Source: Prevotella sp. (GTDB lineage: Bacteria > Bacteroidota > Bacteroidia > Bacteroidales > Bacteroidaceae). Taken from it: DNA of 53,915 nucleotides. A program made the position numbers and the translations under genes. The notes below the pieces were generated by a model. That model was given only the letters and a program-made list of their open reading frames with translations. It ran no database searches and had not been told where the DNA came from. The stretch is from assembly GCA_022788105.1 (NCBI GenBank), contig JALEVZ010000083.1, positions 1 through 53,915 on the forward strand, read 5' to 3'. Shown here piece by piece: positions 1 to 53,915 of the stretch (its first letter is position 1; each line of letters starts with the position of its first letter).

Positions 1-64
1 AGGCACGCCTGGAAAGCGTGTATACCCCTAAAGGGTATCGGGGGTTCGAATCCCCCTCTTTCCG
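1..64 (+). tRNA. tRNA-Ser, anticodon GGA, 5' part outside window
   Basis: Anticodon stem-loop gcacgcctGGAaagcgtgt, long variable arm tataccccta-aagggtat, T arm gggggTTCGAATccccc, acceptor 3' strand tctttcc and discriminator G. Confidence 0.85.
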
Positions 65-120
65 CAAAGCTTTTGTATTTCCACTTTTTTCTTCGACAAC
101 TTTCCCAAGCCACCACTATT

Positions 121-1077
121 ATGAAAACACCGATTGCACGTTTAGCAATAGTTTCATCACTCATACTACTTTTTAGCATGTCTTTTATGGCATCGGCCTA
201 CGCTCAAAACGCAGGCAATGCCAAGCCGTCAGCGTCAGTAGCGCAGACCAAAGCACCTGTTACAAAGTCCCAAGACGCCTCCACGACACTACCGTCAACA
301 CCCGTTGCGACACAAACCGCTAACAACGCGCCTGCCACGGCCGCCGATTCTGTCGCTGACACAGCTGCCGACACCACCGCGTCAGCCCTCGACGACAGCG
401 CCATAGCGTCTGCTGCCGACGACATTGCAGCCACCGAAGCCCCTGGTTTCCACAAAACGTTAAAGACAAAGTTCATTGAAGGCGACGCCTCATTCATGTC
501 GTTGGTTGCCATAGCGCTCATCATTGGACTTGCATTCTGCATTGAGCGCATAATCTACCTCACCCTTTCAGAAATCGACACCGACAAGTTCATGGCGCAA
601 CTTGACAGCCATATAGCTCAAGGCAACATTGAAGAGGCAAAGAATCTGTGCCGCGACACCCGCGGACCCATTGCCTCCATCTGTTATCAAGGACTCGTCC
701 GCGCCGACCAACCCATCGAAGACATAGAGCGGTCGGTTGCGTCTTACGGCACCGTACAGGCCGCCAATTTGGAGAAAGGCTGCTCATGGATAACGCTGTT
801 CATAGCTATGGCACCCTCGCTCGGCTTCCTCGGCACCGTGATAGGCATGGTCATGGCGTTTGAGCAGATACAGACCGTGGGCGACATCAACCCCACCATC
901 GTTGCTGCTGGCATGAAGGTGGCGCTCATCACCACCATCTTCGGCATCATAGTAGCACTCGTCCTGCAACTGTTCTACAACTACATACTGTCAAAAATAG
1001 ACCGTCTGACCATACAGATGGAGGAGTGCGCCATCACCCTACTCGACTCTCTCGTCAAGTTGAAGGCGTCGCGCTAA
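121..1077 (+). CDS. exbB: MotA/TolQ/ExbB proton channel family protein with N-terminal signal and low-complexity extension
   Basis: C-terminal region SLGFLGTVIGMVMAFEQIQ...AGMKVALITTIFGIIVAL is typical of ExbB/TolQ; two ExbD genes follow. Confidence 0.9.
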   Translation: MKTPIARLAIVSSLILLFSMSFMASAYAQNAGNAKPSASVAQTKAPVTKSQDASTTLPSTPVATQTANNAPATAADSVADTAADTTASALDDSAIASAADDIAATEAPGFHKTLKTKFIEGDASFMSLVAIALIIGLAFCIERIIYLTLSEIDTDKFMAQLDSHIAQGNIEEAKNLCRDTRGPIASICYQGLVRADQPIEDIERSVASYGTVQAANLEKGCSWITLFIAMAPSLGFLGTVIGMVMAFEQIQTVGDINPTIVAAGMKVALITTIFGIIVALVLQLFYNYILSKIDRLTIQMEECAITLLDSLVKLKASR

Positions 1078-1135
1078 GCGCTCTCACGCCCACATCAACA
1101 AACAAACACTACCGACAACATAAAGCAAAGAAGCA

Positions 1136-1705
1136 ATGAAAGGAAAACAATTCCGTAAAAGCGCAGCCCCACTCCGTGACATTCTGCACGGCGACATAAG
1201 CAAATGGGGCACAGCTGCCCTCTCGCAGACAGTCTTTTACGTGCTCATAGCCATCGCCACACTGCTGTTTGCACTGTTTTACGTGGTAGGATACAACCAG
1301 CCATACGACGAAAATCCAGACATCAACGCGCCGCTGTTTACTGGCGCAGTGATATGGTTTATGCTTGCGACGACAGCCATTGCCGCCGCAGTGTGCGTAG
1401 TGTCGGGAGTCAAAACCACACGCATAAACCGCCACAAGAAACAGGCGGAAAACGGTGTGCCAGCCAGACGCATAGCCACCACCGTGACATTAGCCACCAT
1501 AGCAGTCATGGCAGCGACGTTCACACTCATCCCCGCCACACCGATAACCGCCAACAGCACCGCCTACACCGATGGTTTCTGGCTGCGTGCGACCGAGATG
1601 TTTGTCGACACCTCGCTCCTGTTGCTTGTCGCCGCCGTCGCAGCAATGGGCTACAGCCGCTTCAGAAGCACGCACAACGACAGGAAAGGAGGTCGCCAAT
1701 GCTAA
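1136..1705 (+). CDS. hypothetical membrane protein in ExbB-ExbD cluster
   Basis: Intact ORF with several hydrophobic segments, co-directional between exbB and exbD. Confidence 0.75.
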   Translation: MKGKQFRKSAAPLRDILHGDISKWGTAALSQTVFYVLIAIATLLFALFYVVGYNQPYDENPDINAPLFTGAVIWFMLATTAIAAAVCVVSGVKTTRINRHKKQAENGVPARRIATTVTLATIAVMAATFTLIPATPITANSTAYTDGFWLRATEMFVDTSLLLLVAAVAAMGYSRFRSTHNDRKGGRQC

Positions 1706-2229
1706 TCCGCCGCAACCGCCACCGGGTCCCGTCACTCAACACCGCATCGACAGCAGACATCTCGTTCATGCTGCTCATCTTCTTCCTCGTCACCACATCG
1801 ATGGACGTGGACAAAGGCATCACGCGCCAGCTGCCACCTGTAGAGCAGACGGAAGACACCACCCCGACAGAGATAGCACGCGACAACATAATGGAGATAG
1901 CCGTCGCTAAAGACAACAAGATAAGCGTCAACGGCAAGCCAGTAGCCATAAACGGTCTGCGCCGACGCATTGAGACATTTGTCGAAAAGGCTGGTGACAA
2001 ACACCTCATAACCATACAGACCGATGCCGACGCAGCCTACGACACATATTTCGAGCTGCAAAACGAGCTTGTGGCAGCCTACGCCTCAGTGCGCGACAAG
2101 GAGTCCATGCGCCGATACGGCAGACACATGGCAGAGCTGACACCCTCGCAGCGCGCTACGGTGGCAAGCACGTGCCGCCAACACGTGGCAGAAAACTACG
2201 ACAACAACACGAAAGGAGGCGACAGATGA
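1699..2229 (+). CDS. exbD: ExbD/TolR family biopolymer transport protein
   Basis: Internal ATG at 1699 gives MLIRRNRHRVPSLNTASTADISFMLLIFFLVTTSMDVDKGITRQLP, an ExbD N-terminal TM pattern; overlaps previous stop. Confidence 0.88.
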   Translation: MLIRRNRHRVPSLNTASTADISFMLLIFFLVTTSMDVDKGITRQLPPVEQTEDTTPTEIARDNIMEIAVAKDNKISVNGKPVAINGLRRRIETFVEKAGDKHLITIQTDADAAYDTYFELQNELVAAYASVRDKESMRRYGRHMAELTPSQRATVASTCRQHVAENYDNNTKGGDR

Positions 2230-2735
2230 ACATCCGCCGTCCACGCTTCCGCGACGTTCCGACACTCAACACCTCGTCGCTGCCCGACCTCATATTCACC
2301 GTTCTGTTCTTCTTCATGATAGTGACGCACATGCGCAAAGCCACAGTGAAGGTAGAATACCAACTGCCGCAAGGCACCGAACTGACGCGGCTCATCAAGA
2401 AATCGGCCGTCACCTATATATATATAGGTCGCGCCGCGCAGCCGTCGACAGCCGCCAACGGAGCTAAAGCCATCGGTTCCAACGCCATAGACAACCGCTA
2501 CACCATACAGATAAACGACAAGTATGTAGACATGAGCGACGTGGCGGAATACATAGCGACAGAGAAAAAGCGCATGGCGCCCGACGATCAGGCACGCATG
2601 ACCGTCTCGGTGAAAGCCGACCGCGGCACCCACATGTCGATAATCAACGACGTAAAAAAAGCTATAAGAGCAGGCGGCGCATACAGAATAAATTATTCAG
2701 CAGACAACAAAAATATCAATCTAAAACAAAAATAG
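2226..2735 (+). CDS. exbD: second ExbD/TolR family protein
   Basis: MNIRRPRFRDVPTLNTSSLPDLIFTVLFFFMIVTHMRK..., ExbD pattern; start overlaps preceding stop. Confidence 0.87.
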   Translation: MNIRRPRFRDVPTLNTSSLPDLIFTVLFFFMIVTHMRKATVKVEYQLPQGTELTRLIKKSAVTYIYIGRAAQPSTAANGAKAIGSNAIDNRYTIQINDKYVDMSDVAEYIATEKKRMAPDDQARMTVSVKADRGTHMSIINDVKKAIRAGGAYRINYSADNKNINLKQK

Positions 2736-2768
2736 GTTAATTTGTTGCTGTTTTTCATTATTTTGCAT

Positions 2769-2776
2769 TACCTTTG
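2769..2776 (+). promoter_or_regulatory. Bacteroidetes -7 box TACCTTTG, lrp/asnC gene
   Basis: Matches TAnnTTTG 25 bp upstream of the start codon. Confidence 0.6.
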
Positions 2777-2800
2777 CACCTAAATAACAAAACATAAAGA

Positions 2801-3283
2801 ATGGCACATCACAATTTAGATTCATTAGACAAAAAGATTCTCCATCTCATTGCCGAAGATGCACGAATTCCATTCCTCGAAGTGGCACGTGTGTGCAATG
2901 TCAGTGGAGCAGCTATTCATCAGCGCATACAGAAGCTCACTAACCTCGGTATTCTGAAAGGCTCACAGTTTATAATTGACCCAGAGAAAGTTGGATATGA
3001 GACCTGTGCATACATAGGTCTATACTTAAAAAACCCAGAAAACTTTGACTCGGTAGTAGAAGCATTGAAGAAAATACCAGAGGTGGTGGAGTGTCACTAC
3101 ACCACTGGAGGCTTCGATATGTTCATAAAGATATATGCTGTAAACAACCACCACTTGCTTAACATCATCCACGACAAGTTGCAGCCCCTCGGACTGTCGC
3201 GCAGCGAGAGCATCATCTCGTTCAACGCTGCCATCAACCGCCAGTTGCCCATCATGGATTTGCCCAACGAAGACGAAGACTAA
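2801..3283 (+). CDS. Lrp/AsnC family transcriptional regulator
   Basis: LDSLDKKILHLIAEDARIPFLEVARVCNVSGAAIHQRIQKL helix-turn-helix plus ligand-binding (RAM-like) C-terminus. Confidence 0.93.
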   Translation: MAHHNLDSLDKKILHLIAEDARIPFLEVARVCNVSGAAIHQRIQKLTNLGILKGSQFIIDPEKVGYETCAYIGLYLKNPENFDSVVEALKKIPEVVECHYTTGGFDMFIKIYAVNNHHLLNIIHDKLQPLGLSRSESIISFNAAINRQLPIMDLPNEDED

Positions 3284-3340
3284 ACCGTCTGAAAGCAAGC
3301 GTTGGAGTCTGAGAAAAGACCTACACGCAAGGTTAAAAAG

Positions 3341-3380
3341 AAAATGTCTGCCGCACACAATGTGCAGCAGACATTTTTTT
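3341..3380 (+). terminator. intrinsic terminator after lrp
   Basis: aaaatgtctgc...gcagacattttttt. Confidence 0.8.
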
Positions 3381-3448
3381 TGACCTTTTGCGAAGCCCCT
3401 GCCTGTGATGCCGCAACGCAACGTGTCAGCAAAAAGCGACATGCGGTT

Positions 3449-3608
3449 GACACTTTGCTACATTTCTGGCGGTTTTGCTATCGCCAATTCTTAACGTCTG
3501 TTAAAAACCACAAAACATTCCCATTAGGCCGTAGTGACGACGCCATTTGGCCCCTTTGACAACGCCAAAGGGCCGTAGTGACAAGCCCAAAAGGGCACTA
3601 TCATTTTG
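3449..3608 (-). repeat. Composite 22-bp-unit element, copy 1
   Basis: Units 3521, 3543, 3565, 3587 (22 bp each) next to cgccaattcTTAACgtctGTTAAaaacc (3482-3509); reverse orientation relative to copies 2-4. Confidence 0.93.
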
Positions 3609-3626
3609 TCAACTCGCCCCTATGCC

Positions 3627-4106
3627 CTACCCTCTCACATAGTCGGCAAAGGAGAAACGGTGGGCATGGCGCTCGTCCGGCTCATGCCACTCGCGGCTTT
3701 CGAGCTTCCATCCGTCGTAGGGCGGGAAGAAAGCATCGGCCTCGGCAGGCGTGTCGGCAATCTCGGTCAGACACAGACGGTCTGCCACAGCCATCGCCTG
3801 CTCATACACACTCGCACCACCAATGATGTAGACATCTTCGTTTTCGCCGACACTCGCTAACGCTTCGTCGAGCGAGGCGTAGGTGTCGCAGCCAGGAAAG
3901 GCTGTCGTCGTGCGACTCAACACCACGTTACGACGGTTGGGCAGCGCACCTTTCGGCAGCGACTCAAACGTGCGACGCCCCATGATGATGGTGTGGCCCG
4001 TAGTCAACGCCTTGAAGCGCTTCAGGTCGTCGGGCAGCCAATACAAGAGTTTGTTGCCATTGCCTATGGCGCGGTTGGCAGCCACGGCAGCTATTACGTT
4101 TATCAT
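3627..4106 (-). CDS. folA: dihydrofolate reductase
   Basis: MINVIAAVAANRAIGNGNKLLYWLPDDLKRFKALTTGHTIIMGRRTFESLPKGALPNRRNVVLSR. Confidence 0.95.
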   Translation of the reverse strand: MINVIAAVAANRAIGNGNKLLYWLPDDLKRFKALTTGHTIIMGRRTFESLPKGALPNRRNVVLSRTTTAFPGCDTYASLDEALASVGENEDVYIIGGASVYEQAMAVADRLCLTEIADTPAEADAFFPPYDGWKLESREWHEPDERHAHRFSFADYVRG

Positions 4107-4110
4107 GGTC

Positions 4111-5085
4111 TTAATATTTGCGTTTCATCAGTTTGTAGACATAGTCTGTCAGACACTGCTTGCGCTCCTCGTCCACACCCACAGCCTTGAGACATGCCAG
4201 TCCTTCTTCAAAATACTGGTTTATCTTCTGCTCCGCCAAGCGGTCGATGCCGATGCGGTTGTAGAGGTCGGTCACGGCAGCTATCTTCTCCTGTTCGTCA
4301 AAGTCGCGAGCCTCAACCCAGCGGGTCAGCTCCTCGCGCTGTGCCTCGTCGGCGCGCAAGAAGGCATTGATGAGCATGTAGGTCTTCTTGTTTGACACTA
4401 TGTCGCCGCCTATTGCCTTGCCAAACACCTTTGTGTCACCGTAGACATCGAGAAAGTCGTCTTGCAGCTGGAAGGCCAGACCTATCTTCTCGCCGAAGCG
4501 GTAGAGGCTGTCGGCATCGCTCTCTGATGCGCCGCCAAGCACGGCACCTATCTTCAACGCACACGCTAAGAGCACGCTGGTTTTAAGGCGAATCATCTCT
4601 ATGTACTCGTCTTCACGCACATCCATGCGCTGTTCAAAATCCATATCGTACTGCTGCCCCTCGCCAATCTCTAATGCTGTCTCCGTGAATATGTCGAGCA
4701 CCTCCTTCAATTTGTCGGCGCGGCAGTCGCTCATAAGGCGATAAGCAAACACCAGCATGCTGTCGCCAGAGAGTATGGCAGTGTTGGCGTTCCACTTTTT
4801 GTGCACGGTCTCGTGGCCGCGGCGCAGGTCTGCGTTGTCCATCAGGTCGTCGTGGAGCAGCGTGTAGTTGTGATATGTCTCCAGTCCACATGCCTGGCTG
4901 AGTATGGACTGTGGGTCGTCCTTGAACAGGTTATATGCCAACAGCATCAGCACCGGACGCATGCGCTTGCCGCCAAGCGACAACACATACTTTATAGGCT
5001 CATAGAGCGATTGCGGTTTGCGGTCGAAGGGCAGTCGGCCAATACTATCGTTTACGATGCCCAATATTTCATTTGAATTCAACAT
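4111..5085 (-). CDS. polyprenyl synthetase family protein
   Basis: Asp-rich motifs DDLMDNADLRRG and QLQDDFLDVYGD; start placed at internal Met (MLNSNEILG) at 5085 instead of the longer ORF start. Confidence 0.92.
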   Translation of the reverse strand: MLNSNEILGIVNDSIGRLPFDRKPQSLYEPIKYVLSLGGKRMRPVLMLLAYNLFKDDPQSILSQACGLETYHNYTLLHDDLMDNADLRRGHETVHKKWNANTAILSGDSMLVFAYRLMSDCRADKLKEVLDIFTETALEIGEGQQYDMDFEQRMDVREDEYIEMIRLKTSVLLACALKIGAVLGGASESDADSLYRFGEKIGLAFQLQDDFLDVYGDTKVFGKAIGGDIVSNKKTYMLINAFLRADEAQREELTRWVEARDFDEQEKIAAVTDLYNRIGIDRLAEQKINQYFEEGLACLKAVGVDEERKQCLTDYVYKLMKRKY

Positions 5086-5185
5086 AATATGGATGTTGTT
5101 TGGTTTTTGATTATTCTTGTCTTTAAGCCACCATCTGTTGCAGACGGCACAGAGCCGTGGAGACGGCACGCCGGCGGCATGTGCG

Positions 5186-5986
5186 TCACAGCCTGAACTC
5201 CACTGGTATGGCAAACATGGTGCGGCAGGGTTTGCCGTTCTCTATGCCAGGCTTCCACTGTGGCATGGCTTTCACCACGCGCAGCGCCTCGTTGTCGAGC
5301 AGGGGGTGTACCGATTTCACCACCTTTATGTCGCCGATGCTGCCGTCGCGGTTTATGATGAACGTCACTTTGACCTGGCCTTCTATCTTCTGTTTCTGAG
5401 CGAGATATGGATATTTCAGGTTCTTGGTTATCCATTTCATAAGTTCCACCATGCCACCGGGAAACTCTGGCAGCTGCTCCACCACACGCAGGCGCAGCGG
5501 ATTGTCGTCGGCGTCGACAGCGACAGGGGGCTGGGCGGTGGTGGTCGGGGCATCGTCGGCAGTGGAAGAGCCGTCGGCGCCGTCGGCGTCGCCTTGTGTC
5601 GTGCGTAGGTCGGTTATGGTGTTGAGCTTCGACATCTCGTCCCTCACCTTGTCTACCACCTTCAGCTGCTTGACCGACGGCTTAGGACGCGCCGGCTCTG
5701 GAGTTGCCGCTATCATGTCGCTGCGGTCGAGAGCAGGGAGCAGGTCGAGGTCGTGCATGTCGTCGAACAGTGCGCTGTCGTCGGAACTGTCTGTCGTCGA
5801 CGCCGAAAACTCCAGCGCTACGTACAACGTAGACAGCGCCACCACCAGCCCAAGCAGAAACCACACCGGACGCTGCGGTTCAAGACTTGCCTTTGACGAT
5901 TTCTTTATTTCCACCTTTATGTACTTATTTAAAAACGGGACGAAATGCGCGGCTGATTTGCAAATGAAACAAAACACACAATCCAT
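5186..5986 (-). CDS. tonB: TonB family energy transducer
   Basis: Single N-terminal TM, Pro/Asp-rich linker, C-terminal PYLAQKQKIEGQVKVTFIINRDGSIGDIKVVKSVHPLLDNEALRVVKAMPQWKPG. Exact start uncertain. Confidence 0.9.
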   Translation of the reverse strand: MDCVFCFICKSAAHFVPFLNKYIKVEIKKSSKASLEPQRPVWFLLGLVVALSTLYVALEFSASTTDSSDDSALFDDMHDLDLLPALDRSDMIAATPEPARPKPSVKQLKVVDKVRDEMSKLNTITDLRTTQGDADGADGSSTADDAPTTTAQPPVAVDADDNPLRLRVVEQLPEFPGGMVELMKWITKNLKYPYLAQKQKIEGQVKVTFIINRDGSIGDIKVVKSVHPLLDNEALRVVKAMPQWKPGIENGKPCRTMFAIPVEFRL

Positions 5987-6115
5987 GTACTAAAACCACG
6001 GATTTGCCGTTATCAATCTGGCGGCGGACCATAACGCCACGGCTTTTTATCCGTGTGCCGCTGCCATTGACTGCATTTCATCTACAAATTTAGCACAGAT
6101 ATTTCAAAAAAGCAG

Positions 6116-6123
6116 TAACTTTG
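6116..6123 (+). promoter_or_regulatory. -7 box TAACTTTG upstream of porQ
   Basis: TAnnTTTG 24 bp before ATG. Confidence 0.6.
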
Positions 6124-6146
6124 CGAAATAAATTTCAACCGAGCAA

Positions 6147-7091
6147 ATGAAAAAGCTTATTTTCACCATTATAGCTACCGTTTGGGCACTGATGGCAGCA
6201 GCACAGGAGAGCCAGACCGAATACAACTTCCTGCGTCTGCCTGTCAGCGCACATGCCGCGGCACTGGGCGGAGACAACATCACGCTTGTCGAAGACGACG
6301 CAAGCCTCATCTTCAGCAACCCGGCGCTGCTGTCGTCAGTCAGCGACAAGACGATAGGATTTAACTACATGAACTACATGTCAGGCGTCAACACCGCCAG
6401 CGCATCGTTCAACCGCGTGGTGAAAGAGAAGGCGTCGTGGGCGGCGTCGGCACAGTTTATAAGCTATGGCACTATGCGCGAGACCGACGCCAACAACGTG
6501 CAGACAGGTGAGTTCAGCGCTAAAGACATTGCTCTGGCGGGATATTTCTCTTACATGCTGACCGAGAGACTGGTCGGCGGCATAGCGGCGAAGTTCATAA
6601 CGTCGTATATCGGCAGCTACAACTCCATCGGCATGGGCGTAGATCTCGGACTCAACTACTACGATCCCGACCGCGAACTGTCGCTCGCCGTTGTGGCAAA
6701 GAATCTCGGCGGACAGCTCAAGGCATACGACGACACGTACGAAAGCATGCCCATCGACGTGCAGGTAGGCGTCAGCAAGCATGTCACACACACGCCGTTT
6801 CGCCTGTCGGCGACGCTCGTCGACCTCAATCACTGGAACTACAACTTCATAAACCACCTCGCATTCGGTGTGGATATCACGCTGTCGCAGAACATATGGG
6901 TGGGCGGAGGATATAACTTCAGACGCGCTCACGAAATGGAGATTGCCGACGGAGAGGACAAGAGCAGTCACGGAGCGGGGCTGACGTTCGGCGGAGGTGT
7001 CAACCTCGAGCGCTTCAAACTGAACGTGGCGTATGGCAAATACCACGTGTCAAGCTCGTCAATACTGATAAACGTGGCGTACAGCATGTGA
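6147..7091 (+). CDS. porQ: PorQ-like type IX secretion system protein
   Basis: Signal peptide; SAHAAALGGDNITLVEDDASLIFSNPALLS and beta-barrel style repeats typical of PorV/PorQ; adjacent to cmk. Confidence 0.82.
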   Translation: MKKLIFTIIATVWALMAAAQESQTEYNFLRLPVSAHAAALGGDNITLVEDDASLIFSNPALLSSVSDKTIGFNYMNYMSGVNTASASFNRVVKEKASWAASAQFISYGTMRETDANNVQTGEFSAKDIALAGYFSYMLTERLVGGIAAKFITSYIGSYNSIGMGVDLGLNYYDPDRELSLAVVAKNLGGQLKAYDDTYESMPIDVQVGVSKHVTHTPFRLSATLVDLNHWNYNFINHLAFGVDITLSQNIWVGGGYNFRRAHEMEIADGEDKSSHGAGLTFGGGVNLERFKLNVAYGKYHVSSSSILINVAYSM

Positions 7092-7160
7092 CGACGCCGT
7101 GCCGAAGAATGGCACACGACAAAGAGAACCAAAACATAACACTTAAATACAGACATCAAT

Positions 7161-7853
7161 ATGAAAAAGATTGTGATAGCCATCGACGGGTTTTCGTCAT
7201 GCGGAAAAAGCACCATGGCTAAAGACTTGGCCCGCGAGATAGGCTACATATATGTGGACACAGGGGCGATGTACCGCTCTGTGACACTCTACGCCCTGCG
7301 CAACAACATGTTCGGCGACGACGGAAAGGTTGACGAGGCGCGTCTGCACGACGCCATCGACAATATAGAGATAGCGTTCAGACTCAACGACGAGACAGGA
7401 CGGCCCGACACTCTGCTCAACGGCGTGTGTGTGGAAAAGGACATCAGAGGACTGGAGGTGTCGTCGAAGGTGAGCCTCATAGCTGCCCTCCCCTTCGTGA
7501 GAGAGAAGCTGGTAAAGGAGCAACAGAAGATGGGGCTGGCGAAAGGAATAGTCATGGACGGACGCGACATAGGCACTGTGGTGTTTCCGCAAGCCGAACT
7601 CAAGATTTTCGTAACGGCAAGTGCCGAAGTGAGAGCGCAGCGTCGCTACGACGAACTCATGGCGAAGGGCATGCCTGCCGACTTTGAAGACATTCTGAAA
7701 AACGTGCAGGAGCGCGACTATATGGACTCACACCGCGCCGTGTCACCACTCCGTAAGGCTGACGACGCGATAGAACTGGACAACAGCCATATGACCATTG
7801 CGGAACAAAAGGCATGGCTCATGGAGAAGTTTAAGGCTGCTGTAGGAGAATAA
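7161..7853 (+). CDS. cmk: (d)CMP kinase
   Basis: [41 protein letters not shown] ... [21 protein letters not shown]. Confidence 0.95.
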
Positions 7854-7968
7854 CAGGATGTTGTGGCGCTAAAAGCGCTAAAATGTCATCTGTACTTTAC
7901 AAAATGCACATTAGTTGAGAAAATGAGGTCGTTGGTTGAAGAAAATTGCAGAAGTCAGACCTTTGTCT

Positions 7969-7976
7969 TATCTTTG
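7969..7976 (+). promoter_or_regulatory. -7 box TATCTTTG of candidate sRNA
   Basis: TAnnTTTG with TTG 20 bp upstream; no gene follows on this strand. Confidence 0.5.
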
Positions 7977-7982
7977 TAAGCA

Positions 7983-8132
7983 GGAAAAATAACTAACGAC
8001 ATTTATTTCAGATTCCATATATTTAATGTAACTACAGAAACGCAAGACAGTTAGTGAGAATTAGATTATAAATTTTGAGTTAATTACTGATTTTTAGAAA
8101 AAGGACGACCTCGTGACGAAGTTGTCCTTTTT
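7983..8132 (+). ncRNA. candidate small RNA (promoter to intrinsic terminator, no ORF)
   Basis: TATCTTTG at 7969-7976 with TTG about 20 bp upstream; hairpin aaaaaggacgac-ctcgtgacgaa-gttgtccttttt at 8096-8132; ACTAAC/GTTAGT and ACATT/AATGT pairing inside; no credible ORF. Confidence 0.4.
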
Positions 8133-8138
8133 ATTTTA

Positions 8139-8248
8139 TCTGACCGTATGGGGTATTTCATCTGACCGTATGGGGTGTTTCATCTACCCATACGGGGTTT
8201 CTTATCTGACCTTACGGGGTATTTCATCGACCCATACGGTCGAGTATA
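8139..8248. repeat. 22-bp tandem array, five units (fifth degenerate)
   Basis: Units start at 8139, 8161, 8183, 8205, 8227: tctgaccgtatggggtatttca / tctgaccgtatggggtgtttca / tctacccatacggggtttctta / tctgaccttacggggtatttca / tcgacccatacggtcgagtata. Confidence 0.95.
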
Positions 8249-9087
8249 TAGTCACGACATTGCTCCATCAACCACTTCGGGGTGCTGGTAGCTCCGCATA
8301 TACCGACAGAGGCAAGGCCGTCAAACCACGTCATGTCTATTTCTTCTGGTTTCTCTATAAGGTGACTGTTGGGGTTCACACGACGGCACTCATTGAACAG
8401 CACCTTGCCGTTGCTGCTCTTCCGTCCACACACAAACACGATGATGTCGTGGCGCGATGCGAAGCTCCCTATGTTGGGCATGCGGTTTGCAACCTGCCTG
8501 CAGATGGTGTCGAAGCTACGGAATGTTGCAGTCGGAGCGATGTGGGCTTGAATATAATCTATCACTCTGTGGAAGCCGTCAAGGCTCTTTGTGGTCTGCG
8601 AATAGAGGTAAATGTCGCGCGAATAGTCAAGACGCGCCACGTCTTCAACGTTCTCCACCACTATGGCTTTGCCACATGTCTGGCCCACCAGGCCCAACAC
8701 TTCGGCATGTCCGTTCTTTCCGAAAATCACAATCTGTGCCTGTGGGTTGGCGTCGAACTGCTTTTTTATTCTCCGTTGCAGCTGCAACACCACGGGACAG
8801 GTGGCATCTATTATGTCGATATGGTTTTTCTCAGCAAGAGCGTAGGTCTCTGGCGGCTCGCCATGAGCACGCAACAGCACCTTCACGTCATGCAGACGGT
8901 CCAGCTCTTCGTGGTTGATGGTCACGAGACCATTGGCATGTAGGCGCTCCACCTCCATGCCGTTGTGTACAATATCGCCCAAACAATAGAGTGTATTGCC
9001 GTCGGCGAGTTTCTCTTCTGCCTTCTTTATGGCAGTCGTCACGCCGAAGCAGAATCCGCTGCCGCTGTCTATTTCTATCTGAAGCAT
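8224..9087 (-). CDS. ispH: 4-hydroxy-3-methylbut-2-enyl diphosphate reductase
   Basis: IEIDSGSGFCFGVTTAIKKAEE ... GDIVHNGMEVERL ... IDATCPVVLQLQRRI ... CGATSTPKWLMEQ. Confidence 0.95.
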   Translation of the reverse strand: MLQIEIDSGSGFCFGVTTAIKKAEEKLADGNTLYCLGDIVHNGMEVERLHANGLVTINHEELDRLHDVKVLLRAHGEPPETYALAEKNHIDIIDATCPVVLQLQRRIKKQFDANPQAQIVIFGKNGHAEVLGLVGQTCGKAIVVENVEDVARLDYSRDIYLYSQTTKSLDGFHRVIDYIQAHIAPTATFRSFDTICRQVANRMPNIGSFASRHDIIVFVCGRKSSNGKVLFNECRRVNPNSHLIEKPEEIDMTWFDGLASVGICGATSTPKWLMEQCRDYILDRMGR

Positions 9088-9170
9088 CCTTTTACATAAG
9101 TTTCATAAAGCACCTTTTCTGCCTGTGCGACATGCTTTTGGCATGCCGCTACACAGCAGTTGAGAGCCCG

Positions 9171-10241
9171 TTACTTTGCCACGTTCACGTTTATGGTAAC
9201 CTTTGGGTTGTCCGGGTCGTTGGTTATCATGAGCACACGAGGCTTGGAACGGATGGTCTTGAGCTTTTCTGCCAGCACCGTTATCTTGAGTTTAGCCTCC
9301 ATACCAGGCATGAGGTGCGTCTTGTTAAGCGACACCTGCAATGCCGATGTGAACATGCGGAGGTTGCTAATGTCAAGAGTGGACTTGCCGACATTCTTTA
9401 TTGTCACCACGGCGCGATGCTTTTTCTTTCCTCCAAGTGGCGGGATGTTTATCTCTGTAGTAGACAATTCAATCTTCGGAGCAAGCGCGAGCTGACGGTT
9501 TGTGAGCTTCTCGAAATTTGGAAGCAGCACTGCCGACACCGTTATCTCCTTGTCGGGGTTGACCCTATCGCCAGGGAAGGCACCGAGGAACACACTCGTC
9601 TGGTTCAAGCCGAGCTCTGGAAGCGAACGCGAATCGAGCGTCAACGTCACCACTCCACCGCGTCCTGGCCTTATCATTGTAGGCGTAACCTCCGCCTTCA
9701 AGTAGTTGGGCAGGTGCATAATCTGCGGTTGTATGGTCTTGTCCGTGGTGTTATGGATATGTATTGTCTGCTGCGGCTTCTCCCCTCTGTTCACGTCATC
9801 GAACTCGATGTCGTTCCTATCAGAAGGAATCAAGCCCAACAAGAACGGGTAAGTACCTGCGTAATCGACCACCTCGCTCACCACTACGCCTTTCATACGC
9901 AGCTCTAAGGGGCTGTCACCATTGTCTGCATAGACGCCGATAAGCTTCTCGAAATGGCCCATAGTCATAGCATCGTAGGTCACCTTAACGACAAATGTCT
10001 CGCCAGCCACGATCTCTCCTCTCGGATATTCAAGCCCTATGCATCCGCAACTGGCCTTCACATCCTTTATCTTCATGGCGTGGTTGCCCTTGTTTGTCAC
10101 CTCAAACTCAGCCGTAACAGGCGACTGATAAGCCACCTGTCCGCAGTCCACAACGTCGTTGGACACCTTCATCTTCTGCGCCCAAGCCCCGAGTGGGGCG
10201 AGCATCAGCGATGCAAGCAATATTATCTTGGATGATTTCAT
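9171..10241 (-). CDS. DUF1573 domain-containing protein
   Basis: Signal peptide; KVSNDVVDCGQVAYQSPVTAEFEVTNKGNHAMKIKDVKASCGCIGLEYPRGEIVAGETFVVKVTYDA is characteristic of DUF1573. Confidence 0.88.
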   Translation of the reverse strand: MKSSKIILLASLMLAPLGAWAQKMKVSNDVVDCGQVAYQSPVTAEFEVTNKGNHAMKIKDVKASCGCIGLEYPRGEIVAGETFVVKVTYDAMTMGHFEKLIGVYADNGDSPLELRMKGVVVSEVVDYAGTYPFLLGLIPSDRNDIEFDDVNRGEKPQQTIHIHNTTDKTIQPQIMHLPNYLKAEVTPTMIRPGRGGVVTLTLDSRSLPELGLNQTSVFLGAFPGDRVNPDKEITVSAVLLPNFEKLTNRQLALAPKIELSTTEINIPPLGGKKKHRAVVTIKNVGKSTLDISNLRMFTSALQVSLNKTHLMPGMEAKLKITVLAEKLKTIRSKPRVLMITNDPDNPKVTINVNVAK

Positions 10242-10268
10242 ATTGTCTTCCTTTATTTATATCTTTGG

Positions 10269-10408
10269 CAAAGATAATGCAAGCGAGCGCAATGAAAGCT
10301 TGCTTTCACATTGCCGAGTGCAGCTTATCTTATACAAAGATAATGCAAGCGAGCGCAATGAAAGCTTGCTTTCACATTGCCGAGTGCAGCTTATCTTATA
10401 CAAAGATA
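10269..10408. repeat. 66-bp direct repeat (two full copies plus partial third), internally palindromic and promoter-bearing
   Basis: caaagataatgcaagcgagcgcaatgaaagcttgctttcacattgccgagtgcagcttatcttata at 10269 and 10335, restarting at 10401. Confidence 0.95.
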
Positions 10409-10533
10409 TGACTTTATGCTGACAACAGCAAGTTTTCCAACTAAAATCCTTGCGCCAAGCCAATAAATAAAGGCGTTTTTGTGGTACAGGGCAAAGCCTA
10501 TACTCCACAAAAACGCCTATCGAATATCAAGGC

Positions 10534-10720
10534 AAGAAACCTTTAATATAAAACCAATGAAGCTATATTATAAAAGCAACAAGCCTCTAATATAAAACCA
10601 ATGAAGCTATATTATAAAAGCAGCAAGCCTCTAATATAAAAGCGATGAAGCTTTATTATAAAAGCAGCAAGCCTCTAATATAAAAGCGATGAAGCTTTAT
10701 TATAAAAGCAGCAAGCCTCA
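10534..10720. repeat. 22-bp phased AT-rich array (eight TATAAAA cores, alternating 44-bp super-unit)
   Basis: TATAAAA at 10547, 10569, 10591, 10613, 10635, 10657, 10679, 10701, each exactly 22 bp apart. Confidence 0.95.
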
Positions 10721-10750
10721 ATCAGAAAGCCAGCAGCCCACAGCGGCGAC

Positions 10751-13700
10751 CTATTCCACACTTACCGTCACCGCCTTGTCACGTGCGGCGAAGTCAGGAC
10801 TGTACGCACACTGAGCCGTGCAGAGCCCTGTAGAGTAGCAGCCTGCGCGGTCGACGTAGCATGAAGTCTCCACCGTGTGACGACCCTTAGCAAGCCTATC
10901 GAAGAAGAAATAGGTAGCATTGTCTTTCGGAGCGACATAACAGCCACCTCGATAGCCACTTGTCTGCGACGTCGGCTCCATGCAAGCAGCACGATAGTCA
11001 GCCACCTGCACGAAGTCATAGTCACGATCTGCCGTGATGACGATGCGCACCTCAAGGCGGTCGCCGACCTTCAAGCCGTCAAGACTATCCAAGCGTTTGC
11101 CGTCCTTGTAGTACAAACGCTCCACCGACAAGCCTGCCGAGGCACTCTGCACATCGGCTACAGGCTGCACGAACTGGGCATAAACAGCGCCCCATGACGT
11201 GCCATCAGTCTGTTTTTCAGCTGTGAACGTGCGCATATCGGCACCCTCTTTTGAGGTCTTCACATATCCGAGTCCCGCCGACTGCTTAAGCATGGGCAAC
11301 TGCTTGCCGTCCACTTTAAGCACCGAAGACTTGCCGTCAGCCACGGTGAGAGCCTTGACATCGTCAGCAAGGAACGCCGACACCGCGTCAACAGTGTTGA
11401 GTTTTGTGTCCCATCCCTGCGTGCGCTTACACTGAAGGAGCCACATCTGCATGTTGCCGATGGTCGCGTTGTCTGCGGGCTGCAGGCGTTGCAGCGCCTC
11501 AATGACGGCGACCTGAGTCGGAATGCGGTAGTCGCGCCACGAATATCCAGCCTTCGGCGTGTCGTAATAGCTGCCCATGTCAGGCTTGCTCACAAGATAT
11601 TGACGCATGCTTTCGAGCAGAGTCTGCGCCTCGCCGTTGCGTCCTGCCGCCGCCAATACTACCGCCGCACGTGCCTTTCCGGCAATAGACAGATTCGCAT
11701 TTTGGCGTGCAAGGTGCGCCACGAGGTAGTCGTAGTCGTTCTGTCGCTTCAAAGTCATGGACTTGCGGGCATCGGTCAGCGCGCAAACATACATATATGA
11801 CGTCGCCAACTCAGAGGGACGGACATCCTTTTCGCCCTTCTTCTCACGCTTACGCATGTCGTTGCACTCACGTGCCACCTCACCTCCGAGCCAGTTTACA
11901 GCCTTTTTGCAAACATTCTCGGCATCAATGTCGGCGACACCCATTGCTGACAGACGCGCCATTGCCACCGCCACAGACGCTGTGATGTGTGCGTTGCCGC
12001 TCATACCGGGCCACCAACTGAACGAACCATCAGACTTCTGCAACTTCTGTAGTCTCGCCACCCAACCGCTGCAACGGCTATCTATAGTGTTTTCGTCGTA
12101 GAACGACGCCAGACGTCGCATGTTGTCTGCCTCCTTCTCGGCATCTGCCACCCACGGAGTCTCACTCAGCAATATGTTCTTCACGTCGTCGTTTTCCTGC
12201 AAACGGCTCTTCATGCCCTTGTCAGAGTTTAGCTTCCACTGCTCCACCGTCTGCTGGATGGCAGGCGAAAGAGTCATCAACTTGCGTCCGACAGCGTTCA
12301 CATAATAAGCCGTCGCCATAGTCACCGCGTCGCCACGACCCTCGTCTGCGACGAACGGTAGCGTCTGCACCATGAGCCATGCAGGGTTGTTGGTATATTC
12401 TACAGTAAGTTTCTTGTCGCTCACGTTAGCACCTTCAAACAGCGGTTTGAGGTCGATAGTCTTCGTACCAGCACCTCGTTGCGTGAACGGCACCGCCGTT
12501 GTGACCAGCTCATCAGCAGCGAGCACAGGCAGATAAGACTGCTCACCATCGCTGAATCCGCCCGCCTGCGCCGATATGCGACACACGAGTAGCCCGTCAT
12601 TTGCTATCGCACCCATGTCAAACGGCAGCTTCAGCGCCACCGTAGTGTCCTTCTCCGCCTTGAACTTGACGCTCTTTGTCCACAACGACTTGTTCGTTTC
12701 AGGATTGAGAAGTTCTATGCGCGCCGTGCCACTGAGGTGTCGTCCCGAGAGGTTGGAGAGTCGTGCAACGATGAATCCCTTGTCCGTGGGACGCACAAAG
12801 CGCGGCATGTTTGGCTCAACCATTAGCTGTTTCTGCGCCACCGCCTCGCCATCAAACTCGCCGATGTTCATTTCCTGGTCGTGAGCAATGCCGAGCAAGC
12901 GCCACGTGGTAACACTCTCTGGCAGCATGAACTTCACCTTCACGTCACCATGATCGTCGCTTTCGATGTTGGGGAAGAAGAAAGCCGTCTCTGCAAAGTT
13001 CTGTCTGAGAGCCACATCAGCGCCTTGAGGTGCGCTGTCAGCATCGGCGTTAGAGTCCATAAGGTTACTCTCCGTCTTCTCCAGCTGCGACAGTTCCACT
13101 ACCGAAGCAAACACCTTGCTCTCCGACGACGCCACTCTGTCGCTACCCTTAGGTGCGCGTCGCATCGCCCCCCTCACATAAACCTGCTTGTCAGCCTTTA
13201 GCACTTCGCCGTAGGCACGACTCCACGGAATGTCGAAACTACGGAATCTTAGCCCACGCTCACTAAGCGCGCGGAATGTCATCTCGCCGTAGCGACTCTG
13301 ATTGTAGCTATATCTGGTGTGCCAACTCGTGTGCGGAACGATTGCCATCCAGTCGGCATTGATGTACCATGCGTGCTTAGCAAGCATGTCAAGCGACTTG
13401 TCATACATCGTCATCATGGCCTGTGCCTTCGCCGCCTGACCGTCGGGAGTAGAGATGTGTAGCGTCCACTCCTCCTTCTGTCCGGGCGTGAGACGGTCGC
13501 GGAATGTTGTCCATCGCGTTATCAGTCGGTTGTCACGCTTCGGACAAGCGATGCTCTGCGTGTGTCGATAGACCACTCCTTCCTTCACCCACGCACAGGT
13601 AAGCAACAGTCCGTCGCCATACTCTGGCTTGTATGTAAGCTGTCGTGTAGAAACCTGACCATCGGAAAGGTTGAGAATGTCGCTCTCCAACACCTTCTCA

Positions 13701-16312
13701 CCACTAATTATCGTGTACACCACATGCTGCACACTGTCCGACGAGCCTACCTGCACGTAGACCGGCTTGCCACCTAACGGGAAGCGGTCGGCAGAGGCAT
13801 AGAACCAGTCATGGGTCTGTGTTGCCACCTTCTTGTCATCCATCGTAAACACCACGAAGTGCTGGCTCAGCGTGTCGGTGCCACAATAGGCGGTGAGCAG
13901 ATGCGATGCCGACGAGAGCGTAGCGGCAGAAAGCGGAGTGTCGGTGTTTGCGGTCGTGGTGAAACGCTGGTCGTCTATATAGAACACCACGTCGCCCTTT
14001 ATCGGTTTGCCAGCAGCGTTGCGGTAGTCGAAACGTATGGAACGCAGGCTGTCGCGCACCGTCTTGTCAGGCATGTTGCACGATAGCGCCGTGGGCTTGT
14101 CGCCGAGAGGCACCGAGAACGAGGCGTCATGGCTCTCACCACCAGCGTCGGTGACGGTGGCCATGATGTCAAACGAGTAGAAACGTGTGGCCTTAGCACT
14201 GCCACTCTCGCGCTCAGGCATAAGCAGCGGCACCCGTGCCACGAAGCAGCCGTTACCGTCTGTCACCACCGAGTCGGCACACACCTGTTCCTCGCGGTCA
14301 CGCATGCCGAGGCGTCCCCTCCACAAAGCAGGGCGTCGCACCACACGATAGCTCACCTTCGCGCCCTGCACTGCCACGCCGCTGAAGGTGCGTGCCACAC
14401 CGCTAACCTTCACAGTGTCGCCAGCATGATAAGTCGTTGTGAGTTTGTCGAAAGCTATGTCGAAAGACGGACGCTTATATTCCTCCACTCTCACACCGCC
14501 CCATGCCACAGTGTTGCCGGCACTTGCTCTTAGCGTGAAAAGTCCCGTTAGGCCGTTTGACGGCAGCACAAACGATGCCGACGCCGTGCCATAGCTGTCT
14601 GTCGTGGCTTCAGCGGTGCCTGCCACCTTGCCGTTGGTGTCGCGCAGAGTGAACTCCACCTTTGTGTCTTTCATCACCGTCGCGCCGCCACGACGCTTGT
14701 CAAAGGCGATGGCAGACACCTGCACGGTCTGTCCTGGACGGTAGATGCTGCGGTCGGTAAACATGTTTAGCTGCGGGTCCACGGTCTTGTCGTTGCCGTA
14801 ATATGCAAATCCGAGATGGCAGTTAGACTCGTCCATAGCCTTGTCGGCATCGGTATAGGCACGATAGTAGCACATGCCGCGCATGTCTTTGGTGTCGACT
14901 ACCACCTCTCCATTGTCGTCGCAAGTGTGGGTAGTGTATTTCTTGTCCCTCACCTCGTTATATCTCAGTTCCCTGCCCACACGCAGCTGTGCACCTGCCA
15001 CAGGCAAGCCCGTGGTGCTGTTGAGCACGGCGAAGCGCACCTTATGGTCTGGCAGAGGCTGGTACACCACGCTGAGGTCGGTCACGCGCAGCAGCAGACG
15101 CTCGGGGCGCACCGCCACATTATTGGTCGAAAACTCCACCACATAGACGCCTACGGGCAGCGGAGCAATCTCCATAGAGTCGCGCGTCACCCTGTAGGCA
15201 GGCATGCCGATGTAGCGACGTGTCTGTGTCTGCGCCACGTCAGAGGCGAGATGCACCTTCAGTTTGTTATATTCTTTTTCAGAAGAGGGGTCGAGGTCGG
15301 TGTCGCCACTTACGTTTACACGGCGCACGGTCATCGTCAGCTCGCTTACGTTGCACACGCCGAGCAGGTCCACCTTGCGCTTTGTGCCAGGCATCATCAC
15401 ACCGTCGCCGATAGACACGTGAAAGCTCGGAAGCGTGAGACGGCTCTGTGCGTTGCGCAGAATGTTCATTCGCGGCCATGCACCCCAGTGTACGAGAGCG
15501 TAGTCGATGAACGCCATCTTGTCCTTTGCGTCCACATCTTCAGCCTCACTCATTATACTGTAACGCTCTATCGCCACCTCACCTGCCACCTGCAGGTCCT
15601 TATACTCGTTGAGCAGCGAATCTACCGACAGCAGATACTTCGACTTGCGCAGCTCTGCCAGGGCTCCCGGCTTGCGCTTCTGCAACAGTTTCAGTGCCGT
15701 AAGACATGAGGCGGGACGGTTGCCAGCCTTCTCATAATAGTCGTGCAGAAACTGCATGCGACCTGCCTGTATGCCTATGATGTGAAGCATGTCGTCGCCA
15801 AAGATGCGGCTGTCTATGCCATTGTCGACAAACGGCTCGTAACCCGTGGCGAAAGCCTTAGCGAGTGCGTCGGGCGAAGCCAGCGCCTTGTCATACCACT
15901 GGCGGCTCTGCTCCTCGGCATCGGCCTTGTCGTAGCACAGGTCGGGGAACAAGTCATACGCCTTACCGAGCACCGAGGCATAAGCGGCAGCAAGCACGCT
16001 ATTGGTGTTAAGCGCCTTTGCATAGAGCTGCTCCATGCGCTTCACGCCCGACCGCAGCGAGTCTGGCGACAGCTGCAACTGCACATTTACAGCTTGCACC
16101 TGCGCCTTTAGCAGATGACCGTAGGCGCGTTCTGCCGTCGCCTTGTCCGCAATCTTCTGTAACACCATGAGTTCGGTCTTCGGATGGTCCCGTACCACCG
16201 CCCTCTCCCACTGCTTCCACAGCGAAGAGTAGCTGTCGGCAAACGCCATTGACGGCAGTAGCCATGCTGCCATCATGAGCACACCGACCATTGTCTTCTT
16301 CATCTTTGTCAT
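10751..16312 (-). CDS. large alpha-2-macroglobulin family protein (MG2-like), no evident thioester motif
   Basis: 1853 aa, signal peptide, MFTDRSIYRPGQTVQVSAIAFDKRRGG (MG2), FFPNIESDDHGDVKVKFMLPESVTTWRLLGIAH, C-terminal helical region. Confidence 0.88.
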   Translation of the reverse strand: MTKMKKTMVGVLMMAAWLLPSMAFADSYSSLWKQWERAVVRDHPKTELMVLQKIADKATAERAYGHLLKAQVQAVNVQLQLSPDSLRSGVKRMEQLYAKALNTNSVLAAAYASVLGKAYDLFPDLCYDKADAEEQSRQWYDKALASPDALAKAFATGYEPFVDNGIDSRIFGDDMLHIIGIQAGRMQFLHDYYEKAGNRPASCLTALKLLQKRKPGALAELRKSKYLLSVDSLLNEYKDLQVAGEVAIERYSIMSEAEDVDAKDKMAFIDYALVHWGAWPRMNILRNAQSRLTLPSFHVSIGDGVMMPGTKRKVDLLGVCNVSELTMTVRRVNVSGDTDLDPSSEKEYNKLKVHLASDVAQTQTRRYIGMPAYRVTRDSMEIAPLPVGVYVVEFSTNNVAVRPERLLLRVTDLSVVYQPLPDHKVRFAVLNSTTGLPVAGAQLRVGRELRYNEVRDKKYTTHTCDDNGEVVVDTKDMRGMCYYRAYTDADKAMDESNCHLGFAYYGNDKTVDPQLNMFTDRSIYRPGQTVQVSAIAFDKRRGGATVMKDTKVEFTLRDTNGKVAGTAEATTDSYGTASASFVLPSNGLTGLFTLRASAGNTVAWGGVRVEEYKRPSFDIAFDKLTTTYHAGDTVKVSGVARTFSGVAVQGAKVSYRVVRRPALWRGRLGMRDREEQVCADSVVTDGNGCFVARVPLLMPERESGSAKATRFYSFDIMATVTDAGGESHDASFSVPLGDKPTALSCNMPDKTVRDSLRSIRFDYRNAAGKPIKGDVVFYIDDQRFTTTANTDTPLSAATLSSASHLLTAYCGTDTLSQHFVVFTMDDKKVATQTHDWFYASADRFPLGGKPVYVQVGSSDSVQHVVYTIISGEKVLESDILNLSDGQVSTRQLTYKPEYGDGLLLTCAWVKEGVVYRHTQSIACPKRDNRLITRWTTFRDRLTPGQKEEWTLHISTPDGQAAKAQAMMTMYDKSLDMLAKHAWYINADWMAIVPHTSWHTRYSYNQSRYGEMTFRALSERGLRFRSFDIPWSRAYGEVLKADKQVYVRGAMRRAPKGSDRVASSESKVFASVVELSQLEKTESNLMDSNADADSAPQGADVALRQNFAETAFFFPNIESDDHGDVKVKFMLPESVTTWRLLGIAHDQEMNIGEFDGEAVAQKQLMVEPNMPRFVRPTDKGFIVARLSNLSGRHLSGTARIELLNPETNKSLWTKSVKFKAEKDTTVALKLPFDMGAIANDGLLVCRISAQAGGFSDGEQSYLPVLAADELVTTAVPFTQRGAGTKTIDLKPLFEGANVSDKKLTVEYTNNPAWLMVQTLPFVADEGRGDAVTMATAYYVNAVGRKLMTLSPAIQQTVEQWKLNSDKGMKSRLQENDDVKNILLSETPWVADAEKEADNMRRLASFYDENTIDSRCSGWVARLQKLQKSDGSFSWWPGMSGNAHITASVAVAMARLSAMGVADIDAENVCKKAVNWLGGEVARECNDMRKREKKGEKDVRPSELATSYMYVCALTDARKSMTLKRQNDYDYLVAHLARQNANLSIAGKARAAVVLAAAGRNGEAQTLLESMRQYLVSKPDMGSYYDTPKAGYSWRDYRIPTQVAVIEALQRLQPADNATIGNMQMWLLQCKRTQGWDTKLNTVDAVSAFLADDVKALTVADGKSSVLKVDGKQLPMLKQSAGLGYVKTSKEGADMRTFTAEKQTDGTSWGAVYAQFVQPVADVQSASAGLSVERLYYKDGKRLDSLDGLKVGDRLEVRIVITADRDYDFVQVADYRAACMEPTSQTSGYRGGCYVAPKDNATYFFFDRLAKGRHTVETSCYVDRAGCYSTGLCTAQCAYSPDFAARDKAVTVSVE

Positions 16313-16389
16313 ATCGTTCGTCTTTTTTTATTCTTTCCGTTGATTCTGTTTTCAAAACAGATAACTACATTTTGTAATATATCTTGTTG

Positions 16390-16397
16390 CAAACTTA
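16390..16397 (-). promoter_or_regulatory. -7 box TAAGTTTG upstream of alpha-2-macroglobulin gene
   Basis: TAnnTTTG on minus strand. Confidence 0.5.
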
Positions 16398-16706
16398 CAT
16401 AAAATATCTGAAAAATCGCGCATTATCTTTCATTTTTTAGCCAAACAACCACACGTCGCTCTGACGACAATTCGGCTTTAACATCATTTTAGAAATTGCC
16501 ATACAAGAAAGTGAGCGTGTTTCCATTTTACGATTGAAGCAGGCGGGAGAATATCGGCACGACACCAACTCCCCGCAGGTTTGATATCTATAGAAAATGG
16601 TATCTGACACGACGGACGAATCAAAGCCAACCGGTTGGCAAGTGATAGGTCGTCGACAGACAGATAAACAAAGACAACAAGACAAATAAATAAAGGAAAA
16701 GAAAAC

Positions 16707-17450
16707 ATGAAAAAAACAAGACTTTTTGCCTGCATGATAGGCATGCTGCTGGCAGGAACAGCCCTGCAGTCGTGCAGCGACGACAACGACAATGCCTACG
16801 TTTACTTCCCCAGTTCAAGGGCAAACGCCTTGGTGACAGTTAAGCCGCAGGGCGACGACAAGACCGTGGTGCTGCAACTCGACGACAAAACCACCCTCAC
16901 GCCGCTCAACATGAAGCAGTCGCCGTTTGGAAGCAAGGAGGTGCGCGCACTCTGCAACATACGTCTGGCAGAGCAGCAGACCGACAAATACAACATGAAG
17001 GTGTACGTAAACTGGATTGACAGCATACTGACGAAAAACATGGCAGAGAACATGGCGGAGTACAACGTGACGCAATATGGCAACGACCCGGTAGAGATTG
17101 TGCGCGACTGGACCACCGTGGCAGAAGACGGATATCTCACTCTGCGCTTCCGCACACGCTGGGGCGACGACAAACCGCACGTGGTGAACCTCGTGGCAGA
17201 CGACCCCGCCAACCCCTATGAGATGACATTCCACCACAAGGGCAACACCAGCGGACCTGTAAGCGACGGCATCGTGGCGTTTAAACTTGACAAACTGCCC
17301 GACACCAAAGGCCAGACGGTGGACATCAAACTGAAGTGGAACTCGTTTAGCGGTGCCAAGTCGGTGACGTTTAAGTACTGCACTGGCAAGGCAAGCGGCA
17401 CCCCATCGACAGCGCTACAGTCGCTCCGCCCCACCGCTAACGTGAAGTAA
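16707..17450 (+). CDS. NigD-like lipoprotein
   Basis: Lipobox-like LQSCSDD after signal peptide; overall similarity to NigD-like Bacteroidales lipoproteins. Confidence 0.65.
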   Translation: MKKTRLFACMIGMLLAGTALQSCSDDNDNAYVYFPSSRANALVTVKPQGDDKTVVLQLDDKTTLTPLNMKQSPFGSKEVRALCNIRLAEQQTDKYNMKVYVNWIDSILTKNMAENMAEYNVTQYGNDPVEIVRDWTTVAEDGYLTLRFRTRWGDDKPHVVNLVADDPANPYEMTFHHKGNTSGPVSDGIVAFKLDKLPDTKGQTVDIKLKWNSFSGAKSVTFKYCTGKASGTPSTALQSLRPTANVK

Positions 17451-17536
17451 GCTGATGACAACAACGGCCATCTGCTTCACCACACGGTGCACAAAATAAG
17501 ACAGAAGGTTTGTGATTAGACATTTGTATAGTAGAA

Positions 17537-17582
17537 AAGCCATTCCGTAAGCCGCGAGGCTATGACGGAATGGCTCTTTTTG
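17537..17582 (+). terminator. intrinsic terminator after NigD-like gene
   Basis: agccattccgt...acggaatggctcttttt. Confidence 0.8.
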
Positions 17583-17646
17583 TTTACAGACATTGCTGCC
17601 TGTTTATAAAATGGTTGTGACCCGCGGTTTTACCCATCGGGCAGAG

Positions 17647-17820
17647 TTGACAAAATGATAGTGCCCTTTTGGGCTTGTCACTACGGCCTAATGACATCGT
17701 CACTACGGCCTAATGAGGGCGCCAAAGGGCCGTAGTGGGAGCGGCGCCGAGGTTTTAACACACGTTAAGAATTGGCGTTAGATTTTGGCGATAAATCGTA
17801 GCAAAATGTCGCGAAAGTCA
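17647..17820 (+). repeat. Composite 22-bp-unit element, copy 2
   Basis: Units 17651, 17673, 17695, 17717 then constant gagcggcgccgaggttTTAACacacGTTAAgaattggcg (17739-17777) and tagcaaaatgtcgcgaaa. Confidence 0.95.
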
Positions 17821-17854
17821 CAAAAATGGTTACATTTAGTCAAACGCGCAACGC

Positions 17855-18322
17855 TTAGCGACGCCAGAATCGCGACGTAATATCTTCAAAGTCGCCGGTT
17901 TCGCTGCGACGGTAGAGGCGCTGGTTGGTGTCGCGGCTCTTCAATCCGCCCAAGTGGCTGATGTAAGGACCCAACTTCAGGTAGTCGATACATGAGGTGT
18001 CGACGTCGGGCGACAGCTGTGCGCGACCGCTATACCACCCCACCTTATACTGCGGATGACAGCGATGTATGTAGGCGGCGAGGGCACTGACCGCGGCAGG
18101 GTCGGCATCGCCACCCATCAGGCTGATGCAGGTTATGTCTGTGGAGTATTTGTCGGCAAAACCATCGATGGTCTCTGACGTGAGCGGTTCGCCCACATCT
18201 TCCCACAAATATTCGCTGTGGCAGCCGGGACAACGGCACGGACAGTTGGAGATGTTGACGGCGAGGGTCACCTCGTCGGGTATCTCCTGAAACACGATGT
18301 CTGTATTTACGTATTTGAGCAT
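17855..18322 (-). CDS. nrdG: anaerobic ribonucleoside-triphosphate reductase activating protein
   Basis: MLKYVNTDIVFQEIPDEVTLAVNISNCPCRCPGCHSEYLWEDVGEPLT, a radical-SAM CxxxCxxC-type cluster; downstream of nrdD. Confidence 0.92.
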   Translation of the reverse strand: MLKYVNTDIVFQEIPDEVTLAVNISNCPCRCPGCHSEYLWEDVGEPLTSETIDGFADKYSTDITCISLMGGDADPAAVSALAAYIHRCHPQYKVGWYSGRAQLSPDVDTSCIDYLKLGPYISHLGGLKSRDTNQRLYRRSETGDFEDITSRFWRR

Positions 18323-18361
18323 GTAGGTTTGTATTTGTCTGCCACGGCTCAAGGCGATGGC

Positions 18362-18401
18362 AAAAAATAGGTGCCGGACGGTTTGTACACCCTCCGGCAC
18401 C
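18362..18401 (-). terminator. terminator-like hairpin between nrdD and nrdG
   Basis: Minus strand ggtgccgga-gggtgtacaaaccg-tccggcacc followed by tatttttt. Confidence 0.75.
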
Positions 18402-18432
18402 GATGTTTATATATGTTTCTGTCTTACGTTTA

Positions 18433-20544
18433 CTAGCCGAGCTTTGACTGTCCGGCATAGTAGCGGCGATGAGCCTCTGCCTGACGCGGCATAGAGAAGT
18501 TGCTCACGCGCTTCAGATAGCCAATGATGCGGGTCATGTAGTCTACGTTGTCAGAGTTGCAGTGCGGGCACTTGTGGAGGTAACGCTTGTCTATATGTCC
18601 GCAGTCGTTGCAGATGGTGTTGGGAATGTTGTACGTAAAGTAGTTGCATCCCTCCTTTGCTGCCACGCAGAACAGGTGACGGTACTGAGCCTTTGACAGG
18701 TGCTCCGAGAGGTTCATGTGCAGTGCCGAGCCACCAGTGAGGTGTTCAATATATGGCGCTCCGTGGAGTTTGAACTTATCTATGACGTCGAGGCTGTCGT
18801 CTTCTACCACGTAGAAGTATGAGTTGTAGCAGTCGCGGGGCACGAAATAGCCGTCTTCGCGATCCCATTTAGCATGCTTCACACCCACGTTCTCGGCGGG
18901 AATCATCTCGCAGTTGAACATCAAGTCGTTGCTACGGTACTTTTTATTATACTCCTCTACGAGTCCGAGCACACCTTGAACGAAGTGCAGGTAGTCGTCG
19001 TTGGGTGTTATCTTGTAGCCCATAAACTCTGCGGCTTCTACCAATCCGTTGATGCCGATGGTCAGATACTGGCGCGAAATGTTGATGTAACCAGCGTCGA
19101 AGAGCGGCAACATGCCGTGTGCCTGCAGGTCGCGGAGGTTCTCGTTGTAGGCAGTCTGCACCTTGTGGCACAGGTCAATGACGTGACCGAGGAACTCCTT
19201 ATAGTCCATCTTGTTGTTAACGGCGTACTGTATGCAACGGTTGAGGTTAACGGTGAGCACGCTCTTAGAGCCTGTGCTCACGCCGCCAGCGCCCAGTGTG
19301 TAGCTGAATCCGTTGTCTTGTATCTCGTTACGAAGGCGGCAGCAAGAACTCAACGAGTCGGCATTGTCGCTCAGATATGTAAAGAAGCTGTGGCCCTCTG
19401 AGTACATCTCTGCTGCGAAATCGGCCCATTCGGTGTCGAGACAGTCGCCGTCTTTGGTGAGCATGGCCATGGTTTCTACGGGGAAGGTGAGCATGGTCTT
19501 GGTGCGCTCCTCGTTAAACCACTTCATGAAACGCTTCTGCAACCATGACAGTCCGCCCCAGTCAGGCTGCGATCCGTCGGGGAAGTAGAAGTTTTCGAAC
19601 AGCGATTCGAAGTAGTACTTGTCGTAGTAGGAGATGTTCCAAAACACAGCCTGGTAGTTGCGAGCACCAGTAGGCTGATTGAGCGAGTAGACAATCTGCT
19701 CGAAGCTGTCGGTGATGACCTTGTCTATGGTGCGCTTTTTGAGTGAGAGGTCTACCACCTCGTCGGCACGTTTGTAGTAGTCGAGACCGTATTCCTTGCC
19801 CACGAAGTAGTTCATATACATAAGGAACTCAGGTGTGGCGCACGCTCCGGAGAGCATGCTGCTCACCATAAACACCATGTTTATGAAGCCTCCGCAGAAC
19901 GACTTGAGGTTGGTGGGGGCTGTAGAGTTGCCACCTATCGATGTGGTGCCGCCGATAAGCCACGGGTACATGGTGATGGAGGCGCAGTAGTTGGCAAGAC
20001 TTGTCTCGTCGTTCTTGTATATAAAGTGGTGGGTAAGCATGTCGATGTACTCGTCGGCAAGCGCCTTGCCGTACATCTTCTTTATGCGGTCGGTGAGCAA
20101 ACGACGGTTCAAGCGGATGAAGCTCGACTTCGGAAGCTCGCCAATGAGGGTGGCAATGTTCTTGTGCTCCACGTTGGCGTTGGCGTCATACTTCGATCCT
20201 GTGGCGGCGTTGGCAGCCTCCATGTAGTCTGTAAGGAACTGCAGACGCTGCAGAGTCTCACGGTCTTCGGTGTGCTGCTGGCGGTAGAGCATGAACGATT
20301 TTGCCACTTTGTAGTGGCCCTCGCGCATGAGTCCCTCTTCCACCTGGTTCTGTATTTCTTCTACCTTGATGCCCTCGTGAATGTCGATGTGGCTTATGAT
20401 TTTAGACACTGTGCCGAGGTCGGCAGCTGCACCAACACTATCGAACGCCTTGATGATGGCGTTCATTATCTTGTCGAGCGAGAATCGGTCTTTCGAACCG
20501 TCGCGTTTGGTAATGGTAAAGTCCTGCATTTCCATTCTCTGCAT
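18433..20544 (-). CDS. nrdD: anaerobic ribonucleoside-triphosphate reductase
   Basis: ATP-cone N-terminus, zinc ribbon CNDCGHIDKRYLHKCPHC, glycyl radical site RIIGYLKRVSNF. Confidence 0.96.
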   Translation of the reverse strand: MQRMEMQDFTITKRDGSKDRFSLDKIMNAIIKAFDSVGAAADLGTVSKIISHIDIHEGIKVEEIQNQVEEGLMREGHYKVAKSFMLYRQQHTEDRETLQRLQFLTDYMEAANAATGSKYDANANVEHKNIATLIGELPKSSFIRLNRRLLTDRIKKMYGKALADEYIDMLTHHFIYKNDETSLANYCASITMYPWLIGGTTSIGGNSTAPTNLKSFCGGFINMVFMVSSMLSGACATPEFLMYMNYFVGKEYGLDYYKRADEVVDLSLKKRTIDKVITDSFEQIVYSLNQPTGARNYQAVFWNISYYDKYYFESLFENFYFPDGSQPDWGGLSWLQKRFMKWFNEERTKTMLTFPVETMAMLTKDGDCLDTEWADFAAEMYSEGHSFFTYLSDNADSLSSCCRLRNEIQDNGFSYTLGAGGVSTGSKSVLTVNLNRCIQYAVNNKMDYKEFLGHVIDLCHKVQTAYNENLRDLQAHGMLPLFDAGYINISRQYLTIGINGLVEAAEFMGYKITPNDDYLHFVQGVLGLVEEYNKKYRSNDLMFNCEMIPAENVGVKHAKWDREDGYFVPRDCYNSYFYVVEDDSLDVIDKFKLHGAPYIEHLTGGSALHMNLSEHLSKAQYRHLFCVAAKEGCNYFTYNIPNTICNDCGHIDKRYLHKCPHCNSDNVDYMTRIIGYLKRVSNFSMPRQAEAHRRYYAGQSKLG

Positions 20545-20710
20545 TTTATTTTTGAGTTGTTGTTTTTATGAAAGTTTTCCGTTTTTAAGCACACCATTCC
20601 TCATTATCAATAACTTACGTTTTTGTCGTTCGTCAAAAGTTTCCCGTTTTAGAAAACTTTTTGATAGCATCAAGGAAAATTATTTACCAAAAGGAATGAT
20701 TTTACAGCTG

Positions 20711-20718
20711 CAAAGATA
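20711..20718 (-). promoter_or_regulatory. -7 box TATCTTTG upstream of nrdD
   Basis: TAnnTTTG on minus strand; leader about 165 nt. Confidence 0.55.
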
Positions 20719-20947
20719 ACACTATTTTTATTATCTGAAAAATATCAGAGGGTTATTTTTCGGGACTTTTCAGAAACTTTCGAGGCGATATTCTGCACCT
20801 TGCACGGTTAATGTTTTGATATATAAATAATTATACCCCAAGCGTTGAAGAAAAGAAAAATTTGAGGGCACGGAGCACAAAAATCCCTCCACCCGAAGGC
20901 TGTCGGAAACTGCTTCAGGGGAGGGAGATGTTATTAAACATAATTCT

Positions 20948-22936
20948 TTATTTCTTCGTCTTGGTGGCATGCACGAAATAGAGCACCAACAAGATGTAAG
21001 CACCGAGTGAGCACAGCTCTGAGAGCGGATTTGCCATCCACTCTTCACTAACAAGGTTGATGCCACCGAAGCGCAGCATTGCGCTCACCACGCCCATCAG
21101 CGCGCCACCGGCAATGAATCCGCTGGCGAGCAGAGTGCCCTTCTCGCCGCGCTCGCTGTTGACCTTTGCGTCCTTAGAACGTGTGGTGACATACCAGCTT
21201 GCGAGTCCGCCGACGAGCAGAGGGGTGTTGAGCTCGATGGGGATGAACATGCCGAGAGCAAACGCTAAAGCAGGAATCTTGAACCAAGTGAGCACGATGG
21301 CTATCAAGGCGCCTACACCATAGAGCACCCACGGGGCACCCACGCCGTTCATCAGCGGGTCGATGACTGCCGCCATGGCGTTGGCTTGCGGAGCGGCAAG
21401 ACTGCCACTGGCAAAGCCATAGGTCTTGTTGAGCAGAATCATCACGCCGCCGACAGTAGCTGCCGACACCAGTGTGCCGAGGAATTTCCATGTCTCCTGC
21501 TTGGCGGGGGTGGTGCCGAGCCAGTAGCCAATTTTAAGGTCGGTGATGAAATTGCCTGCCATCGACAGCGCCGTACATACCACACCGCCCATGATGAGCG
21601 CCGCAAGCATGCCGCTTGTGCCTCTCAAGCCGACGGCAACCATCACTACTGAGGCAAGGATGAGGGTCATCAGCGTCATGCCCGACACCGGGTTGGAGCC
21701 TACAATGGCGATGGCGTTGGCTGCCACGGTGGTGAACAGAAAGGCGATGACTGCCACGAGCAAGATGCCGACAGCAGCAAACAACATGTTGCCATCCATC
21801 ACTCCGAGCCAGAAGAACAGGAACACGAGAGCGAGAGTCACTATAGAGCCGACAGCGATAATCTTGAATGAGATGTCGCGACGGGTGCGCAGCTGTTCCT
21901 TATCGACGTTAGCGCTGCCCTTCATCTCCTTCGCTGCCAGGCTGACGGCACCGCGCACGATGCCCCACGACTTCACGATGCCGATGATGCCAGCCATTGC
22001 TATGCCGCCGATACCAATGCTTTTGCCGTAATATTTGAATATCTCTTCCGGCGACATGGCACCTACGGCAGTCGTAATCTCAGGGTTCCACATGTTGAGC
22101 ACGGTGTCGTGGAATATCAACGACATGCCAGGCACCAGCAGCCACCATACTGCAAACGAGCCGAGACAGATGATGAACGTGTATTTAAGACCAATGATGT
22201 AGCCCAGACCAAACACTGCTGCACCGGTGTTTACCTTGAACACGAGCTTCGCATGGTCTGCAACGGTCTGTCCCCACTCCACTACTCGCGTGGTGAAATT
22301 CTCGTTCCACCAACCGAATGTGGCAACCACGAAGTCGTAAAGACCGCCTACCAGTCCTGCCATGAGCAGCGGTTTAGCCTGATTGCCGCCCTTCGCGCCG
22401 CTGACAAGTACCTGTGTTGTGGCTGTCGCCTCGGGGAAAGGATATTTGCCATGCATATCGCTCACAAAATATTTACGGAACGGTATGAGGAACAAAATGC
22501 CAAGCACACCGCCAAGCAGCGATGCGAGGAACACCTTAATAAACGATGCACTCATCTCCGGGTACTTTGCCTGAAGAATATAAATGGCAGGCAAAGTGAA
22601 GATTGCACCTGCCACCACGGCACCCGAACAGGCTCCGATGCTCTGTATAATGACGTTTTCGCCAAGAGCATTCTTACGCTTTGCAGCCGTCGACACGCCC
22701 ACAGCAATGATGGCAATGGGTATTGCCGCCTCAAACACCTGCCCCACCTTCAAGCCAAGATAGGCTGCGGCAGCCGAGAATAGCATTGTCATGAGTATGC
22801 CCCATGTCACTGACCACCCGTTGACTTCAGGGTAATTTCTGTGCGCATCCATCACTGGATGGTACTCTTCGCCCTCTTTCAGTTCTCTGAAGGCGTTGTC
22901 GGGTAGCTGTACTACCTCTTTCTCCTTGTCTTCCAT
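20948..22936 (-). CDS. OPT family oligopeptide transporter
   Basis: FRELKEGEEYHPVMDAHRNYPEVNGWSVTWGILMTMLFSAAAAYLGLKVGQVFEAAIPIAI, OPT signature; multi-TM. Confidence 0.92.
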   Translation of the reverse strand: MEDKEKEVVQLPDNAFRELKEGEEYHPVMDAHRNYPEVNGWSVTWGILMTMLFSAAAAYLGLKVGQVFEAAIPIAIIAVGVSTAAKRKNALGENVIIQSIGACSGAVVAGAIFTLPAIYILQAKYPEMSASFIKVFLASLLGGVLGILFLIPFRKYFVSDMHGKYPFPEATATTQVLVSGAKGGNQAKPLLMAGLVGGLYDFVVATFGWWNENFTTRVVEWGQTVADHAKLVFKVNTGAAVFGLGYIIGLKYTFIICLGSFAVWWLLVPGMSLIFHDTVLNMWNPEITTAVGAMSPEEIFKYYGKSIGIGGIAMAGIIGIVKSWGIVRGAVSLAAKEMKGSANVDKEQLRTRRDISFKIIAVGSIVTLALVFLFFWLGVMDGNMLFAAVGILLVAVIAFLFTTVAANAIAIVGSNPVSGMTLMTLILASVVMVAVGLRGTSGMLAALIMGGVVCTALSMAGNFITDLKIGYWLGTTPAKQETWKFLGTLVSAATVGGVMILLNKTYGFASGSLAAPQANAMAAVIDPLMNGVGAPWVLYGVGALIAIVLTWFKIPALAFALGMFIPIELNTPLLVGGLASWYVTTRSKDAKVNSERGEKGTLLASGFIAGGALMGVVSAMLRFGGINLVSEEWMANPLSELCSLGAYILLVLYFVHATKTKK

Positions 22937-23217
22937 GTTTCTTGTTGTCTTATATTATAATATTGTTTGTTTCGGTTTTCAGTTTGCCCCGACCTTGCGT
23001 CCAGGCAGTCATTGCCACCATCAAAAGACACAACGGGCACCCCATGCAAGCCAAACCGCTTGTACACGTGCCCCATTGCAGGCTGCAGAAATATCCAAAA
23101 GTCAGATAATATGGCTACAAAATTACAGAATGTTTGTGTGATATTCAAAATAATAACGAAATAAATTAAAAAAACTGAATTATATTTACAAGTCATTGAT
23201 AAATGCAAATTATTGCG

Positions 23218-23225
23218 TACTTTTG
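23218..23225 (+). promoter_or_regulatory. -7 box TACTTTTG upstream of M6 protease
   Basis: TAnnTTTG; leader about 220 nt contains the 22-bp array. Confidence 0.5.
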
Positions 23226-23260
23226 CATGGTTTCCATGACGACCCATTATACATGACGTA

Positions 23261-23348
23261 GCGATTAAGCTTGCATAACACGGCGATTAAGCTTGCATAG
23301 TGTAGCGATTACACATATATAATATAGCGACGCCATATATATAATATA
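23261..23348. repeat. 22-bp array in M6 protease leader (four phased units plus degenerate edges)
   Basis: gcga core at 23261, 23283, 23305, 23327: tagcgattaagcttgcataaca / cggcgattaagcttgcatagtg / tagcgattacacatatataata / tagcgacgccatatatataata. Confidence 0.92.
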
Positions 23349-23449
23349 ACGCAAGACGCCCTGCGCACTGGCGAGACGGTTGTGGAGACGAGCTGTTTAG
23401 AAGAAATATTACGTTCAAAAAAGATTATTACAGAACACGACAAATACAA

Positions 23450-25549
23450 ATGAAAAGATCAATTCTGCTGATGTCACTATTTATGCTGACATCCATTATG
23501 GCGCATGCCATACCTGCACGCCCAGGGATCTGGCGCACCATCACACTTAAAGACGGCACCACAGTGAAGGCAATGCTAAAGGGTGACGAGACCATGAACT
23601 TCTACGAAGACAAGGAAGGCAACGTCTACATGTCCAACCCCGACGGCACTTTCTCACTCACCGCACGCGAAGCACTCAGCAAAGAGGCAAGCGTAAGATA
23701 TGCACGCCGCAACGCCAGAGAAGCCAGCGGACAGAAACGCGTGGCAGATGTCGGCAAACAGTACATCGGCAACAAGCGTTGTCTCATACTGCTGGCAGAA
23801 TTCCCAGACATGAAATTCAAAGAAAATCACGGACAGAAGTTCTACAACGACGTGATGAACAAGGAGGGATTCACCAACGACGACGGCTTCGTGGGCAGCG
23901 TGAAGGACTACTTCCTCGCACAGAGCGATGGCAAATTCAACCTCACATTCGACGTTAAAGGCCCGTACATGATGTCGCAGAACTACGGCTACTATGGTCA
24001 AGATGTCGGCAACACAGACAGCAACGACGCCCACGCCATGGACATGGTGAAGGAAGCCTGCGCCCAAGCCAACGCCGAAGGGGTCGATTTCTCACAATAT
24101 GACTGGTACGGCGACGGCGATGTAGACCTCGTTTACGTCATCTACGCAGGCTACGGACAAGCCACTGGAGGCGATGCCAACACCATTTGGCCGCACGCAA
24201 GACGTGGCGCATGGATTAGTTCATACGGCGGAAAACAGCAGCGCCAGTACGCATGCAGCAACGAGCTCAACGGCGACAGCGGCAGCCATCCGGCAGGAAT
24301 CGGCACCATCTGCCACGAATTCTCCCACTGTCTCGGCTACCCCGACATGTACGACTGTACCTATAGCGGCATACACAGCATGGGAACATGGGACATCATG
24401 TGCAGCGGTAGCTACAATGGCAACTCCTTCCGCCCCGCAGGCTACACGGCATACGAGAAGTGGGTGGCAGGCTGGCTTACCCCGACCGAGCTCAGCACCA
24501 GCGATGTGGCTGTGAAAGGACTGAAGGCTCTGTCTGAGGGCGGCGGCGCATACGTCATACACAACGACGGCAACCGCGACGAATTCTATATGCTCGAGAA
24601 CCGCCAACAGACTGGATGGGACACAGAACTGCCTGGCAGCGGACTGCTCATCACACACATCGACTACGACGCTAGGGCTTGGGCAAGAAATACTGTCAAC
24701 ACCACCGCCTCGCATCTGCGTTGCGCTGTAGTGCCCGCCGACCGCATATTAAACAACTATACGGAAGCCAACGACGCCTACCCCTATAATGGCAACAACA
24801 GTCTCACCTACGAGTCACGTCCTAAAGCCGTCGTTTACAACCAAAACACCGATGGCAGCAACCTGCTCAATCGTGGCGTGACAGACATCACCGCCAACGT
24901 CGACGGCACCATTTCGTTCAACTTTGTGGCAGACAGCAAGCCCGCTCCTCCCTCTGTAGTGAAAGAGACCGTGCTGCAGGAGACCTTCAACAAGTGCAAC
25001 GGCAAGGGCGGCAACAACAACGAATGGGGAGTCCCCAGACCTGGCGGCAACTTCCTGCCCGACGTTGCAGGCTGGGAGACAGAAGACACCGACGTGCGTT
25101 GTGGCGCCAACAAGTGCGCTTTGTTCGGTCTGCGTGGCTACAGTCCCGACTTCAAGTCACCATCGTTCACGCTTAGCGGCGACGAGACTACCATCACAGT
25201 AAAGGTTGCACCGTTTGCATCTACAAAAGACCAGACATTCACTGTCTACCTCAACGACCAGCAGATAGGCTCTTACACACTGGCCAACGAGAAATGGAAC
25301 ACATTCGCCATGACCACAACGGTGAAGGGAAAGTGCCAGCTCAAGTTCTCCACATCAGAGCGCTTGTGGTTTGACGACCTTACAGTGGTACAGAAAATCG
25401 TCACATCAGGCATCGACAAAGTGACCGTGCAGCCTGTCCACAAGGCCGACAACCGCATCTATAGCATCAACGGCACGTTCGTCGGCACCGACTTCTCAGC
25501 TCTGCCCAAAGGCATCTACATCATGGGTGGAAAGAAGATTGTGAAGTAA
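23450..25549 (+). CDS. M6 family metalloprotease with possible C-terminal sorting-type domain
   Basis: Signal peptide, zinc site GTICHEFSHCLGYPDMYD, C-terminal RIYSINGTFVGTDFSALPKGIYIMGGKKIVK. Confidence 0.9.
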   Translation: MKRSILLMSLFMLTSIMAHAIPARPGIWRTITLKDGTTVKAMLKGDETMNFYEDKEGNVYMSNPDGTFSLTAREALSKEASVRYARRNAREASGQKRVADVGKQYIGNKRCLILLAEFPDMKFKENHGQKFYNDVMNKEGFTNDDGFVGSVKDYFLAQSDGKFNLTFDVKGPYMMSQNYGYYGQDVGNTDSNDAHAMDMVKEACAQANAEGVDFSQYDWYGDGDVDLVYVIYAGYGQATGGDANTIWPHARRGAWISSYGGKQQRQYACSNELNGDSGSHPAGIGTICHEFSHCLGYPDMYDCTYSGIHSMGTWDIMCSGSYNGNSFRPAGYTAYEKWVAGWLTPTELSTSDVAVKGLKALSEGGGAYVIHNDGNRDEFYMLENRQQTGWDTELPGSGLLITHIDYDARAWARNTVNTTASHLRCAVVPADRILNNYTEANDAYPYNGNNSLTYESRPKAVVYNQNTDGSNLLNRGVTDITANVDGTISFNFVADSKPAPPSVVKETVLQETFNKCNGKGGNNNEWGVPRPGGNFLPDVAGWETEDTDVRCGANKCALFGLRGYSPDFKSPSFTLSGDETTITVKVAPFASTKDQTFTVYLNDQQIGSYTLANEKWNTFAMTTTVKGKCQLKFSTSERLWFDDLTVVQKIVTSGIDKVTVQPVHKADNRIYSINGTFVGTDFSALPKGIYIMGGKKIVK

Positions 25550-25579
25550 AACAGCATTGTGACAACAAGCAATATGGAC

Positions 25580-25628
25580 AATGGCCATTAATGAACGACA
25601 CGCGTCGCCGATTAATGGCCATTTGTTT
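25580..25628 (+). terminator. terminator hairpin after M6 protease
   Basis: aatggccattaat...attaatggccatttgttt. Confidence 0.7.
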
Positions 25629-25674
25629 GACAACAAGCACACATATTCATAACATCATAATAAAACCCGAAGTC

Positions 25675-26628
25675 ATGAAAGAAAACAGAATAACGCAACT
25701 GTTCGGAATAAGATATCCCATCATACAGGGAGGCATGGTGTGGTGCAGCGGCTGGCGCTTGGCGGCGGCAGTAAGCAACGCCGGCGGACTGGGACTGCTC
25801 GGCGCTGGGTCCATGCACCCCGAAACCCTCGTTGACCACATACGCAAGATGAAGACAGCGACGGACAAACCGTGGGGCGTGAACGTGCCGTTGATGTACC
25901 CTGAGATAGACCGGCTAATGCAAATATTAGTCGACGAAGGCGTGAAGATAGTGTTCACATCGGCAGGAAGCCCCAAGAAATACACCTCCATGCTACACGA
26001 AGCAGGCATGACCGTGGTACATGTAGTGCCGAGCAGCAAGCTGGCGGTGAAATGTGAGCAGGCAGGTGTCGACGCCATCGTGGCAGAAGGCTTCGAAGCC
26101 GGCGGCCACAACGGCAAGGAAGAGACCACCACCCTGTCGCTGATTCCAGCCGTCTGCGACGCCGTCACCATTCCCGTCATCGCCGCAGGAGGCATCGCCA
26201 CAGGCAGACAGATGCTCGCAGCTATAGCGCTTGGCGCCGAAGGAGTGCAGCTTGGCACCGCCTTCGCGTTATGTGCCGAAAGCTCCGCCAGCGACGCCTT
26301 TAAGCAGCGCTGCATCGAAGCAGGCGAGGGCGACACCATGTTGTGTCTCAAAGCCCTCTCCCCCACACGTCTGGTGCGCAACGCCCTCTACGACCGCATC
26401 GCCGAAGCAGAGCAGCAAGGCAATGTCACGAAAGAGCAATTGAAAGAAATACTCGGTCCGGCAGCCTCGAAACGCGGCATCTTCGAGGGCGACATCGAGA
26501 ACGGAGAACTCGAAATAGGACAGTCTGCGGCATATATAAATAAGGTAAAAACGGCGGAAGAAACCATCTGCTCTCTTGTCAACGAATACGAAGAAAGAAA
26601 ACAACAGCTGTGCGACCGCCTCGCCTAA
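25675..26628 (+). CDS. nitronate monooxygenase / FabK-type flavoprotein
   Basis: RITQLFGIRYPIIQGGMVWCSGWRLAAAVSNAGGLGLLGAG; EGFEAGGHNGKEETTTLSLIP; GGIATGRQMLAAIALGAEGVQLGTAFA. Confidence 0.88.
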   Translation: MKENRITQLFGIRYPIIQGGMVWCSGWRLAAAVSNAGGLGLLGAGSMHPETLVDHIRKMKTATDKPWGVNVPLMYPEIDRLMQILVDEGVKIVFTSAGSPKKYTSMLHEAGMTVVHVVPSSKLAVKCEQAGVDAIVAEGFEAGGHNGKEETTTLSLIPAVCDAVTIPVIAAGGIATGRQMLAAIALGAEGVQLGTAFALCAESSASDAFKQRCIEAGEGDTMLCLKALSPTRLVRNALYDRIAEAEQQGNVTKEQLKEILGPAASKRGIFEGDIENGELEIGQSAAYINKVKTAEETICSLVNEYEERKQQLCDRLA

Positions 26629-26703
26629 CATGTGTCGTAACGCCGAAAGACGGTACCATACATCATAGATAAAGGCTTGCCGCCCGATGCGCGACAACAA
26701 AAA

Positions 26704-26752
26704 AACAGGCTATGCCAATGTGCTTAACACACACGGCATAGCCTGTTTCTTT
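26704..26752. terminator. bidirectional terminator between nitronate monooxygenase-like gene and clpB
   Basis: aacaggctatgcc...ggcatagcctgtttcttt. Confidence 0.8.
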
Positions 26753-26775
26753 ATATTAAAACCAATCGTTTCACC

Positions 26776-29364
26776 TTAGTTTCTGAACACCAATCCATCG
26801 GCGCCAGCATCGATCGTAATCGGCTTCTCACGGCTCACCTCGTCAGAAAGAATCTTCTTAGAGAGGTCGTTGAGCACCAGACGCTGTATGGCGCGCTTCA
26901 CAGGACGAGCACCAAACTCAGGGTCGAAACCATCGTCGGCAAGGAAGTCTATAGCGGCAGGTGTCACTTCGAGCGTGAATCCCTGCGGCTCGAGCATCTT
27001 CTTCACGGCGTTTATCTGAAGCGTCACTACCTGTGCAATCTCCGGTTTGGTCAGAGGCAGGAACATAATGGTCTCGTCGATACGGTTGAGGAACTCTGGT
27101 CGGATGGTCTTCTTGAGCATCTCCATCACCTTAGCCTTAGTGTCGCCAATCACATGGTCGCGGTTCTGCGGCGTCATGCCGGCAAACTGAGCCTGTATGT
27201 ACTGGCTACCGAGGTTTGAAGTCATGATGATGATAGTGTTCTTGAAGTTGACCGTACGTCCCTTGTTGTCTGTCAAGCGACCGTCATCGAGCACCTGCAA
27301 CAAGATGTTGAACACGTCGGGATGAGCCTTTTCTATCTCATCGAACAGCACTACCGAGTATGGTTTGCGACGCACGGCTTCCGTAAGCTGGCCGCCTTCG
27401 TCATATCCTACATATCCCGGAGGCGCACCGATAAGACGTGACACGCTGAACTTCTCCTGGTATTCGCTCATGTCTATACGCGTCATCATGGTCTCGTCAT
27501 TGAACAGATACTCTGCCAACGCCTTTGCAAGCTCAGTCTTACCGACACCCGTGGTGCCGAGGAAGATAAACGAAGCGATAGGACGCTTCGGGTCCTGCAA
27601 GCCAGCACGCGAACGGCGCACGGCATCGCTCACCGCACGTATAGCCTCGTCCTGACCTATGACACGCTTGTGCAACTCCTCCTCGAGGTGCAGCAATTTC
27701 TCACGTTCGCTCTGCATCATGCGCGTTACAGGTATGCCCGTCCAGCGGCTCACCACCTCGGCAATGTCGTCGGCAGTCACCTCTTCGCGAATCATAGCGT
27801 TGCCGTCCTGCGTCGACTTCAACTGGTTCTGTATGCTCTTGATGTCGTCGTCGAGCTGCTTCAGTTTGCCATAGCGAATCTCAGCCACACGTTCGTAGTT
27901 GCCTTCGCGCTCTGCACGCTCTGCCTCAAACTTCAGTTGCTCTATCTGCTGCTTGTCCTGCTGAATCTTGTTGACCAGTCCTTTCTCGCTCTCCCACTTT
28001 GCACGGAACGCACTTTCCTGGTCGCGAAGCTCAGCAATGTCTTTGTCAAGCTGCGCAATCTTGTCCTTGTCGTTCTCGCGTTTGATGGCTTCGCGCTCTA
28101 TCTCGAGCTGCTTCAGCTTACGCGTTATCTCGTCAAGCTCCTCTGGAACAGAGTCACGTTCCATGCGGAGTTTGGCTGCTGCCTCGTCCATAAGGTCGAT
28201 AGCCTTGTCTGGGAGGAAGCGGTCAGAGATGTAACGCTCCGACAGTTTCACGGCAGCTATGCACGCATCGTCCTGAATACGCACCTTGTGGTGGTTCTCG
28301 TAACGCTCCTTCAAGCCACGCAGTATAGATATTGCAGACAGCTCATCAGGCTCGTCCACCATCACTGTCTGGAACCGACGCTCCAGCGCCTTGTCCTTTT
28401 CAAAGTATTTCTGATATTCGTTGAGCGTGGTGGCACCGATACTTCTCAGTTCGCCACGAGCCAGTGCAGGCTTCAAGATGTTGGCAGCGTCCATCGCGCC
28501 CTCGCCACCTCCGGCACCCACGAGAGTGTGAATCTCGTCGATAAAGAGTATGATGCGACCGTCGCTATTGGTCACCTCCTTGATGACACTCTTCAGTCGC
28601 TCCTCAAATTCGCCCTTATACTTGGCGCCAGCGACCAGCGCTCCCATGTCGAGCGAGTAGAGTTGCTTGTCTTTAAGGTTTTCAGGCACGTCACCACGCA
28701 CAATGCGCTCGGCGAGACCCTCTACTATTGCTGTCTTACCCGTACCCGGTTCACCTATCAAGATAGGGTTGTTCTTCGTGCGGCGCGACAATATCTGAAG
28801 CACGCGACGAATCTCCTCGTCACGTCCAATCACCGGGTCGAGCTTGCCTTGACGGGCTTCCTCTACGAGGTTTTTGGCATATTTAGACAGACTCTGGTAG
28901 TTTTCGTCACCCGACTGCGACTGCACCTTCTGCCCCTGGCGCAACTCCTGTATCGCCTTCACGGTCTCTGCCTCGGTCATGCCAGCGTCTTTGAGTATGC
29001 GGCTGGCGGTGCTGCTGACCTGAAGAAGTGCAAGCAGAATCGGCTCTACGCTCGTAAACTCGTCGCCATTTTTCGTTGCGAAGTCCTGCGCACGCTGCAA
29101 CACGTTGTTGGCGTCGTTGCTAAGATAAGGCTGTCCGCCCTGAACGCGCGGCAGACGCTGTATCTCCGAGTCTACCACCGTGTCTATCTGCGTGGCATTA
29201 ACACCCAGTTTCTGAAAGATATAGGTGGCTACATCCTTTGCCTTCGTCATCACACCTTTCAGCAAGTGTACTGGTTCAATGCTCTGTTGGCCGTTGCGTT
29301 GAGCCGTGTTCACAGCCTCTTGCACCACCTCCTGAGCCTTGATTGTAAATTTGTCAAATGTCAT
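26776..29364 (-). CDS. clpB: ATP-dependent chaperone ClpB
   Basis: Two AAA modules [19 protein letters not shown] and [19 protein letters not shown], coiled-coil M domain, Clp_N. Confidence 0.97.
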
Positions 29365-29610
29365 ATTGATTCTCCTTTCTTTGTTTTATTCTTATTTTCA
29401 GATTCCATTTAAGCGGACGACCTATCTCGTTGCGATAGGCAACACATCTTACTACAATGAGCAACACATGTCTGCAAGTCTGCTTTCACTACACGAAAGC
29501 ACAAACTGCATGCCCGCAACGCGATGCAGACAAAATGACACAACGCACCGACAAAATGACAATTGCCCAACTTAAACAGCCTTAACCCAGCACTTTCCAC
29601 TTATTTTCAT

Positions 29611-29618
29611 TACCTTTG
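29611..29618 (+). promoter_or_regulatory. -7 box TACCTTTG upstream of acyltransferase
   Basis: TAnnTTTG. Confidence 0.55.
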
Positions 29619-29738
29619 CACACATTATAAAACCAAACTAAACATAACAACGACGACAACAACAAACCTCACATCGCGGCAGACGCAACGCCACTGGTAA
29701 AGCGCAGCCGCAACACAAACCAACTAATTATATAAAAA

Positions 29739-30827
29739 ATGAAACAACAACGCATTGCATTTCTCGACTACGTACGCGTGTTCGCCTGCTTCCTTGTCAT
29801 TCTCGTACACGCCAGCGAAAACTTCTACGGAGCCGAAGGGTCTACAGATATGGCAGGGCCGCAGTCGTTTCTGCACAACGAGGCAGACCGTCTGTGGGTG
29901 TCGGTATATGACGGATTCTCCCGCATGTCGGTCCCTCTGTTCATCATAGTGTCTGCCTTTCTGCTCGCTCCGATGAAGGCGGGCATGACGACTTGGGAGT
30001 TTTACCGCAAGCGCGCACTGCGCATACTGCCCCCTTTCTTCGTTTTCATGGTGATATACAGCATCATTCCCGTGTTGCGCGACCAGGCAGACGCCGCCAT
30101 CACCGCCCGCGACCTGTCACGCATACTGCTCAACTTCCCCACCCTGGCGGGTCATCTGTGGTTCATGTACCCCCTGTTCGGCCTTTACCTCTTCATACCG
30201 GTCATTTCGCCGTGGCTGAACAAAGCTACAGAAAAGGAAGAACGATTTTTCATAATACTATTTCTCATATCGACCTGCATGCCGTTCCTCAACCGCTGGT
30301 TTGGCGAACTGTGGGGTCAATGCTTCTGGAACGAGTACCACATGTTGTGGTATTTCTCCGGCTATCTGGGCTATCTGGTCACCGCCCACTACATACGCAC
30401 ACACATAACGTGGAGCCGTAAGACGCGCCTGACGGTGGGATTTGCCGGCATGATTGTAGGAGCAGCGCTCACAATATGGTCGTTTTACGTGCAGGCGGTG
30501 CCTGGTGTGACGCTCTCTACACCCGAGATAGAGATAGGATGGTGTTTCTGCACCATAAACTGCGTGATGCTCACCACCGGCACATTCCTCATATTCACGT
30601 GCATAGACAAGCCGCTACGCATAATAACCGACATCTCAAAGATGAGCTACGGCATGTATCTCATGCACATCATACTGCTCGGCAAGTGGGTCATACTGTA
30701 CAAGCAGACCCTCGCCCTGCCCACCGTGGCAGCCATACCAGCCATAGCGCTGACCACATTTGTGTGCTGCTACGTCACGACAAAGCTCATCTCGCTGCTA
30801 CCCCACAGCAAGTGGGTGATAGGCTGA
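29739..30827 (+). CDS. acyltransferase family membrane protein (acyltransferase_3)
   Basis: IAFLDYVRVFACFLVILVHASENF; TLAGHLWFMYPLFGLYLFIPVISPWL. Confidence 0.88.
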   Translation: MKQQRIAFLDYVRVFACFLVILVHASENFYGAEGSTDMAGPQSFLHNEADRLWVSVYDGFSRMSVPLFIIVSAFLLAPMKAGMTTWEFYRKRALRILPPFFVFMVIYSIIPVLRDQADAAITARDLSRILLNFPTLAGHLWFMYPLFGLYLFIPVISPWLNKATEKEERFFIILFLISTCMPFLNRWFGELWGQCFWNEYHMLWYFSGYLGYLVTAHYIRTHITWSRKTRLTVGFAGMIVGAALTIWSFYVQAVPGVTLSTPEIEIGWCFCTINCVMLTTGTFLIFTCIDKPLRIITDISKMSYGMYLMHIILLGKWVILYKQTLALPTVAAIPAIALTTFVCCYVTTKLISLLPHSKWVIG

Positions 30828-30865
30828 CATAGCGACGGCACACCCATCAGACACAAGACAACTCC

Positions 30866-32170
30866 ATGAACTTCCCCAACATCAACGACAAAGAGATTCT
30901 GCGCATCGCCCTGCCCGCCATCGCAGCCAACATAACCGTGCCGCTGCTCGGACTGGTGGACGTGGCTATAACCGGCCATCTGGGCAACGCGGCATACATC
31001 GGCGCCATAGCCGTGGGCAGCATGATATTCAACGTCGTGTATTGGGTGTTCGGATTCCTACGCATGGGCACCAGCGGCATGGCGTCGCAAGCCTACGGAC
31101 GGGGTGACACGGCAGAGGCATTGAACCTGCTGGCACGCGGACTGTGTGCCGGACTCACCGTGGCAGGCGTCGTGCTGGTGCTACAACGCCCGTTGCTCAC
31201 GCTCGCCCTGACGGTCATCGGGGCAAACACTGACCTGCTGCCGCTGGTCAACACCTACTTCGACATCTGCGTGTGGGGCGCGCCAGCCATGCTGTGTCTC
31301 TACGCCCTCACGGGGTGGTTCATCGGCATGCAGGACACACGCGTGACCATGGCTGCCAGCATCGTGCAAAACATAGTAAACATTGTGGCGAGCCTGACGC
31401 TGGTCTACGGCTTCGGGATGAAGATTGAAGGTGTCGCCACGGGCACACTCATAGCTCAATATGCGGGCCTGCTCACGGCATTGGCGTTTTTCGTTGCGAG
31501 GTTCGATAGCAAGATTCGCCTCATCGACATAAGGGAAGTGATGCGCAGTGAGGCGTTGTTGCGATTTTTCAACGTCAACCGCAACATCTTCATACGCACA
31601 CTGTTCATAGTAGCGGTGAACCTGTTTTTTGTGTCGGCAGGAGCGACACACGGCACCTTGACACTGGCTGTCAACACCCTGCTCATGCAGTTGTTCACAC
31701 TGTTCTCATACGTCATGGACGGCTTCGCAAACGCTGGCGAAGCCCTTTGCGGCAAATACACGGGAGCCGACGACCGCGGCGCCTTCTTCGCGACAGTGAA
31801 GAGGCTGTTCGCATGGGGCGCGGCGCTCACCGTGGCTTATACCGCGGTCTACGCATTAGGTGGCAGCGCATTTCTCGCACTGCTCACCGACGACAGCCAA
31901 GTGTTACACGCTGCCGGCGAATATCTGCCGTGGGCTATAGCCATACCTGCCGCTGGCGTGGCTGCCTTTGTGTGGGACGGCGTGTTTATCGGCACAACCG
32001 ACACGCGAGGCATGCTCGTCTCGTCTGCCGTGTCTGCCCTCCTGTTCTTCGGCATTTACCTCCTTGCCTCCCCCACACTCCACAACCACGGTCTGTGGCT
32101 CGCCTTCATAGCCTATCTGTTGGCAAGGGGCGTGGTGCAGACGATCATATTTAGGAACAAGAACAGATAA
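30866..32170 (+). CDS. MATE family efflux transporter (DinF-like)
   Basis: ILRIALPAIAANITVPLLGLVDVAITGHLGNAAYIGAIAVGSMIFN. Confidence 0.93.
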   Translation: MNFPNINDKEILRIALPAIAANITVPLLGLVDVAITGHLGNAAYIGAIAVGSMIFNVVYWVFGFLRMGTSGMASQAYGRGDTAEALNLLARGLCAGLTVAGVVLVLQRPLLTLALTVIGANTDLLPLVNTYFDICVWGAPAMLCLYALTGWFIGMQDTRVTMAASIVQNIVNIVASLTLVYGFGMKIEGVATGTLIAQYAGLLTALAFFVARFDSKIRLIDIREVMRSEALLRFFNVNRNIFIRTLFIVAVNLFFVSAGATHGTLTLAVNTLLMQLFTLFSYVMDGFANAGEALCGKYTGADDRGAFFATVKRLFAWGAALTVAYTAVYALGGSAFLALLTDDSQVLHAAGEYLPWAIAIPAAGVAAFVWDGVFIGTTDTRGMLVSSAVSALLFFGIYLLASPTLHNHGLWLAFIAYLLARGVVQTIIFRNKNR

Positions 32171-32239
32171 CATTAAAAACTTCAATAAAAACACTATCAG
32201 GAAGCGACACATACGCCCTGATTTTGTCTTTAGGCTCAA

Positions 32240-32410
32240 GTGACAAAATGATAGTGCCCTTTTGGGCTTGCCACTACGGCCTAATGACGACGCCATTAAG
32301 CCCTAATGACAAGGTCAAAGGGGCCTAATGGGAGAAACAATAAGGTTTTAACAGACGTTAAGAATTGGCGTCACATTTTGCGAAGAAAACATAGCAAAAT
32401 GTCACGAAAA
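32240..32410 (+). repeat. Composite 22-bp-unit element, copy 3
   Basis: Units 32244, 32266, 32288, 32310 then constant gagaaacaataaggttTTAACagacGTTAAgaattggcg (32332-32370) and atagcaaaatgtcacgaaa. Confidence 0.95.
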
Positions 32411-32456
32411 CCGCCTTTTCACAAACAATGCTACATGGCGAAAAACGCCACCCACA

Positions 32457-35210
32457 TCAGTTGAACATCTGAAGCAGCGGCGTCATGAAGCGCGTGAGAC
32501 TCTGTGGCCGCACAGCGCCGCCGTAGGTCGTGCGGTTTCGGGAGTACGCCACGAGCACACGGCGCGTCGCACGGGTGATGGCGACATAAAACTTGCGGGC
32601 GTCTTCTGCCAGACTCGCAGGGTTGTTTTGCGAGTAATAGTTGGGCCAACGGCCGTCTACGGCGTCGAACACTATCACGTTGTCAAACTCAAGACCCTTT
32701 GCCTTGTGTACCGTGGTCACGAACACGCGCTCTGACAAGCTGTGGCTGTTGCAAAGGTCTGCCTCCTTCATGGTGTTCAGCTCCATGACATGCGCCGACA
32801 GCTGCTCTATGAGCGACGGCTCGGCAGCGGCGTCGAGCAGCTCACAAGAGAGGTAGTCGACGACATGGCGCAAGCCTTCTATATCTTCGATGCGCTTCTC
32901 CTGAATCTGCAACTCATAAAAGCGCAGCAGCTCTGACACAAGGGCAGGACGGGCTTCAGACGGCGCACACCGCACATACAGCTGCTCACGCGCCGCACGA
33001 TAGGAGTCGGCGTAAGTGGCACGGAACACATTGGCGCGACGTGTCACCCTGTCTTGCGCCATGAACTCGCGCTGGGCGTCGACCATCGCTGCCGCCTTGT
33101 CGCGGCAATACGCCACGAGGCTACACGTCGCGTTGACGTCTTCGTCGGCGAGGTGGGAGTTGGTGCCAGCGAGATGGAGCGCTGCCAACAGCGACTTGAG
33201 CTTATACACCTTCAGCCCCGGCTCTATCAGCCTGACGACTTTAAGCGAGTCGAAATATGTCGGACACGCCCTATGGAGGTCTATGTCGGGACAGTAGCGA
33301 CGCAGATTGTGGTCGAGTATGTTGTAGTCGTAGTCGGCATTGTGGCCGAGCAGTGGCAGGTCGCCGACATAACTGATGAAGCGGCGCAGTGCCTCGGCAG
33401 GCTCGAGCAGCGTGTGGTGCTTCATCTCCTCGACGATAGGGTTGTCTATATCGCCGAGCTTTGCTGGCACAGGCCGCGTGGTCTTTATAAAAAGCGACAG
33501 CGCTGAGCCTTCCACGATGTGGCCGCGACACATCTTCACTGCCGCAATCTGTACTATGTCGTCTTCAAAAACGTTAAGACCGGTGGTCTCGGTGTCAAAC
33601 ACCACCATCTCGCCAGCGTCGCATGCGCCGACGAAGTCTTGTATGTAGGTGCCGCCATCGGTGCGCAAATAGTCTGACGGCAAGATGGCACGGTTGAGCG
33701 AGGCACGCACGAAGTTGCGGGCGGCATAGCCCTGTTCAAAGACACGCAGACCCTTGAGCAGACGCGACCACGACAGAAAATCTTGGTCGCGCGTTATGAC
33801 GTTGAGATGGGCGAGCAGCAGTTTCATGCCCGGCGAGGAGAAAAGGTCGGAGCCAGACACCTTGAAGTGGGGTATGCCTGCCTCTGTCAGCGCGTGCCCT
33901 ACCTCATCGGCATCGTGGTTGGCGCTCACGATGACCGCCGTGGTGTCGCTGTCTGATGCCTGCAAGTAGCCGCGTGTGCGTGCCACCACGTCGAGCAGCT
34001 CGGCGCCGTAGTTTTCACTTTCCATTATCGTGAGGTCGGAGGGTTCACCCTTCTGGTCGTTGTCCGACGCTGGAAGCAGCGCCTTGTCGATGTGTAGCAC
34101 CTCGGCAGCATAGACGTTGAAGACGTTGAGCAGATAGCTGCGCGACCGATGGTTGACGGTGAGGTGGTGGATGTTGCCGCTGCAACGTGTCTTCAGCATG
34201 TCGAGCGTTGAGAGTTTGGCACCCATAAACGAGAAGATGGCTTGCTGCTCGTCGCCGAGATACATCACCGTGTGTACCTCGTCGGCAGCAAACAGGTCGA
34301 TAAGGGCGAGCTGTAGGGCGTTGAGGTCCTGCACCTCGTCTACCTGTATCCACGGGTAGTGGCGGTAACGGACTGGACCATCGGCGTCTGCACCGCCGAC
34401 AGACGAAGCCGTTGACGCGGCTGACGGCACGGGGTGATTGCCTGCCAGCGCCTGCCGCTCCTCCACCAGCGCGTCATACGACATCAAGAGCAGGTCTTCA
34501 AAGTCGAGCAACTGGTTGTCACGCTTGTACTTTTCGTATTGGCAGGCGTAATACATCTTGTCCAACAGACGTCCGACAGCCACCACTTCGCCGTAGTCGT
34601 AGCCACCGCTATGAAGCGAGTCGCGGTAGAAGGCAGAACGCAGATAGATGTCGGTCATGATCTGGGGTGAGAACGTCATGCCGTGGACACGGCACACCGC
34701 GTTCATGGCGGCGATGTCTTCTGCCGTCAGACACTCTGGGTGCAGGCGTAGCTCGCGGGGATGTGAGTGCATAATCTGGTGCATCAGCCCACACAGATGA
34801 AACACCCCGGCGTAGACACGGCGGCGGTTGAAGTTCTCTGCCACGCTCATCTCGTCTTCTTGCATGAACCGCGCGAGTATGCTTATGGCGTCGTCTTCGT
34901 CGATGACCGATGTCTCGGTCGCCACGATGCCATTGTCGAACAGGAACTTGGAACAGAAGCGATGAACGTTGCCAACATAGACGTCGGAGGTGTCGTCGCC
35001 ACCGAGATTCTGCGCCATGCGCTCACCCATGCCACGCGCCGCGCGGTTGGTAAAGGTGAGACACAGCATGTCGGCATAAGCCACACCAGCAGCATGGGCG
35101 TGACGTATGCGCTCGGTCAGTATTTGGGTTTTGCCACAGCCCGGAGGGGCGAGCACCAGATGGCGTCCGCCACTCGCCTCTATCACTTCTTGTTGACAGG
35201 AATCGTACAT
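32457..35210 (-). CDS. UvrD/REP-type superfamily 1 helicase with embedded DEDDh 3'-5' exonuclease domain
   Basis: LAPPGCGKTQILTERIRHA (motif I), IQVDEVQDL (II), YLGDEQQAIFSFMGA (III), TTVHKAKGLEFDNVIVFDAVDG (V), KFYVAITRATRRVLVA (VI); inserted VVFDTETTGLNVFEDDIVQIAAV...LLGHNADYDYNIL...HLADEDVNATCSL exonuclease. Confidence 0.93.
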   Translation of the reverse strand: MYDSCQQEVIEASGGRHLVLAPPGCGKTQILTERIRHAHAAGVAYADMLCLTFTNRAARGMGERMAQNLGGDDTSDVYVGNVHRFCSKFLFDNGIVATETSVIDEDDAISILARFMQEDEMSVAENFNRRRVYAGVFHLCGLMHQIMHSHPRELRLHPECLTAEDIAAMNAVCRVHGMTFSPQIMTDIYLRSAFYRDSLHSGGYDYGEVVAVGRLLDKMYYACQYEKYKRDNQLLDFEDLLLMSYDALVEERQALAGNHPVPSAASTASSVGGADADGPVRYRHYPWIQVDEVQDLNALQLALIDLFAADEVHTVMYLGDEQQAIFSFMGAKLSTLDMLKTRCSGNIHHLTVNHRSRSYLLNVFNVYAAEVLHIDKALLPASDNDQKGEPSDLTIMESENYGAELLDVVARTRGYLQASDSDTTAVIVSANHDADEVGHALTEAGIPHFKVSGSDLFSSPGMKLLLAHLNVITRDQDFLSWSRLLKGLRVFEQGYAARNFVRASLNRAILPSDYLRTDGGTYIQDFVGACDAGEMVVFDTETTGLNVFEDDIVQIAAVKMCRGHIVEGSALSLFIKTTRPVPAKLGDIDNPIVEEMKHHTLLEPAEALRRFISYVGDLPLLGHNADYDYNILDHNLRRYCPDIDLHRACPTYFDSLKVVRLIEPGLKVYKLKSLLAALHLAGTNSHLADEDVNATCSLVAYCRDKAAAMVDAQREFMAQDRVTRRANVFRATYADSYRAAREQLYVRCAPSEARPALVSELLRFYELQIQEKRIEDIEGLRHVVDYLSCELLDAAAEPSLIEQLSAHVMELNTMKEADLCNSHSLSERVFVTTVHKAKGLEFDNVIVFDAVDGRWPNYYSQNNPASLAEDARKFYVAITRATRRVLVAYSRNRTTYGGAVRPQSLTRFMTPLLQMFN

Positions 35211-35307
35211 CGTTGTTTCTGTGTTTTCAGATTATCGGAAAAGTAGGCTAAGCGACAAAAGACAATGGGTCGCTTACGCCCACACTATGTTTTTGGCAGT
35301 CTGCCTC

Positions 35308-35967
35308 TTACTTCTCAAACTCCAGTTCGCCGAAGAATTCTGGACAATGGAAGTTGGGACGCGGCAGTTCTATGGGGTTCCAGGAGAGATAATGCGGCTT
35401 GCGCAGCTTGTCACCGCACTTGTAGAAGTTGGCGCGTATGGTGCGTCCGGCAAAGCCTTTGATGCTGCTTTTAAAGAACGCCGATGCTGGAATCATCATC
35501 ACCAACTCCCAAACGGGTGGCGCATCCTGCTCGGCGAACGGACCGCGGCCAAGCGTAGACCAACGCTTCACGGTGTCGAGCACCTGCTGTGACGCACGCT
35601 CGCGGTTCTTGCGCTCTGCTCCCGCACCGATGAGCATCTGTCCGGCACAGTTGCACTCTATGTTGTAGTAGACGCCATCGCCAGCGGGTATGGAGAAGAA
35701 CTCGCAGCAGGAGTCTTCCCACACATTGCCGTTGTCGGCAGCGACAGCCTGCACGCTGTCTTCCTCCACACGGTAGTGGAGCAACAAGGTGGTGTCGGCA
35801 TGTGCCACACGCACCTCTACCTTCGGGGTGTAAGGGAAGGCATCGGGCCAGTTGTTTGTGCCAATGGCTACAAATTCCACGTTCTCTGCATCGAGCAGTG
35901 CTGGCACATCTTGTGGCTGCTCTGGCAACATGGTTGCCTCTACATGTTTTGCAACTATCTTCTTCAT
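35308..35967 (-). CDS. carbohydrate-binding family 9-like protein
   Basis: VRVAHADTTLLLHYRVEEDSVQAVAADNGNVWEDSCCEFFSIP...YYNIECNCAGQML, CBM9/DOMON-like pattern. Confidence 0.75.
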   Translation of the reverse strand: MKKIVAKHVEATMLPEQPQDVPALLDAENVEFVAIGTNNWPDAFPYTPKVEVRVAHADTTLLLHYRVEEDSVQAVAADNGNVWEDSCCEFFSIPAGDGVYYNIECNCAGQMLIGAGAERKNRERASQQVLDTVKRWSTLGRGPFAEQDAPPVWELVMMIPASAFFKSSIKGFAGRTIRANFYKCGDKLRKPHYLSWNPIELPRPNFHCPEFFGELEFEK

Positions 35968-36070
35968 ATCAATACTTGTCTTGGTTTAACCCCAATCGCT
36001 CATCCGAAAGGACCGGCTTGGCGACATGTCGAAATGGCGGTGATGAGGTCATGTGTTCGTATAAAAAGAA

Positions 36071-36130
36071 AAAGGCAGGTATTCCGCCGACACCGACCGA
36101 GGCCAGGTGCCGCTCAAAATATCTGCCTTT
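36071..36130 (-). terminator. terminator hairpin after nagB
   Basis: aaaggcaggtatt...aatatctgccttt. Confidence 0.7.
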
Positions 36131-36144
36131 GGGAAATAACAGAA

Positions 36145-36936
36145 TTAGAGGTTGTTCTTCTCTATGTCCTTGAAGTAGCGGTATGTGCTAACCTTCAGCT
36201 CGTCGGTAGCAGCCTCATCGCAAACGATGATGCCGTGCTGGTGCATCTGAAGCACGCTGATGGTCCACATTTGGGTAACGGGGCCCTCGACAGCTGCCTG
36301 CAGTGCGCGGGTCTTGTTGTGACCGTTAACGAGAATCATAACCTCACGGGCTGACATAACGGTACCTACGCCCACGGTAAGGGCTGTGGTGGGAACCTTC
36401 TTCACGTCGTTGTCGAAGAAACGAGAATTTGCCACGATGGTGTCGGTGGTAAGAGTTTTCTGGCGAGTGCGTGATGTAAGAGAAGAGCCCGGCTCGTTGA
36501 AGGCGATGTGTCCGTCGGGACCAATGCCGCCGATGAAGAGGTCGATGCCGCCTGCTTCTTCTATCATCTGCTCGTAATGAGCGCACTCTGCCTCCAGGTC
36601 TTCAGCGTTGCCGTTGAGAATGTGGATGTTCTCCTTCGGGCAGTCAACGTGGTTGAAGAAGTTGTTAGCCATGAATGAATGGTAGCTCTCGGGGTGCTCT
36701 ACGGGCAGACCGACATATTCGTCCATGTTGAAAGTGAGAACGTTCTTAAACGACACGCGTCCCTGCTTGCATGCCTCGGCAAGATATTTGTACATGCCGA
36801 TAGGAGATGAGCCTGTGGGCAGACCCAACACAAACTTGTGGTCGGGTGTGGGGTTGAACTTGTTGATTTTCTCGATTACATGCTCGGCAGCCCACTTAGA
36901 GAGCTGGTCGTAATTCTGTTCAATGATTAAACGCAT
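36145..36936 (-). CDS. nagB: glucosamine-6-phosphate deaminase
   Basis: [58 protein letters not shown]. Confidence 0.97.
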
Positions 36937-36976
36937 AGTTTTTTTATTATTTGAGTGTTTTTAAGAAATACTCGTC

Positions 36977-38659
36977 TTACTGTTTCTTCTGTTTTGCCTC
37001 CTGCTCGGCTTTCCACTCTATGCCGTCGGTCTCATACCAGGGCAGCACTGTGTCGGGCCACAGGTGCTTTGCGTAGATCAGACCGTAGTGGTCGTAGAGC
37101 TTCACTAAGCGGTCGAGACGTGTCTTGAAGCCAGCAAAGTCTTTCTTTCCATTAGTCCAGTTCACGTCGGCAAGAGCTGCCATACGCGGCAAAATCTGAT
37201 ATTCGGCAATGCGCTCGGTGGGTACATACTCGGTCCAGAGGTTGGCCTGTATGCCCAAGAAGTGTGAACGTGTCTCAGCAGAGAGTGAGTCGGGAGTCGG
37301 GATGAAGGAATAAACTTTCTCTACCGACAGGTCACCGCCACAGAGTGTAGGCTCGTGTCTGCTGTTCTTTGCGTCCTGGCAATAGTCAAAATAGAAGTTA
37401 GAGGTCGGAGAAAGGATTACGTCGTGGCCCTTAGCTGCTGCCATAGCGCCAGAACGAACGTCACGCCAGCACATGATAGTGGCGCTCTGGTTGATTTCGC
37501 CTTCAAGTATTTCGTCCCATCCAATGATTCTACGACCCTTGGAGTTAACGAACTTTTCAATGCGGTTGGTGAAGTAACCCTGTGCTGTCTTGGGCACAAG
37601 GTTGTGCTCTGCCATAAGCTTCTTGCACTTCGGGCAGTTGCTCCAACGGTAGATGGGAGTCTCATCGCCACCGATATGGATGAAGGTTGAGGGGAAGATA
37701 TCCATGACTTCTGCCAGCACATCCTCGCAGAAGGTGTAGACTTTCTCATTGCCCATGCACAGCACGTCGGTGTAGACGCCCCAACGCTTGCCCACCTCGT
37801 AAGGACCACCGGTACAGCCAAGCTCAGGATAAGCTGCCAATGCAGCCAGCATGTGGCCCGGCATGTCTATCTCGGGGATTACGGTGATGTAGCGCTTACG
37901 GGCATATTCTACAATCTCGCGAGCCTCTTCCTGAGTGTAGTATGCGCCATACTCTACGCCATCGTCGATGGTTGAGTTTGAGCCTACTACGGTTCCGGCA
38001 CGCTTGCTGCCTATTGTGGCGAGCTTAGGATATTTCTTTATCTCGATGCGCCAGCCCTGGTCGTCTGTCAGGTGCCAGTGGAAACGGTTCATATTGTGCA
38101 TGGCAATCAGGTCGATGAACTTCTTTACGAAGTCCACAGAGAAGAAGTGGCGTGAGCAGTCGAGCATCATGCCACGGTGTCCGAATGCCGGAGCGTCGTT
38201 GATAACTACTGCAGGAAGCTCCACCTTGTCGGTCTTTACAACAGGAAGTGACTTGCGCAGGGTCTGGATGCCATAGAACACGCCACACGGAGTGCTTGCT
38301 GCGATGGTAACACCACGCTTGCCATCAACGGTAAGAGTGTAAGCCTCGTCGCCAACTACCTTCTTGTCAAGCACGAGACGGATGGCAGCGCCCTTCACCT
38401 TGTCGGTGGTTGAAGCGAGCTCTATGCCCGTTACGTCTTTCAGATAATCGATAAGGAACTGCGCATTCTGCTTCATGGCCTCATCACCCTGGGGATAAGC
38501 CACTACAACATCTTTCGTCAATTCAAACGATCCACGCTCAAGGAGGGTAACTTTCTGTGGCAATGGCACGACATTATAGTCGGCAACATCGGCAGCAAAA
38601 GCCACACCGCTGCCGAGCGTCATTAACATCATAACGCAAATAAAGAAATTCTTTTTCAT
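36977..38659 (-). CDS. beta-N-acetylhexosaminidase, GH20
   Basis: FHWHLTDDQGWRIEIKKYP; FIHIGGDETP; signal peptide from internal Met (MKKNFFICVMML). Confidence 0.95.
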   Translation of the reverse strand: MKKNFFICVMMLMTLGSGVAFAADVADYNVVPLPQKVTLLERGSFELTKDVVVAYPQGDEAMKQNAQFLIDYLKDVTGIELASTTDKVKGAAIRLVLDKKVVGDEAYTLTVDGKRGVTIAASTPCGVFYGIQTLRKSLPVVKTDKVELPAVVINDAPAFGHRGMMLDCSRHFFSVDFVKKFIDLIAMHNMNRFHWHLTDDQGWRIEIKKYPKLATIGSKRAGTVVGSNSTIDDGVEYGAYYTQEEAREIVEYARKRYITVIPEIDMPGHMLAALAAYPELGCTGGPYEVGKRWGVYTDVLCMGNEKVYTFCEDVLAEVMDIFPSTFIHIGGDETPIYRWSNCPKCKKLMAEHNLVPKTAQGYFTNRIEKFVNSKGRRIIGWDEILEGEINQSATIMCWRDVRSGAMAAAKGHDVILSPTSNFYFDYCQDAKNSRHEPTLCGGDLSVEKVYSFIPTPDSLSAETRSHFLGIQANLWTEYVPTERIAEYQILPRMAALADVNWTNGKKDFAGFKTRLDRLVKLYDHYGLIYAKHLWPDTVLPWYETDGIEWKAEQEAKQKKQ

Positions 38660-38779
38660 ATAGGTTTTATTAAACATACACAAATTACTTGTAAATTGAG
38701 TCAAAAAGTTGTTGAGATAAACAGCCCGTCTTGTGCCGAAGCGCTACGCTAAGAGCCAAGATGCCGCCCATATTACGTG

Positions 38780-38787
38780 CAAAGGTA
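38780..38787 (-). promoter_or_regulatory. -7 box TACCTTTG upstream of GH20-nagB
   Basis: TAnnTTTG on minus strand. Confidence 0.55.
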
Positions 38788-39018
38788 GGCATTTTATCGC
38801 TAACTTGAAAACTTTTGCAAACAAATTAAGGAGAATAGATACATTATGAGCACTCAACGATGAAATGTGAAGAAAAAAGGCGACAATGTCAATTTCTTTG
38901 AGTAAATTTGCAGTTTACAACGTCATCGCTATATTATGGTACGCGAAAAATAAAGATGTCATGGCGGATCTGGAAAGCAATAGCACACGAAAAGCAGAGA
39001 CTTCTGTATGACGCCACA

Positions 39019-39128
39019 CTATAGCGGCAACAGGAAAAAACTATAGCGGCAACAGGAAAAAACTATAGCGGTAATAGGAACAAACTGTAGCGACGAAAGA
39101 AATATACTATAGAAAAAACAGAAAAACA
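39019..39128. repeat. 22-bp array immediately upstream of hflX
   Basis: ctatag/ctgtag cores at 39019, 39041, 39063, 39085, 39107 (exactly 22 bp apart). Confidence 0.93.
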
Positions 39129-39133
39129 TATAG

Positions 39134-40384
39134 ATGAAAGAATTTGTAATATCCGAAGTGAAAGCAGAAACCGCCATATTGGTGGGCCTTATCACAAAGG
39201 AGCAAGACGAAGCAAAGACTAAAGAATATCTCGACGAGCTGGAATTTCTCGCCGACACAGCAGGAGCAGTAACCGTGAAGCGCTTCACACAGCGCGTCGG
39301 CGGACCGAGTTCCGTGACTTATGTCGGCTCAGGCAAGCTGGAAGAGATAAGACAATACATCAAAGACGAGGAAGAAGCAGAGCGCCCTATCGGTATGGTC
39401 ATCTTCGATGATGAACTGTCTGCCAAGCAGATACGCAACATTGAGAAAGAGCTGGAGGTAAAGATTCTCGACCGTACATCGCTCATTCTCGACATATTCG
39501 CTATGCGTGCACAGACAGCGGCAGCCAAAACACAGGTCGAACTGGCACAATACCGCTACATGCTGCCACGTCTTCAGCGTCTGTGGACACACCTTGAGCG
39601 TCAGGGGGGCGGCTCAGGCTCGGGCGGAGGCAAAGGTAGCGTGGGCTTGCGCGGACCTGGTGAGACCCAGCTTGAGATGGACCGCCGTATTATTCTCGGC
39701 CGTATGAGCCTGCTAAAGGAACGCCTTGCCGAGATAGACAAGCAGAAAACCACACAGCGTAAGAACCGCGGCCGCATGATTCGCGTTGCACTGGTGGGCT
39801 ATACAAACGTCGGCAAGAGCACCATCATGAACCTTATGGCCAAGAGCGAGGTGTTTGCAGAGAACAAACTCTTTGCTACCCTCGACACGACAGTGCGCAA
39901 AGTGGTGATTGAAAACCTCCCGTTCCTGCTTGCCGACACCGTAGGCTTCATTCGAAAGTTGCCTACCGACCTCGTCGACTCATTCAAATCGACGCTCGAT
40001 GAGGTGCGCGAGGCAGATCTGTTGGTGCATGTTGTAGACATCTCCCACCCCGACTTTGAAGAACAAATCAACGTCGTGGAGAACACACTGAAGGAGTTAG
40101 GCTGCGCCGATAAGCCGTCTATGATTGTCTTCAACAAGATAGACAACTACACATGGGTAGAGAAGGAGGAAGACGACCTTACCCCTTGCACAAAAGAAAA
40201 CGTCACTCTCGACGAGCTGCGCCGCACATGGATGGCGCGATTGGGAGAGAATTGCATCTTCATCTCAGCCCGCGAGAAGCAGAATATCGACGAGTTGCGC
40301 ACCATACTATATAATAAGGTGCGCGAAATGCACGTACAAAAATATCCGTACAATGACTTCCTCTACCCCAAAATGGAGGAGTAA
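39134..40384 (+). CDS. hflX: GTPase HflX
   Basis: GLRGPGETQLEMDRRIILGRM; VALVGYTNVGKSTIMNLM; LADTVGFIRKLPTDLVDSFKSTLDEV. Confidence 0.96.
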   Translation: MKEFVISEVKAETAILVGLITKEQDEAKTKEYLDELEFLADTAGAVTVKRFTQRVGGPSSVTYVGSGKLEEIRQYIKDEEEAERPIGMVIFDDELSAKQIRNIEKELEVKILDRTSLILDIFAMRAQTAAAKTQVELAQYRYMLPRLQRLWTHLERQGGGSGSGGGKGSVGLRGPGETQLEMDRRIILGRMSLLKERLAEIDKQKTTQRKNRGRMIRVALVGYTNVGKSTIMNLMAKSEVFAENKLFATLDTTVRKVVIENLPFLLADTVGFIRKLPTDLVDSFKSTLDEVREADLLVHVVDISHPDFEEQINVVENTLKELGCADKPSMIVFNKIDNYTWVEKEEDDLTPCTKENVTLDELRRTWMARLGENCIFISAREKQNIDELRTILYNKVREMHVQKYPYNDFLYPKMEE

Positions 40385-40400
40385 GCAGACACTATAAGCA

Positions 40401-40444
40401 ACCAATGGCCGCAGCTCGGCTTACCAATAGCCACAGCTCCGCAC
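40401..40444. repeat. 22-bp two-unit array between hflX and DUF4954
   Basis: accaatggccgcagctcggctt (40401) and accaatagccacagctccgcac (40423). Confidence 0.75.
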
Positions 40445-40514
40445 CCCATCCATCCTCACCCCACAGACTAATAAGCGACATACAACACAACATAGCAATA
40501 AATACCAATAAGAT

Positions 40515-42368
40515 ATGGAGTACAGACAGCTTACAGAAGAAGAGATAAGACAACTTGAAGACAACAACTGCTGGGCAGAAGACTGGCAGCGTGTAACCGT
40601 GGCTGAAGAGTTTATGCCTAACTCTATAAAGAACGTAACGTTCTACGGCGACGTGAGACTCGGTGTGTTTGAGAAGACCGTCGAGGTGAGTCAAGGATTC
40701 CTCCGCCGCTCAGGTGTTTACAATGCCACACTCCGCAACGTCACCATCGGCAACAACAGCCTTATTGAGAACATAGGCAACTACATAAACAACTACGTCA
40801 TCGGTTCCGACTGTTACATCTCCAACGTGTGCACAATGGAGACAACGGAAGGGGCGACATACGGTGAAGGCAACATCATAGCAGTGCTCAACGAAGTGGG
40901 CGACGGCAACGTGGTCTCATATCACGGACTTACCAGCCAGATAGCAGCACTCATGGTGAAGCACCATGACAACACAGCGTTTAAGAAAGCACTACGCCGT
41001 CTCATCGCCGAAAACATACAATGCACCGTGCCCGAGACTGGCACCATAGGCAATGACGTAAAGATTGTCAACACCAAAGAGGTAACCAACACCGTTGTCT
41101 ACGACGACTGCGAGATAAACGGAGCCGCTCGAATCAGCGACTGCACCATCATGAGCTCGCCCGAAGCGAGCGTGTTCATAGGCACAGGAGTCATCTGCGA
41201 AAACTCCATCATAGCCCACGGCTCTTCCATTATCAACAGTGTGAAGATGCAAGACTGCTATGTCGGCGAAGCCTGCAAGCTCAGCAACGGCTTCACAGCG
41301 TCGCAGAGCGTGTTCTTCGCCAACAGTTACATGTCCAATGGCGAGGCATGTGCCGCCTTCTGCGGACCGTTCTCGGCAAGCCACCATAAGAGTTCGCTGC
41401 TCATCGGAGGCATGTTCTCGTTCTACAATGCAGGCTCGGCAACCAACTTCAGCAACCACGCCTACAAGATGGGACCCATGCATTACGGCACGATGGAGCG
41501 CGGTGCAAAGACCGCCAGCGGTGCTTACCTGCTCATGCCAGCACACATCGGCACCTTCTCCGTGTGCTTCGGCAAGCTGATGTACCACCCCGACACGCGC
41601 TCACTACCCTTTGCTTACCTCATAGCCTACGGCGACATCATGTATCTTGTGCCAGGCCGCAACCTCACCACCGTGGGTCTTTACCGCGACATACGCAAAT
41701 GGCCGAAGCGTGACATGAGGTCCAAAGACAGTCGCAAGAGCATAGTAAACTTCGACTGGCTCAGCCCCTTCTCTGTAGGAGAGATATTGCAAGGCAAGAA
41801 GATACTTGAGCGTCTGCGCGAAGCATCGGGCGACAACGTGTCCACATACAACTACCACGAATACGTGATAAAGGCCTCATCGCTGCGCAAAGGCATCAAA
41901 TACTACGACATAGCGCTGCGCATCTTCATGGGTGCCGTGCTCAAACGCCACGCCTTAGTAGAGCCGACATCGACCGTTGGCCCTGGAAAGTGGAACGACC
42001 TGTCCGGACTTCTCCTCCCCGACAGCGAGGAACAGAAGTTGGTCAGCGACATTGCCGACGGCACCATCGAGAGCGTTGACGAGATAACCGAGCGCTTCAA
42101 CACCATCAACGACAACTACTCCGAGTATCGTTGGGCATGGGCTTACCGCATGATTCTCGACTACTACGGCCTCACCGAGATAACACCTGCCGACGCCGAG
42201 CGCATACATGCCGACTACATAACAGCCCGCCGCGCATGGATTGCAGAAATAAGGAAAGACGCAGAGAAGGAGTTCCAGCTCGGCGACGTGGAAGAAAGCG
42301 TGTTGCAAAACTTCATTTCGCAGCTCGATAAAGAGATAGATTTCGAGAATATGACATTATATAGTTAA
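40515..42368 (+). CDS. DUF4954 family protein (left-handed beta-helix type)
   Basis: MEYRQLTEEEIRQLEDNNCWAEDWQRVTVAEEFMPNSIKNVTFYGDVRLG and hexapeptide-like repeats. Confidence 0.85.
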   Translation: MEYRQLTEEEIRQLEDNNCWAEDWQRVTVAEEFMPNSIKNVTFYGDVRLGVFEKTVEVSQGFLRRSGVYNATLRNVTIGNNSLIENIGNYINNYVIGSDCYISNVCTMETTEGATYGEGNIIAVLNEVGDGNVVSYHGLTSQIAALMVKHHDNTAFKKALRRLIAENIQCTVPETGTIGNDVKIVNTKEVTNTVVYDDCEINGAARISDCTIMSSPEASVFIGTGVICENSIIAHGSSIINSVKMQDCYVGEACKLSNGFTASQSVFFANSYMSNGEACAAFCGPFSASHHKSSLLIGGMFSFYNAGSATNFSNHAYKMGPMHYGTMERGAKTASGAYLLMPAHIGTFSVCFGKLMYHPDTRSLPFAYLIAYGDIMYLVPGRNLTTVGLYRDIRKWPKRDMRSKDSRKSIVNFDWLSPFSVGEILQGKKILERLREASGDNVSTYNYHEYVIKASSLRKGIKYYDIALRIFMGAVLKRHALVEPTSTVGPGKWNDLSGLLLPDSEEQKLVSDIADGTIESVDEITERFNTINDNYSEYRWAWAYRMILDYYGLTEITPADAERIHADYITARRAWIAEIRKDAEKEFQLGDVEESVLQNFISQLDKEIDFENMTLYS

Positions 42369-42381
42369 TGCCAAGACTATT

Positions 42382-42535
42382 TATAATAAAAGGGAAAGCC
42401 CCTTATAATAAAAAAGAAGGCTATATATAATAAAAGAGAAAGACCCATATAATAAATAAGAAGGCTATATATAATAAAAGGTAAAACCTCATATAATAAA
42501 AGGAAAGAACATATATAATAAAAACAAAGAACAAA
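42382..42535. repeat. 22-bp phased AT-rich array upstream of M16 peptidase
   Basis: tataata cores at 42382, 42404, 42426, 42448, 42470, 42492, 42514, each 22 bp apart. Confidence 0.95.
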
Positions 42536-42587
42536 CATAAATAAAGGCGGAGCCACTGCGTTACGCCACAAAAATACTAACTACAAT

Positions 42588-45497
42588 ATGAAATTAAGAC
42601 AACTATTCATTGCAGCAACAGTTGCACTCGGGCTCGGACTCTCGTTCCATGCCTCGGCCTACGACTACCAGTCTGTAAAGGGTGACATGATGCAAAGCCG
42701 CATCTACACACTTAAAAACGGCCTCACCGTCTATCTGTCTGTAAACAAAGAGAAGCCGCGCATCCAGACCTACATCGCCGTGCGCACGGGAAGCCGCAAC
42801 GACCCGCACGAGACCACGGGTCTCGCCCACTACCTTGAGCACCTCATGTTCAAGGGCACACAGCAGTTCGGCACCTCCGACTACCAAAAAGAGCTGCCCT
42901 ACCTCAACGACATCGAGCGCCGCTACGAGGAGTATCGCCTCGTCACCGACCCCGCACAGCGCAAGCTGCTCTACCACCAGATAGACAGCGTGTCGCAGTT
43001 GGCAGCACAGTACAACATACCCAACGAGTACGACAAGCTCATGTCATCTATCGGAGCAGAAGGTACCAACGCCTACACCTCCAACGATGTGACTTGCTAC
43101 GTGGAGGACATACCCTCCAACGAGGTAGAGAACTGGGCACGCATACAGAGCGACCGTTTCCAGAACATGGTCATCCGCGGATTCCACACCGAGCTTGAAG
43201 CCGTGTATGAGGAGTACAACATATCGCTCGCCAAAGACTCACGCAAGGAGATTGCAGCCTACAACGCCAAGATGTACCCTGGCCATCCCTACGGCATGCA
43301 GACCACTCTCGGCACCGGTGAGCACCTAAAGAATCCTTCCATCACCAACATCAAAAACTACTTCAAGCGCTACTATTGCCCCAACAACGTGGCAATATGT
43401 ATGTCTGGCGACTTCGATCCTGACCAGATGATAGCCACCATAGACAAGTATTTCGGCACATGGAAACCCAACCCCAACCTCACACGTCCCGAATATGCGC
43501 CCGTGCCCACGCTCACCGCACCCACAGACACCACCGTCATAGGCCAGGAGGCAGAGAACGTGATGCTCGGTTGGAAGTTTGAAGGAGCCGCCTCGCTGCA
43601 GCAAGACACCCTCGACGTCATCTCAGACATGCTGTCCAACGGCAAGGCCGGACTCTTCGACCTCAACCTCGACCAGAAGATGATGTACCTCGGCGGCGGA
43701 GCCTTCGCCTATCAGCTGGCAGAATATTCGTCGTTTATAGTTGAAGGTCTGCCTAAGGAAGGTCAGACGCTGGAGGAAGTACGCGACCTTATGCTCGGCG
43801 AGATAGCCAAGCTCAAGCGCGGCGAGTTCTCCGACGACCTCCTGCCGTCTGTCATCAACAACATGAAACTTGCCGCCTACAACGAGATGGAGAGCAACGA
43901 CAGCCGCGCCAACAAGTTTGTCGACGCTTTCATCAACGGCAAGAAATGGAGCGATGTGGTAGGCCGCCTCGACCGAATCAGCCACATCACCAAGCAGCAG
44001 ATTGTCGATTTTGCAAACCGCCACTTCCTCGACAACTACGTTGCAGTGTACAAGCGTCAGGGTGTAGACAACTCTGTGAAGAAGATTGACAAGCCGCAGA
44101 TCACACCTATCCCCTCCAACCGCGACAAGCAGAGCGCCTTCGTGGCAGAGATAGTAAACTCAAAGGTAGAGCCTATCGCCCCCGTGTTCGTCGACTTCAA
44201 GCGCGACATCACCTTCGGCAAGACCAAGAAAGGCCTGCCCGTACAGTACATACAGAACAAGACCAACGGTCTGTTCGCCATGCAGTTCACTTTCGACTTC
44301 GGCACAGAAGCCGACAACCGTCTCAACCTCGCTGCTGGCTACCTCGACTACCTCGGCACCAACAACATGACAGCAGAGCAGCTCAAGCAGCAGTTCTACA
44401 AGCTCGCGTGCTCGTTCAAGGTGTCTGCGGGCCGCAACAAGACCAGAATCAGCCTCTCAGGACTTGACGAGAACAAGGAAGAAGCGCTAAAACTCATGGA
44501 GCAGTTCCTTGCCAACGCTAAGGTCGACGCTGCCGCATGGCAGCAGTTTGTGGCATTAGAGAAGAAGAGCCGCGAGGTGAACAAGCTCAACCAGAGCGCC
44601 AACTTCAGCGCACTATACAGCTACGGCATCTACGGCAAGTACAACCCCTACCGCAACCAGATGACCTATGCCGAGCTCGACAGCGCCAATCCCGCCGACC
44701 TCGTAAAGCTCATAACCACACTCTCGAACTACAAGCACAGCGTGCAGTACTACGGTCCTTCAGAGATGAAACAGGTCATCGCCCTCGTCGACAAGAACCA
44801 CCGCACCGCCAAGAAGATGGGCGATGTGCCCGCTGGACATGAGTATGAAGAGCAGCTCATCACACAAAACGAGATTCTGCTCGCACCATACAACGCAAAG
44901 AACATATACATGCGCCAGTTCAACAACAGTGGCAAGCAGTGGACACCCGACCGCGAACCGCTCGCAGCCATGTTCAACGAGTACTTCGGCGGAGGCATGA
45001 ACACCGTCGTGTTCCAGGAGTTGCGCGAGAGCCGCGGACTGGCTTACAACGCCTACGCAGCCTATGTCACTCCCTCACGCAAGGGCCATCCCGAGTTCGC
45101 GATGACACACATCATCTCGCAGAACGATAAGATGATGGACTGCATACACACCTTCAACGCCATCGTCGACAGCGTGCCGCAGTCGGAGCGCGCCTTCACA
45201 CTTGCCAAGCAGGCACTGATGAAGCGCATAGCCACCGAGCGCACCACCAAGACCGCAATCTTCAGCAAGTACGCACAGGCACAGGAGCTCGGCATCGACT
45301 ACGACATCAACCGCACCATCTACGAGGCTCTGCCCACCATCACACTGCAAGACATCGTGAAGTTTGAGCAGGAAAACATGGCGCACAAGCCCTACCGCTA
45401 CGTCATACTCGGCGACGAGCAGAACCTCGACATCAAGTCTCTGGAGAAGATTGGTCCCATCAAGCGCATAAGCACAGAAGAGATATTCGGATATTAA
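42588..45497 (+). CDS. M16 family zinc metallopeptidase
   Basis: TGLAHYLEHLMFKGT (HxxEH), two M16 halves. Confidence 0.95.
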   Translation: MKLRQLFIAATVALGLGLSFHASAYDYQSVKGDMMQSRIYTLKNGLTVYLSVNKEKPRIQTYIAVRTGSRNDPHETTGLAHYLEHLMFKGTQQFGTSDYQKELPYLNDIERRYEEYRLVTDPAQRKLLYHQIDSVSQLAAQYNIPNEYDKLMSSIGAEGTNAYTSNDVTCYVEDIPSNEVENWARIQSDRFQNMVIRGFHTELEAVYEEYNISLAKDSRKEIAAYNAKMYPGHPYGMQTTLGTGEHLKNPSITNIKNYFKRYYCPNNVAICMSGDFDPDQMIATIDKYFGTWKPNPNLTRPEYAPVPTLTAPTDTTVIGQEAENVMLGWKFEGAASLQQDTLDVISDMLSNGKAGLFDLNLDQKMMYLGGGAFAYQLAEYSSFIVEGLPKEGQTLEEVRDLMLGEIAKLKRGEFSDDLLPSVINNMKLAAYNEMESNDSRANKFVDAFINGKKWSDVVGRLDRISHITKQQIVDFANRHFLDNYVAVYKRQGVDNSVKKIDKPQITPIPSNRDKQSAFVAEIVNSKVEPIAPVFVDFKRDITFGKTKKGLPVQYIQNKTNGLFAMQFTFDFGTEADNRLNLAAGYLDYLGTNNMTAEQLKQQFYKLACSFKVSAGRNKTRISLSGLDENKEEALKLMEQFLANAKVDAAAWQQFVALEKKSREVNKLNQSANFSALYSYGIYGKYNPYRNQMTYAELDSANPADLVKLITTLSNYKHSVQYYGPSEMKQVIALVDKNHRTAKKMGDVPAGHEYEEQLITQNEILLAPYNAKNIYMRQFNNSGKQWTPDREPLAAMFNEYFGGGMNTVVFQELRESRGLAYNAYAAYVTPSRKGHPEFAMTHIISQNDKMMDCIHTFNAIVDSVPQSERAFTLAKQALMKRIATERTTKTAIFSKYAQAQELGIDYDINRTIYEALPTITLQDIVKFEQENMAHKPYRYVILGDEQNLDIKSLEKIGPIKRISTEEIFGY

Positions 45498-45510
45498 GCA
45501 TTTAAGTTTC

Positions 45511-45661
45511 GCCTGCCAATGGCAGGCTGACAGTTAACGAGCTAACAAGTTGACGAGCTGCTTGCTTTATAACTCAAATCTTTTTAACGAATAAGAGTAA
45601 GCTTAGGTAGCAGCTTGTCTACTCGTCCACTCGTTAACTACCAGCAAGTCAATGGCTTGCG
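45511..45661. repeat. Long imperfect inverted repeat with nested hairpins
   Basis: agttaacgagctaacaagttgacgagctgct (45532-45562) versus inverted agcagcttgtctactcgtccactcgttaact (45609-45639), flanked by hairpins gcctgccaatggcaggc and gcaagtcaatggcttgc. Confidence 0.85.
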
Positions 45662-45683
45662 AAACTCTAATAAACACAAAACA

Positions 45684-45741
45684 AAAAATCCGCCAATATG
45701 CCACGGCCCGTTCGTTAGGCCCACATATTGGCGGATTTTCG
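45684..45741. terminator. bidirectional terminator between M16 and C_GCAxxG_C_C genes
   Basis: aaaaatccgccaatatg...catattggcggatttt. Confidence 0.8.
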
Positions 45742-45791
45742 TGTTTAAGCGTCGCAAGACAGCGACCGATAGCACTTACACAAAGCGCCCC

Positions 45792-46277
45792 TTACTTCTC
45801 CTCCTTGCGCTGCAAATACTCTGCAAAGATGCGCGCCGCACTCTCAACCTTAGCGGCACAGGGGCGCGTCTTGTAATACTCAGCGGTACGTGCAGACGCC
45901 TCGTAGCTCGACTGCGCCTTCTCATGTCCCTTCAGACCGAGTATTTCGGCACAAATCAGCGACCCGTTCTGAGCCTTAGACTGTGCGAGCAGCTCCTGCA
46001 CCACCTTATAGCAGGCAGACTTACCCTCGCGGTCGCTGCCCTCGGTCTGTCCGCAGTCGAGTCCGACAAGCGTCACTATGCCCGACACAGCGCCACACAT
46101 CATGCGCAGACGCCCCACTCCGCCGCCGAAGCCAGCAGCAATGCGCTTTGCCATCGCGTCGTCGAGACCATACAGGTCGGCAAAGGCAGCCACCACAGAC
46201 TGGCAGCAGCCGTAGCCCTGCATGAAGTTATCTACAGCGCGGTCTACGCGTTCTTGCAAATTGTCACTCAGTTTCAT
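45792..46277 (-). CDS. C_GCAxxG_C_C family protein
   Basis: GYGCCQSVVAAFADLYGLDDAMAKRIAAGFGGGVGRLRMMCGAVSG; start placed at internal Met MKLSDNLQERV. Confidence 0.9.
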   Translation of the reverse strand: MKLSDNLQERVDRAVDNFMQGYGCCQSVVAAFADLYGLDDAMAKRIAAGFGGGVGRLRMMCGAVSGIVTLVGLDCGQTEGSDREGKSACYKVVQELLAQSKAQNGSLICAEILGLKGHEKAQSSYEASARTAEYYKTRPCAAKVESAARIFAEYLQRKEEK

Positions 46278-46339
46278 ATCTATCTTACAATTAGTTTTAA
46301 AGTTCAAAAAAACACGTTCTTTCCAAACAGACAGACACT

Positions 46340-47221
46340 TCACTTGCCCACATACTGCTTGAAGAAGCGCCACAACTCCTGTCCCGTGTCCATGTCGGCC
46401 GTGTGCCAACAGTGATCGCCACCAACCACCTCGTACAGCCACACGTCACAACCGTTGTCGCCACCGAGGAAGCTGTGCTTCACGACACGGTGTCCGTTTG
46501 ACGGTGTGCGTGCCGGCAGCTCCTCCACCTGTTCGTGCGTGCAGCGGTTAAGAGCCACCATACGCCCCACGGCTATGGGCACAGGCAGGTACGCGTTCCA
46601 CCCACCGCGGTTGTCAATGTCGCCAGTCCACTCCGACACCCGGTCTTCCGTGCCGTGTATCTCCATAAAGGGCACCTGTCGCTGCGGCGTAAATTGCTTG
46701 TACATCCACACCAACGTCAGTCCTGCCACCGACCCTATGGCTTTAAACACGCGGCGGTTGCTGTAAGCCATGAGGTAGCACATCTCGCCACCATTGGACA
46801 TGCCGGTAAGGAAAGCGTCGGTCGGACTAAGTTTGTGTTTGCGCTGCAGATGGCGCACGAGGCGGCACAAGTCGTCGACATCGTCGACCTGCCACCCTTT
46901 CTGCATGGGGTAGCCCACGTTCCAACCGCGCACACCAGTAGGGTCTTTCAGTCCCTGCGGCACACACAAGGCAAAGCCCTCGGCGCGCGCTATGCTGTCC
47001 ATGCAGGTCACAGGGTCGATGTCGCAATTATAACCATGCAGCAGCACCACCAGCGGCGTGTGGCCGTCGGTGTGGCGTGGCAGCACAAGGCGGTAGCGGC
47101 GCATATTGCCATTTATCTTTACAGAGTCCATAGTCTCAATAGAAGCGCTCTCGGTCTGTGCCGACACAGGCATGACAGCCAGCAGCATGAGGAGCGACAG
47201 TAGCAAAAATCTGATTTTCAT
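46340..47221 (-). CDS. alpha/beta hydrolase, PHB depolymerase/feruloyl esterase-like
   Basis: Signal peptide; PLVVLLHGYNCD; DAFLTGMSNGGEMCYLMAY. Confidence 0.87.
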   Translation of the reverse strand: MKIRFLLLSLLMLLAVMPVSAQTESASIETMDSVKINGNMRRYRLVLPRHTDGHTPLVVLLHGYNCDIDPVTCMDSIARAEGFALCVPQGLKDPTGVRGWNVGYPMQKGWQVDDVDDLCRLVRHLQRKHKLSPTDAFLTGMSNGGEMCYLMAYSNRRVFKAIGSVAGLTLVWMYKQFTPQRQVPFMEIHGTEDRVSEWTGDIDNRGGWNAYLPVPIAVGRMVALNRCTHEQVEELPARTPSNGHRVVKHSFLGGDNGCDVWLYEVVGGDHCWHTADMDTGQELWRFFKQYVGK

Positions 47222-47252
47222 AAAGCAATGTAGTTTTAATAGTAAACAGATG

Positions 47253-47260
47253 CAAAGATA
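47253..47260 (-). promoter_or_regulatory. -7 box TATCTTTG upstream of esterase
   Basis: TAnnTTTG on minus strand 32 bp before the start. Confidence 0.55.
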
Positions 47261-47422
47261 GCGTTTTGTTTCATATTTTAGCGTTTTTTTCTTCTCCATT
47301 TGGATAAAAAAAGTAAATTTCACCTATTCCTAACGACTTCGACTACGTTGACGACATCGACGATTAGGAAAGCAGCGACAGGTGCTGACGCCACCTCTGA
47401 CAACCGCTGCATATTTATACGA

Positions 47423-47584
47423 CATAGCGATTAACACCCAACACCGTTTCCAAAGGGGTCCTTTGACAAAAAGAAAGGGCCCCTTTGTCGTTTCCATTAG
47501 GCCCGTTTGACGTCGTCACTACGGCCCTTTGACATCGCCACTACGGCCCTTTGGCAAAGGCGCCGAGGTTTTAACATCTGTTAA
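47423..47584 (+). repeat. Composite 22-bp-unit element, copy 4 (variant left end, truncated right end)
   Basis: Units 47445, 47467, 47489, 47511, 47533 then caaaggcgccgaggttTTAACatctGTTAA (47555-47584); possible extra unit at 47423. Confidence 0.92.
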
Positions 47585-47832
47585 TAAAACAGTTTTCCAA
47601 AACCCGTCTTTTTCTGACAAAAAGTTAGCGCATACGCCTTTTTACTTACACCGTGCAAATATGGCTTACAGACTGCGTTTTTCATAAATATGCAACGCTA
47701 CGTATAATTATTCACCTCACACCCTACGTAACTTGCAGTGCGCCAACTGATTCAAGTCAATTTTCATACACCGCCGTAGCGAAACGAACAAAATATATTC
47801 ACATTTGTTTGCATAATATGCTATAAAATCAG

Positions 47833-47840
47833 TAACTTTG
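47833..47840 (+). promoter_or_regulatory. -7 box TAACTTTG of thiamine operon
   Basis: TAnnTTTG just upstream of TPP riboswitch. Confidence 0.65.
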
Positions 47841-47854
47841 CACCCGACTTACAG

Positions 47855-47941
47855 AGCGTAGGTTAAGGGGTGTCCGAGGTTTCGGGCTGAGATTATACCC
47901 TCATACTTGATCCGGGTAATGCCGGCGAAAGGATTGCAAGG
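47855..47941 (+). promoter_or_regulatory. TPP (THI-box) riboswitch
   Basis: ttaaggggtgtcc...gggCTGAGAttatACCCtcatacTTGATCcgGGTAATgCCggCGaaaGGA matches the conserved thi-box core; upstream of thiamine genes. Confidence 0.93.
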
Positions 47942-47998
47942 TACATAAAAAGTGCCCCTTTTTGTGTGTTTTTTTATTTCATATTTCAGGAAAGCAAA

Positions 47999-50335
47999 AT
48001 GAAAAGAACTGTTAGCATTGCGTTTGCATCGGCTTGCGCACTGTATGCACACGTCGCTATGGCACAGCAGACCATAGACACGATGAAGGTGCAGCAGGTC
48101 AGCGAAGTGGTGGTTAAGGCTGTGAGAGCCTCAAAGAACGCTCCGTTTGCCGTGGCAAACATCAAGAAATCAGAACTTCAGAACTTCTCACGTACAGGCA
48201 AGGAACTGCCGTTCCTCTTCGCACGCACACCAGGTGTGCTGGCATGGAGCGACAACGGCATAGGCGTGGGCAACGCTTACATACGTATGCGTGGCGCTGC
48301 CGCAAGCCGCATCAACGTGACACTCGACGGCGTGGCACTCAACTCGCCTGAAGACCAGAGCGTGTTCTGGGCAAACATGAACAGCTACAGCGCCTTGATG
48401 GGTAGCGCACAGATACAGCGCGGCGTAGGCACGTCGACCAACGGCGACGGCGCTTTCGGTGGCTCCATATCACTGGCTACTGCCGCTCCGAGCGTCATGC
48501 CCAGCTTCGAGCTTACCACTTCTTACGGTTCATACGGCACCTACAACGCTGGTGCAAACTTCTCTACAGGTCTGCTCTGGAACCACCTCATCTTCGACGG
48601 TGCCTACCACGAGAGCGCCACACAGGGATTTGTACACGGCACCGACGGCCGCTCAGGATCTTACTACGGTGGTCTGACATGGCTTGGCGACAACTTCCAG
48701 ATTCGCTACAAAAACATCGGCAACTTTGAGAAGACAGGACAGGCGTGGAACGGTGTGCTCACAAGCGACTACAACACCAACGGCGTGTTCCCCAACATCA
48801 ACTCTTACAAGGACCTGTGGAACGCAGGACTGGGACGTGTCAACACCCTCGTTGAAGACGTGGTGTACGACGCCGACGCTTGGGCTGAGGGCAACTACAC
48901 TGTGAAGCCATACATGACACGCGACGGAAAGAAGTGGGACAAGACTACCGACAACTTCTACCAGAACCACAACATACTGTCGTTTGCATGGACCCCGTCA
49001 GAGCATTGGAGCCACAATATGGCACTCCACTACACCTACGGACGTGGCTATTACAAGGAGTTCAAGAAGTCGACATCGCTGGCTAAGAAGTTTGGCTTGC
49101 CTGAGGACAAGGACCTCAAAGACGACGCTATACGCAAGAAGGGTCTGACACAGAACTGCTACGGCATGGTCTACAACGTGAACTTCAAAAACGACAACTG
49201 GGATGTCATCGGCGGTGTGAACCTGCAGCAGTTCAGCTGCAACCACTGGGGCTACGTCACCTACATTGGCAGCCAGACGCTGGAGCAGAAATATCTTAGC
49301 AACGGCAAGTACAAATACTACGATTCTGACGCCGACAAGTACGACTACAGCGGTTTCTTGAAAGCCACTTACAGCTTCCTCGACCACTGGAACGTGTTCG
49401 CCGACTTGCAGTATCGCTACGTAAAATACAAGACCGACGGTCTCAACGACCGCTTTGTAAAGAAGGACGGCAAGTACGTGAACCAGGAGCTGAACATCAA
49501 CGACGACTTCAACTTCTTCAACCCGAAGGCTGGCGTAAGCTACACCAACGGCGGACACAAGGCTTATGCGTCTGTAGCGATGGCAAACCGCGAGCCAGAG
49601 CGTAACAACTACACCGACAACTACAACTATCCCTACCCGAAGAACGAGAAGGTGATAGACGTAGAGGCTGGCTACCAGTACGTGGGCAGCAACTGGAACG
49701 TGGGTGCAAACTTCTACTACATGGACTACGACAACCAGCTGGTGCAGACTGGTGAGCAGAGCGACATAGGCGAGGCACTGACCACCAACGTCAAGAAGTC
49801 GTACCGCATGGGCGTGGAACTGAACGCTGGATGGGCACCGCTGTCGTGGCTGTCTGTAGAGGGCAACGCCGCCCTGAGCAAGAACAAGATTAAGGACTTT
49901 GACGAGTTTGTAGAGAGCTGGGACGCATCTGAGAACTATGTACACCAGAACCACTACAGCAACTCTACACTGGCTTATTCGCCCTCGGCAATACTCAACG
50001 GATTCATCGACTTCCATCACAAGGGCTTCACTGCAACATGGCACACCAACTTCGTAAGCAAGCAGTACATAGACAACTCTGAAAGCGACGTGCGCTCACT
50101 GCCGTGCTACTCACAGAGCGACCTGCAGCTGCGCTACACGAGCGATGTGACAAAGGCAGCAGGCATCAAGAACGTGACCTTAGGACTGGACTTCAACAAC
50201 GTGTTCAGCCGCCACTACGCTGCAAGTGGTAGCACCTGGTACGGCTGGTACACTGGTGGACAGCGCTATCAGGCCCTGGCATACGTGCCGATGGCAGGAT
50301 TTAACGTGATGGGACACCTCACTCTGAAGTTCTAA
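47999..50335 (+). CDS. TonB-dependent receptor, predicted thiamine uptake
   Basis: Signal peptide MKRTVSIAFASACALYAHVAMAQQ; plug and barrel, C-terminal Phe; under TPP riboswitch. Confidence 0.92.
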   Translation: MKRTVSIAFASACALYAHVAMAQQTIDTMKVQQVSEVVVKAVRASKNAPFAVANIKKSELQNFSRTGKELPFLFARTPGVLAWSDNGIGVGNAYIRMRGAAASRINVTLDGVALNSPEDQSVFWANMNSYSALMGSAQIQRGVGTSTNGDGAFGGSISLATAAPSVMPSFELTTSYGSYGTYNAGANFSTGLLWNHLIFDGAYHESATQGFVHGTDGRSGSYYGGLTWLGDNFQIRYKNIGNFEKTGQAWNGVLTSDYNTNGVFPNINSYKDLWNAGLGRVNTLVEDVVYDADAWAEGNYTVKPYMTRDGKKWDKTTDNFYQNHNILSFAWTPSEHWSHNMALHYTYGRGYYKEFKKSTSLAKKFGLPEDKDLKDDAIRKKGLTQNCYGMVYNVNFKNDNWDVIGGVNLQQFSCNHWGYVTYIGSQTLEQKYLSNGKYKYYDSDADKYDYSGFLKATYSFLDHWNVFADLQYRYVKYKTDGLNDRFVKKDGKYVNQELNINDDFNFFNPKAGVSYTNGGHKAYASVAMANREPERNNYTDNYNYPYPKNEKVIDVEAGYQYVGSNWNVGANFYYMDYDNQLVQTGEQSDIGEALTTNVKKSYRMGVELNAGWAPLSWLSVEGNAALSKNKIKDFDEFVESWDASENYVHQNHYSNSTLAYSPSAILNGFIDFHHKGFTATWHTNFVSKQYIDNSESDVRSLPCYSQSDLQLRYTSDVTKAAGIKNVTLGLDFNNVFSRHYAASGSTWYGWYTGGQRYQALAYVPMAGFNVMGHLTLKF

Positions 50336-50367
50336 TATTTAATATAGAAGTTCTAACCTTTATATAT

Positions 50368-50410
50368 AAGGGAGTTAACGGAAGTCTGACGGAAGTTAAC
50401 TCCCTTACTT
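50368..50410 (+). terminator. hairpin between thiamine receptor and pnuT
   Basis: aagggagttaac-ggaagtctgacggaa-gttaactccctt. Confidence 0.65.
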
Positions 50411-50428
50411 ACTTCACTACGGTAAACT

Positions 50429-51025
50429 ATGATTGACTATCTTTCTATCCATTGGCTTGACATACTGACGACAGTATTGGGCCTCATATATCTGCTGCTT
50501 GAGTATCGCGCAAGCATAGCACTGTGGATTGTCGGCATCGTCATGCCTGCCATGGACGTGTATCTATACTGGACACACGGGCTTTATGGCGACGCGGGCA
50601 TGGCTGTCTACTACACCGTGGCAGCCGTCTATGGCTACGCTGTGTGGAAGTTTGGAAGCAAAAAGGGACAGACGAAGGGCGAGGATATGCCTATAACACA
50701 TTTCCGACGCAGCCTCATCGTACCCGCTACAGCCTTCTTTGCCGTGGCATGGGCACTGACCTACTGGGTGCTTGTGACATATACCAACAGCACTATACCG
50801 CTCTGCGACTCGTTCACCAACGCTCTGAGCTTCGTGGGTCTGTGGGCTTTGTCGCGCAAATACATAGAGCAGTGGCTGTTCTGGCTTGTGGTAGACATGA
50901 TAAGTTGCTATCTGTATGTGACTAAGGGCATCCCATTCAAGGCAGGACTCTACGGTCTTTACTCTGTGGTGGCAGTCATGGGATATTTCAAGTGGAAGAA
51001 GATGATGGTGGAAAGTAAGGCGTAA
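50429..51025 (+). CDS. pnuT: PnuC-like transporter, predicted thiamine transporter PnuT
   Basis: PnuC-family TM pattern (VLGLIYLLLEYRASIALWIVGIVMPAMDVYLYW); between thiamine receptor and ThiN. Confidence 0.9.
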   Translation: MIDYLSIHWLDILTTVLGLIYLLLEYRASIALWIVGIVMPAMDVYLYWTHGLYGDAGMAVYYTVAAVYGYAVWKFGSKKGQTKGEDMPITHFRRSLIVPATAFFAVAWALTYWVLVTYTNSTIPLCDSFTNALSFVGLWALSRKYIEQWLFWLVVDMISCYLYVTKGIPFKAGLYGLYSVVAVMGYFKWKKMMVESKA

Positions 51026-51046
51026 GGCTTTATAAACAAAAACGAA

Positions 51047-51721
51047 ATGGAAGCAAACAGTGCAAACAACATCGGGCAGACGACATCGGGTGGCGGAAAA
51101 TTCGACGCCGTGATTCTCTGCGACGGCGACTTCCCGTCACATCCAAACGCACTCGCAGTGCTACGCAACGCCAAATATCTGTGTTGCTGCGACGGGGCAG
51201 GCATGCGCTGCATGGAAGACCACGGCATAACGCCCGACGCCATTGTGGGCGACGGCGACTCACTGCCTACGGAGTTTAAGCAGCGACACAAGGACATATT
51301 GCACATGATAAGCGAACAGGAGTTCAACGACATGACGAAGGCGACACGCTTCTGCATGAGCCGCGGGGCAAAGCGCATAGCCTACCTCGGAGCCACAGGC
51401 AAGCGCGAAGACCACTCTATGGGCAACATCGCCCTGCTCGCCTACTACCTCGACACGCTACATATCGACTCCACAATGTTTACCGACCACGGACTGTTCA
51501 CGCCAGTTTCTGGCAGCCACGTGTTCCGTTCGTTCATACGACAGCAGGTCAGCATCTTCAACATAAGCTGCTCCAAGCTCACAAGCGACGGCCTGCGGTG
51601 GCAGTGTTTCCCCTACAAGCAGCTGTGGCAAGGGACTCTCAACGAGGCTGAAGGCGACTCTTTCACCCTACATGGAGACGGTACATACATCGTGTTTCAG
51701 ACTTACGAAACGAAGAAATAA
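51047..51721 (+). CDS. thiN: thiamine pyrophosphokinase
   Basis: VILCDGDFPSHPNAL...LCCCDGAGMRCMEDHGITPDAIVGDGDSLP; TKATRFCMSRGAKRIAYLGATGKREDHSMGNIALL. Confidence 0.93.
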   Translation: MEANSANNIGQTTSGGGKFDAVILCDGDFPSHPNALAVLRNAKYLCCCDGAGMRCMEDHGITPDAIVGDGDSLPTEFKQRHKDILHMISEQEFNDMTKATRFCMSRGAKRIAYLGATGKREDHSMGNIALLAYYLDTLHIDSTMFTDHGLFTPVSGSHVFRSFIRQQVSIFNISCSKLTSDGLRWQCFPYKQLWQGTLNEAEGDSFTLHGDGTYIVFQTYETKK

Positions 51722-51727
51722 GACGAA

Positions 51728-51756
51728 GAAGTGGGCTAAGAGGTCCACTTCTTTTG
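51728..51756 (+). terminator. intrinsic terminator after thiN
   Basis: gaagtgg-gctaagaggt-ccacttctttt. Confidence 0.75.
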
Positions 51757-51844
51757 CTTTCATGGGCATAGATTTAAATTAATTTCTCACGCTCTCAGGT
51801 GATAAAATAGCCACTATTTGCTTCTGTTAATCGATTTTTTACAC

Positions 51845-51852
51845 TACCTTTG
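51845..51852 (+). promoter_or_regulatory. -7 box TACCTTTG of second TonB receptor
   Basis: TAnnTTTG 56 bp before ATG. Confidence 0.55.
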
Positions 51853-51907
51853 CAGGCGTTTTGTCAGATGACAAGACGTTTTTTTATTTATAAACACTTT
51901 AATTTTT

Positions 51908-53915
51908 ATGTTCAAACAGAGATTCAACAAGCTCCAAGCCCTGCGCTTCAAGCAATTCACACGCAACGGCTACGCTCTGTTCAGCTGTCTGGGCAAGGAG
52001 GTGATTGTATGCACACTCAGTGTGACAACACTCGCCAACGCCAAGGCCAAAGGCGTCAGCACACACGAAGCTGTAGCCGTAGACTCGCTCGGACGACAGG
52101 AGGTGAAGCTTGACGAGGTGATCGTCACTGGCTCACGAGCTCCGCTGACTGCCATACAGTCGGCAAAGATTGTTTCTGTTATCACACGCGACGACATTGA
52201 GCGTGCGCCAGCAGAAACGGTAAACGACCTTCTTAAATTAGCCATCGGCGTGGATGTCCGTCAACGCGGAGGCTTTGGTGTACAGACGGACATCTCCATC
52301 AACGGCGGCACAAGCGACCAGATTACCATTCTATTGAATGGCATCAACATTTCAAGCCCGCAGACTGGTCACAACGCAGCCGACTTCCCTGTAGACATGG
52401 CGGACATCGAGCGAATAGAAATACTCGAGGGTTCGGCAGCGCGCGTGTTCGGCAGCTCTGCCTTCAACGGCGCAATCAACATCGTGACACGTCGCGAACA
52501 CAAAAGCGGCGTCACTCTGTCAGCAGAAGGAGGCTCCTTCGGCACATGGGGAGCAAACGGACGAGCAGCACTGACAACGGGCGTTGTGACTAACAGCCTG
52601 AGCGGTGGCTATCGTCAAAGCGACGGCGGAACGCTGCACAGCGACTTCAAACGCCGACAGATGTTCTACCAGGGCGACCTCGCATCGCAACACATCAATC
52701 TGCAATGGCAAGCGGGACTGTCATCGCAGGACTTCGGAGCGAACACTTTTTACAGCGCTAAATTCAACGACCAGTTTGAGGCAACACGACGTTTTCTCGC
52801 CTCACTGACAGGAACGATAAAGCCGTTTGACACGGATTGGCTGACGCTTCACCCGCAGATTTACTGGCATCGCGACTACGACCACTACCAACTCATAAGA
52901 GGAAAGGAGGGTGCTGCGGCAGGCGAAAACTACCACCGCACCGACGTCTATGGCGGCGGACTGACGGCAAACGTGTGCTGGATGCTCGGCACGACATCGG
53001 TTGGCGCCGACATACGACGCGAACACATTGTCAGCACTGCCTACGGCGACGAGCTGTCGCAGGACGAATGGATTGACATCAGTGGTTCTGACCGCAAATA
53101 TTCGCGACGCGGCGACCGCACAAACACAAGTCTTTTCTTGGAACATAACATCATAGTAGGCGGACTGACGGTGTCGGCAGGTGTGATGGCAAACCGCAAC
53201 ACATGCCTCGACGGAGACTACCGTTTCTACCCAGGCGTGGACATCAGCTACCGCCCCGACAACCACTGGAAGATATATGCGTCATGGAACAAGGCGCTGC
53301 GCGTGCCTACTTACACCGACCTCTACGCCAAAAACTCGGTGCAGGTGGGTGACCTGGAGCTGAAACCTGAGCGCAACAGCACGTTCAAGGCAGGCACTCG
53401 CTATCGCACTCTTGGCTTTGCAGCGGTGCTCAGCGGATTCTACTCACACGGCACTAACATCATTGACTGGGTGTATGAGACCGCGGAAAGCAGAACCTAT
53501 CATGCCCTCAACATCGGCAAACTCAACAACATGGGGTACTCGCTCGACGCTACACTCAACATCAATGAAATTATGCACAACCCGTTTGTGACTCGTCTGA
53601 AGGCTGGTTATGCATACATTCACCAGACCCATGACACCGAGCACCAGATATATGGTTCACTCTACGCGCTGGAATATCTGCGTCATAAGTTCACGATGCA
53701 GCTCGACCACCGCATCGTGTCACGCCTCACGGCGCAGTGGAACCTGCGTTGGCAGCAGCGAATGAATGGTTTCCACCCCTACTGCAAGGTGGATGCAAAA
53801 CTCATGTGGAAGGCTCCTAAGTATGAAATATTCGTGAAAGCCGACAACATCACTGCCCATCGCTACTACGACCTCGGCGGCGTGAAGCAGCCTGGGCTGT
53901 GGATGATGGCGGGCG
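51908..53915 (+). CDS. TonB-dependent receptor (BtuB-like), truncated by window end
   Basis: Open frame from ATG 51908: VKLDEVIVTGSRAPLTAIQSAKIVSVITRDDIERAPAETVNDLLKLAIGVDVRQRGGFGVQTDISINGGTSDQITILLNGINI. Confidence 0.9.
   Translation, partial: MFKQRFNKLQALRFKQFTRNGYALFSCLGKEVIVCTLSVTTLANAKAKGVSTHEAVAVDSLGRQEVKLDEVIVTGSRAPLTAIQSAKIVSVITRDDIERAPAETVNDLLKLAIGVDVRQRGGFGVQTDISINGGTSDQITILLNGINISSPQTGHNAADFPVDMADIERIEILEGSAARVFGSSAFNGAINIVTRREHKSGVTLSAEGGSFGTWGANGRAALTTGVVTNSLSGGYRQSDGGTLHSDFKRRQMFYQGDLASQHINLQWQAGLSSQDFGANTFYSAKFNDQFEATRRFLASLTGTIKPFDTDWLTLHPQIYWHRDYDHYQLIRGKEGAAAGENYHRTDVYGGGLTANVCWMLGTTSVGADIRREHIVSTAYGDELSQDEWIDISGSDRKYSRRGDRTNTSLFLEHNIIVGGLTVSAGVMANRNTCLDGDYRFYPGVDISYRPDNHWKIYASWNKALRVPTYTDLYAKNSVQVGDLELKPERNSTFKAGTRYRTLGFAAVLSGFYSHGTNIIDWVYETAESRTYHALNIGKLNNMGYSLDATLNINEIMHNPFVTRLKAGYAYIHQTHDTEHQIYGSLYALEYLRHKFTMQLDHRIVSRLTAQWNLRWQQRMNGFHPYCKVDAKLMWKAPKYEIFVKADNITAHRYYDLGGVKQPGLWMMAG

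Follow-up and report, generated by a model that had tools for sequence, protein, structure and literature searches.

A dispersed intergenic element of four 22-bp dyad units in a Prevotella genome and its counterparts in other members of the genus

The 53,915-nucleotide stretch of a Prevotella sp. genome analysed here (the window) contains, between the convergent genes lrp (2801-3283, AsnC domains) and folA (3627-4106, DHFR), a tandem array of short units beside a small inverted repeat, and the question raised by this locus is whether the arrangement is accidental or represents one copy of a dispersed element and, in the latter case, what such an element might be for. The initial annotation had described a composite intergenic element, made of 22-bp units and a constant block, with four copies in the window, one of them inverted, and this description holds. 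In copy 1, the four units follow one another without gaps (3521-3542, 3543-3564, 3565-3586, and 3587-3608), the TTAAC-N4-GTTAA block is cgccaattcttaacgtctgttaaaaacc (3482-3509), and the terminal unit has exact opposite-strand matches at 17651-17672 and 32244-32265, with 0.00 expected by chance. The TTAAC/GTTAA core is also present at 17752 and 32345, and in a degenerate version at 47568. Copy 1, as delimited by HMM, is larger than the 160-bp stretch noted earlier (Table 1). To that description the present analysis adds the dyads within the units, a rule of unlike half-sites, an even spacing, counterparts elsewhere, and a link to PINSR, a repeat reported by Naito et al. (PMC4755523).

The search of the host genome (2.49 Mb, 130 contigs) revealed approximately 140 copies, which are non-coding. 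The left-end motif TGACAAAATGAWAG gave 126 exact matches versus 0 for reversed controls, a longer form with mismatches gave 151 versus 1, and the core pattern gave 130 versus 8, some palindromic sites being counted twice, i.e. on both strands. The DNA fetched around the matches amounted to 1.24 Mb (1.30 Mb including the window), in which 141 copies were identified by HMM, 135 of them with >100 bits. Only 1 of 126 copy midpoints falls within a called gene, and that call is probably spurious. Neither of the findings that would have undermined the annotation, namely mere chance matches or hits confined to one gene family, was thus obtained. At least one more full copy is present in contigs first taken as copy-free, where two missed copies or fragments were found; the idea that copy-free contigs represent a mobile fraction was dropped, since the length of those contigs may explain most of the pattern. 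No copy was found in viral contigs. Among 85,488 genomes, the exact core-plus-flank pattern occurred in one other record, Prevotellaceae UBA3627, which is identical with G366 of our genus sample (identical coordinates; G399 likewise gave the same coordinates).

Table 1. Positions of the element copies, the parts of copy 1, and other 22-bp arrays in the window
Feature	Position	Strand	Basis or context
Element copy 1, whole	3413..3629	-	nhmmer 189.8 bits, E 2.5e-56; convergent lrp/folA gap
Copy 1 left-end motif TGACAAAATGATAG	3598..3611	-	Exact motif, 126 genome matches versus 0 control
Copy 1 four 22-bp units	3521..3608	-	Sequence; column statistics of 121 copies
Copy 1 dyad centres, CAnnnnGSCnnnnTG or degenerate	3529, 3551, 3573, 3595	-	
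Copy 1 fifth dyad, degenerate	Centre ~3617	-	
Copy 1 core inverted repeat TTTAACAGACGTTAA (TTAAC-N4-GTTAA)	3491..3505	-	+106 bp from left end, 121/129 copies
Copy 1 tail: GAATTGGCGT, then A/T tracts in ~10-bp steps	3416..3490	-	Column statistics; GC spectrum
Element copy 2	17623..17847	+	nhmmer 202.4 bits; convergent gap, NigD-like gene / Fe-S domain protein
Element copy 3	32214..32438	+	nhmmer 198.3 bits; convergent gap, MatE transporter / UvrD-family helicase
Element copy 4, core degenerate	47447..47667	+	nhmmer 131.2 bits; divergent gap upstream of TonB-dependent receptor gene
Non-family 22-bp arrays	8128-8240, 10525-10744, 23252-23340, 39004-39091, 42359-42556		Intergenic, unrelated sequences

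Two features of the surrounding genes were noted separately: the UvrD-family helicase (32457-35210) has an RNase_T (DnaQ-like) exonuclease domain within its C-terminal helicase domain, and a TPP riboswitch lies at 47856-47950, upstream of the TonB-dependent receptor gene.

The full element is ~217 bp long and consists of a degenerate leader unit, the left-end motif, four 22-bp units, the TTTAACANNYGTTAA core, and an A/T-tract tail; in column statistics the order reads degenerate leader unit, TTGACAAAATGAWAG, dyad units, TTTAACANNYGTTAAG core, AATTGGCGT, and A/T tracts in ~10-bp steps. In a gap-free alignment on the left end, the core follows at exactly 106 bp in 121 of the 129 copies with a recognizable core and at +128, i.e. 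one unit further, in four copies, and the number of units is fixed at four in ~94% of copies. The units are dyads of the form CA-NNNN-GSC-NNNN-TG, with the CA/TG and G.C positions 93-100% conserved; dyads are centred at 38, 60, and 82, and degenerate ones at -6 and 16. In many tract columns A and T are about equally frequent, as are G and C in many GC columns, indicating that it is the class of base, and not the strand, that is conserved. Over the ~94-bp array, the strongest period of the GC profile is 11.0 bp, whereas the spectrum of the tail has a weak peak at 9.75-10 bp and that of the whole element a small one at 11.25 bp.

The four-nucleotide half-sites of these dyads (hereafter letters) are drawn from a very small set, and the two letters of a unit rarely match. 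In 363 units, only 19 of the 256 possible words are in use, and AAGG, CTAC, and TTAG account for 82% of the letters. The same letter occupies both halves of a unit in 10 cases versus 80.6 expected, and CTAC is never paired with CTAC (37.7 expected). Complementarity at arm positions 2-5 is low (5-34% versus 21-51% expected), whereas positions 1, 6, and 7 remain palindromic. In the small samples available from two congeners, identical-half units numbered 2 versus 6.3 expected (G236) and 1 versus 4.6 expected (G084, where the centre used may be that of a linker dyad rather than a unit dyad); the sample from UBA3627 was uninformative about this tendency.

No pair of copies exceeds 90% identity, and the median identity to the nearest neighbour is 74%. 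Divergence is, however, unevenly distributed: when copies are compared in pairs, 25 non-anchor columns differ in 3.5% of the comparisons and 77 variable columns in 62%, a contrast that cannot be given by uniform decay of dead copies. Judged from this column pattern, selection seems to act on the copies at their present sites.

Their placement is likewise non-random. Copies are held by 47 of 114 convergent gaps (41%), 17 of 121 divergent gaps (14%), and 56 of 631 co-directional gaps (9%); the convergent preference in the fetched gaps has a Fisher OR of 6.5 (P 2e-15), although occupancy is inflated relative to the whole genome because the 1.3 Mb was selected for its proximity to copies and gene calling relied on a simple home-made script. 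In co-directional gaps, the copies lie at a median of 110 bp from the end of the upstream gene versus 256 bp from the next start, and their orientation relative to the flanking genes is unbiased (29:29). No strand bias with respect to local GC skew or neighbouring genes was detected in the host genome. Neighbouring copies are also evenly spaced: 65 distances, all from the host draft genome, have a mean of 10.5 kb and a CV of 0.40, versus 0.86 +- 0.08 for random placement on the same contigs, and none of 5000 simulations was as even. Distances of <5 kb make up 6% of those observed versus 40% under random placement, and a null restricted to intergenic gaps gave the same answer. Gene layout does not explain this spacing, since 22-bp arrays outside the family, used as an internal control, are not even (CV 0.78 versus null 0.84, P 0.29). 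In a P. intermedia-like genome, some copies, among the matches listed, are 1.4-2.5 kb apart.

The closest congener sampled shares ~71% DNA identity, and the exact left-end motif is abundant in the host alone, with 0-4 matches in each of 119 congeners. A layout pattern ignoring the units was matched in 6 of 399 genus members, including the host genome, always with the same 121-bp span, and the units of the five other genomes differ in sequence from those of the host; the single match in G320 has the sequence of a G366 match and so may be due to contamination or to close relatedness. Repeated families of their own are present in G236, G061, and G084. Furthermore, in 748 kb from 23 congeners (20-kb samples), 35 arrays had a period of 22 bp, of which 17 contained strong dyads; no such array was found in 100 kb of E. 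coli K-12. At gene 3' ends compared between species, an element was present in both at 3, only in the other species at 14, only in the host at 15, and in neither at 76. Positions common to species, considered as proof of a gene-specific function, were thus not found; no particular locus needs the element, and the differing positions imply that the element has been mobile at some point in the past.

The family in G084 (two contigs, 2.7 Mb) is of particular interest. It is ~190 bp long, with four 22-bp units and outer palindromic arms, gave 238 motif matches (on both strands, and one copy may hold several), and is represented ~235 bp downstream of tnaA. As far as the available part of the published description goes, PINSR has a 188-bp consensus and 177-184 intergenic copies per genome, has no coding content, is of unknown function, occurs downstream of P. 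intermedia tnaA, and is confined to one clade, that of P. intermedia/nigrescens (PMC4755523). From these resemblances we infer, with high but not complete confidence, that the G084 family is PINSR; the published consensus itself was not compared. The host element resembles PINSR, so far as PINSR is documented in that part of the paper, in being intergenic, in its approximate length (~217 versus 188 bp), and in being present in >100 copies, whereas 22-bp units, dyads, a letter rule, even spacing, and counterparts in other species do not figure in that portion of the text. The PINSR-like consensus of G084 and the host consensus have a common layout and unrelated unit sequences. Within G084 C1:566992-1738712, all 34 exact PINSR-like matches are listed on the + strand, and strands are mixed elsewhere; this run is unexplained and could reflect replication direction or an effect of the listing.

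Any explanation has to account for the observed architecture, copy number, spacing, gene context, different-letter rule, in-place constraint, and species-specific versions. The reading that we prefer, which we hold tentatively and at somewhat less than an even chance, is that the copies are host-maintained arrays of sites for a dimeric protein that organise the chromosome; binding, the identity of the protein, and the organising role are inferred, and no binding data exist. A dimeric DNA-binding protein would read the array of each copy, four dyads 22 bp (two helical turns) apart would place four dimers on the same face of the DNA, adjoining the TTAAC/GTTAA palindrome and the A/T-tract tail, and ~140 copies in ~10-kb steps, preferentially between converging genes, would be landmarks by which the chromosome is organised or topologically punctuated. 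Recognition sequence and protein would drift together, leaving each species its own units on the same scaffold. Such an array at chromosome scale fits the invariant dyads, the two-turn phase, the in-place constraint, the even spacing, and the convergent gaps, and the species-specific units fit a co-evolving protein. Recurrence of the layout in other letters likewise points away from a random repeat and towards a landmark that organises the chromosome. Tandem 22-bp protein-binding sites adjoining an A/T-rich stretch are also found as iterons at Rep-type plasmid origins; iterons are, however, direct repeats at a single origin, whereas the host element consists of dyad units in ~140 chromosomal copies.

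The copies could instead be a MITE- or REP-like non-autonomous mobile element moved by a transposase in trans, with the even spacing due to target immunity and the intergenic location to purging of harmful insertions. The differing positions between species speak for this account, species-specific versions would fit repeated amplification of a single founder, and the ends, which show only a weak TGACA...TGTCA inversion (imperfect TGACAAAATG / CAAAATGTCA, without comparison to IS ends), resemble weak terminal repeats. We nevertheless consider it unlikely. A boundary scan of 119 copies for target-site duplications gave nothing above noise, no transposase was seen among the neighbours of the copies in the window (no systematic search was made), the internal arrays keep a constant four units, no pair of copies has >90% identity, the in-place constraint is strong, and no sign of recent mobile activity was found. 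PINSR, matched by the G084 family, also fits poorly: it is reported to lack terminal inverted repeats, three quarters of its positions are common to two strains, and it is missing from most strain-specific regions (PMC4755523). Left-only partial copies were considered as remnants of an autonomous element and rejected, their flanks showing neither an insertion nor a transposase by eye. A nearby precedent is BrickBuilt/PgRS, the minisatellite MITEs of Porphyromonas gingivalis, which carry 23-nt (or 41-nt) repeats in 1 to 22.8 units, occur in 19 copies, and have terminal repeats of the IS5 type and, in some cases, target duplications (PMC4596501). Like the host element, they consist of short intergenic tandem repeats flanked by a leader and a tail and are scattered through a Bacteroidales genome; the host element differs in its 22-bp period, its fixed four units, its ~140 copies, and the lack of detected target duplications.

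A strong site for gyrase or another wrapping enzyme, analogous to BIME-2, read mainly through 11-bp phased bendability and removing positive supercoils between converging genes, is a serious alternative, although we regard it as rather improbable and there are no data on gyrase cleavage at the elements. The 11-bp GC periodicity, strongest over the ~94-bp array and small over the whole element, the conservation of base class without strand, and the convergent and 3'-end placement speak for it, and E. coli offers a precedent, in which some BIME-2 are gyrase sites, the 130-bp gyrase motif has GC phased at 10.75 bp, and sites cluster downstream of active operons (PMC6379681). However, the near-invariant CA/TG and G.C positions and the letter rule look base-specific rather than like indirect readout, and a conserved enzyme should need no species-specific versions. 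BIME-2/REP and the host element are both dispersed mosaics of extragenic palindromic units at 3' ends in >100 copies; the host units, in contrast, lack a conserved hairpin, are phased at exactly 22 bp, and avoid perfect palindromes, and the conserved stem-loops of BIME-2/REP were not seen, the dyad centres being anti-complementary and compensatory stems absent.

The same feature weakens the proposal, to which we give little credence, that the element acts as transcribed RNA at the 3' ends of genes, for example as a processing signal or a terminator working in both directions. The placement would suit it, and both strands have folding energies below those of shuffled sequences (z about -3.6 and about -3.4), but covariation among 121 copies revealed no compensatory stem (best anti-diagonal score, 2.2), the dyads are strongly anti-complementary, none of the four window copies has an Rfam match, and orientation is unbiased in co-directional gaps. 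A plain, functionless minisatellite arising by replication slippage, already disfavoured, is very improbable because, although many other intergenic arrays of exactly 22-bp period exist in the host genome, 83 of these have neither dyads nor even spacing, whereas the element has a nearly fixed unit number, conserved flanks, invariant dyads, and regular spacing.

These other arrays are a phenomenon in themselves. With the family masked, 83-87 arrays of exactly 22-bp period (plus multiples) were counted in the 1.3 Mb, and no other lag gave more than six; the classification placed none of them in genes, they have no sequence in common by eye, and no mechanism is proposed for their 22-bp ruler. The exact period in unrelated sequences makes it a testable question how the length of bacterial minisatellites is set. 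A wider proposal, which we regard as doubtful but possible, is that many Prevotella have their own landmark family, with four 22-bp heterotypic dyads, about one copy per 10 kb set by a spacing mechanism, and a fast-evolving reader, together with a process that makes or keeps 22-bp repeats from arbitrary intergenic sequence. With the present findings, PINSR is no longer an isolated curiosity of one oral clade and looks like part of a widespread Prevotella architecture whose rules can be measured (a 22-bp period, four units, half-sites that differ, and ~10-kb spacing); if the elements do organise the chromosome, they would give direct access to the domain-scale organisation of Bacteroidota chromosomes.

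Repeats of other lengths were also encountered. A 66-bp direct repeat (AAAGATAATGCAAGCGAGCG...) at 10260-10391 of the window has 8 matches in the fetched genome, and a similar repeat is present in the congener G236. In locus L171 of G122, arrays of 41-bp period occur alongside 44-bp ones, and 41-nt repeats are known too from PgRS of P. gingivalis.
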